From the NCBI GenBank assembly GCA_947503765.1, contig CANNFA010000004.1, positions 186,001 through 250,000 on the forward strand: a stretch of 64,000 bases of DNA. Direction: 5' to 3'. Below are positions 1-64,000 of the stretch, piece by piece. The translations under genes and the position numbers were made by a program. Under the pieces are notes generated by a model that did not search any database, was not told the origin of the DNA, and worked only from the letters and a program-made list of their open reading frames with translations. How positions within the stretch are numbered: the stretch's first letter is position 1; each line of letters starts with the position of its first letter. The DNA comes from an uncultured Paracoccaceae bacterium. GTDB taxonomy: Bacteria > Pseudomonadota > Alphaproteobacteria > Rhodobacterales > Rhodobacteraceae.

Positions 1-238
1 GGTGAATGACCGAGGCGACCCGTTCGCCGAAATCGGCGCGCAGCGTCTGCATCGCAAGCGTCATCGAGGCGTCATCGGTCAGATCCGCTTCGATCGTCGG
101 GAAGGGTTCGGTTCCATCGACCGAAAGCTCCAGCCCGACAACGCGGTAGGCATCCGACAGAACCTTGCCCAGCCGGCGGCCGATATGTCCGCCCGCGCCG
201 GTAATGACCACAACTGGTTTCTCGGTCGTTTCGGTCAT
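1..238 (-). CDS. NAD(P)-dependent epimerase/dehydratase (N-terminal part, cut by window edge)
   Basis: Only the first 79 codons lie in the window; the gene runs off the left edge. The start is the ATG at 238, preceded by GAGG six bases upstream on the minus strand. The protein opens with a strand and then the dinucleotide-binding loop GAGGHIG at about residues 14-20, the Gly-rich Rossmann motif of extended short-chain dehydrogenases and nucleotide-sugar epimerases. An acidic EADL/TDD stretch follows near residue 50, as in that superfamily. The substrate cannot be told from this fragment. It is divergent from hslU, with 134 bp between them. Confidence 0.75.
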   Translation of the reverse strand, partial: MTETTEKPVVVITGAGGHIGRRLGKVLSDAYRVVGLELSVDGTEPFPTIEADLTDDASMTLAMQTLRADFGERVASVIH

Positions 239-317
239 TGGTGCCCTCGTTGTGCGTTCCCTACGAGGATAAGCGCACGAGGACAGCGCCGGGTTCCGTG
301 CATTGCCGCGCGGGCCT

Positions 318-346
318 CTTGGATTGACCCCGCAGATGGCCTAGAT
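318..346 (+). promoter_or_regulatory. possible heat-shock (RpoH-type) promoter of hslU
   Basis: CTTG at 318-321 is followed after 18 bases by CCTAGAT at 340-346, resembling the CTTG / C(C,T)TATNT boxes of alphaproteobacterial sigma-32 promoters. It would start RNA about 20 bases before hslU, a heat-shock gene in other bacteria. The match to the -10 box is imperfect, so this is a tentative call. Confidence 0.3.
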
Positions 347-372
347 GCCGCGGAACATCGGAAGGAACACGC

Positions 373-1680
373 ATGACCGACCTGACCCCGCGAGAGATCG
401 TCAGCGAGCTGGACCGCTTCATCATCGGCCAGAAGGACGCCAAGCGCGCCGTGGCCGTTGCGCTGCGCAATCGCTGGCGGCGCAAGCAGCTGTCGGACGA
501 GCTGCGCGACGAGGTTTATCCCAAGAACATCCTGATGATCGGGCCCACCGGCGTCGGCAAGACCGAGATTTCGCGGCGGCTGGCAAAGCTGGCGCGCGCG
601 CCGTTCATCAAGGTCGAAGCGACCAAGTTCACCGAGGTCGGCTATGTCGGGCGCGACGTGGAACAGATCGTGCGAGACCTGATGGACACCGCCATCGCGC
701 AAACCCGCGAGCACATGCGCGAGCAGGTCAAGAGTTCGGCGCACGAGGCTGCCGAGGAACGGGTGATCGCCGCCATCGCCGGGGAAAATGCCCGCGAGCA
801 GACCCGCGAGATGTTTCGCGGCAAGCTGAAGCGCGGCGAGCTGGACGACACCGTGATCGAGCTTGATCTTGCCGACAGCTCGAACCCGATGGCGTCGATG
901 GAAATTCCCGGCCAGCCGGGCCAGCAGATGGGCATGATGAACCTGGGCGACCTGTTCGGCAAGGCGTTCGGTGGGCGCACCGTTCGCAAGAAGATGACCG
1001 TTGCCGAAAGCTACGAGGCGCTGATCAGCGAGGAAGCTGACAAGCTGCTGGACGACGAGGCGGTAAAAGCCGCCGCGCTGGAAGCGGTGGAGCAGAACGG
1101 CATCGTGTTCCTCGACGAGATCGACAAGGTCTGCGCCAAGTCCGACACGCGCGGCGGCGATGTCAGCCGCGAAGGCGTGCAGCGCGATCTGCTGCCGCTG
1201 ATCGAGGGCACGGTGGTCAGCACGAAACACGGGCCGGTTCACACCGACCATATCCTGTTCATCGCCTCGGGCGCGTTCCACATCGCCAAGCCGTCGGATT
1301 TGCTGCCCGAATTGCAGGGGCGGCTGCCGATCCGGGTGGAACTGCGCGCCCTGACCGAAGAAGATTTCGTGCGCATCCTGACCGAGACCGACAACGCGCT
1401 GACCCGGCAATATGCCGCGCTCATGGCGACCGAAGAGGTGAGCGTCAGCTTTACCGAGGACGGGATCGCGGCGTTGGCCAAGATCGCGGCGGACGTCAAC
1501 CAGAGCGTCGAGAATATCGGGGCGCGCAGGCTCTATACCGTGATGGAACGGGTATTCGAGGAGCTGAGCTTTCACGCGCCGGACCGGCAGGGCGATAGCG
1601 TTTCCGTGGATGCGGATTTCGTCGAGAAGAACCTGGGCGAGCTGACCCGCTCGGTCGATGTGAGCAGGTACGTCCTGTAG
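373..1680 (+). CDS. hslU: ATP-dependent protease ATPase subunit HslU (ClpY)
   Basis: HslU is the hexameric AAA+ unfoldase that feeds substrates to the HslV peptidase in the cytoplasm. The 435-residue length is normal. Walker A is GPTGVGKT at residues 57-64, Walker B is FLDE at 246-249, and a long variable I-domain lies between them. The sensor/arginine region [10 protein letters not shown] is present, and the C-terminus VSRYVL resembles the conserved tail that docks into HslV. The ATG is preceded by GGAAGGA. No hslV lies between this gene and the divergent epimerase, so the protease partner must be encoded elsewhere, possibly just beyond the left edge. Confidence 0.97.
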
Positions 1681-1774
1681 CGGGCCGATGCGCGGCCTGT
1701 CCGGTCACATAACGTGATTGGAATGGCCGCGCCCGGCCCTATATCGTGATCCCGCAGCCAAGGGTGCCGGTCCA

Positions 1775-2863
1775 TTGCGTCATTTTTTCGTTTTTTCCTT
1801 CGTTATCGTTCTTGCCGCCTGCGCGCCGCGCGCCAAGCTGATTTTCGCTCCCGATCTGGTGACATCGCTGCCCAGCCGGTCGGTTTTCGTCGCGACCACC
1901 CGCGCGATCGAGGGGTCGAGTTTCGGCGCCGGCCGGTCGCCTGCGCCGGTCTACCTGAATTACGACATCACGATCCCGCCAGAGCGTGCGTCCGGCGACA
2001 TTCCGTTTCCGAAGGCGGAAATCGACCCGAACCGGCAGTTCATCGTCAAGGGGCGGTCGCTGTACCCGACGCGCGAGGCGTTTCGGTCACGCCTGAGCGG
2101 GGCGCTGGCCCGGAACAGCGAAGGGCGCGAGGCGATCGTCTATATCCATGGGTTCAACAACACGTTCGACGAGGGGCTGTTGCGGATCGCGCAGCTGACC
2201 GAGGATTTCGGCCTGATCGGCGTGCCGGTGCATTATTCCTGGCCCAGCGCGGCGAATGTGCTGGGCTATGCCTATGACCGGGATTCGGTGCTGTTCGCCC
2301 GTGATGGTCTGGACCAGCTGATCACCGATCTTCGTCGCGCCGGCGCGCGCAACGTGATCCTCGTTGCCCATTCGGTCGGCTCGCAACTGGTGATGGAGGT
2401 TCTGCGCCAGCGCGATATCGAGACCCCCGGATCGGTCGCACGGGATATCGACGGGGTCGCACTGATCTCGCCCGATATCGACATCGACCTGTTTCGCGCC
2501 CAGGCGCGCCGGATCGCTTCGCTGCCGGACCCGTTCGGCATCTTCGTGTCAAAGCGCGACCGGGCCCTGTCGCTGTCGGCGCGGCTGACCGGGCAAAGGG
2601 ACCGGCTGGGCAATGCCAGTGCGGGCGAGGTGGCCGACCTGAACGTGACGGTCATCGACGTGACCAACTTCTCGACCGGGGCCGGGCATTTCACCGTGGG
2701 CGATTCCGCCGTGCTGACCTCGATCTTCAGGAATGCCGGCAATTTCGAGGCCGCGTTCCGGGGCGACAGCGCGGGGCGGACGGGCCTTTTCCAGGGCACG
2801 GTGCTGACCGTGCAGAACGCGACAGAGATCATTCTGTCGCCGGTGACCGTCCTGACCCAGTAA
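1775..2863 (+). CDS. alpha/beta hydrolase lipoprotein (DUF900/COG4782 type)
   Basis: The protein is a predicted outer or periplasmic lipoprotein with an alpha/beta hydrolase fold. From the TTG at 1775 it begins with a hydrophobic signal ending in a lipobox VLAAC, and AAGGG stands 10 bases upstream. An ATG at 1718 in the same frame would put about 19 extra residues before the signal, which is less likely. The oxyanion motif IYIHGFNNTF and the nucleophile elbow AHSVGS (the Gly-X-Ser-X-Gly equivalent) match the DUF900 family, whose natural substrates are unknown. A D-containing segment ALISPDIDID follows. It lies between hslU and an MFS gene in the same direction. Confidence 0.8.
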   Translation: MRHFFVFSFVIVLAACAPRAKLIFAPDLVTSLPSRSVFVATTRAIEGSSFGAGRSPAPVYLNYDITIPPERASGDIPFPKAEIDPNRQFIVKGRSLYPTREAFRSRLSGALARNSEGREAIVYIHGFNNTFDEGLLRIAQLTEDFGLIGVPVHYSWPSAANVLGYAYDRDSVLFARDGLDQLITDLRRAGARNVILVAHSVGSQLVMEVLRQRDIETPGSVARDIDGVALISPDIDIDLFRAQARRIASLPDPFGIFVSKRDRALSLSARLTGQRDRLGNASAGEVADLNVTVIDVTNFSTGAGHFTVGDSAVLTSIFRNAGNFEAAFRGDSAGRTGLFQGTVLTVQNATEIILSPVTVLTQ

Positions 2864-2887
2864 AGCCGCTTTCAGGGCTTTCCTTTT
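2862..2887 (+). terminator. weak intrinsic terminator candidate
   Basis: AAAGCC at 2862-2867 pairs with GGCTTT at 2876-2881 across an 8-base loop, followed by CCTTTT. It starts within the stop codon of the hydrolase gene. The stem is short, so termination may be partial. Confidence 0.35.
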
Positions 2888-2915
2888 CCCGCCAACAGGG
2901 CGACGTAGGGACGCC

Positions 2916-4139
2916 ATGACCCTGCTTCGTTTTGTCCGCGACAACGCGCCGTTCCTGGCGGCCGGTGCGATCCTGACATTCTGTTCGAGTTTCGGACAGA
3001 CGTTTTTCGTGTCGATCTTTGCCGGCCGCATCATGGGGGCCTACGGGTTGTCGGATGGCGAATGGGGCGCGATCTATTCGCTGGCAACAATGGTCTCGGC
3101 CGGGGTCATGCTATGGGCGGGGGCGCTGACCGATACCGTCCGGGTACGGATACTGGGGCCGGCCGCGCTTGCCCTGCTGGCGGTGGCCAGCCTTGCAATG
3201 GCGGCGTCCACGGCAGTCTGGACACTGATCCTGACGATCTTTTTCCTGCGGTTCCTTGGACAGGGCATGATAACCCACATCGCCTTTGTCGCCATGGCGC
3301 GGTGGTTCGTGGTCACGCGCGGGCGCGCCGTTTCGATCGCCGCGATGGGGCAATCCATCGGCGAGGCCATTTTGCCGGTGGGCTTCGTTGCGCTGATGGC
3401 CGTCTATGACTGGCGGATGCTGTGGGTGGCAAGCGCGCTGGTACCGCTGGCCGCCATCCCGTTCATTCGGAAATTCCTGCGGTTGGAGCGTACTCCGCAA
3501 TCCATTTCGGCCGACAATCCGTCGCCGGGGATGGGCGGGCATCACTGGACCCGCGGCGATGCCCTGCGGCATCCGCTGTTCTGGCTGCTCGTGCCCGCGC
3601 TGCTTGGCCCGCCCGCCTTTGGCACCGCATTCTTCTTTCAGCAGGTGCATTTCGCCCGCATCAAGGGCTGGGAACATGTGGAGCTTGTCGCGCTGTTCCC
3701 GATCTACACGCTGACCGCGATGGCCACGATCTTTGCCACCGGCGCGCTGATCGACCGGGTCGGGGCCGGCCGTTTGCTTATCTTCTACCAGGTGCCGCTG
3801 GCGCTGTTCTTCATGTTCATGCCATGGGTCGACAGCCTGGCGCTCGCCGCGCTTACGATGGTGCTGATGGGTATCTCGCAGGGTGCGCAGAATCCGATCC
3901 TAACGGGGTTCGGCGCCGAATTCTACGGCACCCGGCACCTTGGCGCGATTCGCTCGGCGGTGACGGCGGTGATGGTGCTCGGCTCCGCGCTGGGGCCGGG
4001 GCTGACCGGCTGGCTGATCGACCGCGGCATGGATTTCGTCGAACAGATGCCCTACATCGCCGCCTATCACGTCGCAACGTCGGTATTGGTCCTGATCGGC
4101 ATCCTGCGGGCGCGTAGAACCCTACCGGCGGCGGCGTAG
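2916..4139 (+). CDS. major facilitator superfamily transporter
   Basis: A 407-residue polytopic inner-membrane protein with about 12 hydrophobic segments in two halves, split by a hydrophilic loop near residues 190-215. A motif-A-like segment GALTDTVRVR follows the second transmembrane helix, as in MFS carriers, and GALIDRVGAGR in the second half repeats it. The family moves small solutes by proton or anion exchange; the substrate is not evident. The start has TAGGGA upstream. The last 18 bases overlap the 3' end of the convergent smr gene, and the gene may be cotranscribed with the upstream hydrolase. Confidence 0.88.
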   Translation: MTLLRFVRDNAPFLAAGAILTFCSSFGQTFFVSIFAGRIMGAYGLSDGEWGAIYSLATMVSAGVMLWAGALTDTVRVRILGPAALALLAVASLAMAASTAVWTLILTIFFLRFLGQGMITHIAFVAMARWFVVTRGRAVSIAAMGQSIGEAILPVGFVALMAVYDWRMLWVASALVPLAAIPFIRKFLRLERTPQSISADNPSPGMGGHHWTRGDALRHPLFWLLVPALLGPPAFGTAFFFQQVHFARIKGWEHVELVALFPIYTLTAMATIFATGALIDRVGAGRLLIFYQVPLALFFMFMPWVDSLALAALTMVLMGISQGAQNPILTGFGAEFYGTRHLGAIRSAVTAVMVLGSALGPGLTGWLIDRGMDFVEQMPYIAAYHVATSVLVLIGILRARRTLPAAA

Positions 4140-4718
4140 ATAGACGTAATAGGCGCCTGTACCGCCGTGTTTCAGGTGCGCCTCGGCGACCTGCAAAACC
4201 ATTGCGGACAATGGCGGGGTTTGCAGCCAGTGCGGCACCTGATGTTTCAGGATACCGCGCCGCTGCGGGATCGGGCCGTCATCGCCGCCATTTCGCCCCT
4301 TGCCGGTGATGACAAGGACCAGGCGGCGATCCTGCGCGTGGGCAGTCTGGATGAACCGCGTCAGCGCGGGATGGGCGCGGTGCAGCGTCATGCCGTGCAG
4401 GTCGATCCGCGCCTCGGGCACGAGCTTACCGCGTTTCATGCGGGCAAAGCTCTTGCGGTCCATCGTCACCGGCGCGGCGGCGACATGTGCGCCGATGGGC
4501 GGGGCCAGATCGTGCGGCCGCGCCGTCTCGATGCGGGTCTGGCCGATACGAAAGGACGGAAGCGGGTCTTGGGACGGCCTGGGAGAGTCCGGCTTCTTGG
4601 CCGGGAGGGCCGGCTTCTGCGCTTTGCGAGCCGGGTGCATCGGGACCGCCTGCTGTGCGACCTCTTTCCACAACGCGTTTTCCTCGGCGGTCAGGTGGCG
4701 GGGTTTCCGCCGCCTCAT
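4122..4718 (-). CDS. Smr (small MutS-related) domain protein
   Basis: A 198-residue protein with a basic, proline-rich N-terminal half and a C-terminal Smr domain. The hallmark motifs are IDLHGMT near residue 103, ITGKGRNGGDD near 140 and the terminal HGGTGAYYVYLRR. Smr domains bind or nick branched DNA or RNA; the cellular role of stand-alone versions in this group is unclear. Its ATG overlaps the stop codon of mltA by four bases (ATGA), so it is translationally coupled as the last gene of the Tim44-mltA-smr operon. The 3' end overlaps the convergent MFS gene. Confidence 0.9.
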   Translation of the reverse strand: MRRRKPRHLTAEENALWKEVAQQAVPMHPARKAQKPALPAKKPDSPRPSQDPLPSFRIGQTRIETARPHDLAPPIGAHVAAAPVTMDRKSFARMKRGKLVPEARIDLHGMTLHRAHPALTRFIQTAHAQDRRLVLVITGKGRNGGDDGPIPQRRGILKHQVPHWLQTPPLSAMVLQVAEAHLKHGGTGAYYVYLRRRR

Positions 4719-5749
4719 CCCTGCCCCTCGGAAGCGAGCGCATAGGCGCGCTGGATCGGCATCAGCACGACCATACGTCCCGGATCGCGGGTCTTGCCGG
4801 CATCCAGCCCCGCCGCGGCGCCGGTGCCAAAGAAGATATCCGCGCGCTGCGCGCCCTTGATCACCGATCCGGTATCCTGCGCGATCATCAGTCGGCGCAT
4901 CGGTGTGTCGCCGCCCTTTTCGATCCAGACCGGCGCGCCAAGCTTGACGAATGCCGGATCGACCGCAATCGAGCGCATGGCGGTGATCGACCGGTTCATC
5001 GCGCCAAGCGGCCCCTCGTCGGCCGGCACCTGCGACACCTCGCGAAAGAACACGTAGGACGGGTTGTGCCAGAGCAGCTCGCGCCCCGCCTCGGGGTTGC
5101 GCTTGACCCAGTTGCGGATCACCTGCGCCGAGACCTGGTGCACGTTGTAAACGCCGCGCCGCACCAGTTCGGTGCCGATGGAACGGTAATCGTGACCGTT
5201 CTTGTCAGCATATCCAACGCGCAGATAACTGCCATCCTCGAACCGGACGCGGCCCGACCCCTGGATATGCAGAAAGAACAGGTCCACCGGGTCGTCGACC
5301 CACGCGATTTCCAGCCCCTGACCGTCCAGCACGCCGTCCTGCTCTATCTGCCGGCGGGTGTAGTAAAGCTGGCCGTTCAGGTCAGCAGGTTTGGAATAGA
5401 GCGGATAGCGGTATTTGCCTGTCCGCGTTCGCGCGCCGTTCAGTTCAGGCTCGAAATAGCCGGTGAACAGCGCCGGTGTGCCGTTCTCGATGAGAACCGG
5501 GCGAAAGAACAACTCGAAGAAGGTGCGGGCGTTCTTCTGGTTGGTGGCCAGCGCGCAAAGTGACAGCCAGTCGGGATCGCGCATGTCGGTGCAGGTTTCC
5601 CTGAACACCTGAAGCGCGGCTTCCTGGTTGTCGTTTTCCCAGCCGCGCAGCTCGTCGAAATCGAGAACGGAATAGGTTGCATCCTGCGCCCATGCGGGCG
5701 CTGCCACGACCAGCGCGGCAGCCATCGCAAGCGCGGGCGCCGCGCGCAT
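4715..5749 (-). CDS. mltA: membrane-bound lytic murein transglycosylase A
   Basis: MltA cleaves peptidoglycan glycan strands, forming 1,6-anhydro-muropeptides. The protein starts with a signal peptide ending AAPAWAQ; there is no lipobox cysteine, so it looks periplasmic rather than lipid-anchored. The MltA barrel has FTGYFEPELNGAR and FFLHIQGSGRVRF, and the 3D domain near the C-terminus has AQDTGSVIKGAQRADIFFG with the expected catalytic aspartate. The ATG at 5749 was chosen over a TTG one codon upstream; it overlaps the Tim44 stop as TGATG. In Rhodobacterales this gene commonly sits next to Tim44 and smr. Confidence 0.95.
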   Translation of the reverse strand: MRAAPALAMAAALVVAAPAWAQDATYSVLDFDELRGWENDNQEAALQVFRETCTDMRDPDWLSLCALATNQKNARTFFELFFRPVLIENGTPALFTGYFEPELNGARTRTGKYRYPLYSKPADLNGQLYYTRRQIEQDGVLDGQGLEIAWVDDPVDLFFLHIQGSGRVRFEDGSYLRVGYADKNGHDYRSIGTELVRRGVYNVHQVSAQVIRNWVKRNPEAGRELLWHNPSYVFFREVSQVPADEGPLGAMNRSITAMRSIAVDPAFVKLGAPVWIEKGGDTPMRRLMIAQDTGSVIKGAQRADIFFGTGAAAGLDAGKTRDPGRMVVLMPIQRAYALASEGQG

Positions 5750-6408
5750 CAATCGCCCGTGGCGACCAGTTTCCAGTTGGGATCGTTCACACCCATGACG
5801 CGGGCAAACGTCCAGCTGTCCTTCTGGCGCTTGATCTGGTTCGGGTCACCCTCGATGATCTCACCGGCGGCATTGCGCACGGCAGAGGTCAGCTCGGCCA
5901 CGAAGCGCACGGTTATCTCGGCTTCCTGGGTGTCGCGGTCGAAATGCGCGTCGGAAAGGGCGACTTCACGGACCCCGGCGAAATTCGCCTCGATCGTCAG
6001 GCCCTGATCTTCCCGCTCGCCGATCACGTCGACGAAGGTCTGATGCACATCGTCGCCCAGGAACGGCGCGATCTGTTCGATCTCCCCGCTTTCGAAGGCC
6101 ATGAGGATCATCTCGTAGGCGCCGCGCGCGCCCTGCAGGAACTCGGTCACGGAAAAGCCGGGCTCCACCAGCTTCATCGCGGCCAGCGCATGCGCCTCTT
6201 CCGAGTCTTCCTCGACATGGTCGGTGATGTCGCGGTCGGGGCCGCCTTCGATCACCTCGAATTCGGGCGCCTGACGGCGCTGCTGGTCGGGAAGCGGCGC
6301 GGGCGGTTTCTCGAACCCTTCACGGGTTCCGAGCACACTGCGCAGACGCAGAATCAGGAAAACCGCGATGCCGGCGAGAACAAGCAGTTGGATGATGGCG
6401 GAGCTCAT
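5749..6408 (-). CDS. Tim44/TimA-family membrane protein
   Basis: A 219-residue protein with one N-terminal transmembrane helix (SSAIIQLLVLAGIAVFLILRL) and a Tim44-like C-terminal domain. An acidic linker holds EVIEGGPDRDITDHVEEDSEE, followed by FLQGARGAYEMILMAF, typical of the bacterial Tim44 family. Bacterial members are thought to act at the inner membrane, but their role is not settled. The ATG at 6408 is preceded by GAAAGAGGT on the minus strand, much better than the longer in-frame start. First gene of the operon with mltA and smr, and divergent from fxsA. Confidence 0.88.
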   Translation of the reverse strand: MSSAIIQLLVLAGIAVFLILRLRSVLGTREGFEKPPAPLPDQQRRQAPEFEVIEGGPDRDITDHVEEDSEEAHALAAMKLVEPGFSVTEFLQGARGAYEMILMAFESGEIEQIAPFLGDDVHQTFVDVIGEREDQGLTIEANFAGVREVALSDAHFDRDTQEAEITVRFVAELTSAVRNAAGEIIEGDPNQIKRQKDSWTFARVMGVNDPNWKLVATGD

Positions 6409-6517
6409 CGGACCTCTTTCATGGATGCCAAATGTGGCAATCGGCGAACTTGGCTCATATGTAAGGTCTCGGGTGGGGCAAGTCCACCGCAGGACGACCG
6501 TGTCAAACGAGGATATC

Positions 6518-7000
6518 ATGTGGCTTTTCGGGCTTTTCGTCGCGGTTCCGCTGATCGAGATCGCATTGTTCATTCAAGTGGGCGGTCTGATCGGGCTGTG
6601 GCCGACGCTGGCGGTGGTCGTGATCACCGCGATCCTCGGGACCTGGCTGGTTCGGGCCCAGGGCGCGCAGGCGCTGCAGGAATTGAAGCAATCGTTCAAT
6701 GATCTGCGCGATCCGTCCGAGCCGTTGGCGCATGGGGCGATGATCCTGTTTTCGGGCGCGTTGCTGCTGACCCCCGGTTTCTTCACCGACGCGGTCGGCT
6801 TTGCGCTGTTGATCCCGCCGGTGCGCAAGACGGTGTTCAACTTTCTGCGACAGCGCATTCATGTACAATCTTTCGAGGTCCACGGCTCTCGGCCGCCGCA
6901 TCGCCGTGACGGGCGCGGACCCGTGATCGAGGGCGACTACGCCGATATCACGCCGCCCGAAGGCGGCAAGCCGGGCAATTCCGGCTGGACACGGCATTGA
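6518..7000 (+). CDS. fxsA: FxsA family membrane protein
   Basis: FxsA is a small inner-membrane protein, first known from suppression of phage T7 exclusion by the F plasmid. The 160-residue protein begins MWLFGLFVAVPLIEIALFIQVGG, the conserved family opening. Two more hydrophobic segments include the typical LLTPGFFTDAVGFALLIPPVR. The tail is hydrophilic and ends with an acidic DYADITPPEGG stretch. The ATG has GAGG six bases upstream, which decides the start over an in-frame GTG at 6503. It sits just upstream of secB, a common pairing in alphaproteobacteria. Confidence 0.92.
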   Translation: MWLFGLFVAVPLIEIALFIQVGGLIGLWPTLAVVVITAILGTWLVRAQGAQALQELKQSFNDLRDPSEPLAHGAMILFSGALLLTPGFFTDAVGFALLIPPVRKTVFNFLRQRIHVQSFEVHGSRPPHRRDGRGPVIEGDYADITPPEGGKPGNSGWTRH

Positions 7001-7057
7001 GGCCGGTTGACCTAGCTGTTAATTGGCTTTCAACCCATACACCTCAGGAGAACGACG

Positions 7058-7588
7058 ATGGCGGAGATTAGCGAGGTCAAACCGACCGCGAACGGCGAGG
7101 CCGGACAGACCCCGGCGCAACCGCAGATGCGGATCATGGCGCAGTTCATTCGGGATCTGTCCTTCGAGAACATCCTGTCCCAAAAGGGGATTTCCGGCGA
7201 CGTGAAACCGCAGGTGCAGGTGCAGGTCGCGCTGGACGCCAAACGGCGCGGCAACCCCAACCAGTACGAGGTGTCGACCAAGTACACGGTCAGCTCCAAG
7301 AACGAGGGGACCGACGACACGTTGTTCCTGCTGGAGCTGGATTATGCCGGGTTGTTCCTGATCGAGAACGTCCCGGATGAGCAGATGCATCCGTTCCTGA
7401 TGATCGAATGCCCGCGCATGCTGTTTCCCTTCGCACGCCGTGTCATCAGCGACATGACCCGTGACGGCGGCTTTCCGCCGGTGAACATGGACAATGTCGA
7501 TTTCGTCGGCATGTACCGCAAGCAGCTGGCGGCGCGGGCCGAGCAGCAGAAGGCCGAACAGCAGCAGGCGGATCAGAAGCCCAGCTGA
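7058..7588 (+). CDS. secB: protein-export chaperone SecB
   Basis: SecB is the tetrameric cytosolic chaperone that holds preproteins unfolded and hands them to SecA. The 176-residue protein contains the family core from IRDLSFENILSQ through LLELDYAGLFLIENV and IECPRMLFPFARRVISDMTRDGGFPPVNMDNVDF. The C-terminal tail is rich in Gln, Glu and Lys. An AGGAG lies 8 bases upstream of the ATG. SecA is encoded about 50 kb away at 57617. Confidence 0.97.
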   Translation: MAEISEVKPTANGEAGQTPAQPQMRIMAQFIRDLSFENILSQKGISGDVKPQVQVQVALDAKRRGNPNQYEVSTKYTVSSKNEGTDDTLFLLELDYAGLFLIENVPDEQMHPFLMIECPRMLFPFARRVISDMTRDGGFPPVNMDNVDFVGMYRKQLAARAEQQKAEQQQADQKPS

Positions 7589-7611
7589 GCCGCGTCAGCC
7601 GGCTGAATCGG

Positions 7612-7642
7612 GGCCGCCGCGCGATGGGTGTGGCGGCCTTTT
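7612..7642 (+). terminator. intrinsic terminator after secB
   Basis: GGCCGCC at 7612-7618 pairs with GGCGGCC at 7632-7638 across a 13-base loop, followed by TTTT. It lies in the 56-base gap between the convergent secB and dnaQ genes. The large loop lowers confidence. Confidence 0.55.
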
Positions 7643-7644
7643 CA

Positions 7645-8331
7645 TCAAGACTTCGCCCAGATCGCCCCCGGCCCCAGCGATTCGACGAATTGCGCGTGGG
7701 CCTTCGCCTCCGCCTCGGTGATCCGGGGCGGGAGCGGTTCGGGGCGCGGATAGGGCCGCCAGGCGGTTTGCGTGTCGGTGCCGGCCGTGGACGTGCCGCT
7801 TGCCAGCACCAGGCCGGGCTGGCGCCCGCCGATCAGCTCAAGATAGACCTCTGCCAGAATCTCGCTGTCGAGCAGCGCGCCGTGCAGCGTGCGCGAGGAA
7901 TTGTCGATCCCGAAGCGGCGGCACAACGCATCGAGTGACGCCGGAGAGCCGGGAAATTTCTTTCGCGCGATCGCCAGTGTGTCCACTGCGCGCGCCATCG
8001 GCAGTACCGGCCGCTTGATCCAGCCCAGTTCGGCATTCAGGAATTTCATGTCGAAACTGGCATTGTGGATGATGAGCTTTGCGTCACCGATGAAGTCGAG
8101 GAACGCGTCGCCGATCTGCGCGAAGCGCGGCTTGTCCGCCAGGAACTCGATGCTCAGCCCGTGAACCTTGAACGCGTCTTCGGGCATGTCGCGGTCAGGG
8201 TTGATGTACTGGTGATAGGTCTGGCCGGTGGGCATGTGGTTCCACAATTCCACCGCTCCGATCTCCACGATCCGGTCGCCGGTCTCGGGTTCAAACCCCG
8301 TCGTTTCGGTGTCGAGCACGATCTCGCGCAT
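7645..8331 (-). CDS. dnaQ: DNA polymerase III epsilon subunit (3'-5' proofreading exonuclease)
   Basis: DnaQ is the proofreading subunit of the replicative polymerase core. The 228-residue protein opens [12 protein letters not shown], containing the ExoI motif (Asp7, Glu9). ExoII is [13 protein letters not shown], and the ExoIII region is [21 protein letters not shown], so the metal-binding DEDDh set is present. The ATG at 8331 was chosen because translation from an upstream in-frame codon would add a basic, unconserved leader. Its first 41 bases overlap the 3' end of coaE, an unusually long overlap for this operon. Last gene of maf-aroE-coaE-dnaQ. Confidence 0.95.
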
Positions 8332-8920
8332 TGGCCTGCCTTCTGATCTGTTGCAAACAGGTTTGCACCTGAGCGCGCGCGCCTTCAAGGGTCAGGGTCT
8401 CGATCACATGATCCGCGCGGCGTCGTTTCTCGACATCCGGTGTCTGTTTGGCAAGAATAGTCTCGAACTGCTGCTCTGTCATGGTGCCGCGCGCCATCAC
8501 GCGTTCGCGCTGGATCTCGGGCGGCGCGGTCACGACAACGATGCTGTCCACCTGCCTGTCGGCGCCGGTTTCGAACAGCAGCGGAATATCCACAAGAACG
8601 ATGGCGGCGTCGGACCGGGCGATGAATTCTTCGCGGTCCGCGGCGACGAGGGGATGAACGACGGATTCGAGCCGGGTCAGCGCGCCGGGATCATCGGCAA
8701 TCCACGCCTTAAGGGCGGCGCGGTCAACGCCGTCCCGGGACACAGCCTTGGAGCAGAGCTTTCGGATCGGATCCGTCGCGGCGCCGCCCGGCGCATACAG
8801 GCGGCGCACCGCGGCGTCGGCATCCCAGACCGGAATGCCTTTCTCCGCGAACATCGCCGCCGTGGTGGACTTGCCCATCCCGATGGATCCGGTCAGGCCG
8901 ATGACGAACGGCCGGGTCAC
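8291..8920 (-). CDS. coaE: dephospho-CoA kinase
   Basis: CoaE phosphorylates dephospho-CoA in the last step of coenzyme A synthesis. The 209-residue protein has the P-loop [12 protein letters not shown] near residues 8-19, the substrate-binding [20 protein letters not shown] and DIPLLFETG, all typical of the family. It starts with GTG, whose bases overlap the aroE stop codon (GTGA), so translation is coupled. The basic C-terminus extends 41 bases into dnaQ. Confidence 0.95.
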
Positions 8921-9753
8921 CCCAAAACGGCGGCGCGCAGGTCGTCATCCACCTCGGGGCGGACGCCGAAGAACCGCTCGAAGGCCGGGGCGGCCTGATG
9001 CAGCAACATCCCCAGCCCGTCCACCGTTGCACAGCCTAGCTGCGCCGCGCGTTCCAGAAAGGTTGTCTGGAGCGGATTGTAGACCAGGTCATTGACCACC
9101 GCGTTCGACGACAGCGCGTCCAGCGGGACACGAAATTCCGGCTTACCCACCATGCCCAGCGATGTCGTGTTCACCACGGTTGCCGCGTCTTCCAGAATAT
9201 TGCCGGCCTGAACCCATTCATAGACGGTCACCTTGTTGCCAAAATCGCTGCGCATCGCGTCGGCACGGGTGCGGGTACGGTTGGCGATGCGGATCTCGGG
9301 TGCCCCAGCCTCGATCAGCGAGGCGACCACGGCACGCGCCGCGCCGCCCGCACCGATCACGGCGGCGGGGCCGGAGGTCGGTCGCCAATGCGGCGCGTAC
9401 TGGCGCAGGTTCTCCATGAAGCCGAAGCCGTCCGTGTTGTCGGCGTGTATCTTGCCGTCCTGCCGGAAGATCAGCGTATTCGCCGCCCCGATCAGCGCGG
9501 CGCGGTCGGTTACCAGATCGGCAACCGACAGCATCAGCTCCTTGTGGGGGATAGTGACATTGACCCCGACGAAGCCAAGACGCGGCAGCAGTCGCACCGC
9601 GTCAGCCAGGTCGGCATGGGCGATGTCCATCGGAATGTAATGCCCCGGCAGGCCGTAACGGCGCAGCCAGTGTTCATGCAGGATCGGCGACTTGCTGTGC
9701 GCGACGGGCGAGCCGATAACGCCGGCCAGCGGTATGCGAGACAATTGTGTCAT
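8917..9753 (-). CDS. aroE: shikimate dehydrogenase (NADP+)
   Basis: AroE reduces 3-dehydroshikimate to shikimate in aromatic amino acid synthesis. The 278-residue protein shows the shikimate-binding [16 protein letters not shown], the catalytic lysine in [15 protein letters not shown], and the nucleotide-binding GAGGAARAV loop. NADP preference is suggested by NRTRTRA after the second strand. The C-terminal [19 protein letters not shown] is characteristic. It overlaps maf upstream and coaE downstream by four bases each. Confidence 0.96.
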
Positions 9754-10349
9754 CCCGAAAGAACCTCCGTTTCGCTCAGATAGCCCAGGATCTCGAGCAG
9801 GGGCAGCCCCAGGACGGTGAAATAATCGCCATCGATGCGCCGGAACAGCCGCGCGCCCTCTTCTTCAAGCTTATATCCGCCGACGGAGTGGCGAATGCTG
9901 TGCCAGTTGCGCATCACATAATCATCTAGCCAGGCATCGCTGGCCTTGCGCATCTGCAACGTCACGCTGCCGACATGACGCCATCGGGGCGAGCCGCCGG
10001 AATAGATCACGGCGGCGGAAATCAGGCGATGCTCGCGGCCGTTCAGCAAGGCAAGCTGCGCGCGTGCCTCTTCCGCGTCTGTCGGTTTGCCAAGGATCGT
10101 ACCGGCCGCATCAAGAACCTGATCGCAACCAAGCACGAGCGCGTCCGGATACCGCGAAGAACCGCGCCTTGCCTTGGCATCCGCCAGCGCATCGGCAATA
10201 TCGCGGGGCGCGGCATTGTCGGCCAGCATGGCGGCGCGGATCGATTGTTCGTCGACGCGGACGGGATCGACGCGGATCGGAACACCCACGTTTTCCAGCA
10301 GGCGGCGCCGAATTTCCGACCCGGAGGCCAGGATGATCGGAGAGGACAT
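9750..10349 (-). CDS. maf: Maf-family nucleoside triphosphate pyrophosphatase
   Basis: Maf proteins hydrolyse non-canonical or modified nucleoside triphosphates to monophosphates. The 199-residue protein opens PIILASGSEIRRRLLENVGV, the conserved substrate loop, and contains LGCDQVLD and GKPTDAEEARAQLALLNGREH. It is the first gene of the minus-strand operon and directly borders the predicted replication origin. In other alphaproteobacteria the ori-proximal gene on this side is often a DUF299 kinase/pyrophosphorylase gene followed by maf; that gene is absent here. Confidence 0.93.
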   Translation of the reverse strand: MSSPIILASGSEIRRRLLENVGVPIRVDPVRVDEQSIRAAMLADNAAPRDIADALADAKARRGSSRYPDALVLGCDQVLDAAGTILGKPTDAEEARAQLALLNGREHRLISAAVIYSGGSPRWRHVGSVTLQMRKASDAWLDDYVMRNWHSIRHSVGGYKLEEEGARLFRRIDGDYFTVLGLPLLEILGYLSETEVLSG

Positions 10350-10411
10350 GAGGACAACCCTATGGACAAGTCATGTGTGATCCGGGGGATGCGATCCGGG
10401 TAACAGGCCAT

Positions 10412-10424
10412 TGACAGACTGTCA
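10412..10424. repeat. perfect 6-1-6 dyad in the origin region
   Basis: TGACAGACTGTCA is a perfect inverted repeat with six-base arms and one central base. It lies 63 bp upstream of maf and 39 bp left of the first DnaA-like box. It could be an operator for maf or a protein site within the origin; nothing else identifies it. Confidence 0.4.
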
Positions 10425-10462
10425 CGCGAAACGCCCCGATTCCCCCATAGGGCATCCGGGTA

Positions 10463-10479
10463 TTATCCAGAGTGGATAA
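10463..10479. promoter_or_regulatory. paired DnaA-box-like sites (inverted)
   Basis: TTATCCA at 10463-10469 and TGGATAA at 10473-10479 form a perfect inverted repeat with a GAG spacer. Read as nine-base boxes, TTATCCAGA on the plus strand and TTATCCACT on the minus strand each differ from TTATCCACA by one base. Confidence 0.6.
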
Positions 10480-10494
10480 CAAAAACGGGAGGGA

Positions 10495-10503
10495 TGTGGA
10501 TAT
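10495..10503 (-). promoter_or_regulatory. DnaA-box-like site
   Basis: TGTGGATAT, read on the minus strand as ATATCCACA, differs from the consensus TTATCCACA only at the first base. Confidence 0.55.
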
Positions 10504-10530
10504 TGCGCCGGGAAGGATTTGATACAGATT

Positions 10531-10539
10531 TCATCCACA
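10531..10539 (+). promoter_or_regulatory. DnaA-box-like site
   Basis: TCATCCACA differs from TTATCCACA only at the second base. It lies about 30 bases before the AT-rich tract that begins near 10566. Confidence 0.55.
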
Positions 10540-10604
10540 GATTGTCGTTGCGTCAATGTATGGGTAAGTATTTGATTTTAAAATATATCTTCGTGGTATC
10601 CCGA

Positions 10605-10624
10605 ATATCTAGAATACCAGATAT
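10605..10624. repeat. inverted repeat in the AT-rich part of the origin
   Basis: ATATCT at 10605-10610 and AGATAT at 10619-10624 are perfect six-base arms around an 8-base spacer. They sit at the right end of the AT-rich tract, where helix unwinding would be easiest. Confidence 0.4.
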
Positions 10625-10765
10625 GCGAATTGTCCAATCGGGATAATCCGGTGCATGACCAACTTATCCGAGTTGTCCCCATGCCCTACAAACACCAACA
10701 ACTTTTCTTTTATCTCTTTTTATATAAGGGGGACCGGTGAACGATTTCCTAACCGGAGCGGTGCC

Positions 10766-11221
10766 ATGATCGCGGATGTGCTGATCGCGATGTATCCCTG
10801 GACGAAAAGCCTGCATGTGATCTCTGTCATCGCGTGGATGGCGGGGCTGTTCTATCTGCCGAGGCTTTTCGTCTATCACATCGAACAGGTGGCAACCGGG
10901 TCGCAGACCGATACGATGTTCCAGGTCATGGAGCGCCGCTTGTTGAAGGCGATCATGAACCCGTCGCTGGTGGCGACCTGGCTGTTCGGATTGATGCTGG
11001 TCTTCACGCCCGGCATCATCGACTGGCGCGAGGTCTGGCCCTGGACGAAGGCGCTGTCGGTCATTGCCATGACCTGGTTTCACATGTGGCTGGGATCGCG
11101 GCGCAAGGATTTCCTGGCGGGTGCCAACACCCGGACCGGCCGGACGTACCGGATGATGAACGAGGTGCCGACGCTGCTGTTGATCGTCATCGTCGTGTCG
11201 GTCATCGCGCGCCCGTTCTGA
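10766..11221 (+). CDS. hemJ: protoporphyrinogen IX oxidase HemJ
   Basis: HemJ oxidises protoporphyrinogen IX to protoporphyrin IX in haem synthesis, at the inner membrane. The 151-residue protein has four hydrophobic segments. It carries the family signatures KSLHVISVIAWMAGLFYLPRLFVYH, which includes the conserved histidine of the first helix, and TKALSVIAMTWFHMWLG with the later histidine. The ATG at 10766 has GGAG eight bases upstream; the longer in-frame reading adds an unconserved leader from the origin region. It is the first gene on the right side of the predicted oriC and lies before rho. Confidence 0.93.
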   Translation: MIADVLIAMYPWTKSLHVISVIAWMAGLFYLPRLFVYHIEQVATGSQTDTMFQVMERRLLKAIMNPSLVATWLFGLMLVFTPGIIDWREVWPWTKALSVIAMTWFHMWLGSRRKDFLAGANTRTGRTYRMMNEVPTLLLIVIVVSVIARPF

Positions 11222-11228
11222 CGGGTGA

Positions 11229-11257
11229 TTGACTCGCGTTGCGCGGCGGCGTATCTG
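11229..11257 (+). promoter_or_regulatory. candidate sigma-70 promoter of rho
   Basis: TTGACT at 11229-11234 and TATCTG at 11252-11257 are separated by 17 bases. The predicted leader of about 80 bases contains two small hairpins, CGAAG-ACC-CTTCG at 11301-11313 and GCCCG-ATTAG-CGGGC at 11313-11327. Rho autoregulates through its leader in other bacteria; whether these hairpins take part is not known. Confidence 0.4.
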
Positions 11258-11347
11258 AGCGCGAGCGCAGCCGTCCGGCTGCTTGCGTTTCCCATTTGAA
11301 CGAAGACCCTTCGCCCGATTAGCGGGCCGGTCGATGGAATGTGTCCC

Positions 11348-12619
11348 ATGAGCGTTGAACGCCTGAACCTGTCCGACCTGAAAGCCAAGAGCCCCAAAGA
11401 CCTGCTGTCGATGGCCGAAGAGCTTGAGATCGAGAACGCCTCGACCATGCGCAAGGGCGACATGATGTTCCAGATCCTGCGCGAGCAGGCCGAGGAAGGC
11501 TGGGAAATCGGCGGGGACGGCGTTCTGGAGGTGGTGCAGGACGGGTTCGGTTTCCTGCGCTCGCCGGAAGCGAACTACCTTCCCGGACCTGACGACATCT
11601 ACGTATCGCCCGACATGATCCGGCAATATGCCCTGCGCACCGGTGATACCGTGTCCGGCGTGATCCGCGGCCCGTCGGAGAACGAGCGGTATTTTGCCCT
11701 GACCACCGTCGAAACGATCAACTTCGAAGAGCCGTCGCGCGCCCGACACAAGGTCGCGTTCGAAAACCTGACGCCGCTTTATCCCGATGAACGCCTGACG
11801 ATGGAGATCGAGGATCCCACGATCAAGGACAAGTCGGCGCGGATCATCGACCTGGTCGCGCCCATCGGCAAGGGCCAGCGATCCCTGATCGTGGCGCCGC
11901 CCCGGACCGGCAAGACCGTGCTGCTTCAGAATATCGCCCGGTCCATCGAGGTGAACCATCCCGAATGCTATCTCATCGTGCTGCTGATCGATGAGCGGCC
12001 CGAAGAGGTGACGGACATGCAGCGGTCCGTGAAGGGGGAGGTGATTTCCTCCACCTTCGACGAGCCCGCCACCCGACATGTCGCGGTGGCGGAAATGGTT
12101 ATCGAAAAGGCGAAGCGGCTTGTCGAGCACAAGCGTGACGTCGTGATCCTGCTCGATTCGATCACCCGCCTCGGACGCGCCTTCAACACCGTGGTGCCGT
12201 CCTCGGGCAAGGTGCTGACCGGCGGCGTCGATGCCAACGCCCTGCAACGGCCCAAGCGGTTCTTTGGCGCAGCGCGGAATATCGAGGAAGGCGGATCTCT
12301 TACCATCATTTCGACCGCGCTGATCGACACGGGCAGCCGGATGGACGAAGTGATCTTCGAGGAATTCAAGGGGACCGGTAACAGCGAGATCGTTCTTGAC
12401 CGGAAAGTCGCCGACAAGCGCGTCTATCCGTCGATGGACATCCTCAAATCCGGCACCCGGAAAGAGGAATTGCTTGTCGATTCCAAAGACTTGCAGAAGA
12501 CCTACGTTCTGCGGCGTATCCTGAATCCGATGGGAACGACCGATGCGATAGAATTCCTGCTGTCCAAGCTGAAGCAGACCAAGAGCAATTCTGAATTCTT
12601 CGATTCCATGAACACCTGA
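11348..12619 (+). CDS. rho: transcription termination factor Rho
   Basis: Rho is the hexameric RNA-dependent ATPase that ends transcription. The 423-residue length is standard. The N-terminal Rho domain ([25 protein letters not shown]) is followed by the cold-shock-like RNA-binding domain with [23 protein letters not shown]. The ATPase has Walker [10 protein letters not shown], Walker [12 protein letters not shown] and the Q/R loops [20 protein letters not shown]. The start at 11348 skips three unconserved codons of a longer reading from 11339. It precedes mnmE with a 29-base gap. Confidence 0.98.
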
Positions 12620-12648
12620 TCTGGCCGATTGGCCTTATGTGATAGGCG

Positions 12649-13917
12649 ATGGACACGATTTTTGCCCTTGCCAGTGCGCGCGGGAAGGCTGGCGTTGCCG
12701 TCGTGCGGATCTCCGGGCCTCGCTCGCATGACGCCGTGCAGGAACTGGCCGGCGATGTGCCTGGCATTCGCCGCGCATCCGTGCGGCGGATCAGGGATTC
12801 CGCGGGTAAGGTCCTGGACGAAGCCCTGATTCTCGTTTTCGCCGAAGGACACAGTTTTACCGGTGAGGCGTCGGCAGAACTGCATCTGCATGGCAGCCAG
12901 GCGATTGTATCGGCCGTGCTGGCGCGATTGGGCAGCATCGACGGCTTGAGGCTTGCTGAGGCCGGAGAGTTCACGCGCCGTGCCCTGGAAAACGATCGCC
13001 TCGACCTCGCGCGTGTCGAAGGCCTGGCGGATCTTATCGAAGCCGAGACAGAAGCGCAGCGGATCCAGGCAATGCGTGTCTTCTCGGGCGCTTTGGGCGA
13101 AAAGGTGGCGCTCTGGCGGCAGAACCTTGTTCGGGCTGCGGCATTGATCGAGGCGACGATCGATTTCGCCGATGAGGACATTCCCGAGGATGTCATGCCC
13201 GAAGTGGATCAGTTGCTGTCAGCGGTTGAGGAAGACCTGGCCAGGCAGATCGCCGGCGCGACGTCAGCGGAACGTATTCGCGACGGGTTCGAGGTGGCGA
13301 TTGTCGGGCCCACCAATGTCGGGAAATCGACGCTTCTGAATCGCCTTGCAGGACGAGACGCGGCGATAACCTCGGAAGTGGCGGGAACCACGCGTGATGT
13401 TATCGAGGTGCGCATGGACTTGCGTGGATTGCCTGTGACGTTTCTTGACACGGCCGGGCTGCGTGAAACGACTGATACGGTAGAAAGTATCGGAATTTCC
13501 CGCGCGCGTACCCGCGCAGAAGATGCGGATCTAAGGGTTTTCCTGCTGTCCGAGCGCTCCGAAGCACCCGGCCTTGATCTGCGCCCGGACGATATTGTTC
13601 TTTTGGGCAAGGCAGACCTTGGCGGGGGCGATGTCTCCGGGTTGACGGGTGCCGGTGTCGATGATCTTGTCGACCGTATCTTTACCACTCTGGAAAAGCG
13701 ATCTTCCGGGTCGGGTCTGGCAATCCGGGAACGGCACCGGGTTGCAATGGAGGACGCCGTTTCCCATTTGCGGGCTAGCCGGCATGAGTTGATGGCGGCG
13801 GATTTGGTTGCGGAAGAATTGCGTCGTGCGATAATCTCCCTGGATGTTCTCGTCGGTCGCGTTGACGTCGAACACCTGCTTGATGAGATTTTCGCCAGTT
13901 TCTGCCTCGGAAAGTGA
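12649..13917 (+). CDS. mnmE: tRNA uridine-5-carboxymethylaminomethyl modification GTPase MnmE
   Basis: MnmE acts with MnmG to install the (carboxymethyl)aminomethyl group on wobble uridine 34 of several tRNAs. The 422-residue protein has the N-terminal folate-binding domain, a helical domain, and the inserted G domain with P-loop GPTNVGKST at 220-228 and [11 protein letters not shown] at 267-277. The invariant C-terminal FCLGK with its cysteine is present. The guanine-specificity motif, normally NKxD, reads GKAD at 320-323. The stop codon lies six bases before a parS site. Confidence 0.96.
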
Positions 13918-13922
13918 AGGAG

Positions 13923-13938
13923 TGTTTCACGTGAAACA
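13923..13938. promoter_or_regulatory. parS: parS centromere site 1
   Basis: TGTTTCACGTGAAACA is a perfect 16-bp palindrome identical to the consensus parS bound by chromosomal ParB. It lies 3.2 kb from the predicted oriC, and parA and parB are 2.5 and 3.3 kb downstream. The mnmG start codon (GTG at 13931) lies inside it and the AAGGAG ribosome-binding site (13917-13922) directly abuts its left end. Confidence 0.93.
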
Positions 13939-15799
13939 TTCGGATTTTGATGTTTCTGTTGTCGGCGGCGGCCATGCAGGTGTGGAAGCCGCATTGGTCG
14001 CTGCGCGGATGGGCGCGAATACCGTTCTGGTGACGATGAACAGGTCGGGCATCGGCGCAATGTCGTGCAATCCGGCAATCGGCGGGCTCGGGAAGGGCCA
14101 TCTGGTGCGCGAGATTGATGCACTTGACGGCGTGATGGGTCGGGCAGCGGACAAGGCCGGCATTCAATTCAGGTTGTTGAACCGGCGAAAAGGGCCGGCG
14201 GTTCAGGGGCCTCGCGCTCAGGCAGACAGAGATCTATACCAACAGGCGATTATTGCGGAAGTTGAGAATTGTCCGAACCTGACGGTTGTGTTCGGCGAAG
14301 TGGCCGATTTCACGATCCAGGGCGGCCGGGTCCGCGGCGTGGTTCTGGGTAACCAAAGCACTATCCGTGCGTCCTCAGTAGTGCTCACAACCGGAACCTT
14401 CCTTAGAGGCGTCATTCACATCGGCGATCAATCCTATCCGGGTGGCCGGATGGGGGATAAAGCGTCGGTTCGCCTCGCCCAGAGGGTGGAATCCTTCGGT
14501 CTCCCTCTGGGGCGCTTGAAGACGGGCACGCCGCCGAGGCTGGACGGCGATACCATTGATTGGGAGGTATTGGGTACTCAGCCGGGTGATGACGAGCCGG
14601 TGCTGTTTTCTTTCCTTCATACCAGCGTTTTCGCACGCCAGGTGTCGTGCGGCATCACTCACACCAACCCCCGGACCCACGAGATCATTCGATCCAATCT
14701 GGGCCGGTCCGCGATGTACGGGGGAATGATCGACGGTGTCGGTCCGCGTTATTGCCCATCGATCGAAGACAAGATTGTTCGGTTCTCCGACAAGGAATCT
14801 CATCAGATTTTCCTTGAACCGGAGGGCCTTGAGACCACGACCGTCTACCCCAACGGTATTTCGACCTCGCTTCCTGCCGATGTGCAGGAGGCCTATGTGA
14901 AATCGATCCGAGGGCTGGAGAATGCGAGGATCGTCAAGCCGGGCTATGCGATCGAATATGATTACGTCGATCCGCGCGCCTTGAGCTCGGGGCTGATGGT
15001 ACACGATGTTTCTGGCCTTTTCCTTGCAGGACAGATCAATGGGACGACCGGCTACGAGGAAGCAGCCGCGCAGGGCATCGTTGCGGGTATGAACGCGGTG
15101 CGATATTCGCGCGACGAGGAAAGCGTGATCTTTGGACGGGATACGTCCTATATTGGCGTGATGATCGACGATTTGGTGACGCGCGGTGTGCTGGAACCCT
15201 ACCGGATGTTCACCTCCAGGGCAGAGTTTCGGCTTTCGCTTCGGGCCGACAACGCGGATCAACGGCTTACGCCAATTGGGATCGAGGTCGGCTGTGTTTC
15301 GTCCGAACGAAAGGCCGTCTTCGAAAATAAACTTGACCGGTTATCAGCTGGCCGGGAGGTGTTGGAGAGTTTTGTCTTGACCCCGTCGGAGGCGGCGCAA
15401 CGTGGGTTGCGCGTAGGCCAGGATGGGCGAAAGCGTACCGGAATGGAATTATTGGCGTTTCCCGATATCAAGATGAAGGATCTTGAGGGTTTGAGCACGA
15501 CGATTTCAGATCTTGATACCGAAACTCGAAAGCAGCTTTCGCGTGAGGCGCTTTACGCCAATTATATCGAACGCCAAATGCAGGACGTATCTGTTTTGAA
15601 AAAGGATGAAGCGCTCCGCATTCCAGTCGGGTTCCAATATTTAGGGATTTCGGGCTTGTCTAACGAGCTGGCTCAGAAGCTTACCCAAATCAGGCCGGAG
15701 ACTTTGGCGCAGGCAGGACGAATTGATGGGATGACGCCGGCAGCGCTGTCGCTGATCCTTGCGAAACTGCGGCGCCTGAACCTTTCCAGGTCGGCATGA
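13931..15799 (+). CDS. mnmG: tRNA uridine-5-carboxymethylaminomethyl modification enzyme MnmG (GidA)
   Basis: MnmG is the FAD- and NADH-dependent partner of MnmE in wobble uridine modification. The 622-residue protein has the FAD-binding [12 protein letters not shown] from residue 10, then [23 protein letters not shown] and the [21 protein letters not shown] block, all diagnostic. The start is GTG at 13931 because AAGGAG lies eight bases upstream and the next residues, [13 protein letters not shown], match family N-termini. An in-frame GTG at 13922 is too close to that ribosome-binding site. The start lies within a parS palindrome, and the stop overlaps rsmG by ATGA. Confidence 0.97.
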
Positions 15800-16414
15800 C
15801 GAATGGGCGCGAAGAGTTCGCGGCGTACACGAATGTTTCACGTGAAACATTGCAGCGTTTTGATCTGTACGCCGACCTGATCAAAAAATGGAATCGCGTG
15901 ATCAACCTCGTGGCGCCGTCCACGCTCGATGATCTCTGGACGCGTCATTTCCTCGATTCCGCTGCGTTGTTCAAGACGGTCGACGTGCCAGACGGAAAAT
16001 GGGTCGACCTGGGATCAGGCGGCGGGTTTCCCGGCGCGGTCGTGGCGATCCTCGCATCGGAAAAGTCGACCTCTCTGGCCGTGACGTGCATTGAATCCGA
16101 CGTTCGAAAAGCCGCATTCCTCCGGACGCTGTCCATAGAAACCGGTGTGAGCTTCAATGTCCTGTCGCGCCGCGTAGAGGACACGCCGGCACAGAACGTC
16201 GACATCGTGTCCGCCAGGGCACTTGCACCGCTGCCCAAGCTTCTGGACTATGCGATCCCTCACCTCAAGCCCGGCGGGAAAGCGGTTTTCCTGAAAGGCG
16301 AGCATTGGCAGGCCGAAGTCGAAGAAGCACTTGCAAGCCACCGGTTCTCGGTCAAGAACATACCAAGCCCAACCAACCCGAAATCCGCGATTCTTGTCCT
16401 CGGAGATATCTCGC

Positions 16415-16422
<8 letters not shown>
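15796..16422 (+). CDS. rsmG: 16S rRNA (guanine-527-N7)-methyltransferase RsmG (GidB)
   Basis: RsmG methylates N7 of G527 in 16S rRNA. The 208-residue protein has [16 protein letters not shown] as the SAM-binding motif near residues 74-89 and [16 protein letters not shown] further on. Residues NVSRETL near 13-19 are encoded by the second parS palindrome. The start ATG overlaps the mnmG stop codon; the last eight bases overlap parA. Confidence 0.96.
15834..15849. promoter_or_regulatory. parS: parS centromere site 2
   Basis: A second perfect TGTTTCACGTGAAACA lies inside rsmG. The palindrome extends to 20 bp (15832-15851) with flanking AA/TT. It is 1.9 kb from site 1 and about 5 kb from the predicted origin. 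It encodes part of the conserved VSRET segment of RsmG, so the protein and centromere constraints coincide. Confidence 0.93.
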
Positions 16423-17224
<802 letters not shown>

Positions 17225-17233
17225 GGGGCAGGA

Positions 17234-18127
17234 ATGGCCGAGAAGAAACCGGAACGGCGTGGCCTGGGGCGTGGGCTGTCCGCATTGATGGCCGATGTGC
17301 CGACGGCACCCGCCGGAGATGACGCGCAGGTGCGTGCCTCTGCCGCGGATCGGCACATTCCGGTCGATCGGATCCGGCCGAACCCGAACCAGCCGCGCCG
17401 CCAGTTCACCGAGACGCAACTGGCCGAACTGGCCGCGTCCATCGAGGAAAAGGGGATCATTCAGCCCCTGATCCTGCGCGCCGTCGAGGATGACATGTTT
17501 GAGATCGTCGCCGGCGAGCGGCGGTGGCGCGCGGCGCAGATGGCCAGGCTGCACGAGGTGCCGGCGCTGGTGCGCGACTACAACGACACCGAAGTCCTCG
17601 AAATCGCGATCATCGAGAATATTCAGCGCGCCGATCTGAACCCGGTCGAAGAGGCGGCGGGCTATCGTCAGCTCATGGACAGGTTCGGCCATACGCAGGA
17701 AAAGATTGCGGATGCATTGGGCAAAAGCCGCAGCCATATAGCGAACTCGCTCCGGCTTCTTTCGCTGCCGGACGATGTGCAGACGATGCTGTCCGAGGGC
17801 CAATTGAGCGCCGGACACGCCCGCGCGCTGATCACGACCGATAATCCATCCGACCTGGCGCGTATCGTCGTGTCGAAAGGGCTATCGGTGCGGGAGACGG
17901 AGCGGCTGGCGAAAAAGCCGGCGAAGACCGATACGGAGCCGAAACAGACCGCACCGAAGGACGAGAAAGACGCCGACACCAAGGCATTGGAACAGGATCT
18001 GTCCGCGGCCATCGGGCTGAAAACCAGGATCGAACACAAGCCAGGCGGTGAAGCGGGCAAGGTGACCATCGACTATCGAACACTCGATGAACTGGACGAG
18101 CTGTGCCGACTTTTGTCGCGGGGCTAA
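17234..18127 (+). CDS. parB: chromosome partitioning protein ParB
   Basis: ParB is the CTP-dependent clamp that loads at parS and spreads. The 297-residue protein starts with the ParA-stimulating GLGRGLSALM. It has IRPNPNQPRRQF, the CTPase motifs VAGERRWRAAQMA at 92-104 and IIENIQRADLNPVEEA, and the helix-turn-helix KIADALGKSRSHIANSLRLLSLP. The C-terminal dimerisation domain ends [20 protein letters not shown] precedes the ATG. The last four bases overlap the convergent hemW. Confidence 0.97.
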   Translation: MAEKKPERRGLGRGLSALMADVPTAPAGDDAQVRASAADRHIPVDRIRPNPNQPRRQFTETQLAELAASIEEKGIIQPLILRAVEDDMFEIVAGERRWRAAQMARLHEVPALVRDYNDTEVLEIAIIENIQRADLNPVEEAAGYRQLMDRFGHTQEKIADALGKSRSHIANSLRLLSLPDDVQTMLSEGQLSAGHARALITTDNPSDLARIVVSKGLSVRETERLAKKPAKTDTEPKQTAPKDEKDADTKALEQDLSAAIGLKTRIEHKPGGEAGKVTIDYRTLDELDELCRLLSRG

Positions 18128-19314
18128 TCCGTCAAAAGATCCCGCAGCACGGCATTCAGCACGGGGCGTCCTTTCGCGGTTACGCGTAGTGTGTCGCAAT
18201 CAATCTCGGCAAGACCCAGATCGCATAGGTTGCGCAGCGATCTCGGGTTGATAAATTCGGGTTGAAGAAGATTTAATCGTTTAATATCAACGCCTTCCGT
18301 TAGGCGTAACCCCATCAGAAGATACTCCGTCGCCTGATCTACAAGCGGGATACCCATCCTTGACGCATCGCCGTTTCCCGTGGTCTCCACCTGATGCAGC
18401 CATTTGCCCGGTGCAAGCGCCGTTTCCGTTGCGATCCGATTTTTGCCGGTGCCGATCCGGCCATGTGCGCCTGGACCGATGCCCAGGTAATCGCCACCAC
18501 GCCAATAGATCAGGTTGTGCCGCGATTCGGCGCCGGGGCGGGCGTGGTTGGAAATCTCATAGGCCGGAAGACCGGCTGCGGCGCAAACTTCTTGCGTCAC
18601 CTCGTACATGTCCGCCGACAGATCGTCATCGGGCAGCCCGCGCAGCAATCCGCGCGCATGACGGGCACCGAAGGCGGTGCCATCCTCGATGCTCAGCTGG
18701 TAGAGAGACAGGTGGTCGACAGCCATCGCCAATGCCTCGGAAAGTTCCGTGCGCCAAGCGTCAAGGGTCTGGTCCTGCCGTGCATAGATCAAATCGAAAC
18801 TGATCCGGTCGAAACAGGCGCGGGCAACATCGAACGCTGCGCGCGCCTCTGCCACCGAATGAAGCCGCCCGAGCGCGCGCAGATCGGGATCGTTTAGCGC
18901 CTGAACGCCCATCGAGATACGGTTGACGCCGGCATCGCGATAACCACGGAAACGCCCGGCCTCGACCGAGCCGGGGTTGGCTTCGAGCGTGACTTCAAAA
19001 TCATTGCCGAGGGTCCAGTTGGCGCGGATGCGGTCCAGTACGGTGGCAACCAGGTCGGGCGACATCAGGCTGGGTGTGCCCCCGCCAAAGAACACCGTCC
19101 CGAGGATGCGATCACCCGTTTCGTCGGCGTACCGGTCGAGTTCCGACAGGTAGGCGGATTGCCACCGCGCCTGGTCGATCGTTTCGGCCACATGCGAGTT
19201 GAAATCGCAATAGGGACATTTGGACTGGCAGAACGGCCAGTGCAGGTAAATCCCGAAACCGCCCTGTTGCCAGTTCTCAGGCAAAGCAGCCAGCGACGAG
19301 TTTGCGGAAGGCAT
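18124..19314 (-). CDS. hemW: HemW, radical SAM haem chaperone
   Basis: HemW is related to coproporphyrinogen dehydrogenase HemN and is a haem-binding chaperone in characterised bacteria. The 396-residue protein has the radical SAM cluster [11 protein letters not shown] with cysteines 29, 33 and 36, then GGGTPSL. It keeps the HemW-type C-terminal domain, and the SAM-binding residues EANPGS are present. The ATG at 19314 lies 38 bases inside rdgB; a shorter TTG start near 19284 is possible. It is convergent with parB. Confidence 0.93.
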
Positions 19315-19894
19315 CGGCGCGGTGGCTCATGACGTGCTTGCGCGCGGGGTCCATCTCTCCGAAGGTTTCCGTCTCGCCGTCCGGCAGGAAGATGGGGTCG
19401 AACCCGAACCCTTCGGCGCCGCGCATCGGCCAGACGACCTGTCCGCCAACCGTGCCTTCGAACAGCTCGTCATGCCCGTCCGGCCAGGCAAGACAGAGGG
19501 TGCAATTAAATGCGGCAGTGCGGGGAAACGGAGCGTCACGCTCTTCAAGCAGCGTCCAGACCTTGGTCATGGCCATCGGAAAATCGCGGCCAGTCTCTGT
19601 TTCGGCCCAATCCGCGGTATAAACGCCGGGGGCGCCGTCCAGCGCATCGACGGTGATACCGCTATCATCGGAAAGCGCCGGCAGACCGGACCCCTTGGCC
19701 GCGAAATGCGCCTTGATCCTGGCATTTCCGGCAAAGCTGTCCTCGGTTTCCTCGGGCTCGACCAGGCCGAAATCGGCAGCCGAGGCGATTTCGACGCCGA
19801 AAGGCTCAAGCAAGGCGCGAATCTCGCGGATCTTGCCGGCATTATGCGACGCGATGACCAGCTTGTCGTGATCGAAGCGCCGCATATCACGCAA
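19277..19894 (-). CDS. rdgB: XTP/dITP diphosphatase RdgB (HAM1 family)
   Basis: RdgB removes deaminated purine triphosphates (dITP, XTP) from the nucleotide pool. The 205-residue protein has the family opening [15 protein letters not shown], the metal-binding [22 protein letters not shown] and the specificity block [22 protein letters not shown] near the end is characteristic. It overlaps rph by eight bases and hemW by 38, forming the operon rph-rdgB-hemW on the minus strand. Confidence 0.96.
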
Positions 19895-20597
19895 CCGCCG
19901 CCTTTTGCGCGGCGACCAATTCGCCGGCGCCTTTGGTTGCGAGAACCAGAAGCTCGTTCATTTCCCCGGTCGAGAAGGTCGCACCCTCGGCCGCCATCTG
20001 TACCTCGACCAGACGGCCCGCGCCGGTCAGGACGAAATTGCCGTCAACCCCGGCCTCGCTGTCCTCGGGATAGTCCAGATCAAGGATCGGCTGTCCGGCA
20101 TAGATGCCACAGGATACCGCGGCGACATGATCGGTCAACGGATCGCTGATGACATCGCCGGCCTTCATCAATTTGTTTACGGCCAGACGGAGCGCGACCC
20201 AGCCGCCGGTGATCGCGGCGCAGCGGGTGCCGCCATCGGCCTGTATCACGTCGCAATCGATGGTGATCTGCCGTTCGCCCAGCGCCACCCGGTCGACCCC
20301 GGCGCGCAGGGCACGGCCGATGAGCCGCTGGATTTCCTGCGTTCGCCCGGACTGGCCGTTCTTGGCTTCGCGGCGCATGCGCGTGTTGGTGGCGCGGGGC
20401 AGCATGCCGTATTCGGCCGTCACCCAACCCAGGCCGCTGTTCTTGAGAAAGGGCGGCACCCGTTCTTCAAGCGACGCGGTGCACAGAACGCGGGTATGGC
20501 CGCACGAAATCAGGCATGAGCCTTCGGCGTGACGGGTATAGTCGGTTTCGATGGAGATATCGCGCATCTGGTCGAGCGCTCTGCCGGACGGTCGCAT
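19887..20597 (-). CDS. rph: ribonuclease PH
   Basis: RNase PH trims tRNA 3' ends by phosphorolysis. The 236-residue protein starts [30 protein letters not shown] and contains [14 protein letters not shown] and [19 protein letters not shown], the RNA- and phosphate-binding signatures. The catalytic region [15 protein letters not shown] is represented by [15 protein letters not shown]. It heads the minus-strand operon with rdgB and hemW and is divergent from hrcA. Confidence 0.97.
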
Positions 20598-20660
20598 GGG
20601 GTTCCTTCCAATCGGGTCGGGAGATGATTACCTGTGGGTTCGGACCATGCGCAACCCCGA

Positions 20661-20689
20661 TTGACGGCGGCGGGCATTGTCCTTTAATA
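20661..20689 (+). promoter_or_regulatory. candidate sigma-70 promoter of hrcA-grpE
   Basis: TTGACG at 20661-20666 is followed after 16 or 17 bases by TTTAAT or TTAATA (20683-20689). RNA would start about 18-20 bases before hrcA. No CIRCE inverted repeat is visible here, so HrcA autoregulation is not supported at this promoter. Confidence 0.5.
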
Positions 20690-20714
20690 CGCCCGGCCTC
20701 GCGAAAAGATCGAC

Positions 20715-21779
20715 ATGACGGACACATCGAAACTGCTGGAAGAGCTGAACGACCGCAGCCGCGAAGTGTTTCGCAGGGTGGTCGAAGGCTATCTCGATTT
20801 CGGCGGTCCCGTGGGATCGCGCACGTTGACCCGGTCGATGAGCGAAAAGGTATCGGCCGCCACGATCCGCAACGTGATGCAGGATCTGGAATATATGGGC
20901 CTGCTGGACAGCCCGCACGTTTCGGCCGGCCGCATCCCGACGCAGCAGGGGCTGCGGATGTTCGTCGATGGCCTGCTGGAAGTGGGCGAGCTCGACGCGG
21001 GCGACCGGCAGAAGATCGACGCGTCGATGGGCGCGAACGAGCGTGACATGGGCCCGCTGCTGGATCGCATCGGCTCGGCGCTGTCCGGACTGACCGCGGG
21101 CGCGAGCCTGGTCCTGGCGCCGAAGCACGAAGCGCCGATCAAGCATATAGATTTCGTCTCTCTGTCGCCTGACCGAGCATTGGCGGTGCTGGTCTTTGCC
21201 GACGGCCATGTCGAGAACCGGGTGTTCCACCCGCCGACCGGGCAGACGCCGTCCTCGCTGCGCGAGGCCGCGAATTTCCTGAACGCGATCGCAGAGGGGC
21301 GGACCCTGAGCGAGCTGCGCGAAAGGTTCGCGGCAGAGATCAAGAAGCGTCGTCAGGAGCTGAACGATCTTGCCCGCGACCTGGTCGAAAACGGGTTGGC
21401 GATCTGGGAAAACGAGGGCGAGACGTATGAACGGCTGATCGTCCGAGGGCGGGCGAACTTGCTGGGCGTGGAGCAGGAGGCGGAAGATCTGGAACGGATC
21501 CGCAACCTGTTCGACGATCTGGAACGGAAACGCGACATTGCCGAGTTTCTGGAACTGACCGACGAAGGTGAAGGCGTGCGCATCTTCATCGGGTCGGAAA
21601 ACAAGCTTTTTTCGCTTTCGGGTTCCTCTCTGGTCGTCTCTCCATATATGAACGCTGACCGAAAGATTATCGGCGCCGTGGGCGTGATCGGCCCGACCCG
21701 GCTGAACTACGGGCGGATCGTGCCGATCGTGGACTACACGGCGCAACTGGTGGGAAGAGTGGTTTCCGACCGAGGCTGA
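20715..21779 (+). CDS. hrcA: heat-inducible transcriptional repressor HrcA
   Basis: HrcA represses chaperonin operons by binding CIRCE elements. The 354-residue protein has the N-terminal winged helix (VGSRTLTRSMSEKVSAATIRNVMQDLEYMGLLDSPH) followed by AGRIPTQQGLRMFVD. The GAF-like domain and the inserted domain follow, ending NYGRIVPIVDYTAQLV. The characteristic IGSENKLFSLSGSSLVVSPY is present. grpE follows after 9 bases, the usual arrangement. Confidence 0.97.
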   Translation: MTDTSKLLEELNDRSREVFRRVVEGYLDFGGPVGSRTLTRSMSEKVSAATIRNVMQDLEYMGLLDSPHVSAGRIPTQQGLRMFVDGLLEVGELDAGDRQKIDASMGANERDMGPLLDRIGSALSGLTAGASLVLAPKHEAPIKHIDFVSLSPDRALAVLVFADGHVENRVFHPPTGQTPSSLREAANFLNAIAEGRTLSELRERFAAEIKKRRQELNDLARDLVENGLAIWENEGETYERLIVRGRANLLGVEQEAEDLERIRNLFDDLERKRDIAEFLELTDEGEGVRIFIGSENKLFSLSGSSLVVSPYMNADRKIIGAVGVIGPTRLNYGRIVPIVDYTAQLVGRVVSDRG

Positions 21780-21788
21780 GAGGATAGA

Positions 21789-22349
21789 ATGGCTGAGCAG
21801 AAAACCGAAGAATTCGCCGCAGAGGACATGACCTCGGCGGGCGACGCGCAAACAGACATGCAGGCGGATCTGTCGCACGACGCAGAACTGGACCAGTTGC
21901 GGGCGGAACGCGACGACATGCGCGACCGGTTCATGCGGGCGCTGGCGGATGCGGAAAACTCCCGCAAGCGCGGCGAGCGGGACCGGCGCGAGGCCGAGAA
22001 ATACGGCGGCTCGAAGCTCGCGCGTGACATGCTGCCGGTCTATGACAACCTTGCCCGCGCACTGGAGGCGGCGGATGCGGAAACGCGCGAGGCCAAGAAG
22101 GCCCTGATCGAGGGGATCGAGCTGACGATGCGCGAATTGTTGAACGTCTTTTCCAAGCACGGGATCGAGATCGTCAAACCCGAGCCGGGCGACCGTTTCG
22201 ATCCGCAGATGCATCAGGCGATGTTCGAGGCGCCGGTGCCGGATACCCGGGCCGGCGACATCGTTCAGGTCAGCCAGGTCGGGTTCCTGATACATGACAG
22301 GCTGTTGCGCCCGGCGCAGGTCGGGGTCAGTTCGACCCCGGCAAGCTGA
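21789..22349 (+). CDS. grpE: nucleotide exchange factor GrpE
   Basis: GrpE releases ADP from DnaK. The 186-residue protein has an acidic N-terminal tail, a long charged coiled coil (residues about 35-85) and the C-terminal beta domain with GDRFDPQMHQAMFEAPVPDTRAGDIVQVSQVGFLIHDRLLRPAQVGVS, the family signature. It is cotranscribed with hrcA. DnaK and DnaJ are not in the window. Confidence 0.97.
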   Translation: MAEQKTEEFAAEDMTSAGDAQTDMQADLSHDAELDQLRAERDDMRDRFMRALADAENSRKRGERDRREAEKYGGSKLARDMLPVYDNLARALEAADAETREAKKALIEGIELTMRELLNVFSKHGIEIVKPEPGDRFDPQMHQAMFEAPVPDTRAGDIVQVSQVGFLIHDRLLRPAQVGVSSTPAS

Positions 22350-22372
22350 GCGCGGCGTCCGGCCGCCGGCCG

Positions 22373-22393
22373 GCGAGGGGCGCTGCCCCTCGC
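22373..22393 (+). terminator. strong hairpin between grpE and mutS
   Basis: GCGAGGGGC at 22373-22381 pairs perfectly with GCCCCTCGC at 22385-22393 across a GCT loop. No T-run follows; instead comes CCCCGAGGTATTTCAAGCAA and then GATGAGGAGG. The hairpin lies between convergent grpE and mutS and may end transcription or stabilise 3' ends. A similar hairpin-plus-tail arrangement recurs between genes in Rhodobacterales as far as I recall, which would make it an interspersed repeat. Confidence 0.45.
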
Positions 22394-22436
22394 GCTCCCC
22401 GAGGTATTTCAAGCAAGATGAGGAGGAGGGCGGTCT

Positions 22437-25097
22437 TCAGCCGTCCTTTTTCATGGTCTTGAGCCTGTAGACGAGTTCGAGCGCTTCTTTCGGCGTCAAC
22501 GTGTCGGGATCGACTTCATCGACAATACGCTCCATGCCGGAAGGTTCGCGTGGCTTTGGCGCGGGCGGCGCTGCGGAGAACAGCGGCAAATCGTCCAGAA
22601 GGGCGCTTTTCCTGCCTTGGCGGGCCCCCTCTTCGAGTTGTGCCAGCACGTCGCGGGCACGGGCCACGACCGAGGCCGGCAACCCGGCAAGTCGCGCGAC
22701 CTGTACCCCATAGGAGCGGTCGGCGGCGCCGCGCCGGACCTCGTGCAGGAAGATGACATCACCCTCCCATTCGCGCACGGCCACCGTGGCGTTCTCGACA
22801 CCGGCCAGACGGTCGGCCAATTGCGTCAGTTCGTGGTAATGCGTGGCGAACAGGGCACGGCAGCGGTTCGCGTCGTGAAGGTGTTCGAGCGTTGCCCAGG
22901 CAATGGACAGCCCGTCATAGGTGGCGGTGCCGCGGCCGATCTCGTCGAGGATCACCAGCGCACGGTCGTCGGCCTGGTTCAGGATGGCGGCGGTTTCGAC
23001 CATCTCCACCATGAAGGTGGAGCGGCCGCGTGCCAGATCGTCCGATGCGCCGACGCGGCTGAACAGTTGCGAGACCATACCGATATGCGCCGACCGCGCC
23101 GGCACGAAGCTGCCCATCTGTGCCAGGATGGCGATCAGCGCATTCTGCCGCAGGAAGGTGGATTTGCCGGCCATGTTCGGGCCGGTCAGCAGCCAGATCG
23201 CGGCCCCTTCGCGATCGCCGGACAGGTTGCAATCATTGGCGATGAACGGCGCTCCGCCCTGCGCGCGCAGGGCGCGTTCCACGACAGGGTGCCGGCCCTC
23301 CTCGACATGAAAGGCGCGGCTGCCGTCGATTTTTGGACGAGTCCAGTTTTCGGCGGCCGCGAGATCGGCAAGGGCGGCGGCAATGTCGATCTCGGCAATG
23401 GCGCGGGCCAGCCCGTTCAGGGCGGCGGCAGCGTCGATGACCGCAGTGCGGAGGCCATCATAGAGACGCTTTTCGATGTCTGCTGCGCGTCCACTGGCAT
23501 TCAGGATCCGGGTCTCAAGCTCCGACAGGTCGATGGTGGTGAAGCGAACCGCATTGGCGGTGGTCTGCCGATGCTTGAACCGCTCTGACAAAGGCGGAGA
23601 CAGCATTCGTTCCGCATGGGTCGCGGTGCATTCGATGAAATAGCCCAGCACGTTGTTGTGCTTGATCTTGAGAGAGGAAATGCCGGTTTCCGCGGCATAA
23701 TCGGCCTGCATCCGGGCGATGACGCCGCGCCCCTCGTCGCGCAGGCTGCGGGCGTCGTCCAGTTCGGCGTCGAACCCGTCCGCAATGAACCCGCCATCGC
23801 GGACAAGGAGCGGCGGTTCCGCGACAAGGGCCTGATCCAGCCGATCCAGTAGCGCATCATGCCCGGTCAAATCGCCCCTTACGGCGTCTAACATGGCCGG
23901 CAGGCTCTGTTCCGTCAGATTTTCCGCAACCGCGAGCGCTTGGATCAACCCGTTACGGCTTGCTGCAAGATCACGCGGCCCGCCGCGGTCGAGCACCAGC
24001 CGCGACACGGCCCGGTCGATATCGGGAAACCTGCGCAGGATGTCACGCAACTTGTCCGCAAGTTCACGGTTTTCGAGAAAGAACGCGATGGAATCGTGGC
24101 GATCGGCAACAGCCTGAAGGTCGCGCGAGGGGCTGGACAGCCGCCGTTCCAGAAGGCGCGCACCGCCGGCGGTGACAGTCCTGTCGATCGTGTGCAAAAG
24201 CGAGCCGTCGCGCCCGCCGGACAGGCCATGTGTCAGTTCCAGGTTCCGGCGCGTGGCGGCGTCGATCTGCATTGTGCCGCCGGCGGATTCGCGCACTGGC
24301 GGACGCAGCAGCGGCAGATTGCCCTTTTGGGTGATGTCGAGATAATCGACGATGCCGCCCATCGCCGCCTGTTCCGCGCGGGAAAAACTGCCGAACGCAT
24401 CCAGCGTGCCGACCTTGAACAGGGCGGTCAGACGCCCGGCGCCGGCGGTGCTGTCGAAACTGGCGCGGGAAAGCGGCGTGGCGACGGCGCCGAGGTCGGT
24501 GACGACATCGGCGAGCTCCGACTCGAGTGTCTCTGGCAGGACAATCTCGCGCGGGGATATCCGGGCGAGTTCGGGGGACAGGCGGGTGCGTGAACACGGC
24601 ATCACCTGAAACGCACCGGTCGATATATCGACCCAGGCCAGCGCACCTTCGCCGCGAATCTCGGCATAGGCGGCGAGGAAATTGTGACGCCGCGCCTCGA
24701 GCAGGGACTCCTCGGTCAGCGTACCGGGGGTCACGAGGCGGACGACATCGCGCCGAACCACCGATTTCGAGCCGCGCTTCTTTGCCTCGGCCGGATCTTC
24801 CATCTGCTCGCAGACCGCGACGCGAAACCCCTTGCGGATCAGCGTGAGAAGGTACCCCTCGGCGGAATGGACCGGGACACCGCACATCGGAATATCCTCG
24901 CCGCCATGCTTGCCGCGTTTGGTCAGCGCGATGTCGAGCGTGGCGGCGGCGGCGGCGGCATCGTCGAAGAACATCTCGTAGAAGTCGCCCATCCGGTAGA
25001 ACAGAAGCGCATCGGGATGACGCGCCTTGATCTCCAGGTATTGCGCCATCATCGGCGTGGTGGCGGCAGTCGCGCTTGTCACGTTGTCCCCCGGCAT
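22437..25097 (-). CDS. mutS: DNA mismatch repair protein MutS
   Basis: MutS recognises mismatches and starts repair. The 886-residue protein has the mismatch-probing motif in [14 protein letters not shown], the core and clamp domains, and the ATPase with Walker [19 protein letters not shown] and Walker [17 protein letters not shown]. The C-terminal [11 protein letters not shown] and dimerisation tail are intact. The ATG at 25097 gives [26 protein letters not shown] five codons later has a stronger GGGGG upstream and is a possible true start. The reading frame is open far upstream, but that part is not conserved and would overlap maeB. Confidence 0.96.
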
Positions 25098-25206
25098 GAG
25101 CTTTGGCCGAGAGTACAAACCGGCGCGGCGGGCCGCAATTCGATCTTCCGTTGAGGAGAATCGGCCTGCCGGGTAACACTTGTCGTCCACAGGGAGGAAA
25201 CCGGCC

Positions 25207-27462
25207 ATGGCGACGCAAAAACACTCGCGCGAGGACGCGCTGACATTCCATCTGGAGCCGTCGCCCGGAAAGCTGGGGATACATGCGACGGTGCCGATGA
25301 CCACGCAGCGCGACCTGTCCCTGGCCTATTCGCCGGGCGTGGCGGTTCCGTGCGAGGAAATCGCGGCCGATCCGGGCAAGGCATACGACTACACCTCCAA
25401 GGGTAATCTTGTCGCGGTGATTTCCAATGGCACGGCGGTGCTGGGGCTGGGGAACCTGGGGGCGTTGGCGTCGAAGCCGGTGATGGAGGGCAAGGCGGTG
25501 CTGTTCAAACGCTTTGCCGACGTCAATTCCATCGATATCGAGCTGGATACCGAGGATACCGAGGCGTTCATCCAGGCGGTGCGGCTCATGGGGCCGACCT
25601 TTGGCGGCATCAACCTCGAGGATATCAAGGCGCCGGAATGTTTCATCATCGAGCAGCGGCTCAAGGAAGAGATGGACATCCCGGTGTTTCACGACGACCA
25701 GCACGGCACCGCGGTGATCTGTGCGGCCGGCTTGATCAACGCGCTGCATCTGTCCGACAAGAAGATCGAGGACGTGCGCATCGTTCTAAACGGGGCCGGC
25801 GCGGCCGGAATCGCCTGTATCGAGCTGCTCAAATCCATGGGCGCACGGCCAGAAAACTGTATCGTCTGCGACACGAAGGGCGTCATCTACCAGGGTCGGA
25901 CCGACGGGATGAACCAGTGGAAATCCGGCCACGCGATCAAGACCGAACTGAGGACGCTGGACGAGGCGATGAAGGGCGCGGACGTATTCCTTGGCGTCAG
26001 TGCGAAAGGCTCTGTCACGCAGGATATGGTGTCTGCCATGGCCGACAAGCCGGTGATTTTTGCCATGGCCAATCCCGACCCCGAGATCACGCCCGAAGAG
26101 GCGCACGACGTGCGCCCCGACGCCATCGTGGCGACCGGGCGGTCGGATTATCCGAACCAGGTGAACAACGTCCTCGGGTTTCCCTACCTGTTCCGCGGTG
26201 CGCTGGACATCCATGCGCGCGCGATCAACGACGAGATGAAGATCGCCTGCGCCGAGGCGCTGGCCGAACTGGCGCGGATGGATGTGCCCGACGAGGTGGC
26301 GGTCGCCTATGGTCGCAAGCTGAACTTCGGGCGCGACTACATCATTCCGACGCCCTTCGATCCGAGACTGATCCACATGATTCCGCCCGCCGTGGCCGAG
26401 GCCGGGATGAAGACAGGCGTGGCGCGGCGCCCCATCGGGGACATGGAAGCCTACCGGCAATCGTTGATCGAGCGGATGGATCCGACCGCCTCGATCCTGA
26501 ACGGCATCAACTCGCGGGCGCGCGCCGCGCAGGCGACGATGGTCTTTGCCGAGGGGGACGACCCGCGCGTTCTGCGTGCCGCCGTTTCCTACCAGCGAAA
26601 CGGATTCGGCCGGGCATTGGTGGTCGGCCGCGAATCCGACGTGGCCGAAAAGCTGGCAGCCGAAGGGCTGGCCGACGCGGCGCGCGAATTGCGAGTGGTG
26701 AACGCCGCCAATACGGCTCATTTAGAGACTTACAAGACGTTCATGTACGAGCGGTTGCAACGCAAGGGGATGGACCAGCAGGACATTCACAGGCTTGCGG
26801 CCCGGGACCGACACGTCTTTGCCGCGCTCATGGTCGCGCATGGACATGGCGACGGCATGATCACCGGCGCGACGCGCAAATCCTCGCATGTCCTGCAACT
26901 GCTCAACCATGTTTTCGATTTGTCGGCGAAGGACGATGCCGTCGGGGTGACCGTGCTGCTGCATCGCGGGCGGATCGTGATGATCGCCGATACCCTGGTG
27001 CATGAATGGCCGGACGAAGAGGATCTGGCGACGATCGCGGAGCGCGCGGCGGTGGTGGCGCGCGGCCTCGGAATGGAGCCGCGCGTTGCGTTCGTCAGCT
27101 TTTCCACCTTCGGCTACCCCGTGTCGGAGCGGGCAACGAAGATGAAGGTTGCGGCGCAAGTGCTGGACCGGCGCGGCGCGGATTTCGAGTATGAGGGTGA
27201 AATGACCGTCGATGTGGCTCTGAACCCGCGGGTTCAGGCGCATTACCCGTTCCAGCGCCTGACCGGCCCGGCCAACATCCTGGTGGTGCCGGCGCGGCAC
27301 TCGGCCTCCATCTCGGTCAAGCTGATGCAGGAAATGGCGGGCGCTACGGTGATCGGCCCGATCCTGACGGGTGCCGACAAGCCGATCCAGATATGCCAGA
27401 CGGTGTCGACCGTGAACGACATCCTGAATATGGCGATCTTCGCCGCGGCGGAGGTCGATTAG
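25207..27462 (+). CDS. maeB: NADP-dependent malic enzyme with phosphotransacetylase-like domain
   Basis: The enzyme decarboxylates malate to pyruvate with NADP+. The 751-residue protein has an N-terminal malic enzyme domain, with [12 protein letters not shown], the metal-binding [15 protein letters not shown] and the nucleotide loop [11 protein letters not shown]. The C-terminal part from about residue 435 resembles phosphotransacetylase, which in this family is regulatory rather than catalytic. The ATG at 25207 has GGAGG eight bases upstream; an ATG nine codons earlier lacks such a site. It is divergent from mutS. Confidence 0.95.
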
Positions 27463-28103
27463 CCTCCGGCAAAAGGCGCGTCCCCGCCCCAAAGCTCGCG
27501 CACCCGCTCGTCCCGGCCGCATCCCTTGCGGTAGCGTTTGTATGCGTCCGCCTTTGAAATCGGGCCGAACCGCGACAGGATCAGCTCGGGGCTCTTGTAG
27601 TAGTCCTGGTGATACGCCTCCGCCGGGTAGAACGGCGCGGCATCCCGGATCGGTGTGACGATCTCCTGCCCAAGCGCATCTTCGGCCTGCGCCTTGGCAG
27701 CCTCGGCCATGCGCCGTTCCTCCGGGTTAGAGACGAAAACGGCGGTAGAATAACTTTCACCCCGGTCGCAGAACTGCCCGCCTGCATCGGTCGGATCGAT
27801 GGACCGAAAAAACAACTGCATCAACTGCGCATAGCTGACCTTGTCGGTGTCGTAGGTGATCTCCGCAACTTCCAGATGGCCGGTGCCGCCCCTGGTCACT
27901 TGCTTGTAGGTCGGATTCTCCGTCTGGCCGCCGGCAAAGCCGGAGACCACCTCCGTGACGCCCTCGACTTTCTCGAAATCCGCTTCAACACACCAGAAAC
28001 AGCCGCCAGCCACCAGCGCGGTTCTGGTTTCCGCCTGCGCCGTTGCAGCTATCGCCGCGAACGCGGCCGCGGCCAATACCGGTTTAACCACAAATCGGAA
28101 CAT
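27459..28103 (-). CDS. msrA: peptide methionine-S-sulfoxide reductase MsrA, exported
   Basis: MsrA reduces the S-epimer of methionine sulfoxide in proteins. The 214-residue protein has the catalytic motif [17 protein letters not shown] with the reactive cysteine at residue 35, plus [28 protein letters not shown]. The first about 24 residues form a signal peptide ending ATAQA, so it should act in the periplasm. No msrB lies nearby. It overlaps the convergent maeB gene by four bases. The 188 bases upstream to argG hold no clear feature. Confidence 0.94.
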
Positions 28104-28291
28104 TGCATCCTCCTCGGTTGCCCCGAGAGTGAGGTTTCCTGGCGCATCGGCAAGTCACCGGCGCGTGATGTCACGCAAGGGTTACTGCCAGGGGCACCAG
28201 CGGCCAACCTTCTTGGAACGGTCCAGGGAGGTTGATGCCGCCGGTTTGGACATGGTTGAAACGTCTCTAATCAGGGGAAGTCGGTGTAAGA

Positions 28292-29521
28292 CTAGCCCTT
28301 CAACCGTCTGTCACGCATTGCGATCAGCCGCAGCCGCAGGGCGTTCAGCTTGATGAATCCGGCTGCATCCTTCTGATCGTAGGCGCCCGCATCCTCTTCG
28401 AAGGTCACATGCGCTTCGGAATAGAGCGAGTGATCGGACCAGCGGGCAACGGTGCGGACGAGACCCTTGTAAAGCTTGAGCCGAACCGTGCCGGTCACAT
28501 GCTTCTGGCTGTGGTCGATCAGGGCCTGCAACATCTCGCGCTCGGGGCTGAACCAGAAACCGTTATAGATCAGCTCGGCGTATTTCGGCATCAGCTCGTC
28601 CTTCAGATGCGCCTGGCCGCGGTCGAGCGTGATCTGCTCGATCCCGCGATGCGCCTCGAGCAACACTGTACCGCCGGGCGTCTCGTAGATGCCGCGCGAC
28701 TTCATCCCGACGAAGCGGCCTTCGACAAGATCGAGCCGGCCGATCCCGTGTTTGCCGCCAAGCACGTTAAGGCGGGTCAGAATCGACGCCGGCGACATGG
28801 AGTCGCCGTCGATAGAGACAGCATCGCCCTGCTCGAACCCGATCTCGACATATTCGGGCTCGTTCGGTGCATCCTCGGGGTGAACGGTGCGCTGATAGAC
28901 GTAATCGGGCGCCTCCTGTTTCGGATCCTCCAGCACCTTTCCCTCGGACGAAGTATGCAGCAGGTTCGCATCGACCGAGAACGGCGCCTCGCCGCGTTTG
29001 TCCTTGGCAATCGGAATCTGGTTCTTCTCCGCGAAGTCCAGAAGCCGGGTGCGGGATGTCAAATCCCATTCCCGCCACGGTGCGATGACCTTGATGTCGG
29101 GGTCCAGCGCATAGGCCGCCAGTTCAAAGCGCACCTGGTCGTTACCCTTGCCGGTGGCCCCGTGGGCGACCGCGTCGGCGCCGGTGTCCGCCGCGATTTC
29201 GACCAGGCGCTTCGAGATCAGCGGCCGCGCGATGGAGGTGCCCAGCAGGTAAAGCCCCTCATACACCGCATTGGCCCGGAACATCGGAAACACGAAGTCG
29301 CGCACGAATTCTTCGCGCAGGTCCTCGATATAGATATTCGCGGGATCGATCCCCAGCATTTCCGCCTTCTTGCGCGCGGGTTCCAGCTCTTCGCCCTGAC
29401 CAAGATCGGCGGTGAAGGTCACCACCTCGCAGCCATATTCTGTCTGCAGCCATTTCAGGATGATCGAGGTGTCGAGACCGCCGGAATAGGCGAGAACGAC
29501 TTTCTTGGGTGCATCGGGCAT
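28292..29521 (-). CDS. argG: argininosuccinate synthase
   Basis: ArgG condenses citrulline and aspartate with ATP in arginine synthesis. The 409-residue protein has the PP-loop [18 protein letters not shown] near residues 8-25, the citrulline-binding [13 protein letters not shown] and [18 protein letters not shown], all diagnostic. It is transcribed alone and is divergent from the thioesterase gene. Confidence 0.98.
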
Positions 29522-29643
29522 CGGGCAAGCTCCGGGTTGAATGGTCCGGGCCGTTTAGCGCGGGGTGCGGGCAGCGGCAAGGCGGGGTTGCGACAAGCCT
29601 GCGAGAGTGTTTCGGTATGCAGGTCCGCCCGAAGGAGGCAAAG

Positions 29644-30069
29644 ATGACCGACCGGATGGAATTGCTTCGTGGCGTCGTGCATCCGTGGCACCTGGATCAT
29701 TTCGGCCACATGAACGTGCGTCACTACGCGCCCTTCTTCGACGATGCCGTTTATCACATCTGGACACAGCTTGGTCTGGCCTATTCGGAGCTGCTTGAAG
29801 CGCATGGGATCCACGCCGTGACCGGCTCCGCGACGACCACCTTCGTCAAGGAACTGGCCGCCGGAGATCTCATCCGGATCGACGGCACCGTCAGGCGGAT
29901 CGGCGGCAAGAGCGTGGCGTTCCACCTGCGGATGTTGCACGCCGACACCGGAGAGGTGCATGCAACCTATGATGTGACGGAAGTGCTCTTCGACCCGTCC
30001 AGCCGGTCATCGGCGACGATACCGGACGCCGTTCGGGCCAGGTTGCAGGAACAAGTCCGGCCGGAATGA
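29644..30069 (+). CDS. acyl-CoA thioesterase (4-hydroxybenzoyl-CoA thioesterase-like hotdog fold)
   Basis: A 141-residue single hotdog domain. HLDHFGHMNVRHYAPFFDDAVYH contains the conserved Asp and the helix of the 4HBT family. FVKELAAGDLIRIDGTVRRIGGKSVAFHLRML forms the sheet. The likely reaction is hydrolysis of an acyl-CoA thioester; the acyl group is unknown. The ATG is preceded by AAGGAGG six bases upstream, so the open frame reading from 29509 was rejected. Confidence 0.85.
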   Translation: MTDRMELLRGVVHPWHLDHFGHMNVRHYAPFFDDAVYHIWTQLGLAYSELLEAHGIHAVTGSATTTFVKELAAGDLIRIDGTVRRIGGKSVAFHLRMLHADTGEVHATYDVTEVLFDPSSRSSATIPDAVRARLQEQVRPE

Positions 30070-30082
30070 CCCCCTCTGCCGC

Positions 30083-30418
30083 TCAGGCGGATGCCGCGTC
30101 CGGCGCGTTGGCGAGGAGCATCTTTCGCGATGTGCCATAGACAGACAAGAGCTCCGCAACATCCACTTGCGCGGCATCGCCAGCCGCCGCCAGCCGCTCG
30201 CCCTCCGAACAGATCGCCGCCAGATGCTCGAAACCGATATTCAGCGCACTTCCCTTGAGAAAGTGGAGCAGCGCGCCGACGTCCTGCGGCGACGCATCGG
30301 CGGACAGACTTTCCAGCGCCTCCTCCACTTCTTCGAGAAAAAGCTCGGCTACTTCGTCGAATTCATCGGGGCCGATCTCCTCTCGGAGTTCACCGACCCG
30401 CCGCCAATCAATCATCAT
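30083..30418 (-). CDS. Hpt histidine phosphotransfer protein
   Basis: A 111-residue all-helical protein with the Hpt motif LLHFLKGSALNIGF; His52 is the phosphorylated residue. Such proteins relay phosphate between hybrid kinases and response regulators. The start was set at the first of two adjacent ATG codons, since GGGG lies just upstream and the following IDWRRVGELREEIG fits the domain boundary. It is divergent from a receiver-phosphatase gene 157 bp away, a likely partner, and no kinase lies nearby. Confidence 0.88.
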   Translation of the reverse strand: MMIDWRRVGELREEIGPDEFDEVAELFLEEVEEALESLSADASPQDVGALLHFLKGSALNIGFEHLAAICSEGERLAAAGDAAQVDVAELLSVYGTSRKMLLANAPDAASA

Positions 30419-30575
30419 CCTGCCCCGGACTTGCCGCGTCTTCCCGGGATCATCATCCGCTTGGCGTGACCAATCGGTTAATGCGGAACGATTAATCATT
30501 AAAATCCGATTTTTAGCCTGTCATTAACACTTTCCGCCCAAGGTCGGCCAAAAGCGAATTGAGATCGGCGCATTC

Positions 30576-31817
30576 TTGACTGCTCATAAACATATCGCTA
30601 TCGCCTCCGGCCTGTCGGAGGTGGCTGAAACCGTGCTCGTTGTCGATGACAGCCGCGCGCAACGGCGACTTCTGGCAAGTTACCTGACGCGGATGGGGTG
30701 CCGTGTGCTCGACGCACCATCGGGGGAGGCCGCGCTTGCGGTTTGCCAGTTCGAGCATCCCGATCTGGTGATCAGCGACTGGATGATGCCGGGAATGGAC
30801 GGGTTGGAGTTTTGCCGTGCATTTCGGGAAATGCGGAAGGACCGTTACGGCTATTTCATCCTTCTGACCTCGAATGACGAGAAACACGAGGTTGCGCGCG
30901 GACTCGATGCAGGGGCCGACGATTTTCTGACCAAACCTGTCCACGCTGTCGAGCTTCGGGCCCGAATCCGGGCCGGACAGCGTGTGTTGCGGATGGAACA
31001 GGCGCTGTCCTCCGCATTGCAGCAGATGACGCAGCTTCACGCCGTCATCGATCGCGACCTGCAGGAGGCGCAGAAGCTCCAGCAATCATTGGTGCGCGAC
31101 CGTCATCGCGCATTGCCGGGGCTGAACGTGTCGCTGATGTTGCGCCCGGCGGGGCGGATCGGCGGCGATCTTGTCGGCATGTTCGAGCCGAATGCCCATG
31201 AAATGGGGGTGTTCGCGCTGGACGTGTCCGGCCACGGCATCACATCCGCGCTGATGACGGCGCGCCTTGCGGCGTGTTTCGCGGGCAACACCCCGGACAC
31301 GAACCTGGCAATCACACGAAGTGCCGACAACACCCCGGTGATGCGCCGCCCGTCAGAGATTGCGGCGCATTTGAACGATCTTATCCTGAACGATCTGAAA
31401 ACGGACCAGTACCTGACCCTCGTCATGGCGCGAATCGACCTGGGGTCGGGCCGCGTGACGTTGACACAGGCGGGCCATCCGCACCCCATGCTGCACCGCG
31501 CGAACGGCCAGGTCGAGCTGGTCGGCGACGGCGGCATGCCGGTCGGACTTTTGCCCGAAGCGCAATTCACGGATACGCATATTGCCCTGAATCCCGGTGA
31601 CCGGTTGCTTGTCGGCTCGGACGGGATAACGGAATGCATGTCGCCCGCGGGCGACATGTTCGGGGATCAAGGCCTGGAATGCGCCCTGAACCGACATGCC
31701 AGACTTCAAGGGGGGCGCTTTTTCGACGCGCTGGAACGTGATCTGACCCGGTTCGGAGACACGTCCGACTTCGATGACGACATCTCGGCCGTGCTGATCG
31801 ACGTGCCTTCTGGCTAG
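30576..31817 (+). CDS. response regulator with C-terminal PP2C-type (RsbU/SpoIIE-like) phosphatase
   Basis: The N-terminal receiver domain (residues about 19-135) has the acidic pocket VVDDS, the phospho-acceptor Asp68 in ISDWMMPGMDG and the conserved lysine in LTKPV. A coiled linker follows (140-170). The C-terminal PPM domain begins GGDLVGMFEP and has ALDVSGHGITSALMTARLA, VGSDGITE and FDDDISAVLIDV, carrying the metal-binding aspartates. Such proteins dephosphorylate anti-sigma-factor antagonists in partner switching. The start is TTG at 30576 with a weak ribosome-binding site; GTG codons at 30621 and 30633 are alternatives. TTGACT at 30576 could instead be part of a promoter. Confidence 0.9.
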   Translation: MTAHKHIAIASGLSEVAETVLVVDDSRAQRRLLASYLTRMGCRVLDAPSGEAALAVCQFEHPDLVISDWMMPGMDGLEFCRAFREMRKDRYGYFILLTSNDEKHEVARGLDAGADDFLTKPVHAVELRARIRAGQRVLRMEQALSSALQQMTQLHAVIDRDLQEAQKLQQSLVRDRHRALPGLNVSLMLRPAGRIGGDLVGMFEPNAHEMGVFALDVSGHGITSALMTARLAACFAGNTPDTNLAITRSADNTPVMRRPSEIAAHLNDLILNDLKTDQYLTLVMARIDLGSGRVTLTQAGHPHPMLHRANGQVELVGDGGMPVGLLPEAQFTDTHIALNPGDRLLVGSDGITECMSPAGDMFGDQGLECALNRHARLQGGRFFDALERDLTRFGDTSDFDDDISAVLIDVPSG

Positions 31818-32248
31818 AGAAAACGCGCGGCGAAGCTTCGGTCGCCCTCGTTCGAAAGGGTCGACCGGGCATCCTCGACCGCGATCCAGCGTGCGGCATG
31901 CCCAGGCTCCGATGGCGGTCCGAGCGGTCGGACCGGCCGAGCGACATAGACCTGGCACAGCTTTTCCGCCCAAATCTGATAATCCGGCATCCATGTGAAC
32001 CGCCGATATGCGCCCAGCCTGCGCGGCGCCCCGATGCGCCAGCCGGTTTCCTCGAACACTTCGCGGTGCAACGCTCGAAGGGGCGACTCGCCCGGATCGA
32101 TACCGCCGCCCGGCAGTTGAAATTCCGGCACCGGCGCGTTCTGAAACGTCACGAGCAGCCGGCCGGACAGGGGCAATAATGCGTAAACCCCGGGCCGGAG
32201 CCGATACCCGATTCCGCGCCGCGGCGGCTTTCCAAAGCGCCGGATCAT
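31814..32248 (-). CDS. Nudix hydrolase
   Basis: A 144-residue Nudix protein. The Nudix box reads GGGIDPGESPLRALHREVFEETGW and has the full consensus including REVFEE, which binds metal. The family cleaves nucleoside diphosphates linked to other groups; the substrate is unknown. It overlaps the convergent phosphatase gene by four bases and is divergent from hslO. Confidence 0.85.
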   Translation of the reverse strand: MIRRFGKPPRRGIGYRLRPGVYALLPLSGRLLVTFQNAPVPEFQLPGGGIDPGESPLRALHREVFEETGWRIGAPRRLGAYRRFTWMPDYQIWAEKLCQVYVARPVRPLGPPSEPGHAARWIAVEDARSTLSNEGDRSFAARFL

Positions 32249-32324
32249 GCCGCCCCCGTCTTTTGCCTTCGGTTGTTAACCCTATATTGACGCGGTATGC
32301 CAACCCGAGCCGCAAGGAAACCCC

Positions 32325-33338
32325 ATGTCATTAGGCCCCACGTCTCTTGGATCGCAGATCGCCTGGGACGACACCATTCTGCCATTCCAGCTGGACCTGT
32401 CGGATATCCGCGGCCGGGTCGCGCGGCTGGACGGAACCCTGGACAGGATACTGGCGCAGCACGACTACCCCGACGCGATCGAGGCACTGGTTGCCGAAAT
32501 GGCGCTTTTGACCGCGCTGATCGGGCAGACGATCAAGCTGCGCTGGAAGCTGTCCCTGCAGGTGCGCGGCGACGGACCCGCGCGCCTGATCGCAACCGAC
32601 TATTTCGGCCCCTCGAAAGAGGGCGAACCAGCCTGGATCAGGGCCTATGCCAGCTATGACAAGGATCGGCTCGATCCGAAAGCGGACCCGTTCACGCAGA
32701 TCGGCAAGGGCTATTTCGCGATTCTGATCGACCAGGGCCGTGACATGGTTCCCTATCAGGGGATCACGCCGATCGCGGGAAACGCACTTTCCGACTGTGC
32801 AGAGACGTATTTTGCGCAATCCGAACAATTGCCGACGCGCTTTGCGCTGAGCTTTGCCAAGATGCCGGATGCCGCCGGGCGACTGGGCTGGCGTGCCGGC
32901 GGCGTGATGTTGCAGCACATGCCGGCGGCGTCCCCGCTCGCACATGGCGGCGGCAGCGGTGAGGACGGCTTGCTGACCGCGCGCGACATCATGGATGACG
33001 GCGACCGGGAAAACTGGAACCGTGCGAACATCCTGCTGGACACCGTCGATGCGTCCGAACTGATCGGCCCGCGGGTTCAGCCCACGGATCTTCTGGTTCG
33101 CCTGTTCCACGAGGATCAGCCACGGGTGTTCGATCCGCAGGGGGTCAGCTTTGGCTGCACCTGTTCGGCCGACAAGGTGCAGCAGAGCCTTTCGATCTAT
33201 TCTGCCAAGGATATCGGCCACATGACCACCGATGACGGGATCGTCACCGCCGATTGCCAGTTCTGCGGTGCACATTACGAATTCGATCCCCGAACGCTGG
33301 GGTTCGAAGCCGTGGAGGGCGGCAGTGACGGAAACTGA
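32325..33338 (+). CDS. hslO: Hsp33 redox-regulated chaperone
   Basis: Hsp33 is a holdase switched on by oxidation. The 337-residue protein has the zinc-binding cysteine set near the C-terminus, FGCTCSADKV and DCQFCGAHYEF (CxC and CxxC). The N-terminal domain includes TLLTAL-type helices and LQVRGDGPARLIATDYF. AAGGAAACCCC precedes the ATG. The next gene begins 14 bases before its stop, so the two are coupled. Confidence 0.96.
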   Translation: MSLGPTSLGSQIAWDDTILPFQLDLSDIRGRVARLDGTLDRILAQHDYPDAIEALVAEMALLTALIGQTIKLRWKLSLQVRGDGPARLIATDYFGPSKEGEPAWIRAYASYDKDRLDPKADPFTQIGKGYFAILIDQGRDMVPYQGITPIAGNALSDCAETYFAQSEQLPTRFALSFAKMPDAAGRLGWRAGGVMLQHMPAASPLAHGGGSGEDGLLTARDIMDDGDRENWNRANILLDTVDASELIGPRVQPTDLLVRLFHEDQPRVFDPQGVSFGCTCSADKVQQSLSIYSAKDIGHMTTDDGIVTADCQFCGAHYEFDPRTLGFEAVEGGSDGN

Positions 33339-33927
33339 CGCCTTCGCACCGTTGCGGTCGGCCGCATTGAAAGGCGGCGCGGACTCGTCGGATTTCGACC
33401 TCAACCCCGAGACCGTCCTGCCACCGAACCGCAAGCTGCGGGCGGCCGGCGTTCTGGTTCCAGTGATTGCCGGAAAAAACGGCCTTGATGTGATCCTGAC
33501 GAAACGCTCTTCGGTGCTTAAGCATCATCCGGGGCAGATCGCCTTTCCGGGCGGCAAGGTGGATGCGGCCGACGCCGACACCGTCGCGGCCGCCCTGCGC
33601 GAGGCGAACGAGGAGATCGGGCTTGATCCCGCGAATGTCGAGATTCTGGGGACCATGCCCGGCCACGAAACCGTCACCGGGTTTCACATGACGCCCGTGT
33701 TGGGCCGGATCAGGGCCGATTTCGTCCCTGTTCCCGAAGCCGGCGAAGTCGAGGAGGTGTTCCGCGTGTCGTTGGCGCATGTCGCGAACCCGGCGCAGTA
33801 CAGGGTCGAATATCGTCGCTGGCGCGGGGAATGGCGGCGCTATTTCATCGTGCCTTACGGTCCCTATTACATCTGGGGCGCGACGGCGCGCATCCTGCGC
33901 GGTTTGGCTGACAGGATGGCACCGTGA
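33325..33927 (+). CDS. CoA pyrophosphatase-type Nudix hydrolase
   Basis: A 200-residue Nudix protein of the CoA/peroxisomal NUDT7-like type, which cleaves CoA to 4'-phosphopantetheine and 3',5'-ADP. The Nudix box is AFPGGKVDAADADTVAAALREANEEIGL, preceded by the UPF0035-like RSSVLKHHPGQIAFPGG. YYIWGATARILRGL is the usual C-terminal motif. The start is GTG at 33325 with GGAGG six bases upstream; it overlaps hslO by 14 bases. It overlaps or abuts cca downstream. Confidence 0.9.
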   Translation: MTETDAFAPLRSAALKGGADSSDFDLNPETVLPPNRKLRAAGVLVPVIAGKNGLDVILTKRSSVLKHHPGQIAFPGGKVDAADADTVAAALREANEEIGLDPANVEILGTMPGHETVTGFHMTPVLGRIRADFVPVPEAGEVEEVFRVSLAHVANPAQYRVEYRRWRGEWRRYFIVPYGPYYIWGATARILRGLADRMAP

Positions 33928-35075
33928 TGCGCGTGACCGGAGAGTGGATCGCCGATCCAAGGACGCAAGCCGTTTGCCGGATATTGGACGAGGCCGGGTT
34001 CCAGGCGCTGTTCGTCGGTGGCTGCGTGCGCAACGCGCTGCTCGGCGCGCCTGTGAACGACATCGACATCTCGACCGACGCGGTACCGGAGACCGTCACT
34101 GATCTGGCGGAAAAGGCAGGGCTCAAGTCCGTCCCGACCGGGATCGAGCATGGCACCGTCACGGTTGTCGCGGACGGGCTTGCACATGAAATCACGACGT
34201 TTCGCCGCGATGTGGAAACCGATGGGCGCCGCGCCGTCGTCGCCTACACGACCCGGGTCGAGGACGACGCGCGGCGGCGCGACTTCACGATGAACGCGCT
34301 GTATGCGCGGGCGGATGGCACGGTGGTCGATCCGCTGAACGGCTTGCCCGACCTGGTCGCACGGCGAATCCGGTTCATCGAGGATCCCGAGGCGCGGATA
34401 CGCGAGGATTATCTTCGGATTCTGCGGTTCTTCCGCTTTCATGCCTGGTACGGCGATCCTGATGGCGGCTTCGACCCGGACGGGTTGGCGGCCTGTGCCG
34501 CCTTGGCCGAGGGTCTGGAAACACTATCAAAGGAACGTGTGGGCGCGGAAATTCTGAAATTGCTGGCCGCGCCCGATCCGTCGCTCGCCGCGGCCGCGAT
34601 GCAGCAGGCGGGGTGTCTTGCCCGCGTTCTGCCGGGGGCCGATACGCGCTACCTGCCGATCCTCGTCCTGCTGGAGGGTGAGGCGGACGTCGGGCCGGAT
34701 CCGATACGGCGGCTTGCATCGCTTGGCGGCACAAACCAGCGCGTCCTGTTGCGCCTTTCGCGCAAGGACGCGGCGCGATTGGCGTTGCTGAGCGAGGCCG
34801 CGCGAGGCGAAATGCAGGCGGGCGAGCTTGGGTACAGGCTAGGCCGTACCGATGCCACCGATGCCGTTCTGCTCAGATCCGCCTTTACAGAGACGCATAT
34901 TTCCCCGGATGTCCTGGGCGAAATTGCACGCGGGGCAGGCGCGGAATTCCCGGTGAAGCCGGCCGACCTGATGCCGGACTACGAAGGCCCGGCGCTGGGC
35001 CGCAAGTTGGCCGAGCTGGAGGCGGCATGGATCGCGTCGGATTTCCGCCTTGGCCGAGCGGGGCTGCTGGGCTGA
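33927..35075 (+). CDS. CCA tRNA nucleotidyltransferase / poly(A) polymerase family
   Basis: A 382-residue class II nucleotidyltransferase. The head has the ALFVGGCVRNALLGAPVNDIDISTDA motif, with catalytic aspartates DID. Then come the RRDFTMNALYA segment and the helical EDPEARIREDYLRILRFFRFHAWYG. It most likely adds or repairs the 3' CCA end of tRNAs; a poly(A) polymerase role cannot be excluded from sequence alone. The ATG at 33927 overlaps the previous stop by one base (TGATG); a GTG one codon earlier is equally possible. Confidence 0.9.
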   Translation: MRVTGEWIADPRTQAVCRILDEAGFQALFVGGCVRNALLGAPVNDIDISTDAVPETVTDLAEKAGLKSVPTGIEHGTVTVVADGLAHEITTFRRDVETDGRRAVVAYTTRVEDDARRRDFTMNALYARADGTVVDPLNGLPDLVARRIRFIEDPEARIREDYLRILRFFRFHAWYGDPDGGFDPDGLAACAALAEGLETLSKERVGAEILKLLAAPDPSLAAAAMQQAGCLARVLPGADTRYLPILVLLEGEADVGPDPIRRLASLGGTNQRVLLRLSRKDAARLALLSEAARGEMQAGELGYRLGRTDATDAVLLRSAFTETHISPDVLGEIARGAGAEFPVKPADLMPDYEGPALGRKLAELEAAWIASDFRLGRAGLLG

Positions 35076-35213
35076 CGGCAGGTTTCAATTCTGTGCTTCG
35101 GCCGCTATAGCGCTCGTCCGTCCTTCCCGCTTTCGCAGGCTCAACGCTACCGTGTACCGCATCGTCCAGACCCACCCACCGCGCGCGCAACTCGTGCTGA
35201 TCGCAGAGGGCGC

Positions 35214-36425
35214 ATGAAACTGCGAATCGACCGGTTGGGACATCTTGGGGACGGCATTGCGCCTGGCCCGGTCTATGTGCCCCTGACCCTGCCGGGCGAG
35301 GAGATCGAGGGCGCGGTCGATGGCGGCCGGATCGCCACGCCGCGGATCATTACACCATCACGCGACCGGGTTGCGCCGCGCTGCCGTCACTTTAAGACCT
35401 GCGGGGGCTGCGCGTTGCAACATGCCGCCGACGCCTTCGTGGAAAGCTGGAAAGCAGATCAGGTCAGGTCCGCACTGGCGGCGCATGGGCTGGCCGCGCC
35501 GATACGCGCAGTCCATACCTCGCCGCCGGGGTCGCGGCGGAGGGCGGTGCTTTCGGGGCGGCGCACGAAGAAGGGCGCGCAGGTCGGCTTTCATGCGCGG
35601 GCGTCGCAGGTGATCGTCGATATTCCCGATTGCCGCGTCGTGGCGCCGGAAATCATCGCGCTTTTGCCCGAGTTGGAGACGCTCACGCGCCTTGGTGCAT
35701 CCCGCCGGTCGGAGCTGTCCCTGACCGTGACAATGACCGGGGCCGGCGCGGATCTGTCCGTCACCGGCGGGCGCGACGCGGACGGCGCGTTGCGCGCCGA
35801 TCTCGGATCCTTCGCGGGGCGCGCCGGACTGGCGCGGTTGACGTGGAACAAAGAGACCATCGCGCAGGTCCGCCCGCCTGTGCAAAGCTTTGACGGCATC
35901 GCGTGCGTTCCGCCGCCCGGCGCCTTCCTGCAAGCGACCCGCGAGGGCGAGGCGGCGCTTTTGCGTTCCGTGCGAGAGGCGGTTTGCGATGCAGGGCGCG
36001 TGGCCGATCTGTTCGCCGGATGCGGCACCTTCGCGCTTCCCCTGGCGCGGCAGGCCGAGGTTCACGCCGTCGAATCCGCGCCCGAGATGCTGCAGGCGCT
36101 GGATGCGGCCTGGCGGCATTCCGAGGGGCTGAAGCGCGTGACGACCGAGGCGCGCGATCTGTTCCGCCGCCCGCTGCTGCCTGCGGATCTCGCAGGGTTT
36201 GACGCAATCGTGATCGACCCGCCGCGCGCCGGGGCAGAGGCGCAGGCGCATCAGATCGCGGCATCGGCGGTCCGGTACGTCGCGTTCGTGTCGTGCAACC
36301 CGGTCACCTTTGCGCGGGACGCCGCGATCCTGGCGGAGCGGGGATTCCGCCTGGACTGGATCGACGTGGTCGATCAGTTTCGCTGGTCGCCGCATGTGGA
36401 ACTTGCGGCGCGGCTGTCGCGGTAA
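35214..36425 (+). CDS. class I SAM-dependent RNA methyltransferase (RlmC/RlmD/TrmA-like, m5U)
   Basis: A 403-residue enzyme that likely makes 5-methyluridine in 23S rRNA. An N-terminal TRAM-like segment (GDGIAPGPVYVPLTLPGEEI) is followed by iron-sulphur cysteines in RCRHFKTCGGCALQHA, with a fourth in DCRVV. The SAM motif is VADLFAGCGTFALPLA and the catalytic motif is VSCNPVTFARD with its nucleophilic cysteine. The 138 bases upstream hold no clear feature. Exact target position cannot be told. Confidence 0.9.
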   Translation: MKLRIDRLGHLGDGIAPGPVYVPLTLPGEEIEGAVDGGRIATPRIITPSRDRVAPRCRHFKTCGGCALQHAADAFVESWKADQVRSALAAHGLAAPIRAVHTSPPGSRRRAVLSGRRTKKGAQVGFHARASQVIVDIPDCRVVAPEIIALLPELETLTRLGASRRSELSLTVTMTGAGADLSVTGGRDADGALRADLGSFAGRAGLARLTWNKETIAQVRPPVQSFDGIACVPPPGAFLQATREGEAALLRSVREAVCDAGRVADLFAGCGTFALPLARQAEVHAVESAPEMLQALDAAWRHSEGLKRVTTEARDLFRRPLLPADLAGFDAIVIDPPRAGAEAQAHQIAASAVRYVAFVSCNPVTFARDAAILAERGFRLDWIDVVDQFRWSPHVELAARLSR

Positions 36426-36460
36426 CATATCCGCCCGAACCGAAGCGAATCGAGGGGCCG

Positions 36461-37243
36461 ATGGGCATACGACAGCGAACCGCCGACTGGCTGGACCAGC
36501 CGCGTGTGCGTTATTCGATCACCGCAATCATCGTGATCAACGCGATCCTGCTTGGGCTTGAAACCTCCGGCCCGATCATGGCGCGGGCCGGGCCGCTTAT
36601 CATCGCGCTGGATCTGGCCTGTCTTGCGATCTTCGTGGTCGAACTCGGCACGAAAATCTTTGCGCATGGATGGCGGTTTTTTCGCGGTGGCTGGAACCTG
36701 TTCGATTTCGTGATCGTGGGGGTATCGCTGGTGCCGGGGGCACAAACGCTGTCGGTGCTGCGCGCGCTGCGCATCCTGCGGATTCTGCGCGTGATCTCGG
36801 TCGCGCCGCGGCTGCGCCGGGTGGTCGAGGGCTTTGTTTCGGCGTTGCCCGGCATGGCGTCGGTCTTCGCGCTGATGGGGCTGATCTTCTATATCGGCGC
36901 GGTGATGGCGACCAAGCTGTTCGGTGGCACCTTTCCGGCCTGGTTCGGCAGCCTGGGAAAATCTGCCTATTCGCTGTTCCAGATCATGACGCTGGAAAGC
37001 TGGTCGATGGGCATCGTGCGCCCGGTGATGGAGGTTTATCCCTATGCTTGGCTTTTCTTCGTGCCCTTCATCATCGTGACGACCTTTGCGGTGGCCAACC
37101 TGATCGTCGGGCTGATCGTCAACTCGATGCAGGAAGCGCATCACGAAGAGGACGTGGCCGCCACCGACAGTTACCGCGACGAGGTTCTGGTGCGGCTTGC
37201 CGCGATCGAAAAACGGCTGGAGCAGCGCGGCCCGGACCGTTGA
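36461..37243 (+). CDS. voltage-gated sodium channel (NaChBac/BacNav type)
   Basis: A 260-residue inner-membrane protein with six transmembrane segments. S4 (residues about 98-120) has arginines every third residue (101, 104, 107, 110). The pore loop reads TLESWSM at 177-183, the selectivity filter of bacterial sodium channels such as NaChBac and NavAb. The tail from about 225 is a charged coiled coil (residues 229-255) that in this family holds the tetramer together. A GAGGGG lies before the ATG at 36461; longer readings overlap the previous gene. It should form a sodium-selective homotetramer. Confidence 0.92.
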   Translation: MGIRQRTADWLDQPRVRYSITAIIVINAILLGLETSGPIMARAGPLIIALDLACLAIFVVELGTKIFAHGWRFFRGGWNLFDFVIVGVSLVPGAQTLSVLRALRILRILRVISVAPRLRRVVEGFVSALPGMASVFALMGLIFYIGAVMATKLFGGTFPAWFGSLGKSAYSLFQIMTLESWSMGIVRPVMEVYPYAWLFFVPFIIVTTFAVANLIVGLIVNSMQEAHHEEDVAATDSYRDEVLVRLAAIEKRLEQRGPDR

Positions 37244-37304
37244 ACCCTATTCCCCGGCTGTTCGATATTTGCTAGTGTCGCAAAAAATTTCAGGGGCAAG
37301 GGAC

Positions 37305-37802
37305 ATGAAGGTTACGCGCGTTCTCATCGCATTCTGCGTCTTGTTGGCGCTTGGCGCCTGTTCGCCATCCAAATTCCGGTCGTATCACGGGCCCGAAGTG
37401 ACCCGTGTCGTCGTGTTCAAGGGGCAGCGCAAGATGTACCTGTACCACCACGACCGGCTGCTTGCCGAACACCGTATCGACCTTGGCTTCGCGCCGGCGG
37501 GCCACAAGCGGTACGAGGGTGACGGCAAGACGCCCGAAGGGCGGTATTACATCGACCGTCGCAACCCCAACAGCAAGTTTCACCTGTCGGTCGGGATTTC
37601 CTACCCGAACGAGCGGGATGTCGAGGTGGCGCGCTCGGCCGGGCTCAGCCCCGGCGGCGACATCTTCATCCACGGTCAGTCGGACCCGGTGAAACGGCGC
37701 GGGACCGACTGGACCGCTGGCTGCATTTCCGTGTCGAACCGCGAGATCGAGAAGATCTACTCGATGGTCAACAACGGCACCCCGATCGACCTTTACCCCT
37801 GA
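37305..37802 (+). CDS. L,D-transpeptidase (YkuD) lipoprotein
   Basis: A 165-residue lipoprotein; the signal ends LLALGAC with Cys19 as the lipid anchor. The YkuD domain has IFIHGQSDP with His123 and the active-site TAGCISVSN with Cys140. Such enzymes form 3-3 crosslinks in peptidoglycan or attach lipoproteins to it. AAGGGAC precedes the ATG. The 3' end overlaps a convergent CAP-domain gene by 10 bases. A second YkuD gene lies at 38556. Confidence 0.92.
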   Translation: MKVTRVLIAFCVLLALGACSPSKFRSYHGPEVTRVVVFKGQRKMYLYHHDRLLAEHRIDLGFAPAGHKRYEGDGKTPEGRYYIDRRNPNSKFHLSVGISYPNERDVEVARSAGLSPGGDIFIHGQSDPVKRRGTDWTAGCISVSNREIEKIYSMVNNGTPIDLYP

Positions 37803-38392
37803 AGCGGCGGGGTCTCGTCCTCGGGGTCTTCCTCGGTCGGGGCGGGATCGCCGGTCGGCGGGGCGGTGTTCGCCGGCGGCGGCGGCGATATGTTCGGCGC
37901 CGGTCCGCCGCCGCCCATCAGCAGTGTCCACCAGATCTTGCCGTTGCTTTCCCGGTGAAAGGCAAAGCCCATATCCTCGGCGGCGGGGTTCATGATCACT
38001 TCGCGCGTTTCCGGAAGCGCCATCCAGGCGGTGAGGGTCTGCGTCTCGGTCTCGTAGGTTTCCGAGATATTCTCGCCCAGAAGCCGCTTCTGGTATCCGG
38101 CGCGGAATACGCGGACCACCGGCGACGACCCGTCCGATCCGAAATGCCAAGGCCGGTTCTGCCGCGCCATGTCGCGCGAATGCGTTTCGGACGCGGCGTT
38201 CAGGGCGGAATCGAGCGCGACCTTGCTTAGCCCGTTCGCCGTGCGCAGCGCGTTGACCGAATCGAGCATGCGCAATTGCACCTGCCCCTGCGCGCCGTTG
38301 CTCAGGTTGTAGCTGCCGTCGCCCACCGTGCCCGAAGCACAGCCGGCAAGCAGAAAAATGCCGGAGATCAGCAAAAGAATTGCACGTGTCAT
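37793..38392 (-). CDS. CAP/SCP-domain lipoprotein
   Basis: A 199-residue lipoprotein with signal ending FLLAGC. The CAP domain (cysteine-rich secretory/SCP family) spans about residues 38-150: LRTANGLSKVALDSALNAASETHSRDMARQNRPWHFGSDGSS includes the conserved His and Glu/Asp context, and GENISETYETETQTLTAWMALPETREVIMNPAAEDMGF follows. The C-terminal 35 residues are proline and acid rich, suggesting an extended tail. Function of bacterial CAP proteins is mostly unknown. Confidence 0.88.
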   Translation of the reverse strand: MTRAILLLISGIFLLAGCASGTVGDGSYNLSNGAQGQVQLRMLDSVNALRTANGLSKVALDSALNAASETHSRDMARQNRPWHFGSDGSSPVVRVFRAGYQKRLLGENISETYETETQTLTAWMALPETREVIMNPAAEDMGFAFHRESNGKIWWTLLMGGGGPAPNISPPPPANTAPPTGDPAPTEEDPEDETPPLQG

Positions 38393-38555
38393 TGCCAGTT
38401 ACCCTAGAATCAGAGCATTAACCCCTAGACTTTCGTCGCGCCGGGATCAAATCGGACTCTCGAGAACCGGCGGGGTCGCGCCCGTTTGAATTGCGACTGC
38501 GACTTTGTAGCCATATGATGCGTTCGCAGCAACAAAACACGCTTTGGAGACCGAA

Positions 38556-39131
38556 ATGTCCTCGGAATCAAGGGAATCATTGAATCGTCGCCTTTTTCTC
38601 GGCGCTTCCGCCGCCGCGCTGACCAGCCTTGCGGCACCGGCCGCCGCGCAATCGGTGACGGACAGGCCCAGCCGGAACATATCAAGTTTTCGTGCGCTCG
38701 ACTGGCGGCCCTATTTCAGCAACACGAGAAAGGGCGCGATCCTGGTGGATACGCGGTCGCGGGCGCTGCATTTCTGGTCGCAGGACCAGTCCATATACAA
38801 GCTGTACCCGACAAGCGTTCCGCTGACCGAGGAACTGACCCGCCGCGGCCGCACCAGTGTCGTGCGCAAGGTGGTCGGCCCGTCCTGGCGCCCGACACCG
38901 GCCATGAAAAAGCGCAATCCCGAATGGCCCGATTACGTCGGGCCGGGGCCGGACAACCCGCTGGGCACGCACGCGCTGTATCTGAGCTGGACCTATTACC
39001 GCATCCACGGCACCCATGACACGCGCAAGATCGGCAGGAAATCCTCGAACGGGTGCATCGGCCTCTACAACGAGCATATCGCCGAGCTGTTCGCCCTGAC
39101 GCAGATCGGCACGCAAGTGTTGCTTATTTGA
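38556..39131 (+). CDS. L,D-transpeptidase (YkuD), Tat-exported
   Basis: A 191-residue protein with a twin-arginine signal (NRRLFLGASAAALTSLAAPAAAQ, arginines 11-12). The catalytic domain has YYRIHGTHDTRKIGRKSSNGCIGLYNEHI with His151 and Cys167. It is a second L,D-transpeptidase beside the lipoprotein copy at 37305 and is shorter than many family members. The ATG at 38556 has GGAG eight bases upstream; an in-frame TTG at 38544 lacks that. Confidence 0.92.
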   Translation: MSSESRESLNRRLFLGASAAALTSLAAPAAAQSVTDRPSRNISSFRALDWRPYFSNTRKGAILVDTRSRALHFWSQDQSIYKLYPTSVPLTEELTRRGRTSVVRKVVGPSWRPTPAMKKRNPEWPDYVGPGPDNPLGTHALYLSWTYYRIHGTHDTRKIGRKSSNGCIGLYNEHIAELFALTQIGTQVLLI

Positions 39132-39273
39132 CGAAAACATGGCGTGAGATAGGCGCAACAGGCGCAGGGCGTTTGCCTTCGCGGCGCTTTGATGCTTAGT
39201 GAATCGCGCGGGGTACAGTTGTCGTTCCACGTGTATCCAATGTTAGCCCGATGGAAAATCCTGGAGGATAAAA

Positions 39274-39459
39274 ATGAAAAAAGTCGCACTCGCTGCCGTT
39301 CTCGCAGCCGCTGCGTCGACCGCGTCGGCCGGCAGCTACGGTGAAGTGGTGATCGTCGAGCCGGAAATCGTTGTCGAAGAAGCCGCTTCTTCGTCGAATG
39401 CCGGCCTTCTCGTTCCGTTGCTGTTCCTGGCGTTCGTCGCCGCGGCCGCAGCGAACTGA
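39274..39459 (+). CDS. small exported protein with C-terminal membrane segment
   Basis: A 61-residue protein I do not recognise. It has a signal peptide (MKKVALAAVLAAAASTASAG), a short acidic middle (EVVIVEPEIVVEEAAS) and a hydrophobic C-terminal segment (AGLLVPLLFLAFVAAAAAN). GGAGG lies five to nine bases before the ATG, and a strong terminator follows, so it looks like a real monocistronic gene. Placement after two cell-wall enzymes suggests an envelope role, but this is only context. Confidence 0.75.
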   Translation: MKKVALAAVLAAAASTASAGSYGEVVIVEPEIVVEEAASSSNAGLLVPLLFLAFVAAAAAN

Positions 39460-39479
39460 TCGCCTCTAAAAAGGCATGC

Positions 39480-39510
39480 AAAAAGGCGGTGGTTGATCCA
39501 CCGCCTTTTT
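39480..39510. terminator. strong intrinsic terminator
   Basis: AAAAAGGCGGTGG at 39480-39492 pairs with CCACCGCCTTTTT at 39498-39510 across TTGAT. It is a 13-bp stem with a T-run on the plus strand and an A-run that makes it work both ways. It separates the small exported protein from convergent hemH. Confidence 0.92.
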
Positions 39511-39569
39511 CATTTCAAGGCACTCGTTTTCCCGCCAACGCGGATTGGCGGCGGTGAGACGGGGCGTGC

Positions 39570-40631
39570 CTACACCCAGCCGCCAAGATTGTCGTCGATG
39601 ACTTCCGACAGCGCCGCGATGTGGGCGTCGTCGTCGTTCAGGCAGGGGATGTAGGTGAATTCCTCGCCGCCGGCCTCCTCGAAACTCTCCCGGATCTCCT
39701 CGTTGATCTCTTCCAGGGTTTCGATGCAATCGGCCGAGAATGCCGGTGCGATCACCGCGATCCGCTTCTTGCCCGCTTGTGCCAGCCGCGCGACTTCCTC
39801 GACGGTATAGGGTTTCAACCATTCCTCGGGACCGAAGAGAGACTGAAAGGTCGTGACCGCCTTGTCCTCGGCCCAGCCAAGCCGTTCGCGCAGCAGGCGC
39901 GTCGTCTTCTGGCACTGGCAATGGTAGGGGTCGCCTTTTTCCGTAAGATAGCGTTTCGGCAGCCCATGATAAGACGCGACGAGCACGTCGGGCTCATGGT
40001 GCAGCGTGGCATAGGCCCGCTCGACCGATTGCGCCAGCGCCGTGACATAGGAAGGCTGCTCGAAATAGGGTGCCACCGTGCGCACCGCCGGTTGCCAGTT
40101 CTCGTCCATCAGGGCGCGAAAGAACTGGTCGTTCGCGGTTGCCATCGTCGCCCCGGCATATTGCGGATAGAGCGGGAAGAACAGGATCTTGCGGCAGCCG
40201 TCGGCGATCATCCGGCGCACGACCGACGCGGTGGACGGGTTGCCGTAGCGCATGCAGTAATCGACCATCACCGCATCGCCGTACCGCGCCTGCATCGCTG
40301 CCGCGATCCTGGCGGTCTGCGCCTTGGTGATGGTGGCAAGCGGGCTTTCGTCCGCCTCCTCGTTCCAGATCGTCCTGTAGGCAGCGCCGGAGGTAAACGG
40401 CCGCTTTGCCAGGATCACCGATTGCAGGATCGGCTGCCACTTCCATTTCGGATAGTCGATGACCCGCTGATCCGACAGAAATTCGCTCAGATAGCGCCGC
40501 ATCGACCAGTAATCGGTCGCATCCGGCGTGCCGAGATTGGCGAGCAGCACGCCCACCTTGTCGGGCATCACGGCGGGATGGTCCGCCGGGGCGTGGGCGG
40601 GCCGAACGGCGCCCGAAGCGTTGTCTTTCAT
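39570..40631 (-). CDS. hemH: ferrochelatase
   Basis: HemH inserts iron into protoporphyrin IX. The 353-residue protein has VGVLLANLGTPDATDYWSMRRYL at the start, SYHGLPKRYLTEKGDPYHCQC with the catalytic histidine, and a conserved PAFSADCIETLEEI segment. The ATG at 40631 has GGGATCACC upstream. A later ATG (residue 22) is a possible alternative because the first 20 residues are not conserved. Confidence 0.96.
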   Translation of the reverse strand: MKDNASGAVRPAHAPADHPAVMPDKVGVLLANLGTPDATDYWSMRRYLSEFLSDQRVIDYPKWKWQPILQSVILAKRPFTSGAAYRTIWNEEADESPLATITKAQTARIAAAMQARYGDAVMVDYCMRYGNPSTASVVRRMIADGCRKILFFPLYPQYAGATMATANDQFFRALMDENWQPAVRTVAPYFEQPSYVTALAQSVERAYATLHHEPDVLVASYHGLPKRYLTEKGDPYHCQCQKTTRLLRERLGWAEDKAVTTFQSLFGPEEWLKPYTVEEVARLAQAGKKRIAVIAPAFSADCIETLEEINEEIRESFEEAGGEEFTYIPCLNDDDAHIAALSEVIDDNLGGWV

Positions 40632-40687
40632 GGTGATCCCGATTTTTCCTGATTTTGAGGCAGGAGATAACCGGAAAATCACCGGGG

Positions 40688-41530
40688 TCAATCGCGCCCC
40701 GGTGCCGCCCGGTCGTCAAGCGGCGTTTCCGTGGCGCCCAGCGCATCGGCAAGCCGGTGGGTGGCCGAGCCGGGGCGCAGCGGTTGCGGCTGATCCGGGC
40801 CGGGCGACCAGCCGGTCAGAACGATAGTCTCGAACGTGGCGCGGATGCGCCCGTCCGGCCCGGAAAATTCGGCGGCGTAGCGGTGCGCGGCCTCTGCCAG
40901 CACGCCCCGGCGGGTGAACCGGCGGGCGCGCGCCTGCATCGCGTTGACCTCTCCCATGGCGCGCAGATCGCGCATCAGGGCGAACGCATCCCGGTAGCTG
41001 ACGGTGCGGGCGAAGCTGTCTGCGACAGGCAGCGCGAAACCGGCACGCTGCATCAGCCCGCCAAGATCGCGGATCTCGGCCATCGGCAGCACCCGCGGCG
41101 ACAGCCCGCCGGTGACCGCCGCCTCTGCCTCGGCCAGGACGGCGCGCAGCTCTGCCAGGGTCTGGCCGCCGAACAGCACGGCCAGGAACAGCCCGTCAGG
41201 TTGCAGGGCGCGCCGCGCCTGTACCAGTTGGCCGACCGGATCGTCGGCCCAGTGCAGGCACAGATCGTGGATCACAAGATCGTGCGCGCCGGGTTCAAGC
41301 GCCAGGGTCTCGGTATCGGCCGCATACGTGGCAGCCGGGAAAAGGCTCCGCCACGCCTCGGGCCAGGGCGTGACGATCGCCGGCGTCGTAAACGATCTGT
41401 TAACCACATTCAGTCTTTCCTGAATCTCGTCCGCCGCCTCGTCGCGAAGAAAGGTCGCGGTCTGGCCGGATGCGTCGGCCCGCGCCCTTGCACGCAACAG
41501 CGCGGCGCGGTCGGTCAAGCGGGTGGTCAT
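40688..41530 (-). CDS. NDUFAF5-like SAM-dependent methyltransferase
   Basis: A 280-residue protein of the family that includes mitochondrial NDUFAF5, a complex I assembly hydroxylase. FLRDEAADEIQERLNVVNRSFTTPAIVTPWPEAWRSLFPAA and LVIHDLCLHWADDPVGQLVQARRALQPDGLFLAVLFGGQTLAELR match the family. The usual glycine-rich SAM motif I is missing between them, so methyl transfer activity is uncertain. It lies between hemH and the divergent comF. Confidence 0.8.
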   Translation of the reverse strand: MTTRLTDRAALLRARARADASGQTATFLRDEAADEIQERLNVVNRSFTTPAIVTPWPEAWRSLFPAATYAADTETLALEPGAHDLVIHDLCLHWADDPVGQLVQARRALQPDGLFLAVLFGGQTLAELRAVLAEAEAAVTGGLSPRVLPMAEIRDLGGLMQRAGFALPVADSFARTVSYRDAFALMRDLRAMGEVNAMQARARRFTRRGVLAEAAHRYAAEFSGPDGRIRATFETIVLTGWSPGPDQPQPLRPGSATHRLADALGATETPLDDRAAPGRD

Positions 41531-41580
41531 CGGATCGTCACCTTCATTCTGCTTCGCGTATCTAGAAGGGCACCGCCGGA

Positions 41581-42297
41581 ATGCAAAGCCTGCTGCGCCT
41601 CGCCTTTCCGCCGCAATGCGTCAGTTGCGGATCGCTTGTCGACCAGGAATTCGGCCTGTGCGGTGCCTGCTGGCGCGACACGCATTTCATTGCGGGCCTG
41701 GCCTGCCACCAATGCGGCACGCCGCTGCCGGGCAGCGATGCAGGGGAAAGCGCCGTCTGCGACGATTGCATCGCCATTGCGCGGCCATGGCGCCGCGGAC
41801 GCGCGGTGCTGGTCTACCGCGACAATGCGCGGCGGCTGGTGCTGGCGCTGAAACATGGCGACCGGATGGATCTCGTCCGCCCCGCGGCACGCTGGATGGC
41901 GGCAGCGGCGATGCCTTGGATCGAGGAAGACAGCGTGATCGTGCCGGTTCCGGCGCATTTCACCCGTATGCTGCGGCGCCGATACAACCAGGCAGCGGCG
42001 CTGGGCCTTGCGCTGGCGCGGATCACCGGGCGGCCCTGCCTTCCCGACCTTCTGTGCCGCGCGCGGCGGACCCGGATTCAGGACGGTATGAGCCGCGAGG
42101 ACCGGTTCCGCAACCTTTCCGGCGCAATCCATCCCGCGCGGGCCGCCAGCGGCCGGCTGGCCGGGCGCGCCGTGCTGCTGGTCGACGATGTGATGACCTC
42201 GGGCGCGACGCTGGCCGCGGCGACCGAGGCAGCCCGCGCGGCCGGCGCGCGAGAGGTCGACGTCCTGGTACTGGCGCGCGTTGCCAAGGATGCCTAA
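41581..42297 (+). CDS. comF: ComF-family phosphoribosyltransferase-like protein
   Basis: A 238-residue ComF protein. Zinc-ribbon cysteines are CVSCG, CGAC, CHQCG and CDDC in the first 60 residues. The PRTase-like motif is AVLLVDDVMTSGATLAAATEAARAAGA near the C-terminus. ComF is needed for DNA uptake in naturally competent bacteria. In this group its biochemical role is not known, and no other competence gene is in the window. Confidence 0.93.
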   Translation: MQSLLRLAFPPQCVSCGSLVDQEFGLCGACWRDTHFIAGLACHQCGTPLPGSDAGESAVCDDCIAIARPWRRGRAVLVYRDNARRLVLALKHGDRMDLVRPAARWMAAAAMPWIEEDSVIVPVPAHFTRMLRRRYNQAAALGLALARITGRPCLPDLLCRARRTRIQDGMSREDRFRNLSGAIHPARAASGRLAGRAVLLVDDVMTSGATLAAATEAARAAGAREVDVLVLARVAKDA

Positions 42298-42336
42298 ATC
42301 CCTATGGTCTGACGCGAACCTGAAGGACGCCATCCG

Positions 42337-42597
42337 ATGCAGCCGGTCGAAATCTACACAACCCCGCTTTGCGGTTTCTGTCACGCGGCCAAGCGGCTGC
42401 TGAAAAAGAAGGGCGTCGCCTTTTCGGAAACCGACGTGTCGCGCGATCGCGAACAGCGGCAGGCGATGATGCGCCGCGCGAACGGGCGCCACACGGTGCC
42501 GCAGATCTTTGTCGACGGTGTGCATGTGGGCGGCTGTGACGAGCTTCTTGCGCTGGACCGCGCGGGCAAGCTTGACCCGATGCTTGCAGGACCGTGA
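42337..42597 (+). CDS. grxC: glutaredoxin 3
   Basis: An 86-residue glutaredoxin. The active site is CGFC at residues 12-15 (commonly CPYC in this class), followed by the glutathione-binding HTVPQIFVDGVHVGGCDEL with its cis-proline. Small redox protein that reduces disulphides with glutathione. Its stop codon overlaps the GTG start of the nitrilase gene (GTGA). Confidence 0.95.
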   Translation: MQPVEIYTTPLCGFCHAAKRLLKKKGVAFSETDVSRDREQRQAMMRRANGRHTVPQIFVDGVHVGGCDELLALDRAGKLDPMLAGP

Positions 42598-43427
42598 AGG
42601 TCGCGCTGATCCAGATGACCGCCTCGGACGATCCGGCGGCGAATCTTCCGCATACGCGGCAGCAGGTGGCCGAGGCCGCGGGTGCCGGCGCGGATCTGAT
42701 CCTGACACCCGAGGTGACGAATTGCGTGTCGTCCAGCCGCACGCGCCAGCAGGAGGTGTTGCGCCCCGAGGCGGAGGACCGGACGCTTGCCGCCCTGCGC
42801 GAGGATGCCGCGCGGCTTGGCGTGTGGCTGAACATCGGCTCGCTCGCGGTCAAGACAGACGATCCGGGCGGGCGGTTCGCGAACCGGTCGTTCCTGATCG
42901 GCCCCGATGGCCATATCGCCGCGCGCTACGACAAGATCCACATGTTCGACGTCACGCTGTCGGACACCGAAAGCTACCGCGAATCCGCCGGCTACCGGCC
43001 CGGCGAACAGGCGGTTCTGGCACGCACACCGCTGGGCGCGATCGGGCTGACCGTCTGCTACGATATCCGCTTTCCCGCGCTCTACCGCGCTTTGGCGCAG
43101 GCCGGGGCGGATATTCTCCTGGCTCCGTCCGCCTTTTCCCCCGTTACAGGCGCCCCGCATTGGGAGCCGCTGCTACGGGCGCGGGCAATCGAAACGGGGT
43201 GTTTTATCCTCGCCGCCGCGCAATGCGGGACGCATGCCGCCGCCCGCGGCAAGGCGCGCCGCACCTGGGGACATTCGATGGCGGTATCGCCCTGGGGCGA
43301 GGTTCTGGCCGATGCCGGTGCCGCGCCGGGGCTGAGCCTGGTCGAGATCGAGCTTGCGGCGGTGCGCCAGGCGCGGTCAAAGGTGCCGTCGCTCGACCAC
43401 GACCGCCGCTTCGGTCCGCCGCGATGA
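42594..43427 (+). CDS. carbon-nitrogen hydrolase (nitrilase superfamily)
   Basis: A 277-residue Nit-type amidase. The catalytic triad is Glu40 in LTPEVTN, Lys114 in YDKIHMFDV and Cys155 in TVCYDIRFP. The spacing and the RFPALYRAL motif match the Nit1/Nit2 branch, whose members act on deaminated glutathione or omega-amides. It starts with GTG overlapping the grxC stop and its own stop overlaps marR, so three genes are translationally coupled. Confidence 0.9.
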   Translation: MKVALIQMTASDDPAANLPHTRQQVAEAAGAGADLILTPEVTNCVSSSRTRQQEVLRPEAEDRTLAALREDAARLGVWLNIGSLAVKTDDPGGRFANRSFLIGPDGHIAARYDKIHMFDVTLSDTESYRESAGYRPGEQAVLARTPLGAIGLTVCYDIRFPALYRALAQAGADILLAPSAFSPVTGAPHWEPLLRARAIETGCFILAAAQCGTHAAARGKARRTWGHSMAVSPWGEVLADAGAAPGLSLVEIELAAVRQARSKVPSLDHDRRFGPPR

Positions 43428-43867
43428 GCGAGATCGACGAGAACCTGTCCGTGGCCCTGTTCAGCGAGCTGTTCATGGCCGACCAGCTGGCCCGCGCCAA
43501 GCTGGTACGGGTGCTGCCGAAGGGCATGGAAATCAGCCATTTCTCGGTGTTGAATCACCTCGCCAAGTCGCGGGCTGAGAAGACGCCCGGACAGCTGGCA
43601 CGGGCGTTCCACGTCACCCGCGGCGCGATGACCAACACCCTGAACAAGCTGGCCTGGGCGGGGTACGTCCATATCCGGCCCGACTGGGACGATGCGCGGC
43701 GCAAGTTCGTGGCGATCAGTCCGGCGGGACGGCGTGCCTGCGAAGAAGCGTTCCAGGCGATCGCCCATGTGGTGACCGAGGTGGTGGCCGAGATCGGGGT
43801 GGAGCGGGTCCGCGCCGCATTGCCCGTGCTGCGCGAGGTGCGCGCGCGGCTGGGCGAGGAAGAATAG
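43424..43867 (+). CDS. MarR-family transcriptional regulator
   Basis: A 147-residue winged-helix protein. EISHFSVLNHLAKSRAEKTPGQLARAFHVTRGAMTNTLNKLAWAGYVHIRPDWDDARRKFVAISPAG shows the recognition helix and the wing with Asp-Arg contacts. Ligand and targets are unknown. It is coupled to the nitrilase gene by ATGA overlap, which hints at a shared stress or redox theme with grxC but does not prove it. Confidence 0.92.
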   Translation: MSEIDENLSVALFSELFMADQLARAKLVRVLPKGMEISHFSVLNHLAKSRAEKTPGQLARAFHVTRGAMTNTLNKLAWAGYVHIRPDWDDARRKFVAISPAGRRACEEAFQAIAHVVTEVVAEIGVERVRAALPVLREVRARLGEEE

Positions 43868-43877
43868 CCGCGCCGCC

Positions 43878-44639
43878 CTATTCGGTTTCCGCCGGCAGGA
43901 CGCTGGTGGTGACGTAGTTCACCGACAGGTCGCGCTCCGAGATCGACCACGACCACAGCACCGGGTTGAACACGAACCCCTTGCGGTCCACCGGCTCCAG
44001 CCCCGCGCCGCGCAGCAGGTCGAACAATTCATCGGGGGTGATGAATTTCGACCATTGGTGCGTGCCCTTGGGCAGCCAGCGCATCACGTGCTCGGCCCCG
44101 ACGATGGCCATGACATAGCTTTTCGGGTTCCGGTTCAGGGTGGAGCAGACCATGACCCCGCCGGGTTTCAGGAGCCGCCGGCAAGCGGTCAGATAGGCCA
44201 GCGGGTCGGACACATGCTCGACCACCTCCATGTTCAGCACCGCGTCGAACTTTTCCCCGGCGGCGGCCATCGCCTCGGCCGTGGTGTGGCGATAGTCGAT
44301 GTCGAGCCCGGATTGTTCCGCATGAAGCCGCGCCACCGGGATGTTCCGCTCCGCCGCGTCGGCGCCCACCACCTCCGCCCCGAGCCGCGCCATCGGCTCC
44401 GACAGCAGCCCGCCGCCGCAGCCGATATCGAGGATCCGCAACCCCGCGAACGGCCGTTCCGCACGCAGATCGCGTCCATGTTCGGCGGCGATCTGCGCGG
44501 TGATGTAGTCCAGCCGAACCGGGTTCATCATGTGCAGCGGCTTGAACTTGCCCGCGGGATCCCACCATTCGGCGGCCATCGCCTGGAATTTCTCGATTTC
44601 CGCGGGGTCGATGGTGGACGTGTCGGGGCTGCCGGGCAT
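43878..44639 (-). CDS. ubiG: ubiquinone biosynthesis O-methyltransferase UbiG
   Basis: UbiG carries out both O-methylations in ubiquinone synthesis. The 253-residue protein has [26 protein letters not shown] as SAM motif I and [26 protein letters not shown] as motifs II-III. The membrane-binding region and [19 protein letters not shown] near the C-terminus match the family. It is divergent from the proline iminopeptidase gene. Confidence 0.96.
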
Positions 44640-44699
44640 ACCATTACCTCTGTAAAAAGTCTCGTGGCGGGTTCTGCACGGGACCTATATAGGGTGCTT

Positions 44700-45704
44700 A
44701 TGGACAAGGTCGCGGGGCAAAGAAAGAGCAGCCAGTACCTCTATCCGCCGATCGACCCGTTCGATCAGCGCATGATGGAGACCGGCGAAGGACACCGCAT
44801 CTATGTGGAACAGTGCGGCAACCCGGACGGCATCCCGGTGGTGGTTCTGCATGGCGGCCCCGGCGGCGGGTGCAGCCCGGCGATGCGGCGGTACTTCGAT
44901 CCCGGCATCTACCGGATCGTGCTGTTCGATCAGCGTGGCTGCGGCCGCTCGCGGCCCCATGCGAGTGTCGAGGCCAACACGACCTGGCATCTCGTGCACG
45001 ACATCGAGGCGATTCGCGCGGCTCTAGACATCGACAGTTGGGCGGTGTTCGGCGGATCCTGGGGCGCGACGCTGGCGCTGGTCTATGCCGAGACCCATCC
45101 CGAGCGGACGGCGGCGCTGATCCTGCGCGGCGTGTTCCTGATGACGCAGGCAGAGTTGAGCTGGTTCTACGGCGGCGGGGTTGCGCGGTTCTTTCCCGAA
45201 CTCTGGGCGCGGTTTTCCGGCATTCTGCCCGAGGCCGAGCGCGGCGATATGATCGGCGCCTATCACCGCCGGCTGTTTTCCGGCGATCTGATGACCGAAA
45301 CCCGGTTCGCGAGGGCCTGGACCGCATGGGAGAACGCGCTCGCCTCCATAGAGACCGACGGCATGGGCGGCGATGCGCCAGCAGAATACGCCCGCGCCTT
45401 TGCCCGGCTCGAGAACCACTATTTCAGCCATGCCGGGTTCCTTGGCGAGGATGAGCAGATCCTGACCCGCGCGGATCGTCTGCGCGGAATTCCGGGGTAC
45501 ATCGTGCAGGGGCGGTTCGACATGATCTGTCCGCCCTACTCGGCCTACGCCCTGCACGAGGCATGGCCCGGATCGGACCTGAGGATGATCGGCAAGGCCG
45601 GGCACGCCCTGTCAGAGCCGGGGATCAGCGCCGAACTTGTGCGGATCATGGACGCGCTGCGCCACGACGCCGCCCTGCGGGCCCTGTCGCCGGTACTGCT
45701 GTAA
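44700..45704 (+). CDS. pip: proline iminopeptidase
   Basis: A 334-residue alpha/beta hydrolase that removes N-terminal proline from peptides. HGGPGGGCSP forms the oxyanion hole; FGGSWGATLAL has nucleophile Ser120; the Asp in QGRFDMICPP and the His in GKAGHALSEPG complete the triad. WENALASIE and the cap domain match prolyl aminopeptidases. The ATG at 44700 has AGGG five bases upstream; the open frame extends far upstream across the ubiG promoter, so that extension was rejected. Confidence 0.94.
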   Translation: MDKVAGQRKSSQYLYPPIDPFDQRMMETGEGHRIYVEQCGNPDGIPVVVLHGGPGGGCSPAMRRYFDPGIYRIVLFDQRGCGRSRPHASVEANTTWHLVHDIEAIRAALDIDSWAVFGGSWGATLALVYAETHPERTAALILRGVFLMTQAELSWFYGGGVARFFPELWARFSGILPEAERGDMIGAYHRRLFSGDLMTETRFARAWTAWENALASIETDGMGGDAPAEYARAFARLENHYFSHAGFLGEDEQILTRADRLRGIPGYIVQGRFDMICPPYSAYALHEAWPGSDLRMIGKAGHALSEPGISAELVRIMDALRHDAALRALSPVLL

Positions 45705-45716
45705 AACTAGGCGTAC

Positions 45717-45745
45717 TTGACTGATTATATCATATTCGCTATATA
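45717..45745 (+). promoter_or_regulatory. promoter of the toxin-antitoxin pair
   Basis: TTGACT at 45717-45722 is followed by exactly 17 bases and TATATA at 45740-45745. Transcription would start at about 45752, which is the first base of the toxin ATG. The toxin mRNA may therefore be leaderless; no ribosome-binding site is visible before the ATG. Confidence 0.6.
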
Positions 45746-45753
45746 GCGGATAT
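45732..45753. promoter_or_regulatory. near-perfect 22-bp palindromic operator of the toxin-antitoxin pair
   Basis: The 22 bases are a palindrome with one mismatched pair (20 of 22 positions), centred on CGCTATATAGCG. It covers the -10 box and reaches into the start codon, the position expected for autorepression by the antitoxin or toxin-antitoxin complex. Confidence 0.7.
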
Positions 45754-46075
45754 GAGATGGACGGTGGAGACGCTCGATAGTGTCGATGACGAAATCGAGG
45801 CGCTTCCGCCCCGCTTGCAGGCTCGCCTGATCCGCCTTCTGGAAATGGTCGAGGCTGTCGGTCTGGAGCAATTGCGAGAGCCGCATGTCAAGCATCTGGA
45901 CGGCAAGTTGTGGGAATTGCGGGCAAAGGCGGCCGAAGGCATTGCACGGGGTATCTATGTCACGGTTTCAGGCCGGCGTGTGGTGGTATTGCACGTTTTC
46001 GTCAAGAAATCCCGAAAAACCCCGCCGCAAGCAATCGCGACGGCCATGGAACGGATGAAGCAGGTGGACCGATGA
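45752..46075 (+). CDS. type II toxin, RelE/ParE superfamily (phage Gp49-like/HigB)
   Basis: A 107-residue basic protein. The pattern LPPRLQARLIRLLEMVEAVGL, then EPHVKHLDGKLWELRAKAAEGIARGIYVTVSGRRVVVLHVFVKKSRKTPPQAIATAMERM, is typical of the Gp49-like HigB group. The conserved LWELR and the FVKKSRKTPP tail contribute the usual RNase surface of RelE-type mRNA interferases. It overlaps the antitoxin by four bases (ATGA). The toxin-first order is usual for this HigB type. Confidence 0.9.
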   Translation: MRWTVETLDSVDDEIEALPPRLQARLIRLLEMVEAVGLEQLREPHVKHLDGKLWELRAKAAEGIARGIYVTVSGRRVVVLHVFVKKSRKTPPQAIATAMERMKQVDR

Positions 46076-46350
46076 CGAAGTTGGCGGATCTCAAGAAACG
46101 GCTGATGGAGAATCCCGAATTCAGGGACGAATATGCGGCAGCCGATGCCGAGCTTGCCCTTGTCGAGGAACTGGTCAGGGCGCGTGCCAAGGCAAAGCTG
46201 ACACAGGCCGAACTGGCTGAGCGGATTGGCACGACGCAATCGGCGGTCGCGCGGCTGGAAGGTGGAAAAGTATCACCGTCGATCGCGACGCTCCGGCGCT
46301 ACGCAGAGGCGACGGGAAGCCGACTTTGCGTGAGCCTGGAGTGCGGATGA
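46072..46350 (+). CDS. type II antitoxin, XRE-family helix-turn-helix
   Basis: A 92-residue protein with an XRE HTH in the C-terminal two thirds: RAKAKLTQAELAERIGTTQSAVARLEGGKVSPSIATLRRYAEATGSRL. The N-terminal MTKLADLKKRLMENPEFRDEYAAADAELALVEELVRAR is typical for antitoxins of HigB/Gp49 partners. It should neutralise the toxin and bind the operator upstream. Confidence 0.92.
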   Translation: MTKLADLKKRLMENPEFRDEYAAADAELALVEELVRARAKAKLTQAELAERIGTTQSAVARLEGGKVSPSIATLRRYAEATGSRLCVSLECG

Positions 46351-46448
46351 CATCTCCGCGCTTTCGGGCGCCCGGACTTGCCGCAGGACACAAGACTTTT
46401 CGTGTGAACACGTTTCGTTGAGTCTGCATCGATCCTAGATCGCCAAGC

Positions 46449-46816
46449 AAAGAAGCGGCGGGGCTTTTGCGCCCGGTTTTGAAGATCATCGACGATGCGG
46501 TGACCAGCGCGCTGGGTCAACTGGTGGCCGAAGGCATCCTGAAACTGCGGGCGCGGCATCGGGGTGATCTGGGTCCGACATGTTCATCAGCCAGGATCCG
46601 GCGACCGCCCGGGCGACTGCCAACGAAGTTGTGGCGATGAGGGACGGCCGCGTGGTAGAACAGGGGCCGAAGGCGGACATGTTCCGCCCGGCGCACCACG
46701 CCCATACCGACCTGCCGGTCAGTTCGGTGCCCCGGATGGGCCGTGGCCGGCTGTCGCATCCGCTGGCGGAACGGGCCGCGGTCAACATTGGCGACGCCGC
46801 GGCAGGAAAGGCATGA
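46449..46816 (+). pseudogene. remnant of a dipeptide/oligopeptide ABC transporter ATPase (DppF/OppF-like C-terminal half)
   Basis: Two frames together spell the C-terminal half of a family ATPase. In frame from 46449 the sequence reads ...LLRPVLKIIDDAVTSALGQLVAEGILKL, the remains of Walker B and the D-loop (normally CDEVTSALD). A frameshift near 46575 then moves to the frame giving MFISQDPATARATANEVVAMRDGRVVEQGP and the TDLPVSSVP tail. The H-loop histidine of ISHD has become Gln (ISQD). The whole N-terminal half with Walker A is missing, so the gene is broken by truncation, frameshift and lost residues. It precedes a solute-binding protein gene of the matching transporter type. Confidence 0.82.
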
Positions 46817-46882
46817 GCCGGGACCGCCGATGCGGGGCGCAAGGCCCTGCACGGGACGAAGAACGACAGGGGAGAACGACAT

Positions 46883-48427
46883 TTGGCACGTTTCTCGAGA
46901 CGCGGATTGCTTCGCACCGGTGCCGCGGCCGGGGTGTTGGCGGCAACCGGCTTTCCGCTGAGCGCCCAGCCCAAGCGCGGCGGCCGATTGCGGATGGGGC
47001 TGAACGGCGCGAACACCGCTGACAGCTGGGATGGAAGAACGCATTCCGACATCTTCATGGTGTCCAGCGGCCAGGGTGCGGTGTTCGACACGCTGACCGT
47101 CGTTGGCGCCGACGGAACGCTGGAGGGCGAGCTTGCGGAAAGCTGGGACGGCTCCTCGGACGCCAGGACCTGGACGATCACCCTGCGCAAGGGCGTGACC
47201 TTCCACAACGGCAAGGCGTTCGGTGCCGACGACGTGATCGCGTCGCTCAAGCTGCATGTCGGCGAGGGTGTGAAATCGGCGGCCAGGTCGATCGTCGACT
47301 CCATCGCCGAGATGACCAAACTGACAGACCACCAGGTCCAGTTCGTGCTGGACGAGGGCAATGCGGACTTTCCCTATCTTCTGGCCGATTATCATCTGCT
47401 GATCTATCCGGCCGGCCAGATCGACGAGGCCATCGCGAAGGGTATCGGCACCGGGCTCTACCGCGTCGTGAGCTTCGATCCGGGCGTGCGCTTTGTCGGC
47501 AAGCGGGTGGACAGCCACTACAAGGACGGCAAGTTCGGCTGGTTCGACGAGATCGAGATCATTGCGATCAACGATCTGACCGCGCGGATGAACGCTCTGC
47601 TGTCCGGGCAGGTCGATGTCATCAACGACCCGGACTTCAAGACCGAATCGCTGCTTGATGCCAACCCGAACACCGAGCTGTTCGAGGTGGCCGGCAACCA
47701 GCAATACACCTTCCCGATGCTGCGCGACGTTGCCCCGTTCGACGACAACGACGTGCGCATGGCGTTCAAGCATGCCGTGAACCGCCAGGAAATGGTGGAC
47801 AAGATCCTGCACGGGCACGGCCGTGTCGGAAATGACAGCCCGATCGGCCCCGCGAACCAGTATTTCCACGCCGACATGGAACAGACGGCCTATGACCTGG
47901 ACAAGGCGAAGTTCCATCTGAAACAGGCCGGGATGAAAGGTCTGACGGTCGATCTGTCGGTGTCCGACGCCGCCTTCACCGGCGCGGTCGATGCGGTGCA
48001 GCTGTACCAGGCGTCGGCCAAGGCGGCCGGGATCACCATCAACCTCGTGCAGGAACCGGCCGACGGCTATTGGTCGAACGTGTGGCAAAAGAAACCGTGG
48101 TGCGCCTGCCACTGGTCGGGCCGCGCCACCGAGGATCTGATGTTCTCGGTCGCCGATACCAGGGACGCGCCGTGGAACGACACGCATTTCCATGACGATC
48201 GTTTCGAGAAACTGCTGATCGAGGGACGCACGACATTCGACAGTGACAAGCGCCGGCAGATCTACCACGAAATTCAGCAGATGGTGCATGACCAGGGCGG
48301 TCTCGTCTTGCCGATGTTCGCCAATTTCGCCGGGGCAAAGTCAAGCAAGGTGACGAATTCCGGCACCATCGGGAACGTCTACAAGGTCGATAACGGCCGT
48401 GTCGCCGAACGGTGGTGGATGGCCTAG
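46883..48427 (+). CDS. family 5 ABC transporter substrate-binding protein (peptide/nickel type), orphan
   Basis: A 514-residue periplasmic binding protein with a Tat signal (SRRGLLRTGAAAGVLAATGFPLSA). Family 5 motifs include VFDTLTVVGADGTLEGELAESWDGSSDARTWTITLRKGVTFHNGKAF and MLRDVAPFDDNDVRMAFKHAVNRQEMVDKILHGHG. It starts at TTG 46883 with GGGGAG about eight bases upstream. The reading frame is intact, but no permease genes are here and the ATPase upstream is decayed. It may be a remnant or may serve a transporter elsewhere. Confidence 0.9.
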   Translation: MARFSRRGLLRTGAAAGVLAATGFPLSAQPKRGGRLRMGLNGANTADSWDGRTHSDIFMVSSGQGAVFDTLTVVGADGTLEGELAESWDGSSDARTWTITLRKGVTFHNGKAFGADDVIASLKLHVGEGVKSAARSIVDSIAEMTKLTDHQVQFVLDEGNADFPYLLADYHLLIYPAGQIDEAIAKGIGTGLYRVVSFDPGVRFVGKRVDSHYKDGKFGWFDEIEIIAINDLTARMNALLSGQVDVINDPDFKTESLLDANPNTELFEVAGNQQYTFPMLRDVAPFDDNDVRMAFKHAVNRQEMVDKILHGHGRVGNDSPIGPANQYFHADMEQTAYDLDKAKFHLKQAGMKGLTVDLSVSDAAFTGAVDAVQLYQASAKAAGITINLVQEPADGYWSNVWQKKPWCACHWSGRATEDLMFSVADTRDAPWNDTHFHDDRFEKLLIEGRTTFDSDKRRQIYHEIQQMVHDQGGLVLPMFANFAGAKSSKVTNSGTIGNVYKVDNGRVAERWWMA

Positions 48428-48559
48428 GCCCTGACAAGCGGGCCGCGCGGCCCGGCGCGCCGCCGCTTGGCGAGGCGTCTTCGGGCGCCGCGAATTGATC
48501 TTTCGCCCGGCGCCGCATACCTGAAGGCAACGGATATTCACTCAGACAAGGGAACGCAC

Positions 48560-48769
48560 ATGAAACTCAGCGCGCGCAACAGATTGACCGGAACCGTGGT
48601 CGGGGTCGACAAGGGGGCCGTGAACAGCACGGTCCTGATCGACCTTGGCGGCGGGGTCATCGTCACGGCAATGATCACCAACGCATCGGTGGCGGATCTG
48701 GGGCTGGAGATCGGCAAGACGGCACATGCCGTCATCAAGGCATCCGATGTGATCGTCGGGGTGGACTGA
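48560..48769 (+). CDS. single TOBE/Mop-domain molybdate-binding protein (molbindin)
   Basis: A 69-residue protein consisting of one Mop (molybdopterin-binding-like, TOBE) domain. It has the family opening MKLSARNRLTGTVVGVDKGAVNSTVLIDLGGGVIVTAMITN and ends KTAHAVIKASDVIVGVD. Small molbindins bind molybdate or tungstate in the cytoplasm. AAGGGAAC precedes the ATG at 48560; the longer in-frame reading is not conserved. No molybdate transporter genes are nearby. Confidence 0.9.
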   Translation: MKLSARNRLTGTVVGVDKGAVNSTVLIDLGGGVIVTAMITNASVADLGLEIGKTAHAVIKASDVIVGVD

Positions 48770-48976
48770 CACCGGCTGTGGCGGCAGGGCCGGGGGCCGG
48801 CTCCGCCGCCATTGTTGCCGGAAGGTTGGGTGCATCCAATGGCGGCGCCCCTCGATATTTCCGGCCAGAAGAAACAGCGGGGCCTTTTTGCCTTGCGCAG
48901 GAGCGGCGGTTTCCCTATATCCCCGTCAACAGCGGCGCGTCGGCCTCCACCCCCGATGCTCCACCGGACAAGCATG

Positions 48977-48999
48977 AACGGGCCGCGCGCCCGTTTTTT
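48977..48999 (+). terminator. leader terminator/attenuator upstream of rimP
   Basis: AACGGGC (48977-48983) pairs with GCCCGTT (48989-48995) across CGCGC, followed by a T-run to 48999. It lies only 17 bases before the rimP start and after a 200-base leader with no gene. A terminator so close before a major operon is best read as transcription attenuation of rimP-nusA-infB. Premature terminators before rimP have been described in other bacteria. Confidence 0.7.
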
Positions 49000-49015
49000 C
49001 GTTTCTGGACCCCTG

Positions 49016-49600
49016 ATGACCGATCTGATCGCCAAAGCCCCCATCGACCGGCGCCTCGCCGGGATCCTGACCCCGATCATCGAGGGGATGGGGTTCGAAC
49101 TGGTGCGCGTGCGTCTGATGTCGGGCAAGTCGAAGACCGTGCAGATCATGGTCGAGCGGCCCGGCGGCGGGATCGAGGTGGACGAATGCGGCGAGATTTC
49201 CACGGCGGTCAGCGCGGTTCTGGATGTCGAGGATCCGATCGAGGACAATTACGCGCTGGAAGTGTCGAGCCCCGGCATCGACCGCCCGCTGACCCGGCTC
49301 AAGGATTTCGACCACTGGCAAGGCTACGAGGCCAAGCTGGAGACGACCGAGCTGATCGACGGACGGCGGCGGTTCAAGGGCGTCCTCGCCGGGACCGAGG
49401 GCGACGAGGTGCTGGTCGAGATCGAGGATCACGGCAAGCCGGTGACCATCGGGCTGCAATTCGACTGGCTGAGCGATGCCAAGCTGGTGCTGACCGACGA
49501 TCTGATCCGTGACGTCCTGCGCCAGCGCAAGGATGACGGCACGCTGGACGAAGACAAGTTTGACGACATCGAGACCGAGAGCGGGTCCGAAGAGGAGTAA
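49016..49600 (+). CDS. rimP: ribosome maturation factor RimP
   Basis: RimP is needed for maturation of the 30S subunit. The 194-residue protein has the usual two-domain pattern: [77 protein letters not shown], and an acidic tail ending [12 protein letters not shown]. The ATG at 49016 has GGA six bases upstream. An in-frame ATG at 48974 would place the start before the terminator hairpin. It is the first gene of the rimP-nusA-ylxR-infB operon. Confidence 0.96.
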
Positions 49601-49606
49601 GAAGAC

Positions 49607-51235
49607 ATGGCCATTACCTCTGCCAACCAGCTGGAGCTGCTGCAGACCGCCGAGGCCGTCGCCCGGGAAAAGATGATCGACCCCGGTCTCGTGGTCGAGG
49701 CGATGGAGGAATCGCTCGCCCGTGCCGCCAAGAGCCGCTACGGCGCCGAGATGGACATTCGCGTGGCGATCGACCGCAAGACGGGCCGGGCCACGTTCAC
49801 CCGTGTGCGCACGGTGGTCGAGGATGACCTGCTGGAGAATTACCAGGCGGAGCTGACCGTCGAACAGGCAAAGCAATACCTGGACGATCCCGCCGTGGGC
49901 GACACCATCACCGACGAGGTGCCGCCGGTGGAAATGGGCCGGATCGCCGCGCAATCGGCCAAGCAGGTGATTCTGCAGAAAGTGCGCGAGGCGGAACGCG
50001 ACCGCCAGTTCGAGGAATTCAAGGATCGCGCCGGCACCATCATCAACGGTGTCGTCAAGCGCGAGGAATACGGCAACGTCATCGTCGATGTCGGCCGCGG
50101 AGAGGCGATCCTGCGCCGCAACGAGAAGATCGGCCGCGAATCGTATCGTCCGAACGACCGCATCCGGTGCTACATCAAGGATGTGCGCCGCGAGCCGCGC
50201 GGCCCGCAGATCTTCCTGTCGCGCACGGCGCCGGAATTCATGGCCGAGCTGTTCAAGATGGAAGTGCCCGAGATCTACGACGGCATCATCGAGATCAAGG
50301 CCGTCGCCCGCGATCCGGGCAGCCGCGCCAAGATCGCGGTGATTTCCTACGACAGCTCCATCGATCCGGTCGGCGCCTGCGTCGGGATGCGCGGCAGCCG
50401 CGTGCAGGCGGTGGTCAACGAGCTACAGGGCGAGAAGATCGACATCATCCCGTGGAACGAGGATCAGCCGACCTTCCTGGTGAACGCGTTGCAGCCGGCC
50501 GAGGTGTCCAAGGTCGTGCTTGATGAAGAGGCCGAGCGGATCGAGGTCGTGGTGCCCGAGGAACAGCTGTCGCTCGCCATCGGGCGGCGCGGTCAGAACG
50601 TGCGGCTGGCGTCGCAGCTGACCGGGCTGGACATCGACATCATGACCGAGGAAGAGGAATCGCAGCGCCGACAGGCCGAGTTCGAGGCCCGCACGAAGCT
50701 GTTCATGGACGCGCTGGACCTGGACGAGTTCTTTGCGCAGCTCCTGGTCGCCGAAGGCTTTACCAACCTCGAAGAGGTCGCCTATGTCGAGCTGGACGAG
50801 CTGACGGTGATCGACGGCGTCGACGACGACACCGCGAACGAATTGCAGGCCCGCGCGCGCGACAACATCGAGGAGATGAACCGCAAGGCGCTGGAACATG
50901 CCCGCGAGCTTGGCGTCGAGGACAGCCTTGTCGGATTCGAAGGGCTGACACCGCAGATGATCGAGGCGCTGGCCGAGGACGGGATCAAGACGCTGGAGGA
51001 TTTCGCGACCTGCGCCGACTGGGAACTCGCCGGCGGCTGGACGACCGAGAACGGCGAGCGCAAGAAGGATGACGGCCTGCTGGAGACATTCGACGTGTCG
51101 CTGGAGGAAGCGCAGGACATGGTGATGACGGCGCGCATCCAGCTGGGCTGGGTCGATCCGGCAGAGCTTGAACCCGAAACGGACGAAGAAGACGAGCTGG
51201 CGGACGAGTCCGAGGAACAGGAGGCCGGGGCCTGA
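49607..51235 (+). CDS. nusA: transcription termination/antitermination factor NusA
   Basis: NusA binds RNA polymerase and modulates pausing and termination. The 542-residue protein has the N-terminal domain ([26 protein letters not shown]), the S1 domain ([25 protein letters not shown]), two KH domains ([22 protein letters not shown] and [28 protein letters not shown]), and a C-terminal acidic repeat region with two HhH-like segments. Three bases... The gap to rimP is six bases. Confidence 0.97.
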
Positions 51236-51257
51236 TCGCAGGCCCCGGAGGCGCCGG

Positions 51258-51893
51258 ATGGCACGGGGTGGCCAGCCGAAAGACAGGGATGCAGGGCCTG
51301 AGCGGCGCTGCATTGCCACGGGCACGGTGCGCGACACCTCCGCACTGATCCGCTTTGTTGCGGGGCCGGACGGTCAAATCGTGCCCGATGTGCTTGAAAA
51401 ACTGCCCGGAAGGGGTATCTGGGTATTGGCTGACCGACCCGCGCTGGAGCGCGCCGTGACGAAACGGCTTTTTTCCAGGGCGGCGAAGCAACCCGTTTCC
51501 GTTCCCGATGCGCTGATCGAAGAGGTCGAACGGCAGCTCGCCCAGCGGGTCGTGGACCTGATCGCGCTTTCCCGGAAGGCCGGGCGCGCGGTTGCCGGCT
51601 ATGAAAAGGTCCGCGGCTGGCTGGAAAGCGGCGAGGCACAGGTGCTGATCCAGTCGTCCGACGGGTCGGAACGGGGCAAGACGAAGCTGAGGGCGCCGGA
51701 TGGGGAAGGCACGTATATCAACGTGTTGACCGCCCGGGAATTGGGTTTGGCATTCGGGCGCGAACATGTGATACATGGCGCGCTTGCGGCTGGCGGACTC
51801 ACGAGACGTGTAGTAGAGGATGCCGCGCGGCTTTCCGGCCTGCGCAGGACGAACGGGGGAATCGCCCCCGGAAAGGATACGAAGACGCAATGA
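51258..51893 (+). CDS. YlxR (DUF448) / L7Ae-like RNA-binding protein
   Basis: A 211-residue protein of two parts. The N-terminal YlxR domain has [46 protein letters not shown]. The C-terminal part from about residue 95 ([52 protein letters not shown]) resembles the ribosomal L7Ae/L30e fold, which binds kink-turn RNA. In many bacteria these are two adjacent genes. The ATG at 51258 has GGAGG seven bases upstream. It overlaps infB by four bases. Confidence 0.9.
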
Positions 51894-54403
51894 GCGATAC
51901 GGACGGCAAGAAAACGCTTGGTCTGCGGGGCGGCCCTCGGTCGGGCCAGGTCAAGCAGAGCTTCAGTCATGGACGCACGAAGAACGTGGTGGTCGAGACG
52001 AAGCGCAAGCGTGTCGTTGTGCCCAAGCCGGGCGCCGCCGGCAAGGCGGGCGCCGGCGTCAAGGGTGGTGGCGATCCGTCGAAACGCCCCGCCGGCATCT
52101 CCGACGCCGAGCTTGAGCGCCGGATGAAGGCGCTTGCCGCCGCCAAGGCGCGCGAGGCCGACGACGAGAAACGCCGCGAGGAAGAGGAACGCCAGCGCGC
52201 CGAAGATCGCGAACGCCGGCGTGCCGAGATCGAGGCGAAAGAAGCCGAAGAGCGCGAGCGCGAGGAAAAGGCGCGCGCCAAGGCCGAAGAGGACGAACGC
52301 CGCCAGCGCGAGGCCGAGGAAGCCAAGGTGCGCGCCGCACAGCCTGCGGCGAAGCCGGGTGCCGACGCGCCCGTCGACCCGTCGGTGGCAGAGGCGAGCG
52401 CGGCCAAGCCGTCGAGCACGGCCCGCAAGCCCGACCGCGAGCGCACCGAGACCCGCGACCGCGCCGCGAAGCCCGGCAAGGGCACGCGCGACGGCGGTGG
52501 CCGCCGGTCCGGCAAGCTGACGCTGAACCAGGCGCTTTCGGGCGGCGAGGGCGGGCGGCAGAAATCGCTGGCCGCGATGAAGCGCAAGCAGGAACGCGCC
52601 CGGCAAAAGGCCATGGGCGGCGGCGAGCCGCGCGAGAAGGTGGTGCGCGACGTGCAACTGCCCGAGACCATCGTGGTGTCCGAGCTGGCCAACCGCATGG
52701 CCGAACGGACCGCCGACGTGGTCAAGGCGCTGATGCAGAACGGCATGATGGTCACGCAGAACCAGTCGATCGACGCCGATACCGCCGAACTCATCATCGA
52801 GGAATTCGGCCACAAGGTCGTGCGCGTGTCCGACTCGGACGTCGAGGACGTGATCGACACGGTCGACGACAAGGCCGAGGATCTGAAACCGCGCCCGCCG
52901 GTCATCACGATCATGGGCCATGTCGACCACGGCAAGACATCCCTTCTGGACGCGATCCGCAATGCCAAGGTCCAGTCTGGCGAGGCCGGCGGCATCACCC
53001 AGCATATCGGCGCCTATCAGGTGACCACCGATGGCGGGCAGGTGCTGTCGTTCCTCGACACGCCGGGCCACGCCGCCTTTACGTCGATGCGGGCGCGCGG
53101 GGCGCAAGTCACGGATATCGTCGTGCTTGTCGTTGCCGCCGATGACGCGGTGATGCCGCAGACCGTCGAGGCGATCAACCACGCCAAGGCCGCCGGGGTT
53201 CCGATGATCATCGCGATCAACAAGATCGACCTGCCGGCCGCGAACCCGGACAAGGTGCGTACCGACCTGCTGCAACACGAAGTGGTTGTCGAAAAGATGT
53301 CGGGCGACGTGCAGGATGTCGAGGTGTCGGCGCAGACCGGCAAGGGGCTCGACCAGCTGCTGGAAGCCATCGCGCTTCAGGCCGAGATCCTCGAACTGAA
53401 GGCGAACCCGACGCGGTCCGCCCAGGGCGCGGTGATCGAGGCGCAGCTTGATGTCGGCCGCGGGCCCGTGGCCACCGTTCTGGTTCAGAACGGCACGCTG
53501 CGTCAGGGCGACATCTTTGTCGTGGGCGAGCAGTACGGCAAGGTGCGTGCGCTGATCAACGACCGCGGCGAGCGTGTGGAAGAGGCGGCGCCGTCGGTGC
53601 CCGTCGAGGTTCTGGGCCTGAACGGCACGCCCGAGGCCGGTGACGTTCTGAACGTCGTCCGGTCCGAGGGGCAGGCCCGCGAGATTGCCGAATATCGCCA
53701 GGACGCCGCCAAGGAAAAGCGCGCCGCCGCTGGCGCCGCCACCTCGCTGGAACAGCTCATGGCGAAGGCCAAGGACGACCAGAACGTCGCCGAGCTGCCG
53801 ATTCTGGTGAAGGCCGATGTGCAGGGCTCCGCCGAGGCCATCGTTCAGGCGATGGAGAAGATCGGCAACGACGAGGTTCGTGTGCGCGTGCTGCATTACG
53901 GTGTGGGCGCCATCACCGAATCCGATATCGGCCTTGCCGAGGCGTCGGGTGCGCCGGTGATCGGCTTCAACGTCCGGGCCAACGCGCCGGCGCGGAACTC
54001 CGCCAACCAGAAGAACGTCGAAATCCGCTATTACAGCATCATCTACGATCTTGTGGATGACGTGAAAAAGGCGGCGAGCGGCCTTCTGGGTAACGAGATC
54101 CGCGAGAAGTTCATCGGTTACGCCGCGATCAAGGAAGTGTTCAAGGTGTCCAAGGTCGGCAACGTGGCCGGCTGCCTGGTGACCGAGGGCGTCGCCCGCC
54201 GGTCCGCCGGTGTGCGCCTGCTGCGCGATGACGTGGTGATCCACGAGGGCACGCTGAAAACGCTCAAGCGCTTCAAGGACGAGGTCGCGGAGGTTCAGTC
54301 GGGCCAGGAATGCGGCATGGCCTTCGAGAATTACGAGGATATCCGCCCCGGCGATGTCATCGAGATCTTCGAGCGCGAAGAAGTCGAGCGGACACTGGCC
54401 TGA
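51890..54403 (+). CDS. infB: translation initiation factor IF-2
   Basis: IF-2 delivers initiator tRNA to the ribosome. The 837-residue protein has a long charged alanine/lysine/glutamate-rich N-terminal region (to about residue 330), then the G domain [32 protein letters not shown], with DTPGHAAF and NKID, and the C-terminal domains with [23 protein letters not shown] overlaps the upstream stop. It ends the operon. Confidence 0.98.
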
Positions 54404-54429
54404 GCCGTTCCGTCACGACGGAAAATGAA

Positions 54430-54459
54430 AAAAGGGGAAGGCGTTTGCCTTCCCCTTTT
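54430..54459 (+). terminator. intrinsic terminator of the rimP-infB operon
   Basis: AAAAGGGGAAGGC at 54430-54442 and GCCTTCCCCTTTT at 54447-54459 form a 13-bp perfect stem with loop GTTT, ending in T residues. It lies 27 bases after infB. Confidence 0.93.
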
Positions 54460-54482
54460 GCCGTTCTGACAGCCGCACGCGA

Positions 54483-54620
54483 TCAAGCCGCGCGGCGGTC
54501 GACCGGGTGACCGGTAAAAACCTTGTCACCCACCTGGACAGTGATGCGCCCGTTCGGCAGTTGTCGAACAAACTGGCCCTGAACGGAAACGCAGGTGCCA
54601 AGCGTGATGGTCCTGATCAT
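54483..54620 (-). CDS. 45-residue conserved-looking small protein of unknown function
   Basis: A short open frame of 45 residues, convergent with infB and below the size usually listed. It reads MIRTITLGTCVSVQGQFVRQ, then LPNGRITVQVGDKVFTGHPV and DRRAA, with a regular alternation of polar and hydrophobic residues like a small beta barrel. GGGGA lies eight bases upstream of the ATG. The stop is followed within 24 bases by the convergent infB terminator. I recall similar small proteins in Rhodobacterales but cannot name a function. Confidence 0.65.
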   Translation of the reverse strand: MIRTITLGTCVSVQGQFVRQLPNGRITVQVGDKVFTGHPVDRRAA

Positions 54621-54787
54621 CCTCGATGTCCCCAGATGTCCTTCGTATCTGTGACTATATGGGCAGAGTGTTTACAAATCACCAACAATTTGCAGCAAAA
54701 TGCGCGAGGCACGTCCAGATGTTCTCAAGTACTTTGTAACGCCCACAAAATATGGACAAAACACACGCAAAGGTTACGTCCCCGCGA

Positions 54788-55210
54788 TCACAGCCAGTCG
54801 CGCAGGATCGGGATCAGCGGGATGTCGGCGGGCGGCATCGGATAGTCCCGAAGCCGCGCCGGCGCCACCCATTTCAACGCCTGGCCCTCGCGCGGGGTCA
54901 CGATCCCCTGCCATTTGCGGCAGGCAAAGAGCGGCATGAGCAGGTGAAAATCATCGTAGCTGTGGCTGGCGAAGGTCAGCGGCGCAAGGCAGCTTTCCCA
55001 GGTGTCGATGCCAAGTTCCTCGTGCAATTCGCGGATCAGCGCATGTTCGGGCGTTTCGCCCGGCTCCACCTTGCCGCCGGGAAACTCCCACAGCCCGGCC
55101 ATGGCCTTGCCGTCCGGGCGCCGGGCCAGCAGTACCCGGCCCTCGCTATCGATCAGCGCGACAGCTGATACGAGCACGACCTTCACCGGATTGCCGCCGC
55201 GTTCCGTCAC
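54788..55210 (-). CDS. mutT: MutT-type 8-oxo-dGTP diphosphatase
   Basis: A 140-residue Nudix protein. The Nudix box WEFPGGKVEPGETPEHALIRELHEELGI has the full consensus. KVVLVSAVALIDSEGRVLLARRPDGKAMAGLWEFPGG is characteristic of MutT, which removes 8-oxo-dGTP from the pool. It starts with GTG overlapping the argJ stop (GTGA), so argJ and mutT are coupled. The 167 bases between it and the small gene at 54620 hold no clear feature except an AT-rich run. Confidence 0.93.
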   Translation of the reverse strand: MTERGGNPVKVVLVSAVALIDSEGRVLLARRPDGKAMAGLWEFPGGKVEPGETPEHALIRELHEELGIDTWESCLAPLTFASHSYDDFHLLMPLFACRKWQGIVTPREGQALKWVAPARLRDYPMPPADIPLIPILRDWL

Positions 55211-56547
55211 GAGCGGTAGTCGGCGTTGATCCGGATGTAGTCATGGGTCAGATCGCAGGTCCAGACCGTGGCCGATCCGTCGCCAATGCCAAGGTCGATC
55301 CCGATCACCAAATCCTCGCGCGTCATGTACTCGGCACCCAGATCCTCGCGGTAGTCGGGTGATGCCCAGCCGTTTTCGGCCACCAGGATGTCGCCGAAGC
55401 GGATCGACAGACGGTCACGCTCCGCTTCGGCGCCGGATTTGCCGATCGCCATGACGATGCGGCCCCAATTCGGATCCTCGCCCGCGATGGCGGTCTTGAC
55501 CAGCGGCGAGTTGGCGACCGACATCGCCGCCTTCCTGGCATCCGCCGGGCCGGCAGCGCCGGTGACCCGGATTTCGACGAATTTCGTGGCGCCTTCGCCG
55601 TCGCGCACGACCTGGTGCGCAAGGTCCAGCATGACATCCGCCAGCGCAGCCTCGAATGCCTGCCCCGACGCGGTGCGTCCCGATCCCACCGTCACGCCAG
55701 AGGCACCGGTCGCCGCCATGAGCAGGGTGTCGGAGGTGGACGTGTCGCTGTCCACCGTGATGCAGTTGAAACTGCTGTCCGTCAGCTTGGACAGCACCCG
55801 CTGCAAATCGTCCTGGGCGATGCGCGCGTCGGTGAAGATGTAGACCAGCATCGTCGCCATATCGGGCGCGATCATGCCGGACCCCTTGGCGAGGCCCGCG
55901 ATGCGCACCCGCTCGCCGTCGATCTCGACACTTGCCGAAGCGCCCTTTGGGTAGGTGTCGGTGGTCATGATCGCGCGGGCGGCGTCGGCGATGCTGCTTG
56001 GCGACAGGTCGGCGCGCAGGTCTTCGAGCACGGCGGTGATACGCTCATGCGGAAGCTTTTCCCCGATCACCCCGGTCGAGGCGGTGAATACCCGCGCCTG
56101 CGGCACCCCGAGGACCGAAGCGGCCTGCCGCGTGACCGCCGCGACCGCCTCCATCCCGGCGGCGCCGGTAAAGGCGTTGGCGTTGCCCGAATTCACAACG
56201 ATGGCCGCGCCGCCGGACGCGGAGCCGCCGATTTTCTTCTGGCAGTCCAGCACCGGAGCGGAGCGGGTCGAAGACCGGGTGAACACGCCCGCAACCTCGG
56301 TTCCGGGGGCAAGTTCGGCCAGCATCACGTCGGTCCGGCCGGCATAACGGACGCCCGCCTGCGCCGCGGCAAAGCGCACACCGCCGATTTCCGGTAGAAC
56401 CGGAAACCCGGCCCTGGGCGCAAGCGGCGAAACGGCGGGCGCGGTGCTGGCCGCGCCCGTGCCGGGCAGTGCTGCGGCCAGCCGGGAACGCAGATCGCGA
56501 ACCTTGCTCTTGAGCTTCCTGATCCGCTTTTTCTTTTTCCCGGCCAT
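55207..56547 (-). CDS. argJ: bifunctional glutamate N-acetyltransferase / amino-acid acetyltransferase
   Basis: ArgJ recycles the acetyl group in arginine synthesis and may also make N-acetylglutamate. The 446-residue protein self-cleaves before Thr232 in IAPDMATMLVYIFTD, the catalytic threonine. NSGNANAFTG and TASTGVIGEKLP are further family motifs, with KTAIAGEDPNWGRIVMAIGKSG near the C-terminus. The first about 38 residues are an unusual extension, MAGKKKKRIRKLKSKVRDLR, a basic coil absent from most ArgJ proteins. The ATG at 56547 has GGAAC upstream. Confidence 0.95.
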   Translation of the reverse strand: MAGKKKKRIRKLKSKVRDLRSRLAAALPGTGAASTAPAVSPLAPRAGFPVLPEIGGVRFAAAQAGVRYAGRTDVMLAELAPGTEVAGVFTRSSTRSAPVLDCQKKIGGSASGGAAIVVNSGNANAFTGAAGMEAVAAVTRQAASVLGVPQARVFTASTGVIGEKLPHERITAVLEDLRADLSPSSIADAARAIMTTDTYPKGASASVEIDGERVRIAGLAKGSGMIAPDMATMLVYIFTDARIAQDDLQRVLSKLTDSSFNCITVDSDTSTSDTLLMAATGASGVTVGSGRTASGQAFEAALADVMLDLAHQVVRDGEGATKFVEIRVTGAAGPADARKAAMSVANSPLVKTAIAGEDPNWGRIVMAIGKSGAEAERDRLSIRFGDILVAENGWASPDYREDLGAEYMTREDLVIGIDLGIGDGSATVWTCDLTHDYIRINADYRS

Positions 56548-56573
56548 ATCCGTTCCGCCCGCCCTTGCGCGTT

Positions 56574-57431
56574 TCAGTCCTCGACCAGCGACGTATCGCC
56601 GATCACCGCCGGGTCGATGCCCGACAGGTCGGGACGGTCGATCTCGGCATCGTTCACCAGGGCCTCGACCTCTTCGCGCAGGCGTGTCTCCCACAGGGCC
56701 TGCTGCAGGTCGGCGCGCACGTCGTCCAGCGCCGGAGCCTCGGGCAGGCGGGTCTCGTTCAGCTTGATGACATGCCAGCCGAACTGGGTTTCGACCGGCT
56801 CGGACACCGCGCCGACATCCATGGCCATGGCGACCTCTTCGAAGGCCGGAACCATGGTGCCGGGCGCGAACCAGCCCAGGCTGCCGCCATTCCCGGCCGA
56901 CGGGCCGGTGGATTTCTCGGCCGCCAGTTCGGCGAAATCGGCGCCGCCTTCCAGTTCCTCGATCACGGCGTTCGCGTCGTCCTCGGTCGCGACGAGGATG
57001 TGCGAGGCGTTGAATTCCTTGATCGGCTCGAACTCGGCATATTTGGCGTCATAGGCGGCCTGAAGGTCGGTATCGTCGATCGTGATGGCTTCTGCCAGCT
57101 GCATGACCTTGCGGTTGGCGATCAGCGCGCTGCGCTCGTTCTCGATCGCCAGTTCGGTGCCCTTGCCGATCTCGTCGACCGCGGCGACAACCGCGCGCTG
57201 CTGGATCAGGCGTTCCAGCAGGCCCTCGAACAGAACCTCCGCCGGCAGCGCCTTTTGCTGGTCTTCCAGCATCTCGCGCATGGCAATGACGTGCCCCAGC
57301 GTGATGGCGTCGCCGTTCACGGTCGCAAGCACGGTATCGGCGGTCACGTCCGGCGCATCCTGCGCAACCACGGGCATCGCCAGCGAAAAGCCGAGCGCCG
57401 CACCGAGCAGGAGGGTTCTGGAATAGGCCAT
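56574..57431 (-). CDS. peptidyl-prolyl cis-trans isomerase, PpiC/parvulin type, exported
   Basis: A 285-residue periplasmic foldase. A signal peptide (TLLLGAALGFSLAMPVVAQ) is followed by a SurA-like N-terminal helical domain and a parvulin domain from about residue 140 (FNASHILVATEDDANAVIEELEGGADFAELAAEKSTGPSAGNGGSLGWFAPGTMVPAFEEVA), ending FGWHVIKL. AAAAAGGATC precedes the ATG. It lies between argJ and the divergent secA, and probably helps fold exported proteins. Confidence 0.93.
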   Translation of the reverse strand: MAYSRTLLLGAALGFSLAMPVVAQDAPDVTADTVLATVNGDAITLGHVIAMREMLEDQQKALPAEVLFEGLLERLIQQRAVVAAVDEIGKGTELAIENERSALIANRKVMQLAEAITIDDTDLQAAYDAKYAEFEPIKEFNASHILVATEDDANAVIEELEGGADFAELAAEKSTGPSAGNGGSLGWFAPGTMVPAFEEVAMAMDVGAVSEPVETQFGWHVIKLNETRLPEAPALDDVRADLQQALWETRLREEVEALVNDAEIDRPDLSGIDPAVIGDTSLVED

Positions 57432-57471
57432 TGTCGATCCTTTTTGGCATGTGCCGCGGCTTCCCGCGACG

Positions 57472-57500
57472 TTGACACTATTGGGGCGGCCCCTTACATC
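57472..57500 (+). promoter_or_regulatory. candidate promoter of secA
   Basis: TTGACA at 57472-57477 is a perfect -35 box; TACATC at 57495-57500 follows after 17 bases. The -10 match is weak. It would give a 110-base leader to secA. Confidence 0.4.
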
Positions 57501-57616
57501 GCCTTGTGGCGCGCTGGGGTCGCCGTCTCCTCGCAATTCCTATGGGCAGTCGCGAGGGCGGGCAAGCGTTCGTCGCACAAGTTGCCGTCAGAGAAAAGCA
57601 TCCGCGCGGAGAAGTC

Positions 57617-60349
57617 ATGCTGGGTATCGGAACCATCGCCAAAAAGGTCTTTGGCACGCCAAACGACCGCAAGGTAAAGGCGACCCGACCGATCGTCGAG
57701 AAGATCAACGCGCTGGAAGCCGAGCACGAGGCGCTGAGCGATCAGGGCCTGAAAGACAGGACCGCCGAGCTGGTGGAACGGGTGGCGAAGGGCGAAAAGC
57801 TGGACGCGATCCTGCCCGAAGCCTTCGCCAATTGCCGCGAGGCCGCGAAACGCGCGCTGGGTCTTCGGGCCTTCGACGTGCAGCTCATGGGCGGCATTTT
57901 TCTGCATCAGGGCAACATCGCCGAGATGAAGACCGGGGAAGGCAAGACGCTGGTCGCGACCTTCCCGGCCTATCTGAACGCTCTGACCAAGCGGGGCGTG
58001 CATGTCGTCACGGTCAACGACTACCTCGCCAAGCGCGACGCCGAATGGATGGGCAAGGTCTATGAGGCGTTGGGCATGACCTGCGGCGTGATCTACCCGC
58101 AGCAGCCCGAGGCCGAAAAGAAGGCCGCCTATGGCTGCGACATCACCTATGCGACCAACAACGAGCTGGGCTTCGACTATCTGCGCGACAACATGAAATC
58201 GGAACTGTCCGACATGAACCAGCGCGACCATTTCTTTGCCATCGTCGACGAGGTCGATTCGATCCTGGTCGACGAGGCGCGCACGCCGCTGATCATCTCC
58301 GGCCCGTCGCAGGACCGGTCCGAGCTGTACAAGACCATCGACGCGCTGATCCCCGAGATCCGGGACGAGCACTACAACCTCGATGAAAAGTCGCGCAGCG
58401 TGACCTATTCCGAGGAAGGCAACGAATTTCTGGAACAGCGCCTGCACGAGCTGGGCATCCTGCCCGAGGAGCACACGCTCTACGACCCGGAATCGACCAC
58501 CATCGTGCATCACGTCAACCAGGGTCTGCGCGCGCACAAGCTGTTCACCAAGGACAAGGATTATATCGTCCGCAACAATGAAATCGTTCTGATCGACGAA
58601 TTCACCGGCCGGATGATGGCGGGGCGGCGGCTGTCGGACGGGCTGCACCAGGCCATCGAGGCCAAGGAAGACTGCCAGATCCAGCCCGAGAACGTGACGC
58701 TGGCCTCGGTGACCTTCCAGAACTATTTCCGGCTTTACGACAAGCTGTCGGGCATGACCGGCACCGCCAGCACCGAGGCCGAGGAATTCGCCGAAATCTA
58801 CAAGCTCGGCGTGGTCGAGGTTCCCACCAACCTGCCCATCGCGCGCCAGGACGAGCATGATGCGGTCTATCGCACCGCGAAAGAGAAATTCGACGCCATC
58901 GTCGAAGAGATCAAGGCCGCCCATGAACGGGGCCAGCCGGTCCTGGTCGGCACCACCTCCATCGACAAGTCGGAATTCCTGTCGCAGCTGCTCAAGGCCG
59001 AAGGCGTGCCGCACAACGTCCTTAACGCGCGCCAGCACGAGCAGGAGGCGCAGATCGTCGCCGATGCCGGCAAGCTGGGCGCGGTGACCATCGCCACGAA
59101 CATGGCCGGCCGCGGCACCGACATCAAGCTGGGCGGGAACGTGGAATTCCAGGTGATGGAGGCGATCGCCGCCAATCCCGACCGCGACCCCGAGGATATC
59201 CGCGCCGAGATCGAGGCCCAGCACGAGGCCGACGAAAAGGCGGTGATCGACGCGGGCGGGCTGTTCGTTCTGGCCACCGAACGCCACGAAAGCCGCCGCA
59301 TCGACAACCAGCTTCGCGGCCGGTCGGGCCGGCAGGGCGATCCCGGGCGGTCGGCGTTCTTCCTGTCGCTCGAAGACGACCTGATGCGGATCTTCGGGTC
59401 CGAACGGCTCGACAACATGCTGCGCAAGCTGGGCATGAAGGAAGGCGAGGCGATCGTTCACCCCTGGGTCAACAAGTCGCTCGAACGCGCGCAGGCCAAG
59501 GTGGAGGGGCGCAACTTCGACATCCGCAAGCAGCTGCTGAAGTTCGACGACGTGATGAACGACCAGCGCAAGGCGATCTTCGGCCAGCGCCGCGAGATCA
59601 TGGAAGCGGACGACCTGGCCGAGATCGTGCAGGACATGCGCCACCAGGTCGTCGACGATCTGGTCGATACCTACATTCCGCCCAAGACCTATGCCGATCA
59701 ATGGGACGGCGAGGGGCTTTACGCCGCCGCGCTGGAAAAGCTGGGCGTGAACGAGGAAATCATCGCCTGGACCGATGAAGAAGGCGTGAACGCCGACGAT
59801 ATCCGCGAACGGCTCTACAAGGCATCGGACGAGCTTATGGCTGCGAAGGCGGCGCAGTTCGGTCCCGAGAACATGCGCTCCATCGAAAAGCAGCTACTGT
59901 TGCAAAGCATCGACGGCAAATGGCGCGAACACCTTCTGACGCTGGAACATCTGCGGTCGGTCGTGGGGTTCCGCGGCTATGCGCAGCGCGATCCGCTGAA
60001 CGAATACAAGACCGAGGCGTTCCAGCTTTTCGAATCCATGCTGGACAGCCTGCGCGCCGAAGTGACCGAAAAGCTGTCGCAGATCCGCCCGCTATCCGAG
60101 GAAGAGCGCGAGCAGATGATGAAGGACATCATGGCGCAGCAGCAGAGCATGCAGCAGGCCGCCGATCAGGCCCAGCCCGTCAAGCAACCCGAACCGGTCG
60201 GTGCGGGGGCCGAGGCCGCCGCCGCGACCGCGCCGCGCCCCGATTTCGACGAGGCCGATCCGGCCACCTGGGGCAATCCGGGCCGGAACGAGCCGTGCCC
60301 CTGCGGCTCGGGCAAGAAGTTCAAGCATTGCCACGGCCGGCTGGCCTGA
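57617..60349 (+). CDS. secA: preprotein translocase ATPase SecA
   Basis: SecA is the motor that pushes preproteins through SecYEG. The 910-residue protein has Walker [21 protein letters not shown] (residues 104-111 for the core motif), the DEAD-like [21 protein letters not shown], and the helicase and preprotein crosslinking domains. The zinc-binding tail [19 protein letters not shown] at the C-terminus binds SecB and lipids. GGAG five bases upstream supports the ATG at 57617. Confidence 0.98.
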
Positions 60350-60540
60350 TTGCCGCACGCGAAGGTTCGGAGGGCTTTCGATGCCGCCGGGCCGGGAATC
60401 TGCGCGCCGGGTGACCGCGTATCGGTCACTTCGCGGCTCGATTGTTTCCTGTTTGCAACAAGTTTCGCTATCTCTGCCCTTTTATTTCCTCAATTGCACG
60501 GCACCCTGCCCAGAAGGCGGGTGAAGTCAGGGGTGACGGA

Positions 60541-61641
60541 ATGCAGCTCAGAAAAAAGCTCGTGACGGGCGCGGTGACACTCGGGGTCATCGCGGCGACG
60601 GCGCACCTGATGCAAAACGGCGGCGCCGTTTCCGCGCTTGTGGTGCCCGAGCCGGAACCGGCCTCGGCGACGCTGTCGGCGGTGGTCCCGATGAAGGCAC
60701 CCGGCCCGATCGCCGAGACGCCGGCAACAGCCCCCGATCCCGCCATCGAAACGGAAATCGCCGATGTCGCGCTGCTGGACGAGGCCGCCGAGGGCCCGCT
60801 GGCCCCGGTGCCACTGACAGAGCCGGACATGCCCGAAGAGGCCGAAGCCCCCGCGCCGCTGCCCGTGCCCAGCCGCGAGCCGGGCGGCCATGTCGCGCCC
60901 GAGACGGCCGAGCTTCCCGCTACTGCCGCAGAGCCGGGCCCGCATAACGAATACGGCCTGGCCTGCGACATCGTGGCGACGGCCGCGCCGCGCGCCGCCG
61001 CCATGGTGCGGCTGACCGTGACCGCCCCGTGCCGTGCCGATGCGCGGATCACCGTGCGCCACGAATCGCTGCTCTATTCCGCCCGGCTGGACGGGCTGGG
61101 CACGTATTCGGCGGATGTTCCGGCGTTGGTGGCCGATGCGGCCTTCAAGGTGACCTTTCCCGACGGCGGTGTTGCCGAGGCGCGCACGGCCGTTCCGCTT
61201 GCCGCCGAGACCGAGCGTGTCGCGCTGCTTTATAACGGAAAGACCGGCCTGCAGATCCACGCGCTGGAATTCGGCGCCGATTACGGCGATCCGGGGCATG
61301 TCTGGAAGGGCAACGCCGGAACCGCGGATGCCGCGTTGAAACTCGGCGGCGGCTACCTGACCGCGCTGGGCGACACGGCACTGGAGTTGCCGTTCATGGC
61401 AGAGATCTACACCCTGCCCGCCGATGCGACGATGCGCGACGGTGTCGTGCGGCTAAGCGTGGAGGCCGAGGTGACGGAGGACAATTGCGGCCGCGACATT
61501 GCGGGGCAGACGCTGCAAAAGGGGGCGGGCGGCGCGATGACGCCTGTGTCCCTGACGCTATCCATGCCCGGCTGTGACGCGGTGGGTGAGTTTCTGGTGT
61601 TGAAAAACCTGCTGCGAGACCTGAAGATCGCCTCCAACTGA
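60541..61641 (+). CDS. membrane-anchored protein of unknown function (secA-adjacent)
   Basis: A 366-residue protein I do not recognise. It has one N-terminal transmembrane segment (KKLVTGAVTLGVIAATAHLM), then a long proline/alanine/acidic linker (residues about 30-135), then a periplasmic beta-rich domain. Four cysteines in that domain (near CDIVATAAPRAAA, APCRADARITV, EDNCGRDIAG and MPGCDAVGE) could form two disulphides. GGGGTGACGG precedes the ATG. It is the first gene downstream of secA and 22 bp before the PBP-OmpA gene, so the two are likely cotranscribed. Homologues next to secA in related bacteria are sometimes simply called translocase, without evidence. Confidence 0.8.
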   Translation: MQLRKKLVTGAVTLGVIAATAHLMQNGGAVSALVVPEPEPASATLSAVVPMKAPGPIAETPATAPDPAIETEIADVALLDEAAEGPLAPVPLTEPDMPEEAEAPAPLPVPSREPGGHVAPETAELPATAAEPGPHNEYGLACDIVATAAPRAAAMVRLTVTAPCRADARITVRHESLLYSARLDGLGTYSADVPALVADAAFKVTFPDGGVAEARTAVPLAAETERVALLYNGKTGLQIHALEFGADYGDPGHVWKGNAGTADAALKLGGGYLTALGDTALELPFMAEIYTLPADATMRDGVVRLSVEAEVTEDNCGRDIAGQTLQKGAGGAMTPVSLTLSMPGCDAVGEFLVLKNLLRDLKIASN

Positions 61642-61663
61642 GACGGTCTCGCGGTAGGTCCGG

Positions 61664-63229
61664 ATGCGTTATCTTCGTGCGGCGATCTTCGCCGCACTTT
61701 TCCTGTGGAGCATGGATGTGCCGGCCCGCGCTGCCGACGTCACGCTGACGTCGCGCGATGGCAGCGTCGAGGTGTCCGGCGATCTTCTGGGCTATGACGG
61801 CGAATTCTACCGCGTCGATACCGTTTACGGTGTGCTGACGCTGGACGGGACAGGCGTGGTCTGTGACGGGCCGGGATGCCCGGATTTGACCGCCTTCGTC
61901 GCCAAGTTCACGTTTTCCGGCGCGCGCACCATGGGCGAGGTTCTGCTGCCGTCGCTGGTCGAATCCTTCGCCGCGCGGTCGGATTACGCGGTGGAACGGC
62001 GGGTGATCGACGACACGCATTTCGCCTATATCCTGACCGACCAGACGAACGGCGCCCGCGCCGCCGAGATCGGGTTCCGCGTCACCTCGACCGAGGAGGG
62101 GTTCGCGGACCTTCTGGCAAACGAGACCGACCTTGTCCTGTCGACCAGGCCGGCGGATTCGCTCGAGATTCAACTGGCTGCCGAGGCGGGGTTGGGCGAT
62201 CTGTCGAACCCCCGGCGCAGCCGGATCCTCGCGCTGGACGCAATGGCGGTCATCGTATCGCCGGCCAGCCCGATGAAGGGGCTGACGCTGACCCAGATCG
62301 CGCGCATCTTCGGCGGCGAAATCGGCAACTGGTCGGCGCTGGGCGGGCCGGACGCGCCCATCGCGCTGCACCTGCGCGGCGACGATTCGGGCATCGCACA
62401 GGCCTTTTCCGCGCGGCTTCTGGCGCCGCGCGAGCTGGAACAGGCAAACGGCGCGATCCGCCATGACAGCAACGCGGCGCTGGCCGATGCGGTCGCGGCG
62501 GATGCGCTGGCAATCGGCATCGCGCCCTATTCCGAGACCGGAAATGCGCGGGTGCTGGAGGTGTACGGCAAATGCGGGATGGTGTCGGCGCTGGACGATC
62601 TGACGATCAAGACAGAGGATTACCCGCTGCCGCTGCCGCTATTCGTCTACACGCCGGGGCGGCGTCTGCCGGTGCTGGCGCGCGAGTTCCTGAAATTCGC
62701 CCGCTCGCCCGCGGCGCAGTCGGTTGTCGCGCGGTCGGGCTTTGTCGATCTGCGGGTCTATGACGTGCCGGTGGCCGAACAGGGGTTGCGGCTGGTCAAT
62801 GCCATCGCCGATGCCGGGCCGGAGGTGCCGTTGGAGGAATTGCAACGGCTGGTCATGGCGATGGAGGGGACCGAGCGGCTGACCCTGAGTTTCCGGTTCG
62901 AACAGGGCGGCACCCGGCTGGACGCGCCGTCGCGGTCGAACATCGAGATTCTGGCGGAACAGATCGAGGCGGGCACATTCGACGACCGGCCGCTGATCTT
63001 CGTCGGCTTTTCCGATGGCGAGGGGGCCGCCGATGCCAATCTGCGACTGTCGCGGCGGCGGGCGGCCGCGGTGCGCGATGCCGTGCTGAAGGCGGCGCCG
63101 ACGGCCGATCGCGACCGGCTGGTGTTTTCGGTCGAGGCGTTCGGCGAAGCGATGCCGATGGCCTGCGATGACGAGGATTGGGGCCGGCAGATCAACCGGC
63201 GGGTCGAGGTCTGGACCACCCAACGCTGA
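61664..63229 (+). CDS. PstS-like substrate-binding / OmpA peptidoglycan-binding fusion
   Basis: A 521-residue periplasmic protein. After a signal peptide (AAIFAALFLWSMDVPARA), a domain like the phosphate-binding PBP2 fold spans roughly residues 85-345, with TMGEVLLPSLVESFAARSDY, IVSPASPMKGLTLTQIARIFGGEIGNWSALGG and LHLRGDDSGIAQAF. The C-terminal OmpA domain runs from about 400 to the end (EILAEQIEAGTFDDRPLIFVGFSDGEGAADANLRLSRRRAAAVRDAV), whose residues bind peptidoglycan. Ligand and role are unknown; the fusion suggests a wall-anchored sensor or scavenger. Confidence 0.85.
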   Translation: MRYLRAAIFAALFLWSMDVPARAADVTLTSRDGSVEVSGDLLGYDGEFYRVDTVYGVLTLDGTGVVCDGPGCPDLTAFVAKFTFSGARTMGEVLLPSLVESFAARSDYAVERRVIDDTHFAYILTDQTNGARAAEIGFRVTSTEEGFADLLANETDLVLSTRPADSLEIQLAAEAGLGDLSNPRRSRILALDAMAVIVSPASPMKGLTLTQIARIFGGEIGNWSALGGPDAPIALHLRGDDSGIAQAFSARLLAPRELEQANGAIRHDSNAALADAVAADALAIGIAPYSETGNARVLEVYGKCGMVSALDDLTIKTEDYPLPLPLFVYTPGRRLPVLAREFLKFARSPAAQSVVARSGFVDLRVYDVPVAEQGLRLVNAIADAGPEVPLEELQRLVMAMEGTERLTLSFRFEQGGTRLDAPSRSNIEILAEQIEAGTFDDRPLIFVGFSDGEGAADANLRLSRRRAAAVRDAVLKAAPTADRDRLVFSVEAFGEAMPMACDDEDWGRQINRRVEVWTTQR

Positions 63230-63261
63230 CCGCGAATGCAGGGCCGCCGGCGCGTCATCTT

Positions 63262-64000
63262 TCAAAGATAGCCCTGCGCGCGAAAGCTCAGCTCGTCGGA
63301 CATGCCGACGATGATGTGATCGTGCAGCACTAGGCCAAGCGCACGGGCCGCATCCTCGATCTGCCGTGTCGTGGCGATGTCTGCCTCGGACGGGCTGGGA
63401 TCGCCGGAGGGATGGTTGTGCACCAGGATCAGCGCCGAGGCGTTGAGTTCCAGCGCGCGCTTGGCAACTTCGCGCGGATAGACCGGAACGTGATCGACAG
63501 TGCCGCGCGCCTGTTCCTCGTCGGCGATCAGCACGTTCTTCCGGTCGAGGTAGAGCACGCGGAACTGTTCGGTTTCGCGGTGCGCCATCGTCGTGTGGCA
63601 ATAATCAAGCAGCGCGTCCCAGCCGCTGAGCGCGGGACGATGGATCACCCGCGACCGGGCGAGCCGGTGCGCCGCCGCTTCGACGATCTTCAGTTCCAGC
63701 ACGACTGCATCGCCGACACCCTGGACCTCTGCCAACCGGGCGGGGGAGGCAGAGACGACGCGGTTGAAATCGCCGAACCGGTCGAGCAGGCGCCGGGCGA
63801 GCGGTTTGACATCCTGCCGCGGAATGGCGCGGAACAGGACCAGTTCAAGCATCTCGTAATCGGGCAGCGCATCGGCACCGCCGGCAAGAAACCGGTCGCG
63901 CAAGCGCCTGCGGTGGTCGCGGAGGTAGGACGGCAGCTTGCCCGCCCCCCGTCCGGCGGCCTGCGCGGGCACCGCCGCATCGGCGGAGAAAAGAGGCAGG
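63262..64000 (-). CDS. radC: RadC-family JAB1/MPN metalloprotein (5' end cut by window)
   Basis: The C-terminal end lies in the window; translation continues in frame to the right edge (upstream residues LFSADAA), so the true start is outside. An in-frame GTG at 63972 is unlikely to be the start. The protein has a helix-hairpin-helix region (SPARLAEVQGVGDAVVLEL) and the JAMM metal motif ILVHNHPSGDPSPSEADIATT, intact. LSFRAQGYL is the family C-terminus. RadC proteins were linked to DNA repair but their activity is uncertain. Confidence 0.93.
   Translation of the reverse strand, partial: LPLFSADAAVPAQAAGRGAGKLPSYLRDHRRRLRDRFLAGGADALPDYEMLELVLFRAIPRQDVKPLARRLLDRFGDFNRVVSASPARLAEVQGVGDAVVLELKIVEAAAHRLARSRVIHRPALSGWDALLDYCHTTMAHRETEQFRVLYLDRKNVLIADEEQARGTVDHVPVYPREVAKRALELNASALILVHNHPSGDPSPSEADIATTRQIEDAARALGLVLHDHIIVGMSDELSFRAQGYL

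Follow-up and report, generated by a model that had tools for sequence, protein, structure and literature searches.

We predict with high confidence that the 416 bp separating maf from hemJ (10350–10765) are the replication origin (oriC) of the main chromosome. The call is based on comparison and composition, and on these grounds the site is very probably oriC. DnaA boxes, an IHF-type site, a conserved element, the GC-skew minima of relatives and nearby parS sites support this reading, which was also that of the preliminary description. All coordinates refer to the window, i.e., the whole 64-kb stretch of DNA that was analysed.

The genes on both sides of the gap are directed outward from it. 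The maf gene (9750–10349, minus strand; Pfam Maf) starts at 10349, and hemJ (UPF0093 in Pfam; 10766–11221, plus strand) starts with the ATG at 10766. A longer in-frame ORF of hemJ from 10655 exists, but it would cross the conserved non-coding element described below. All the named genes to the left lie on the minus strand and all those to the right on the plus strand. The Pfam scan placed 10 of 10 flanking proteins in the expected families, comprising an exonuclease (dnaQ-like), CoaE, the AroE N-domain, Maf and UPF0093 (HemJ), followed by Rho, MnmE, GidB/RsmG, ParA and ParB (mnmG was outside the scan). Strands and families thus bear out the diverging gene blocks and the gene order that had been named from the sequence. 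The named relatives closest in HemJ (79% identity) belong to the Rhodobacteraceae, e.g., Psychromarinibacter and Maritimibacter.

Four DnaA boxes with one mismatch each lie inside 77 bp of the gap: TTATCCAGA at 10463–10471 (+), TTATCCACT at 10471–10479 (−), inverted relative to the first, ATATCCACA at 10495–10503 (−) and TCATCCACA at 10531–10539 (+). These are the four near-consensus sites of the preliminary description, and its statement that the gap has no perfect box is also true. Additionally, the gap contains a weak box with two mismatches (TTGTCCATA, 10361–10369, −) and a single GANTC (CcrM-type) site (10438–10442). The position of the weak box matches that of a box ~10–30 bp upstream of maf in several relatives, and several relatives have a box at a distance from maf (~190 bp) like that of box 10531. 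That the boxes in this copy are weak suggests a reliance on cooperative binding.

The own genome (3.98 Mb) has eight perfect DnaA boxes and 174 with at most one mismatch. Near-consensus boxes look depleted genome-wide, as the reversed control word has 320 matches. With 174 near boxes in the genome, fewer than the control, four in 416 bp are far from chance; by hand arithmetic, ~0.02 boxes with at most one mismatch are expected per 416 bp at the genome rate. The 64-kb window holds 11 one-mismatch boxes compared to 4.28 in shuffles (shuffle maximum 9), and among the own-genome matches listed (to C4:170 kb), inspection by eye found no three sites within 500 bp. We further sampled the 450 bp upstream of maf in the best 30 of the 58 genomes with a Maf match, among 61 genomes searched (own included in both). 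These 30 regions contain 71 near boxes, whereas a composition-matched Markov control gave a mean of 3.1 (200 runs, largest count 10 over the 30 regions). A hemJ match lies within the locus in 25 of the 30 and is adjacent in 23. In three loci (L043, L049 and L051), boxes lie ~0.86–1.2 kb from maf, and L043 has an additional one at 0.4 kb; the start of hemJ is at most ~0.4 kb from the distant boxes in L043 and L049. The four central boxes were rejected as the whole story, since their positions vary among relatives and the element at the hemJ end varies less.

Cumulative GC skew was followed in local 400-kb stretches of each genome, and GC skew was sampled in 20 stretches of each relative. The minimum of the single-contig relative G007 (3,475,000) is ~3 kb off the site, which lies just before 3,477,847, and that of the single-contig relative G004 is 18 kb off (1,775,000 vs 1,793,138). 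The own contig is the weakest case of the three, with a broad minimum (~125–160 kb) whose lowest bin (155 kb) is 41 kb to the left of the site at 196.35 kb. The sampled stretches were mostly concordant, with some exceptions: in G007, three right-arm stretches (0, 180 and 360 kb) have slightly negative values instead of the expected positive ones, and in G004 the 240-kb stretch is slightly positive and the sign is already positive by 1.68 Mb. A skew minimum far from the gap had been named beforehand as evidence against an origin here; the local 400-kb skews do not refute oriC. KOPS-like GGGNAGGG words change strand close to the site in G004, being mostly on the minus strand up to 1.774 Mb and mostly on the plus strand from 1.785 Mb. 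The switch is weak in the own contig (left, 24 minus and 10 plus; right, 8 minus and 13 plus), and G007 has no KOPS-like strand switch at the site, as plus words prevail from 3.36 Mb, already to its left. The lack of a switch in G007 and the skew offsets of 18 and 41 kb speak against an origin here.

The window also carries two perfect parS sites (TGTTTCACGTGAAACA) at 13923–13938 and 15834–15849, the second inside rsmG, where it is read as NVSRET. They are the sole perfect ones in the genome and lie 3.2 and 5.1 kb from the gap. Together with the ParA and ParB genes identified by Pfam, they are located near the gap as in an alphaproteobacterial origin region. The features listed in the preliminary description are all present, and its inventory was incomplete in that it omitted these two parS sites and the element at 10664–10728.

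A conserved element at the hemJ end of the gap

In an alignment of 23 gaps, conservation is strongest beside hemJ and weaker at the four central boxes. The earlier suggestion that part of the origin signal lies elsewhere is therefore right in a sense, with the best conserved element sitting at the hemJ end. In the window, this element opens with a BUS-like pair of DnaA boxes on the plus strand, the first degenerate (TTATCCGAG, 10664–10672, three mismatches) and the second directly abutting it (TTGTCCCCA, 10673–10681, two mismatches). A TGCC spacer (10682–10685, +), often GGCC in relatives, leads into a triplet array (CTACAAACACCAACAA, 10686–10701, +), which is followed by a T-rich and then AT-rich tract (10702–10728, +). 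The array begins with CTA at 10686–10688, and five consecutive NAN triplets (TAC AAA CAC CAA CAA) can be read on the box strand after the second box, although their register differs by one base from the one seen in most relatives. Given this shift and the three and two mismatches in the pair, the unwinding element is weak in the window.

The same organization recurs across the family. A scan based on HemJ alignment took the best 80 of at least 555 relatives, giving 81 loci with the window. Most of them have a box with a second one abutting it, followed by about four bases, chiefly G or C, in many cases CTA, and then CAW triplets, CTT and T-rich/AT-rich DNA. The majority bases after the box pair are GGCC-CTA-CAW-CAW-CAT-CAT-CTT, followed by T-rich DNA, and C/TTA followed by a CAW-type triplet occurs in 39 of the 81 loci. 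Over a searched span of 125 bp, runs of at least two CAW triplets are present in 71/81 loci compared to 399/1620 shuffles (25%), and runs of at least three in 38/81 compared to 29/1620 (1.8%), counts that include some runs in or before the box pair (e.g., L103, L128 and L163). L097, L098, L104, L170 (Nioella) and L172 represent a natural variant of the array, with a shortened or absent GC spacer and frequent CAA repeats.

Seven maf loci lack an adjacent hemJ; the element is present in two of them (L036 and L043) and, by the rule used, was not found in the other five. In L036, a rho-like ORF (by eye) comes next instead of hemJ. The element as a mere hemJ leader was rejected, since L036 keeps it without hemJ.

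Register and centre base of the triplets

The BUS of B. subtilis is described as tandem boxes, a GC spacer, a trio array and T/AT-rich DNA (PMC8287927, PMC10721633, PMC6669920). Neighbouring DnaA protomers are reported to capture two bases of every 3'-GAT-5' trio between them, and Asn187 holds the central A, where a T lowers activity (PMC10721633). The hemJ-side element has the same order of parts. Tandem boxes, a GC spacer and a first trio of 3'-GAT-5', i.e., CTA on the box strand, are the family majority, and the window has the CTA as well. In contrast to B. subtilis, the later triplets are CAW, and Asn187 of DnaA is replaced by Tyr. In the B. subtilis register, the trio strand of these triplets reads 3'-GTW-5', in which the third base, the one that is not captured, is free to vary.

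Of the 63 loci that have a run, 46 keep it in phase with the box pair, and the remaining 18 of the 81 loci have none there; the corresponding p of 1.4e-10 assumes independent loci, which these are not. With one locus per cluster, 15 of 23 runs are in register (p 0.0017; 36 clusters, 23 with a run). Among 18 further loci, which are 23 minus five that repeat genomes of the window or of the other set, 12 have a run, and in 9 of these it is in register. The run triplets (n = 175) consist of 119 CAT and 56 CAA, and 33 of the 63 loci have at least one CAA. Anchoring misplaces some loci (e.g., L116, L124, L134, L137, L149, L154 and L156), which were kept in the counts.

The hemJ-side element may be an ordinary canonical BUS with 3'-NAN-5' trios in another frame, e.g., 3'-TAG-5' from the CAT repeats, with the T-rich tract supplying the A-centred trios that follow, a serious possibility that stops short of being probable. 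The published rule defines a BUS as a box with at most two mismatches within 16 bp of at least three 3'-NAN-5' trios. It is passed somewhere in the 450 bp by 70/81 loci compared to 21/81 shuffled ones, with 33 best matches falling at the same site within a single 25-bp bin, and 42 of the 81 loci pass at the anchored pair itself. A general preference of DnaA proteins for TAG has also been reported. The CAA triplets, about a third of those in the runs, argue against canonical trios, as the trio strand opposite them lacks an A, and so does the register with the box pair, which survives clustering. The window's conserved pair fails the published rule; elsewhere in the gap, the rule is passed by box 10495 (−) with four trios and by boxes 10531 (+) and 10361 (−) with three each.

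Alternatively, the trios may be T-centred, with DnaA capturing 3'-GT-5' instead of 3'-GA-5' per protomer and Tyr standing in for Asn187; we consider this possible and somewhat doubtful. The register of the runs and the freedom of the third base are in its favour, and a T-centred version of the rule is passed by 72/81 loci compared to 20/81 shuffled ones, with 42 best matches in one bin. However, the canonical rule is passed about equally often, and when each cluster is represented by a single locus, only 44% of 144 triplets have A as their centre on the box strand, misanchored loci included. The lower activity reported for a T centre in B. subtilis also speaks against it.

In the DnaA of the window's genome (G000:C10:81093-82427), Tyr188 aligns with Asn187 of the DnaA in PDB 8btg, which, from its numbering, we take to be the B. 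subtilis protein. At the same alignment position, two chains that we assume from their PDB entry codes to be of T. maritima and A. aeolicus have Asn and Gln, respectively. Our sample of alphaproteobacterial DnaA comprised 31 loci (own plus 30 from the 75 matching genomes), and the 30 that were parsed have Tyr in 28 cases and Phe in two, which is consistent with T-centred trios. Yet the arrays of other orders, located upstream of the PPSR gene, look mixed, with A at the centre in 46% in the best frame (15 hand-picked of 30 loci, L179 being misplaced), and some of them can be read by eye as CTA trios. Because Tyr/Phe is class-wide while these arrays look mixed, a clean switch of code should be considered hypothetical, and the equation of Tyr187 with T-centred trios was not accepted as proven. 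We propose only tentatively that Rhodobacteraceae, perhaps all Alphaproteobacteria, may read a changed single-strand origin code of T-centred trios with an aromatic residue for Asn187. If true, T-centred trios would be the 'deviant DnaA-trio' without a middle adenine suspected by Pelliciari et al. 2021.

A putative order of events at the origin

Easily melted DNA adjoins the boxes in a stability scan of the 64-kb window, whose two least stable 36-mers start at 10555 and 10693, both in the gap. The least stable one lies in the AT-rich tract at 10555–10620, a feature correctly recognized from the sequence at the outset. Within this tract, AATCAAATACTTA at 10565–10577 (−) fits without a mismatch the IHF consensus WATCAANNNNTTR. 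The IHF site noted earlier is thus present, and the qualifier 'near' should be dropped, as the match to the consensus is exact. IHF-like sites with at most one mismatch occur in 51/81 loci compared to 77/243 shuffles, and 41 of the 51 cluster 190–230 bp upstream of hemJ in the relatives.

In the mechanism that we favour, DnaA would bind the central boxes (10463–10539), and IHF would bend the AT-rich middle at 10565–10577, bringing the central DnaA closer to the hemJ-side box pair (10664–10681). This pair would load a DnaA filament onto one strand of the adjacent triplet array. The filament would then open the T/AT-rich tract (10702–10728), where the helicase would be loaded, and ParAB would move the copies via the two parS sites 3–5 kb rightward. 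The hypothetical step is the reading of the array, whose triplets in Rhodobacteraceae look like a T-centred DnaA-trio (3'-GTW-5' for 3'-GAT-5').

It is unlikely that melting takes place mainly in the tract at 10555–10620, next to box 10531, with the hemJ-side element as an accessory, as the IHF-type site sits inside that tract and alignment conservation is higher at the hemJ end. Central melting would account for the position of the window's least stable 36-mer and for the three canonical trios after box 10531, and family-wide, the mean AT content has peaks at both −200 (0.70) and −60 (0.75). It is very improbable that the gap is only a DnaA-regulated divergent promoter/leader of maf and hemJ-rho with the origin elsewhere nearby: two divergent gene blocks do start in the gap and the skew minimum of the own contig lies well to the left, but the box excess in 30 regions, the conserved element in 81 loci and its retention in L036 without hemJ, the skew minimum of G007 beside the site and the adjoining parS sites all argue against it.

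Relation to known origins

The origin itself is ordinary for Rhodobacteraceae, and the trio variant is a testable lead. Kopejtka et al. 2019 (PMC6699656) predicted oriC in 101 strains of Rhodobacteraceae, with eight unresolved, using Ori-Finder and the proximity of parAB and of the GC disparity minimum. Those origins belong to the same family as the window, and their inner anatomy is absent from the consulted part of that account. The oriC of E. coli is described with IHF and with TTGT/TTATT ssDUE motifs (PMC10316083). The gap resembles it in having an IHF-type site between the boxes and the hemJ-side element and a T-rich bound strand, on which the CAA repeats of the window's family give TTGTTG. 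It differs from the E. coli origin, as far as that is described in the consulted text, in that the array here lies directly beside the box pair and has a three-base repeat.

In 15% of origins, no trio is reported to have been found, and deviant trios are suspected (PMC8287927). The variant array deserves a test because of this suspicion in print, and it could be such a 'deviant DnaA-trio'. The same source, in its consulted part, leaves open the range of the DnaA-trio code and the DnaA residues that read trios. Our search found no literature on DnaA-trios in Rhodobacterales, and the supplementary tables of PMC8287927 may hold Rhodobacteraceae entries; a search combining DnaA-trio with alphaproteobacterial oriC gave a single match, on epsilonproteobacterial origins. 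A family-wide array with an altered centre, alongside a class-wide residue change, provides concrete sequences and proteins for in vitro work.

The Caulobacter type of alphaproteobacterial oriC lies between hemE and the RP001/PPSR gene. The window resembles it in that the origin is on the same side of the maf-aroE block and has boxes in the gap, and it differs in having hemJ instead of hemE. It differs, too, in regulatory sites: the CtrA motif TTAA-N7-TTAA is absent from the window's 450 bp and present in 6/81 loci, and control of the gap by CtrA was rejected, as the gap has no site. PPSR (PF03618) was matched in 50/76 genomes, with no match in the own genome (G000) or in G061 of the same family. 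In other alphaproteobacterial genomes, the PPSR gene flanks the gap, and L178 has a hemE-like ORF, a gap and PPSR, i.e., the Caulobacter-type layout.
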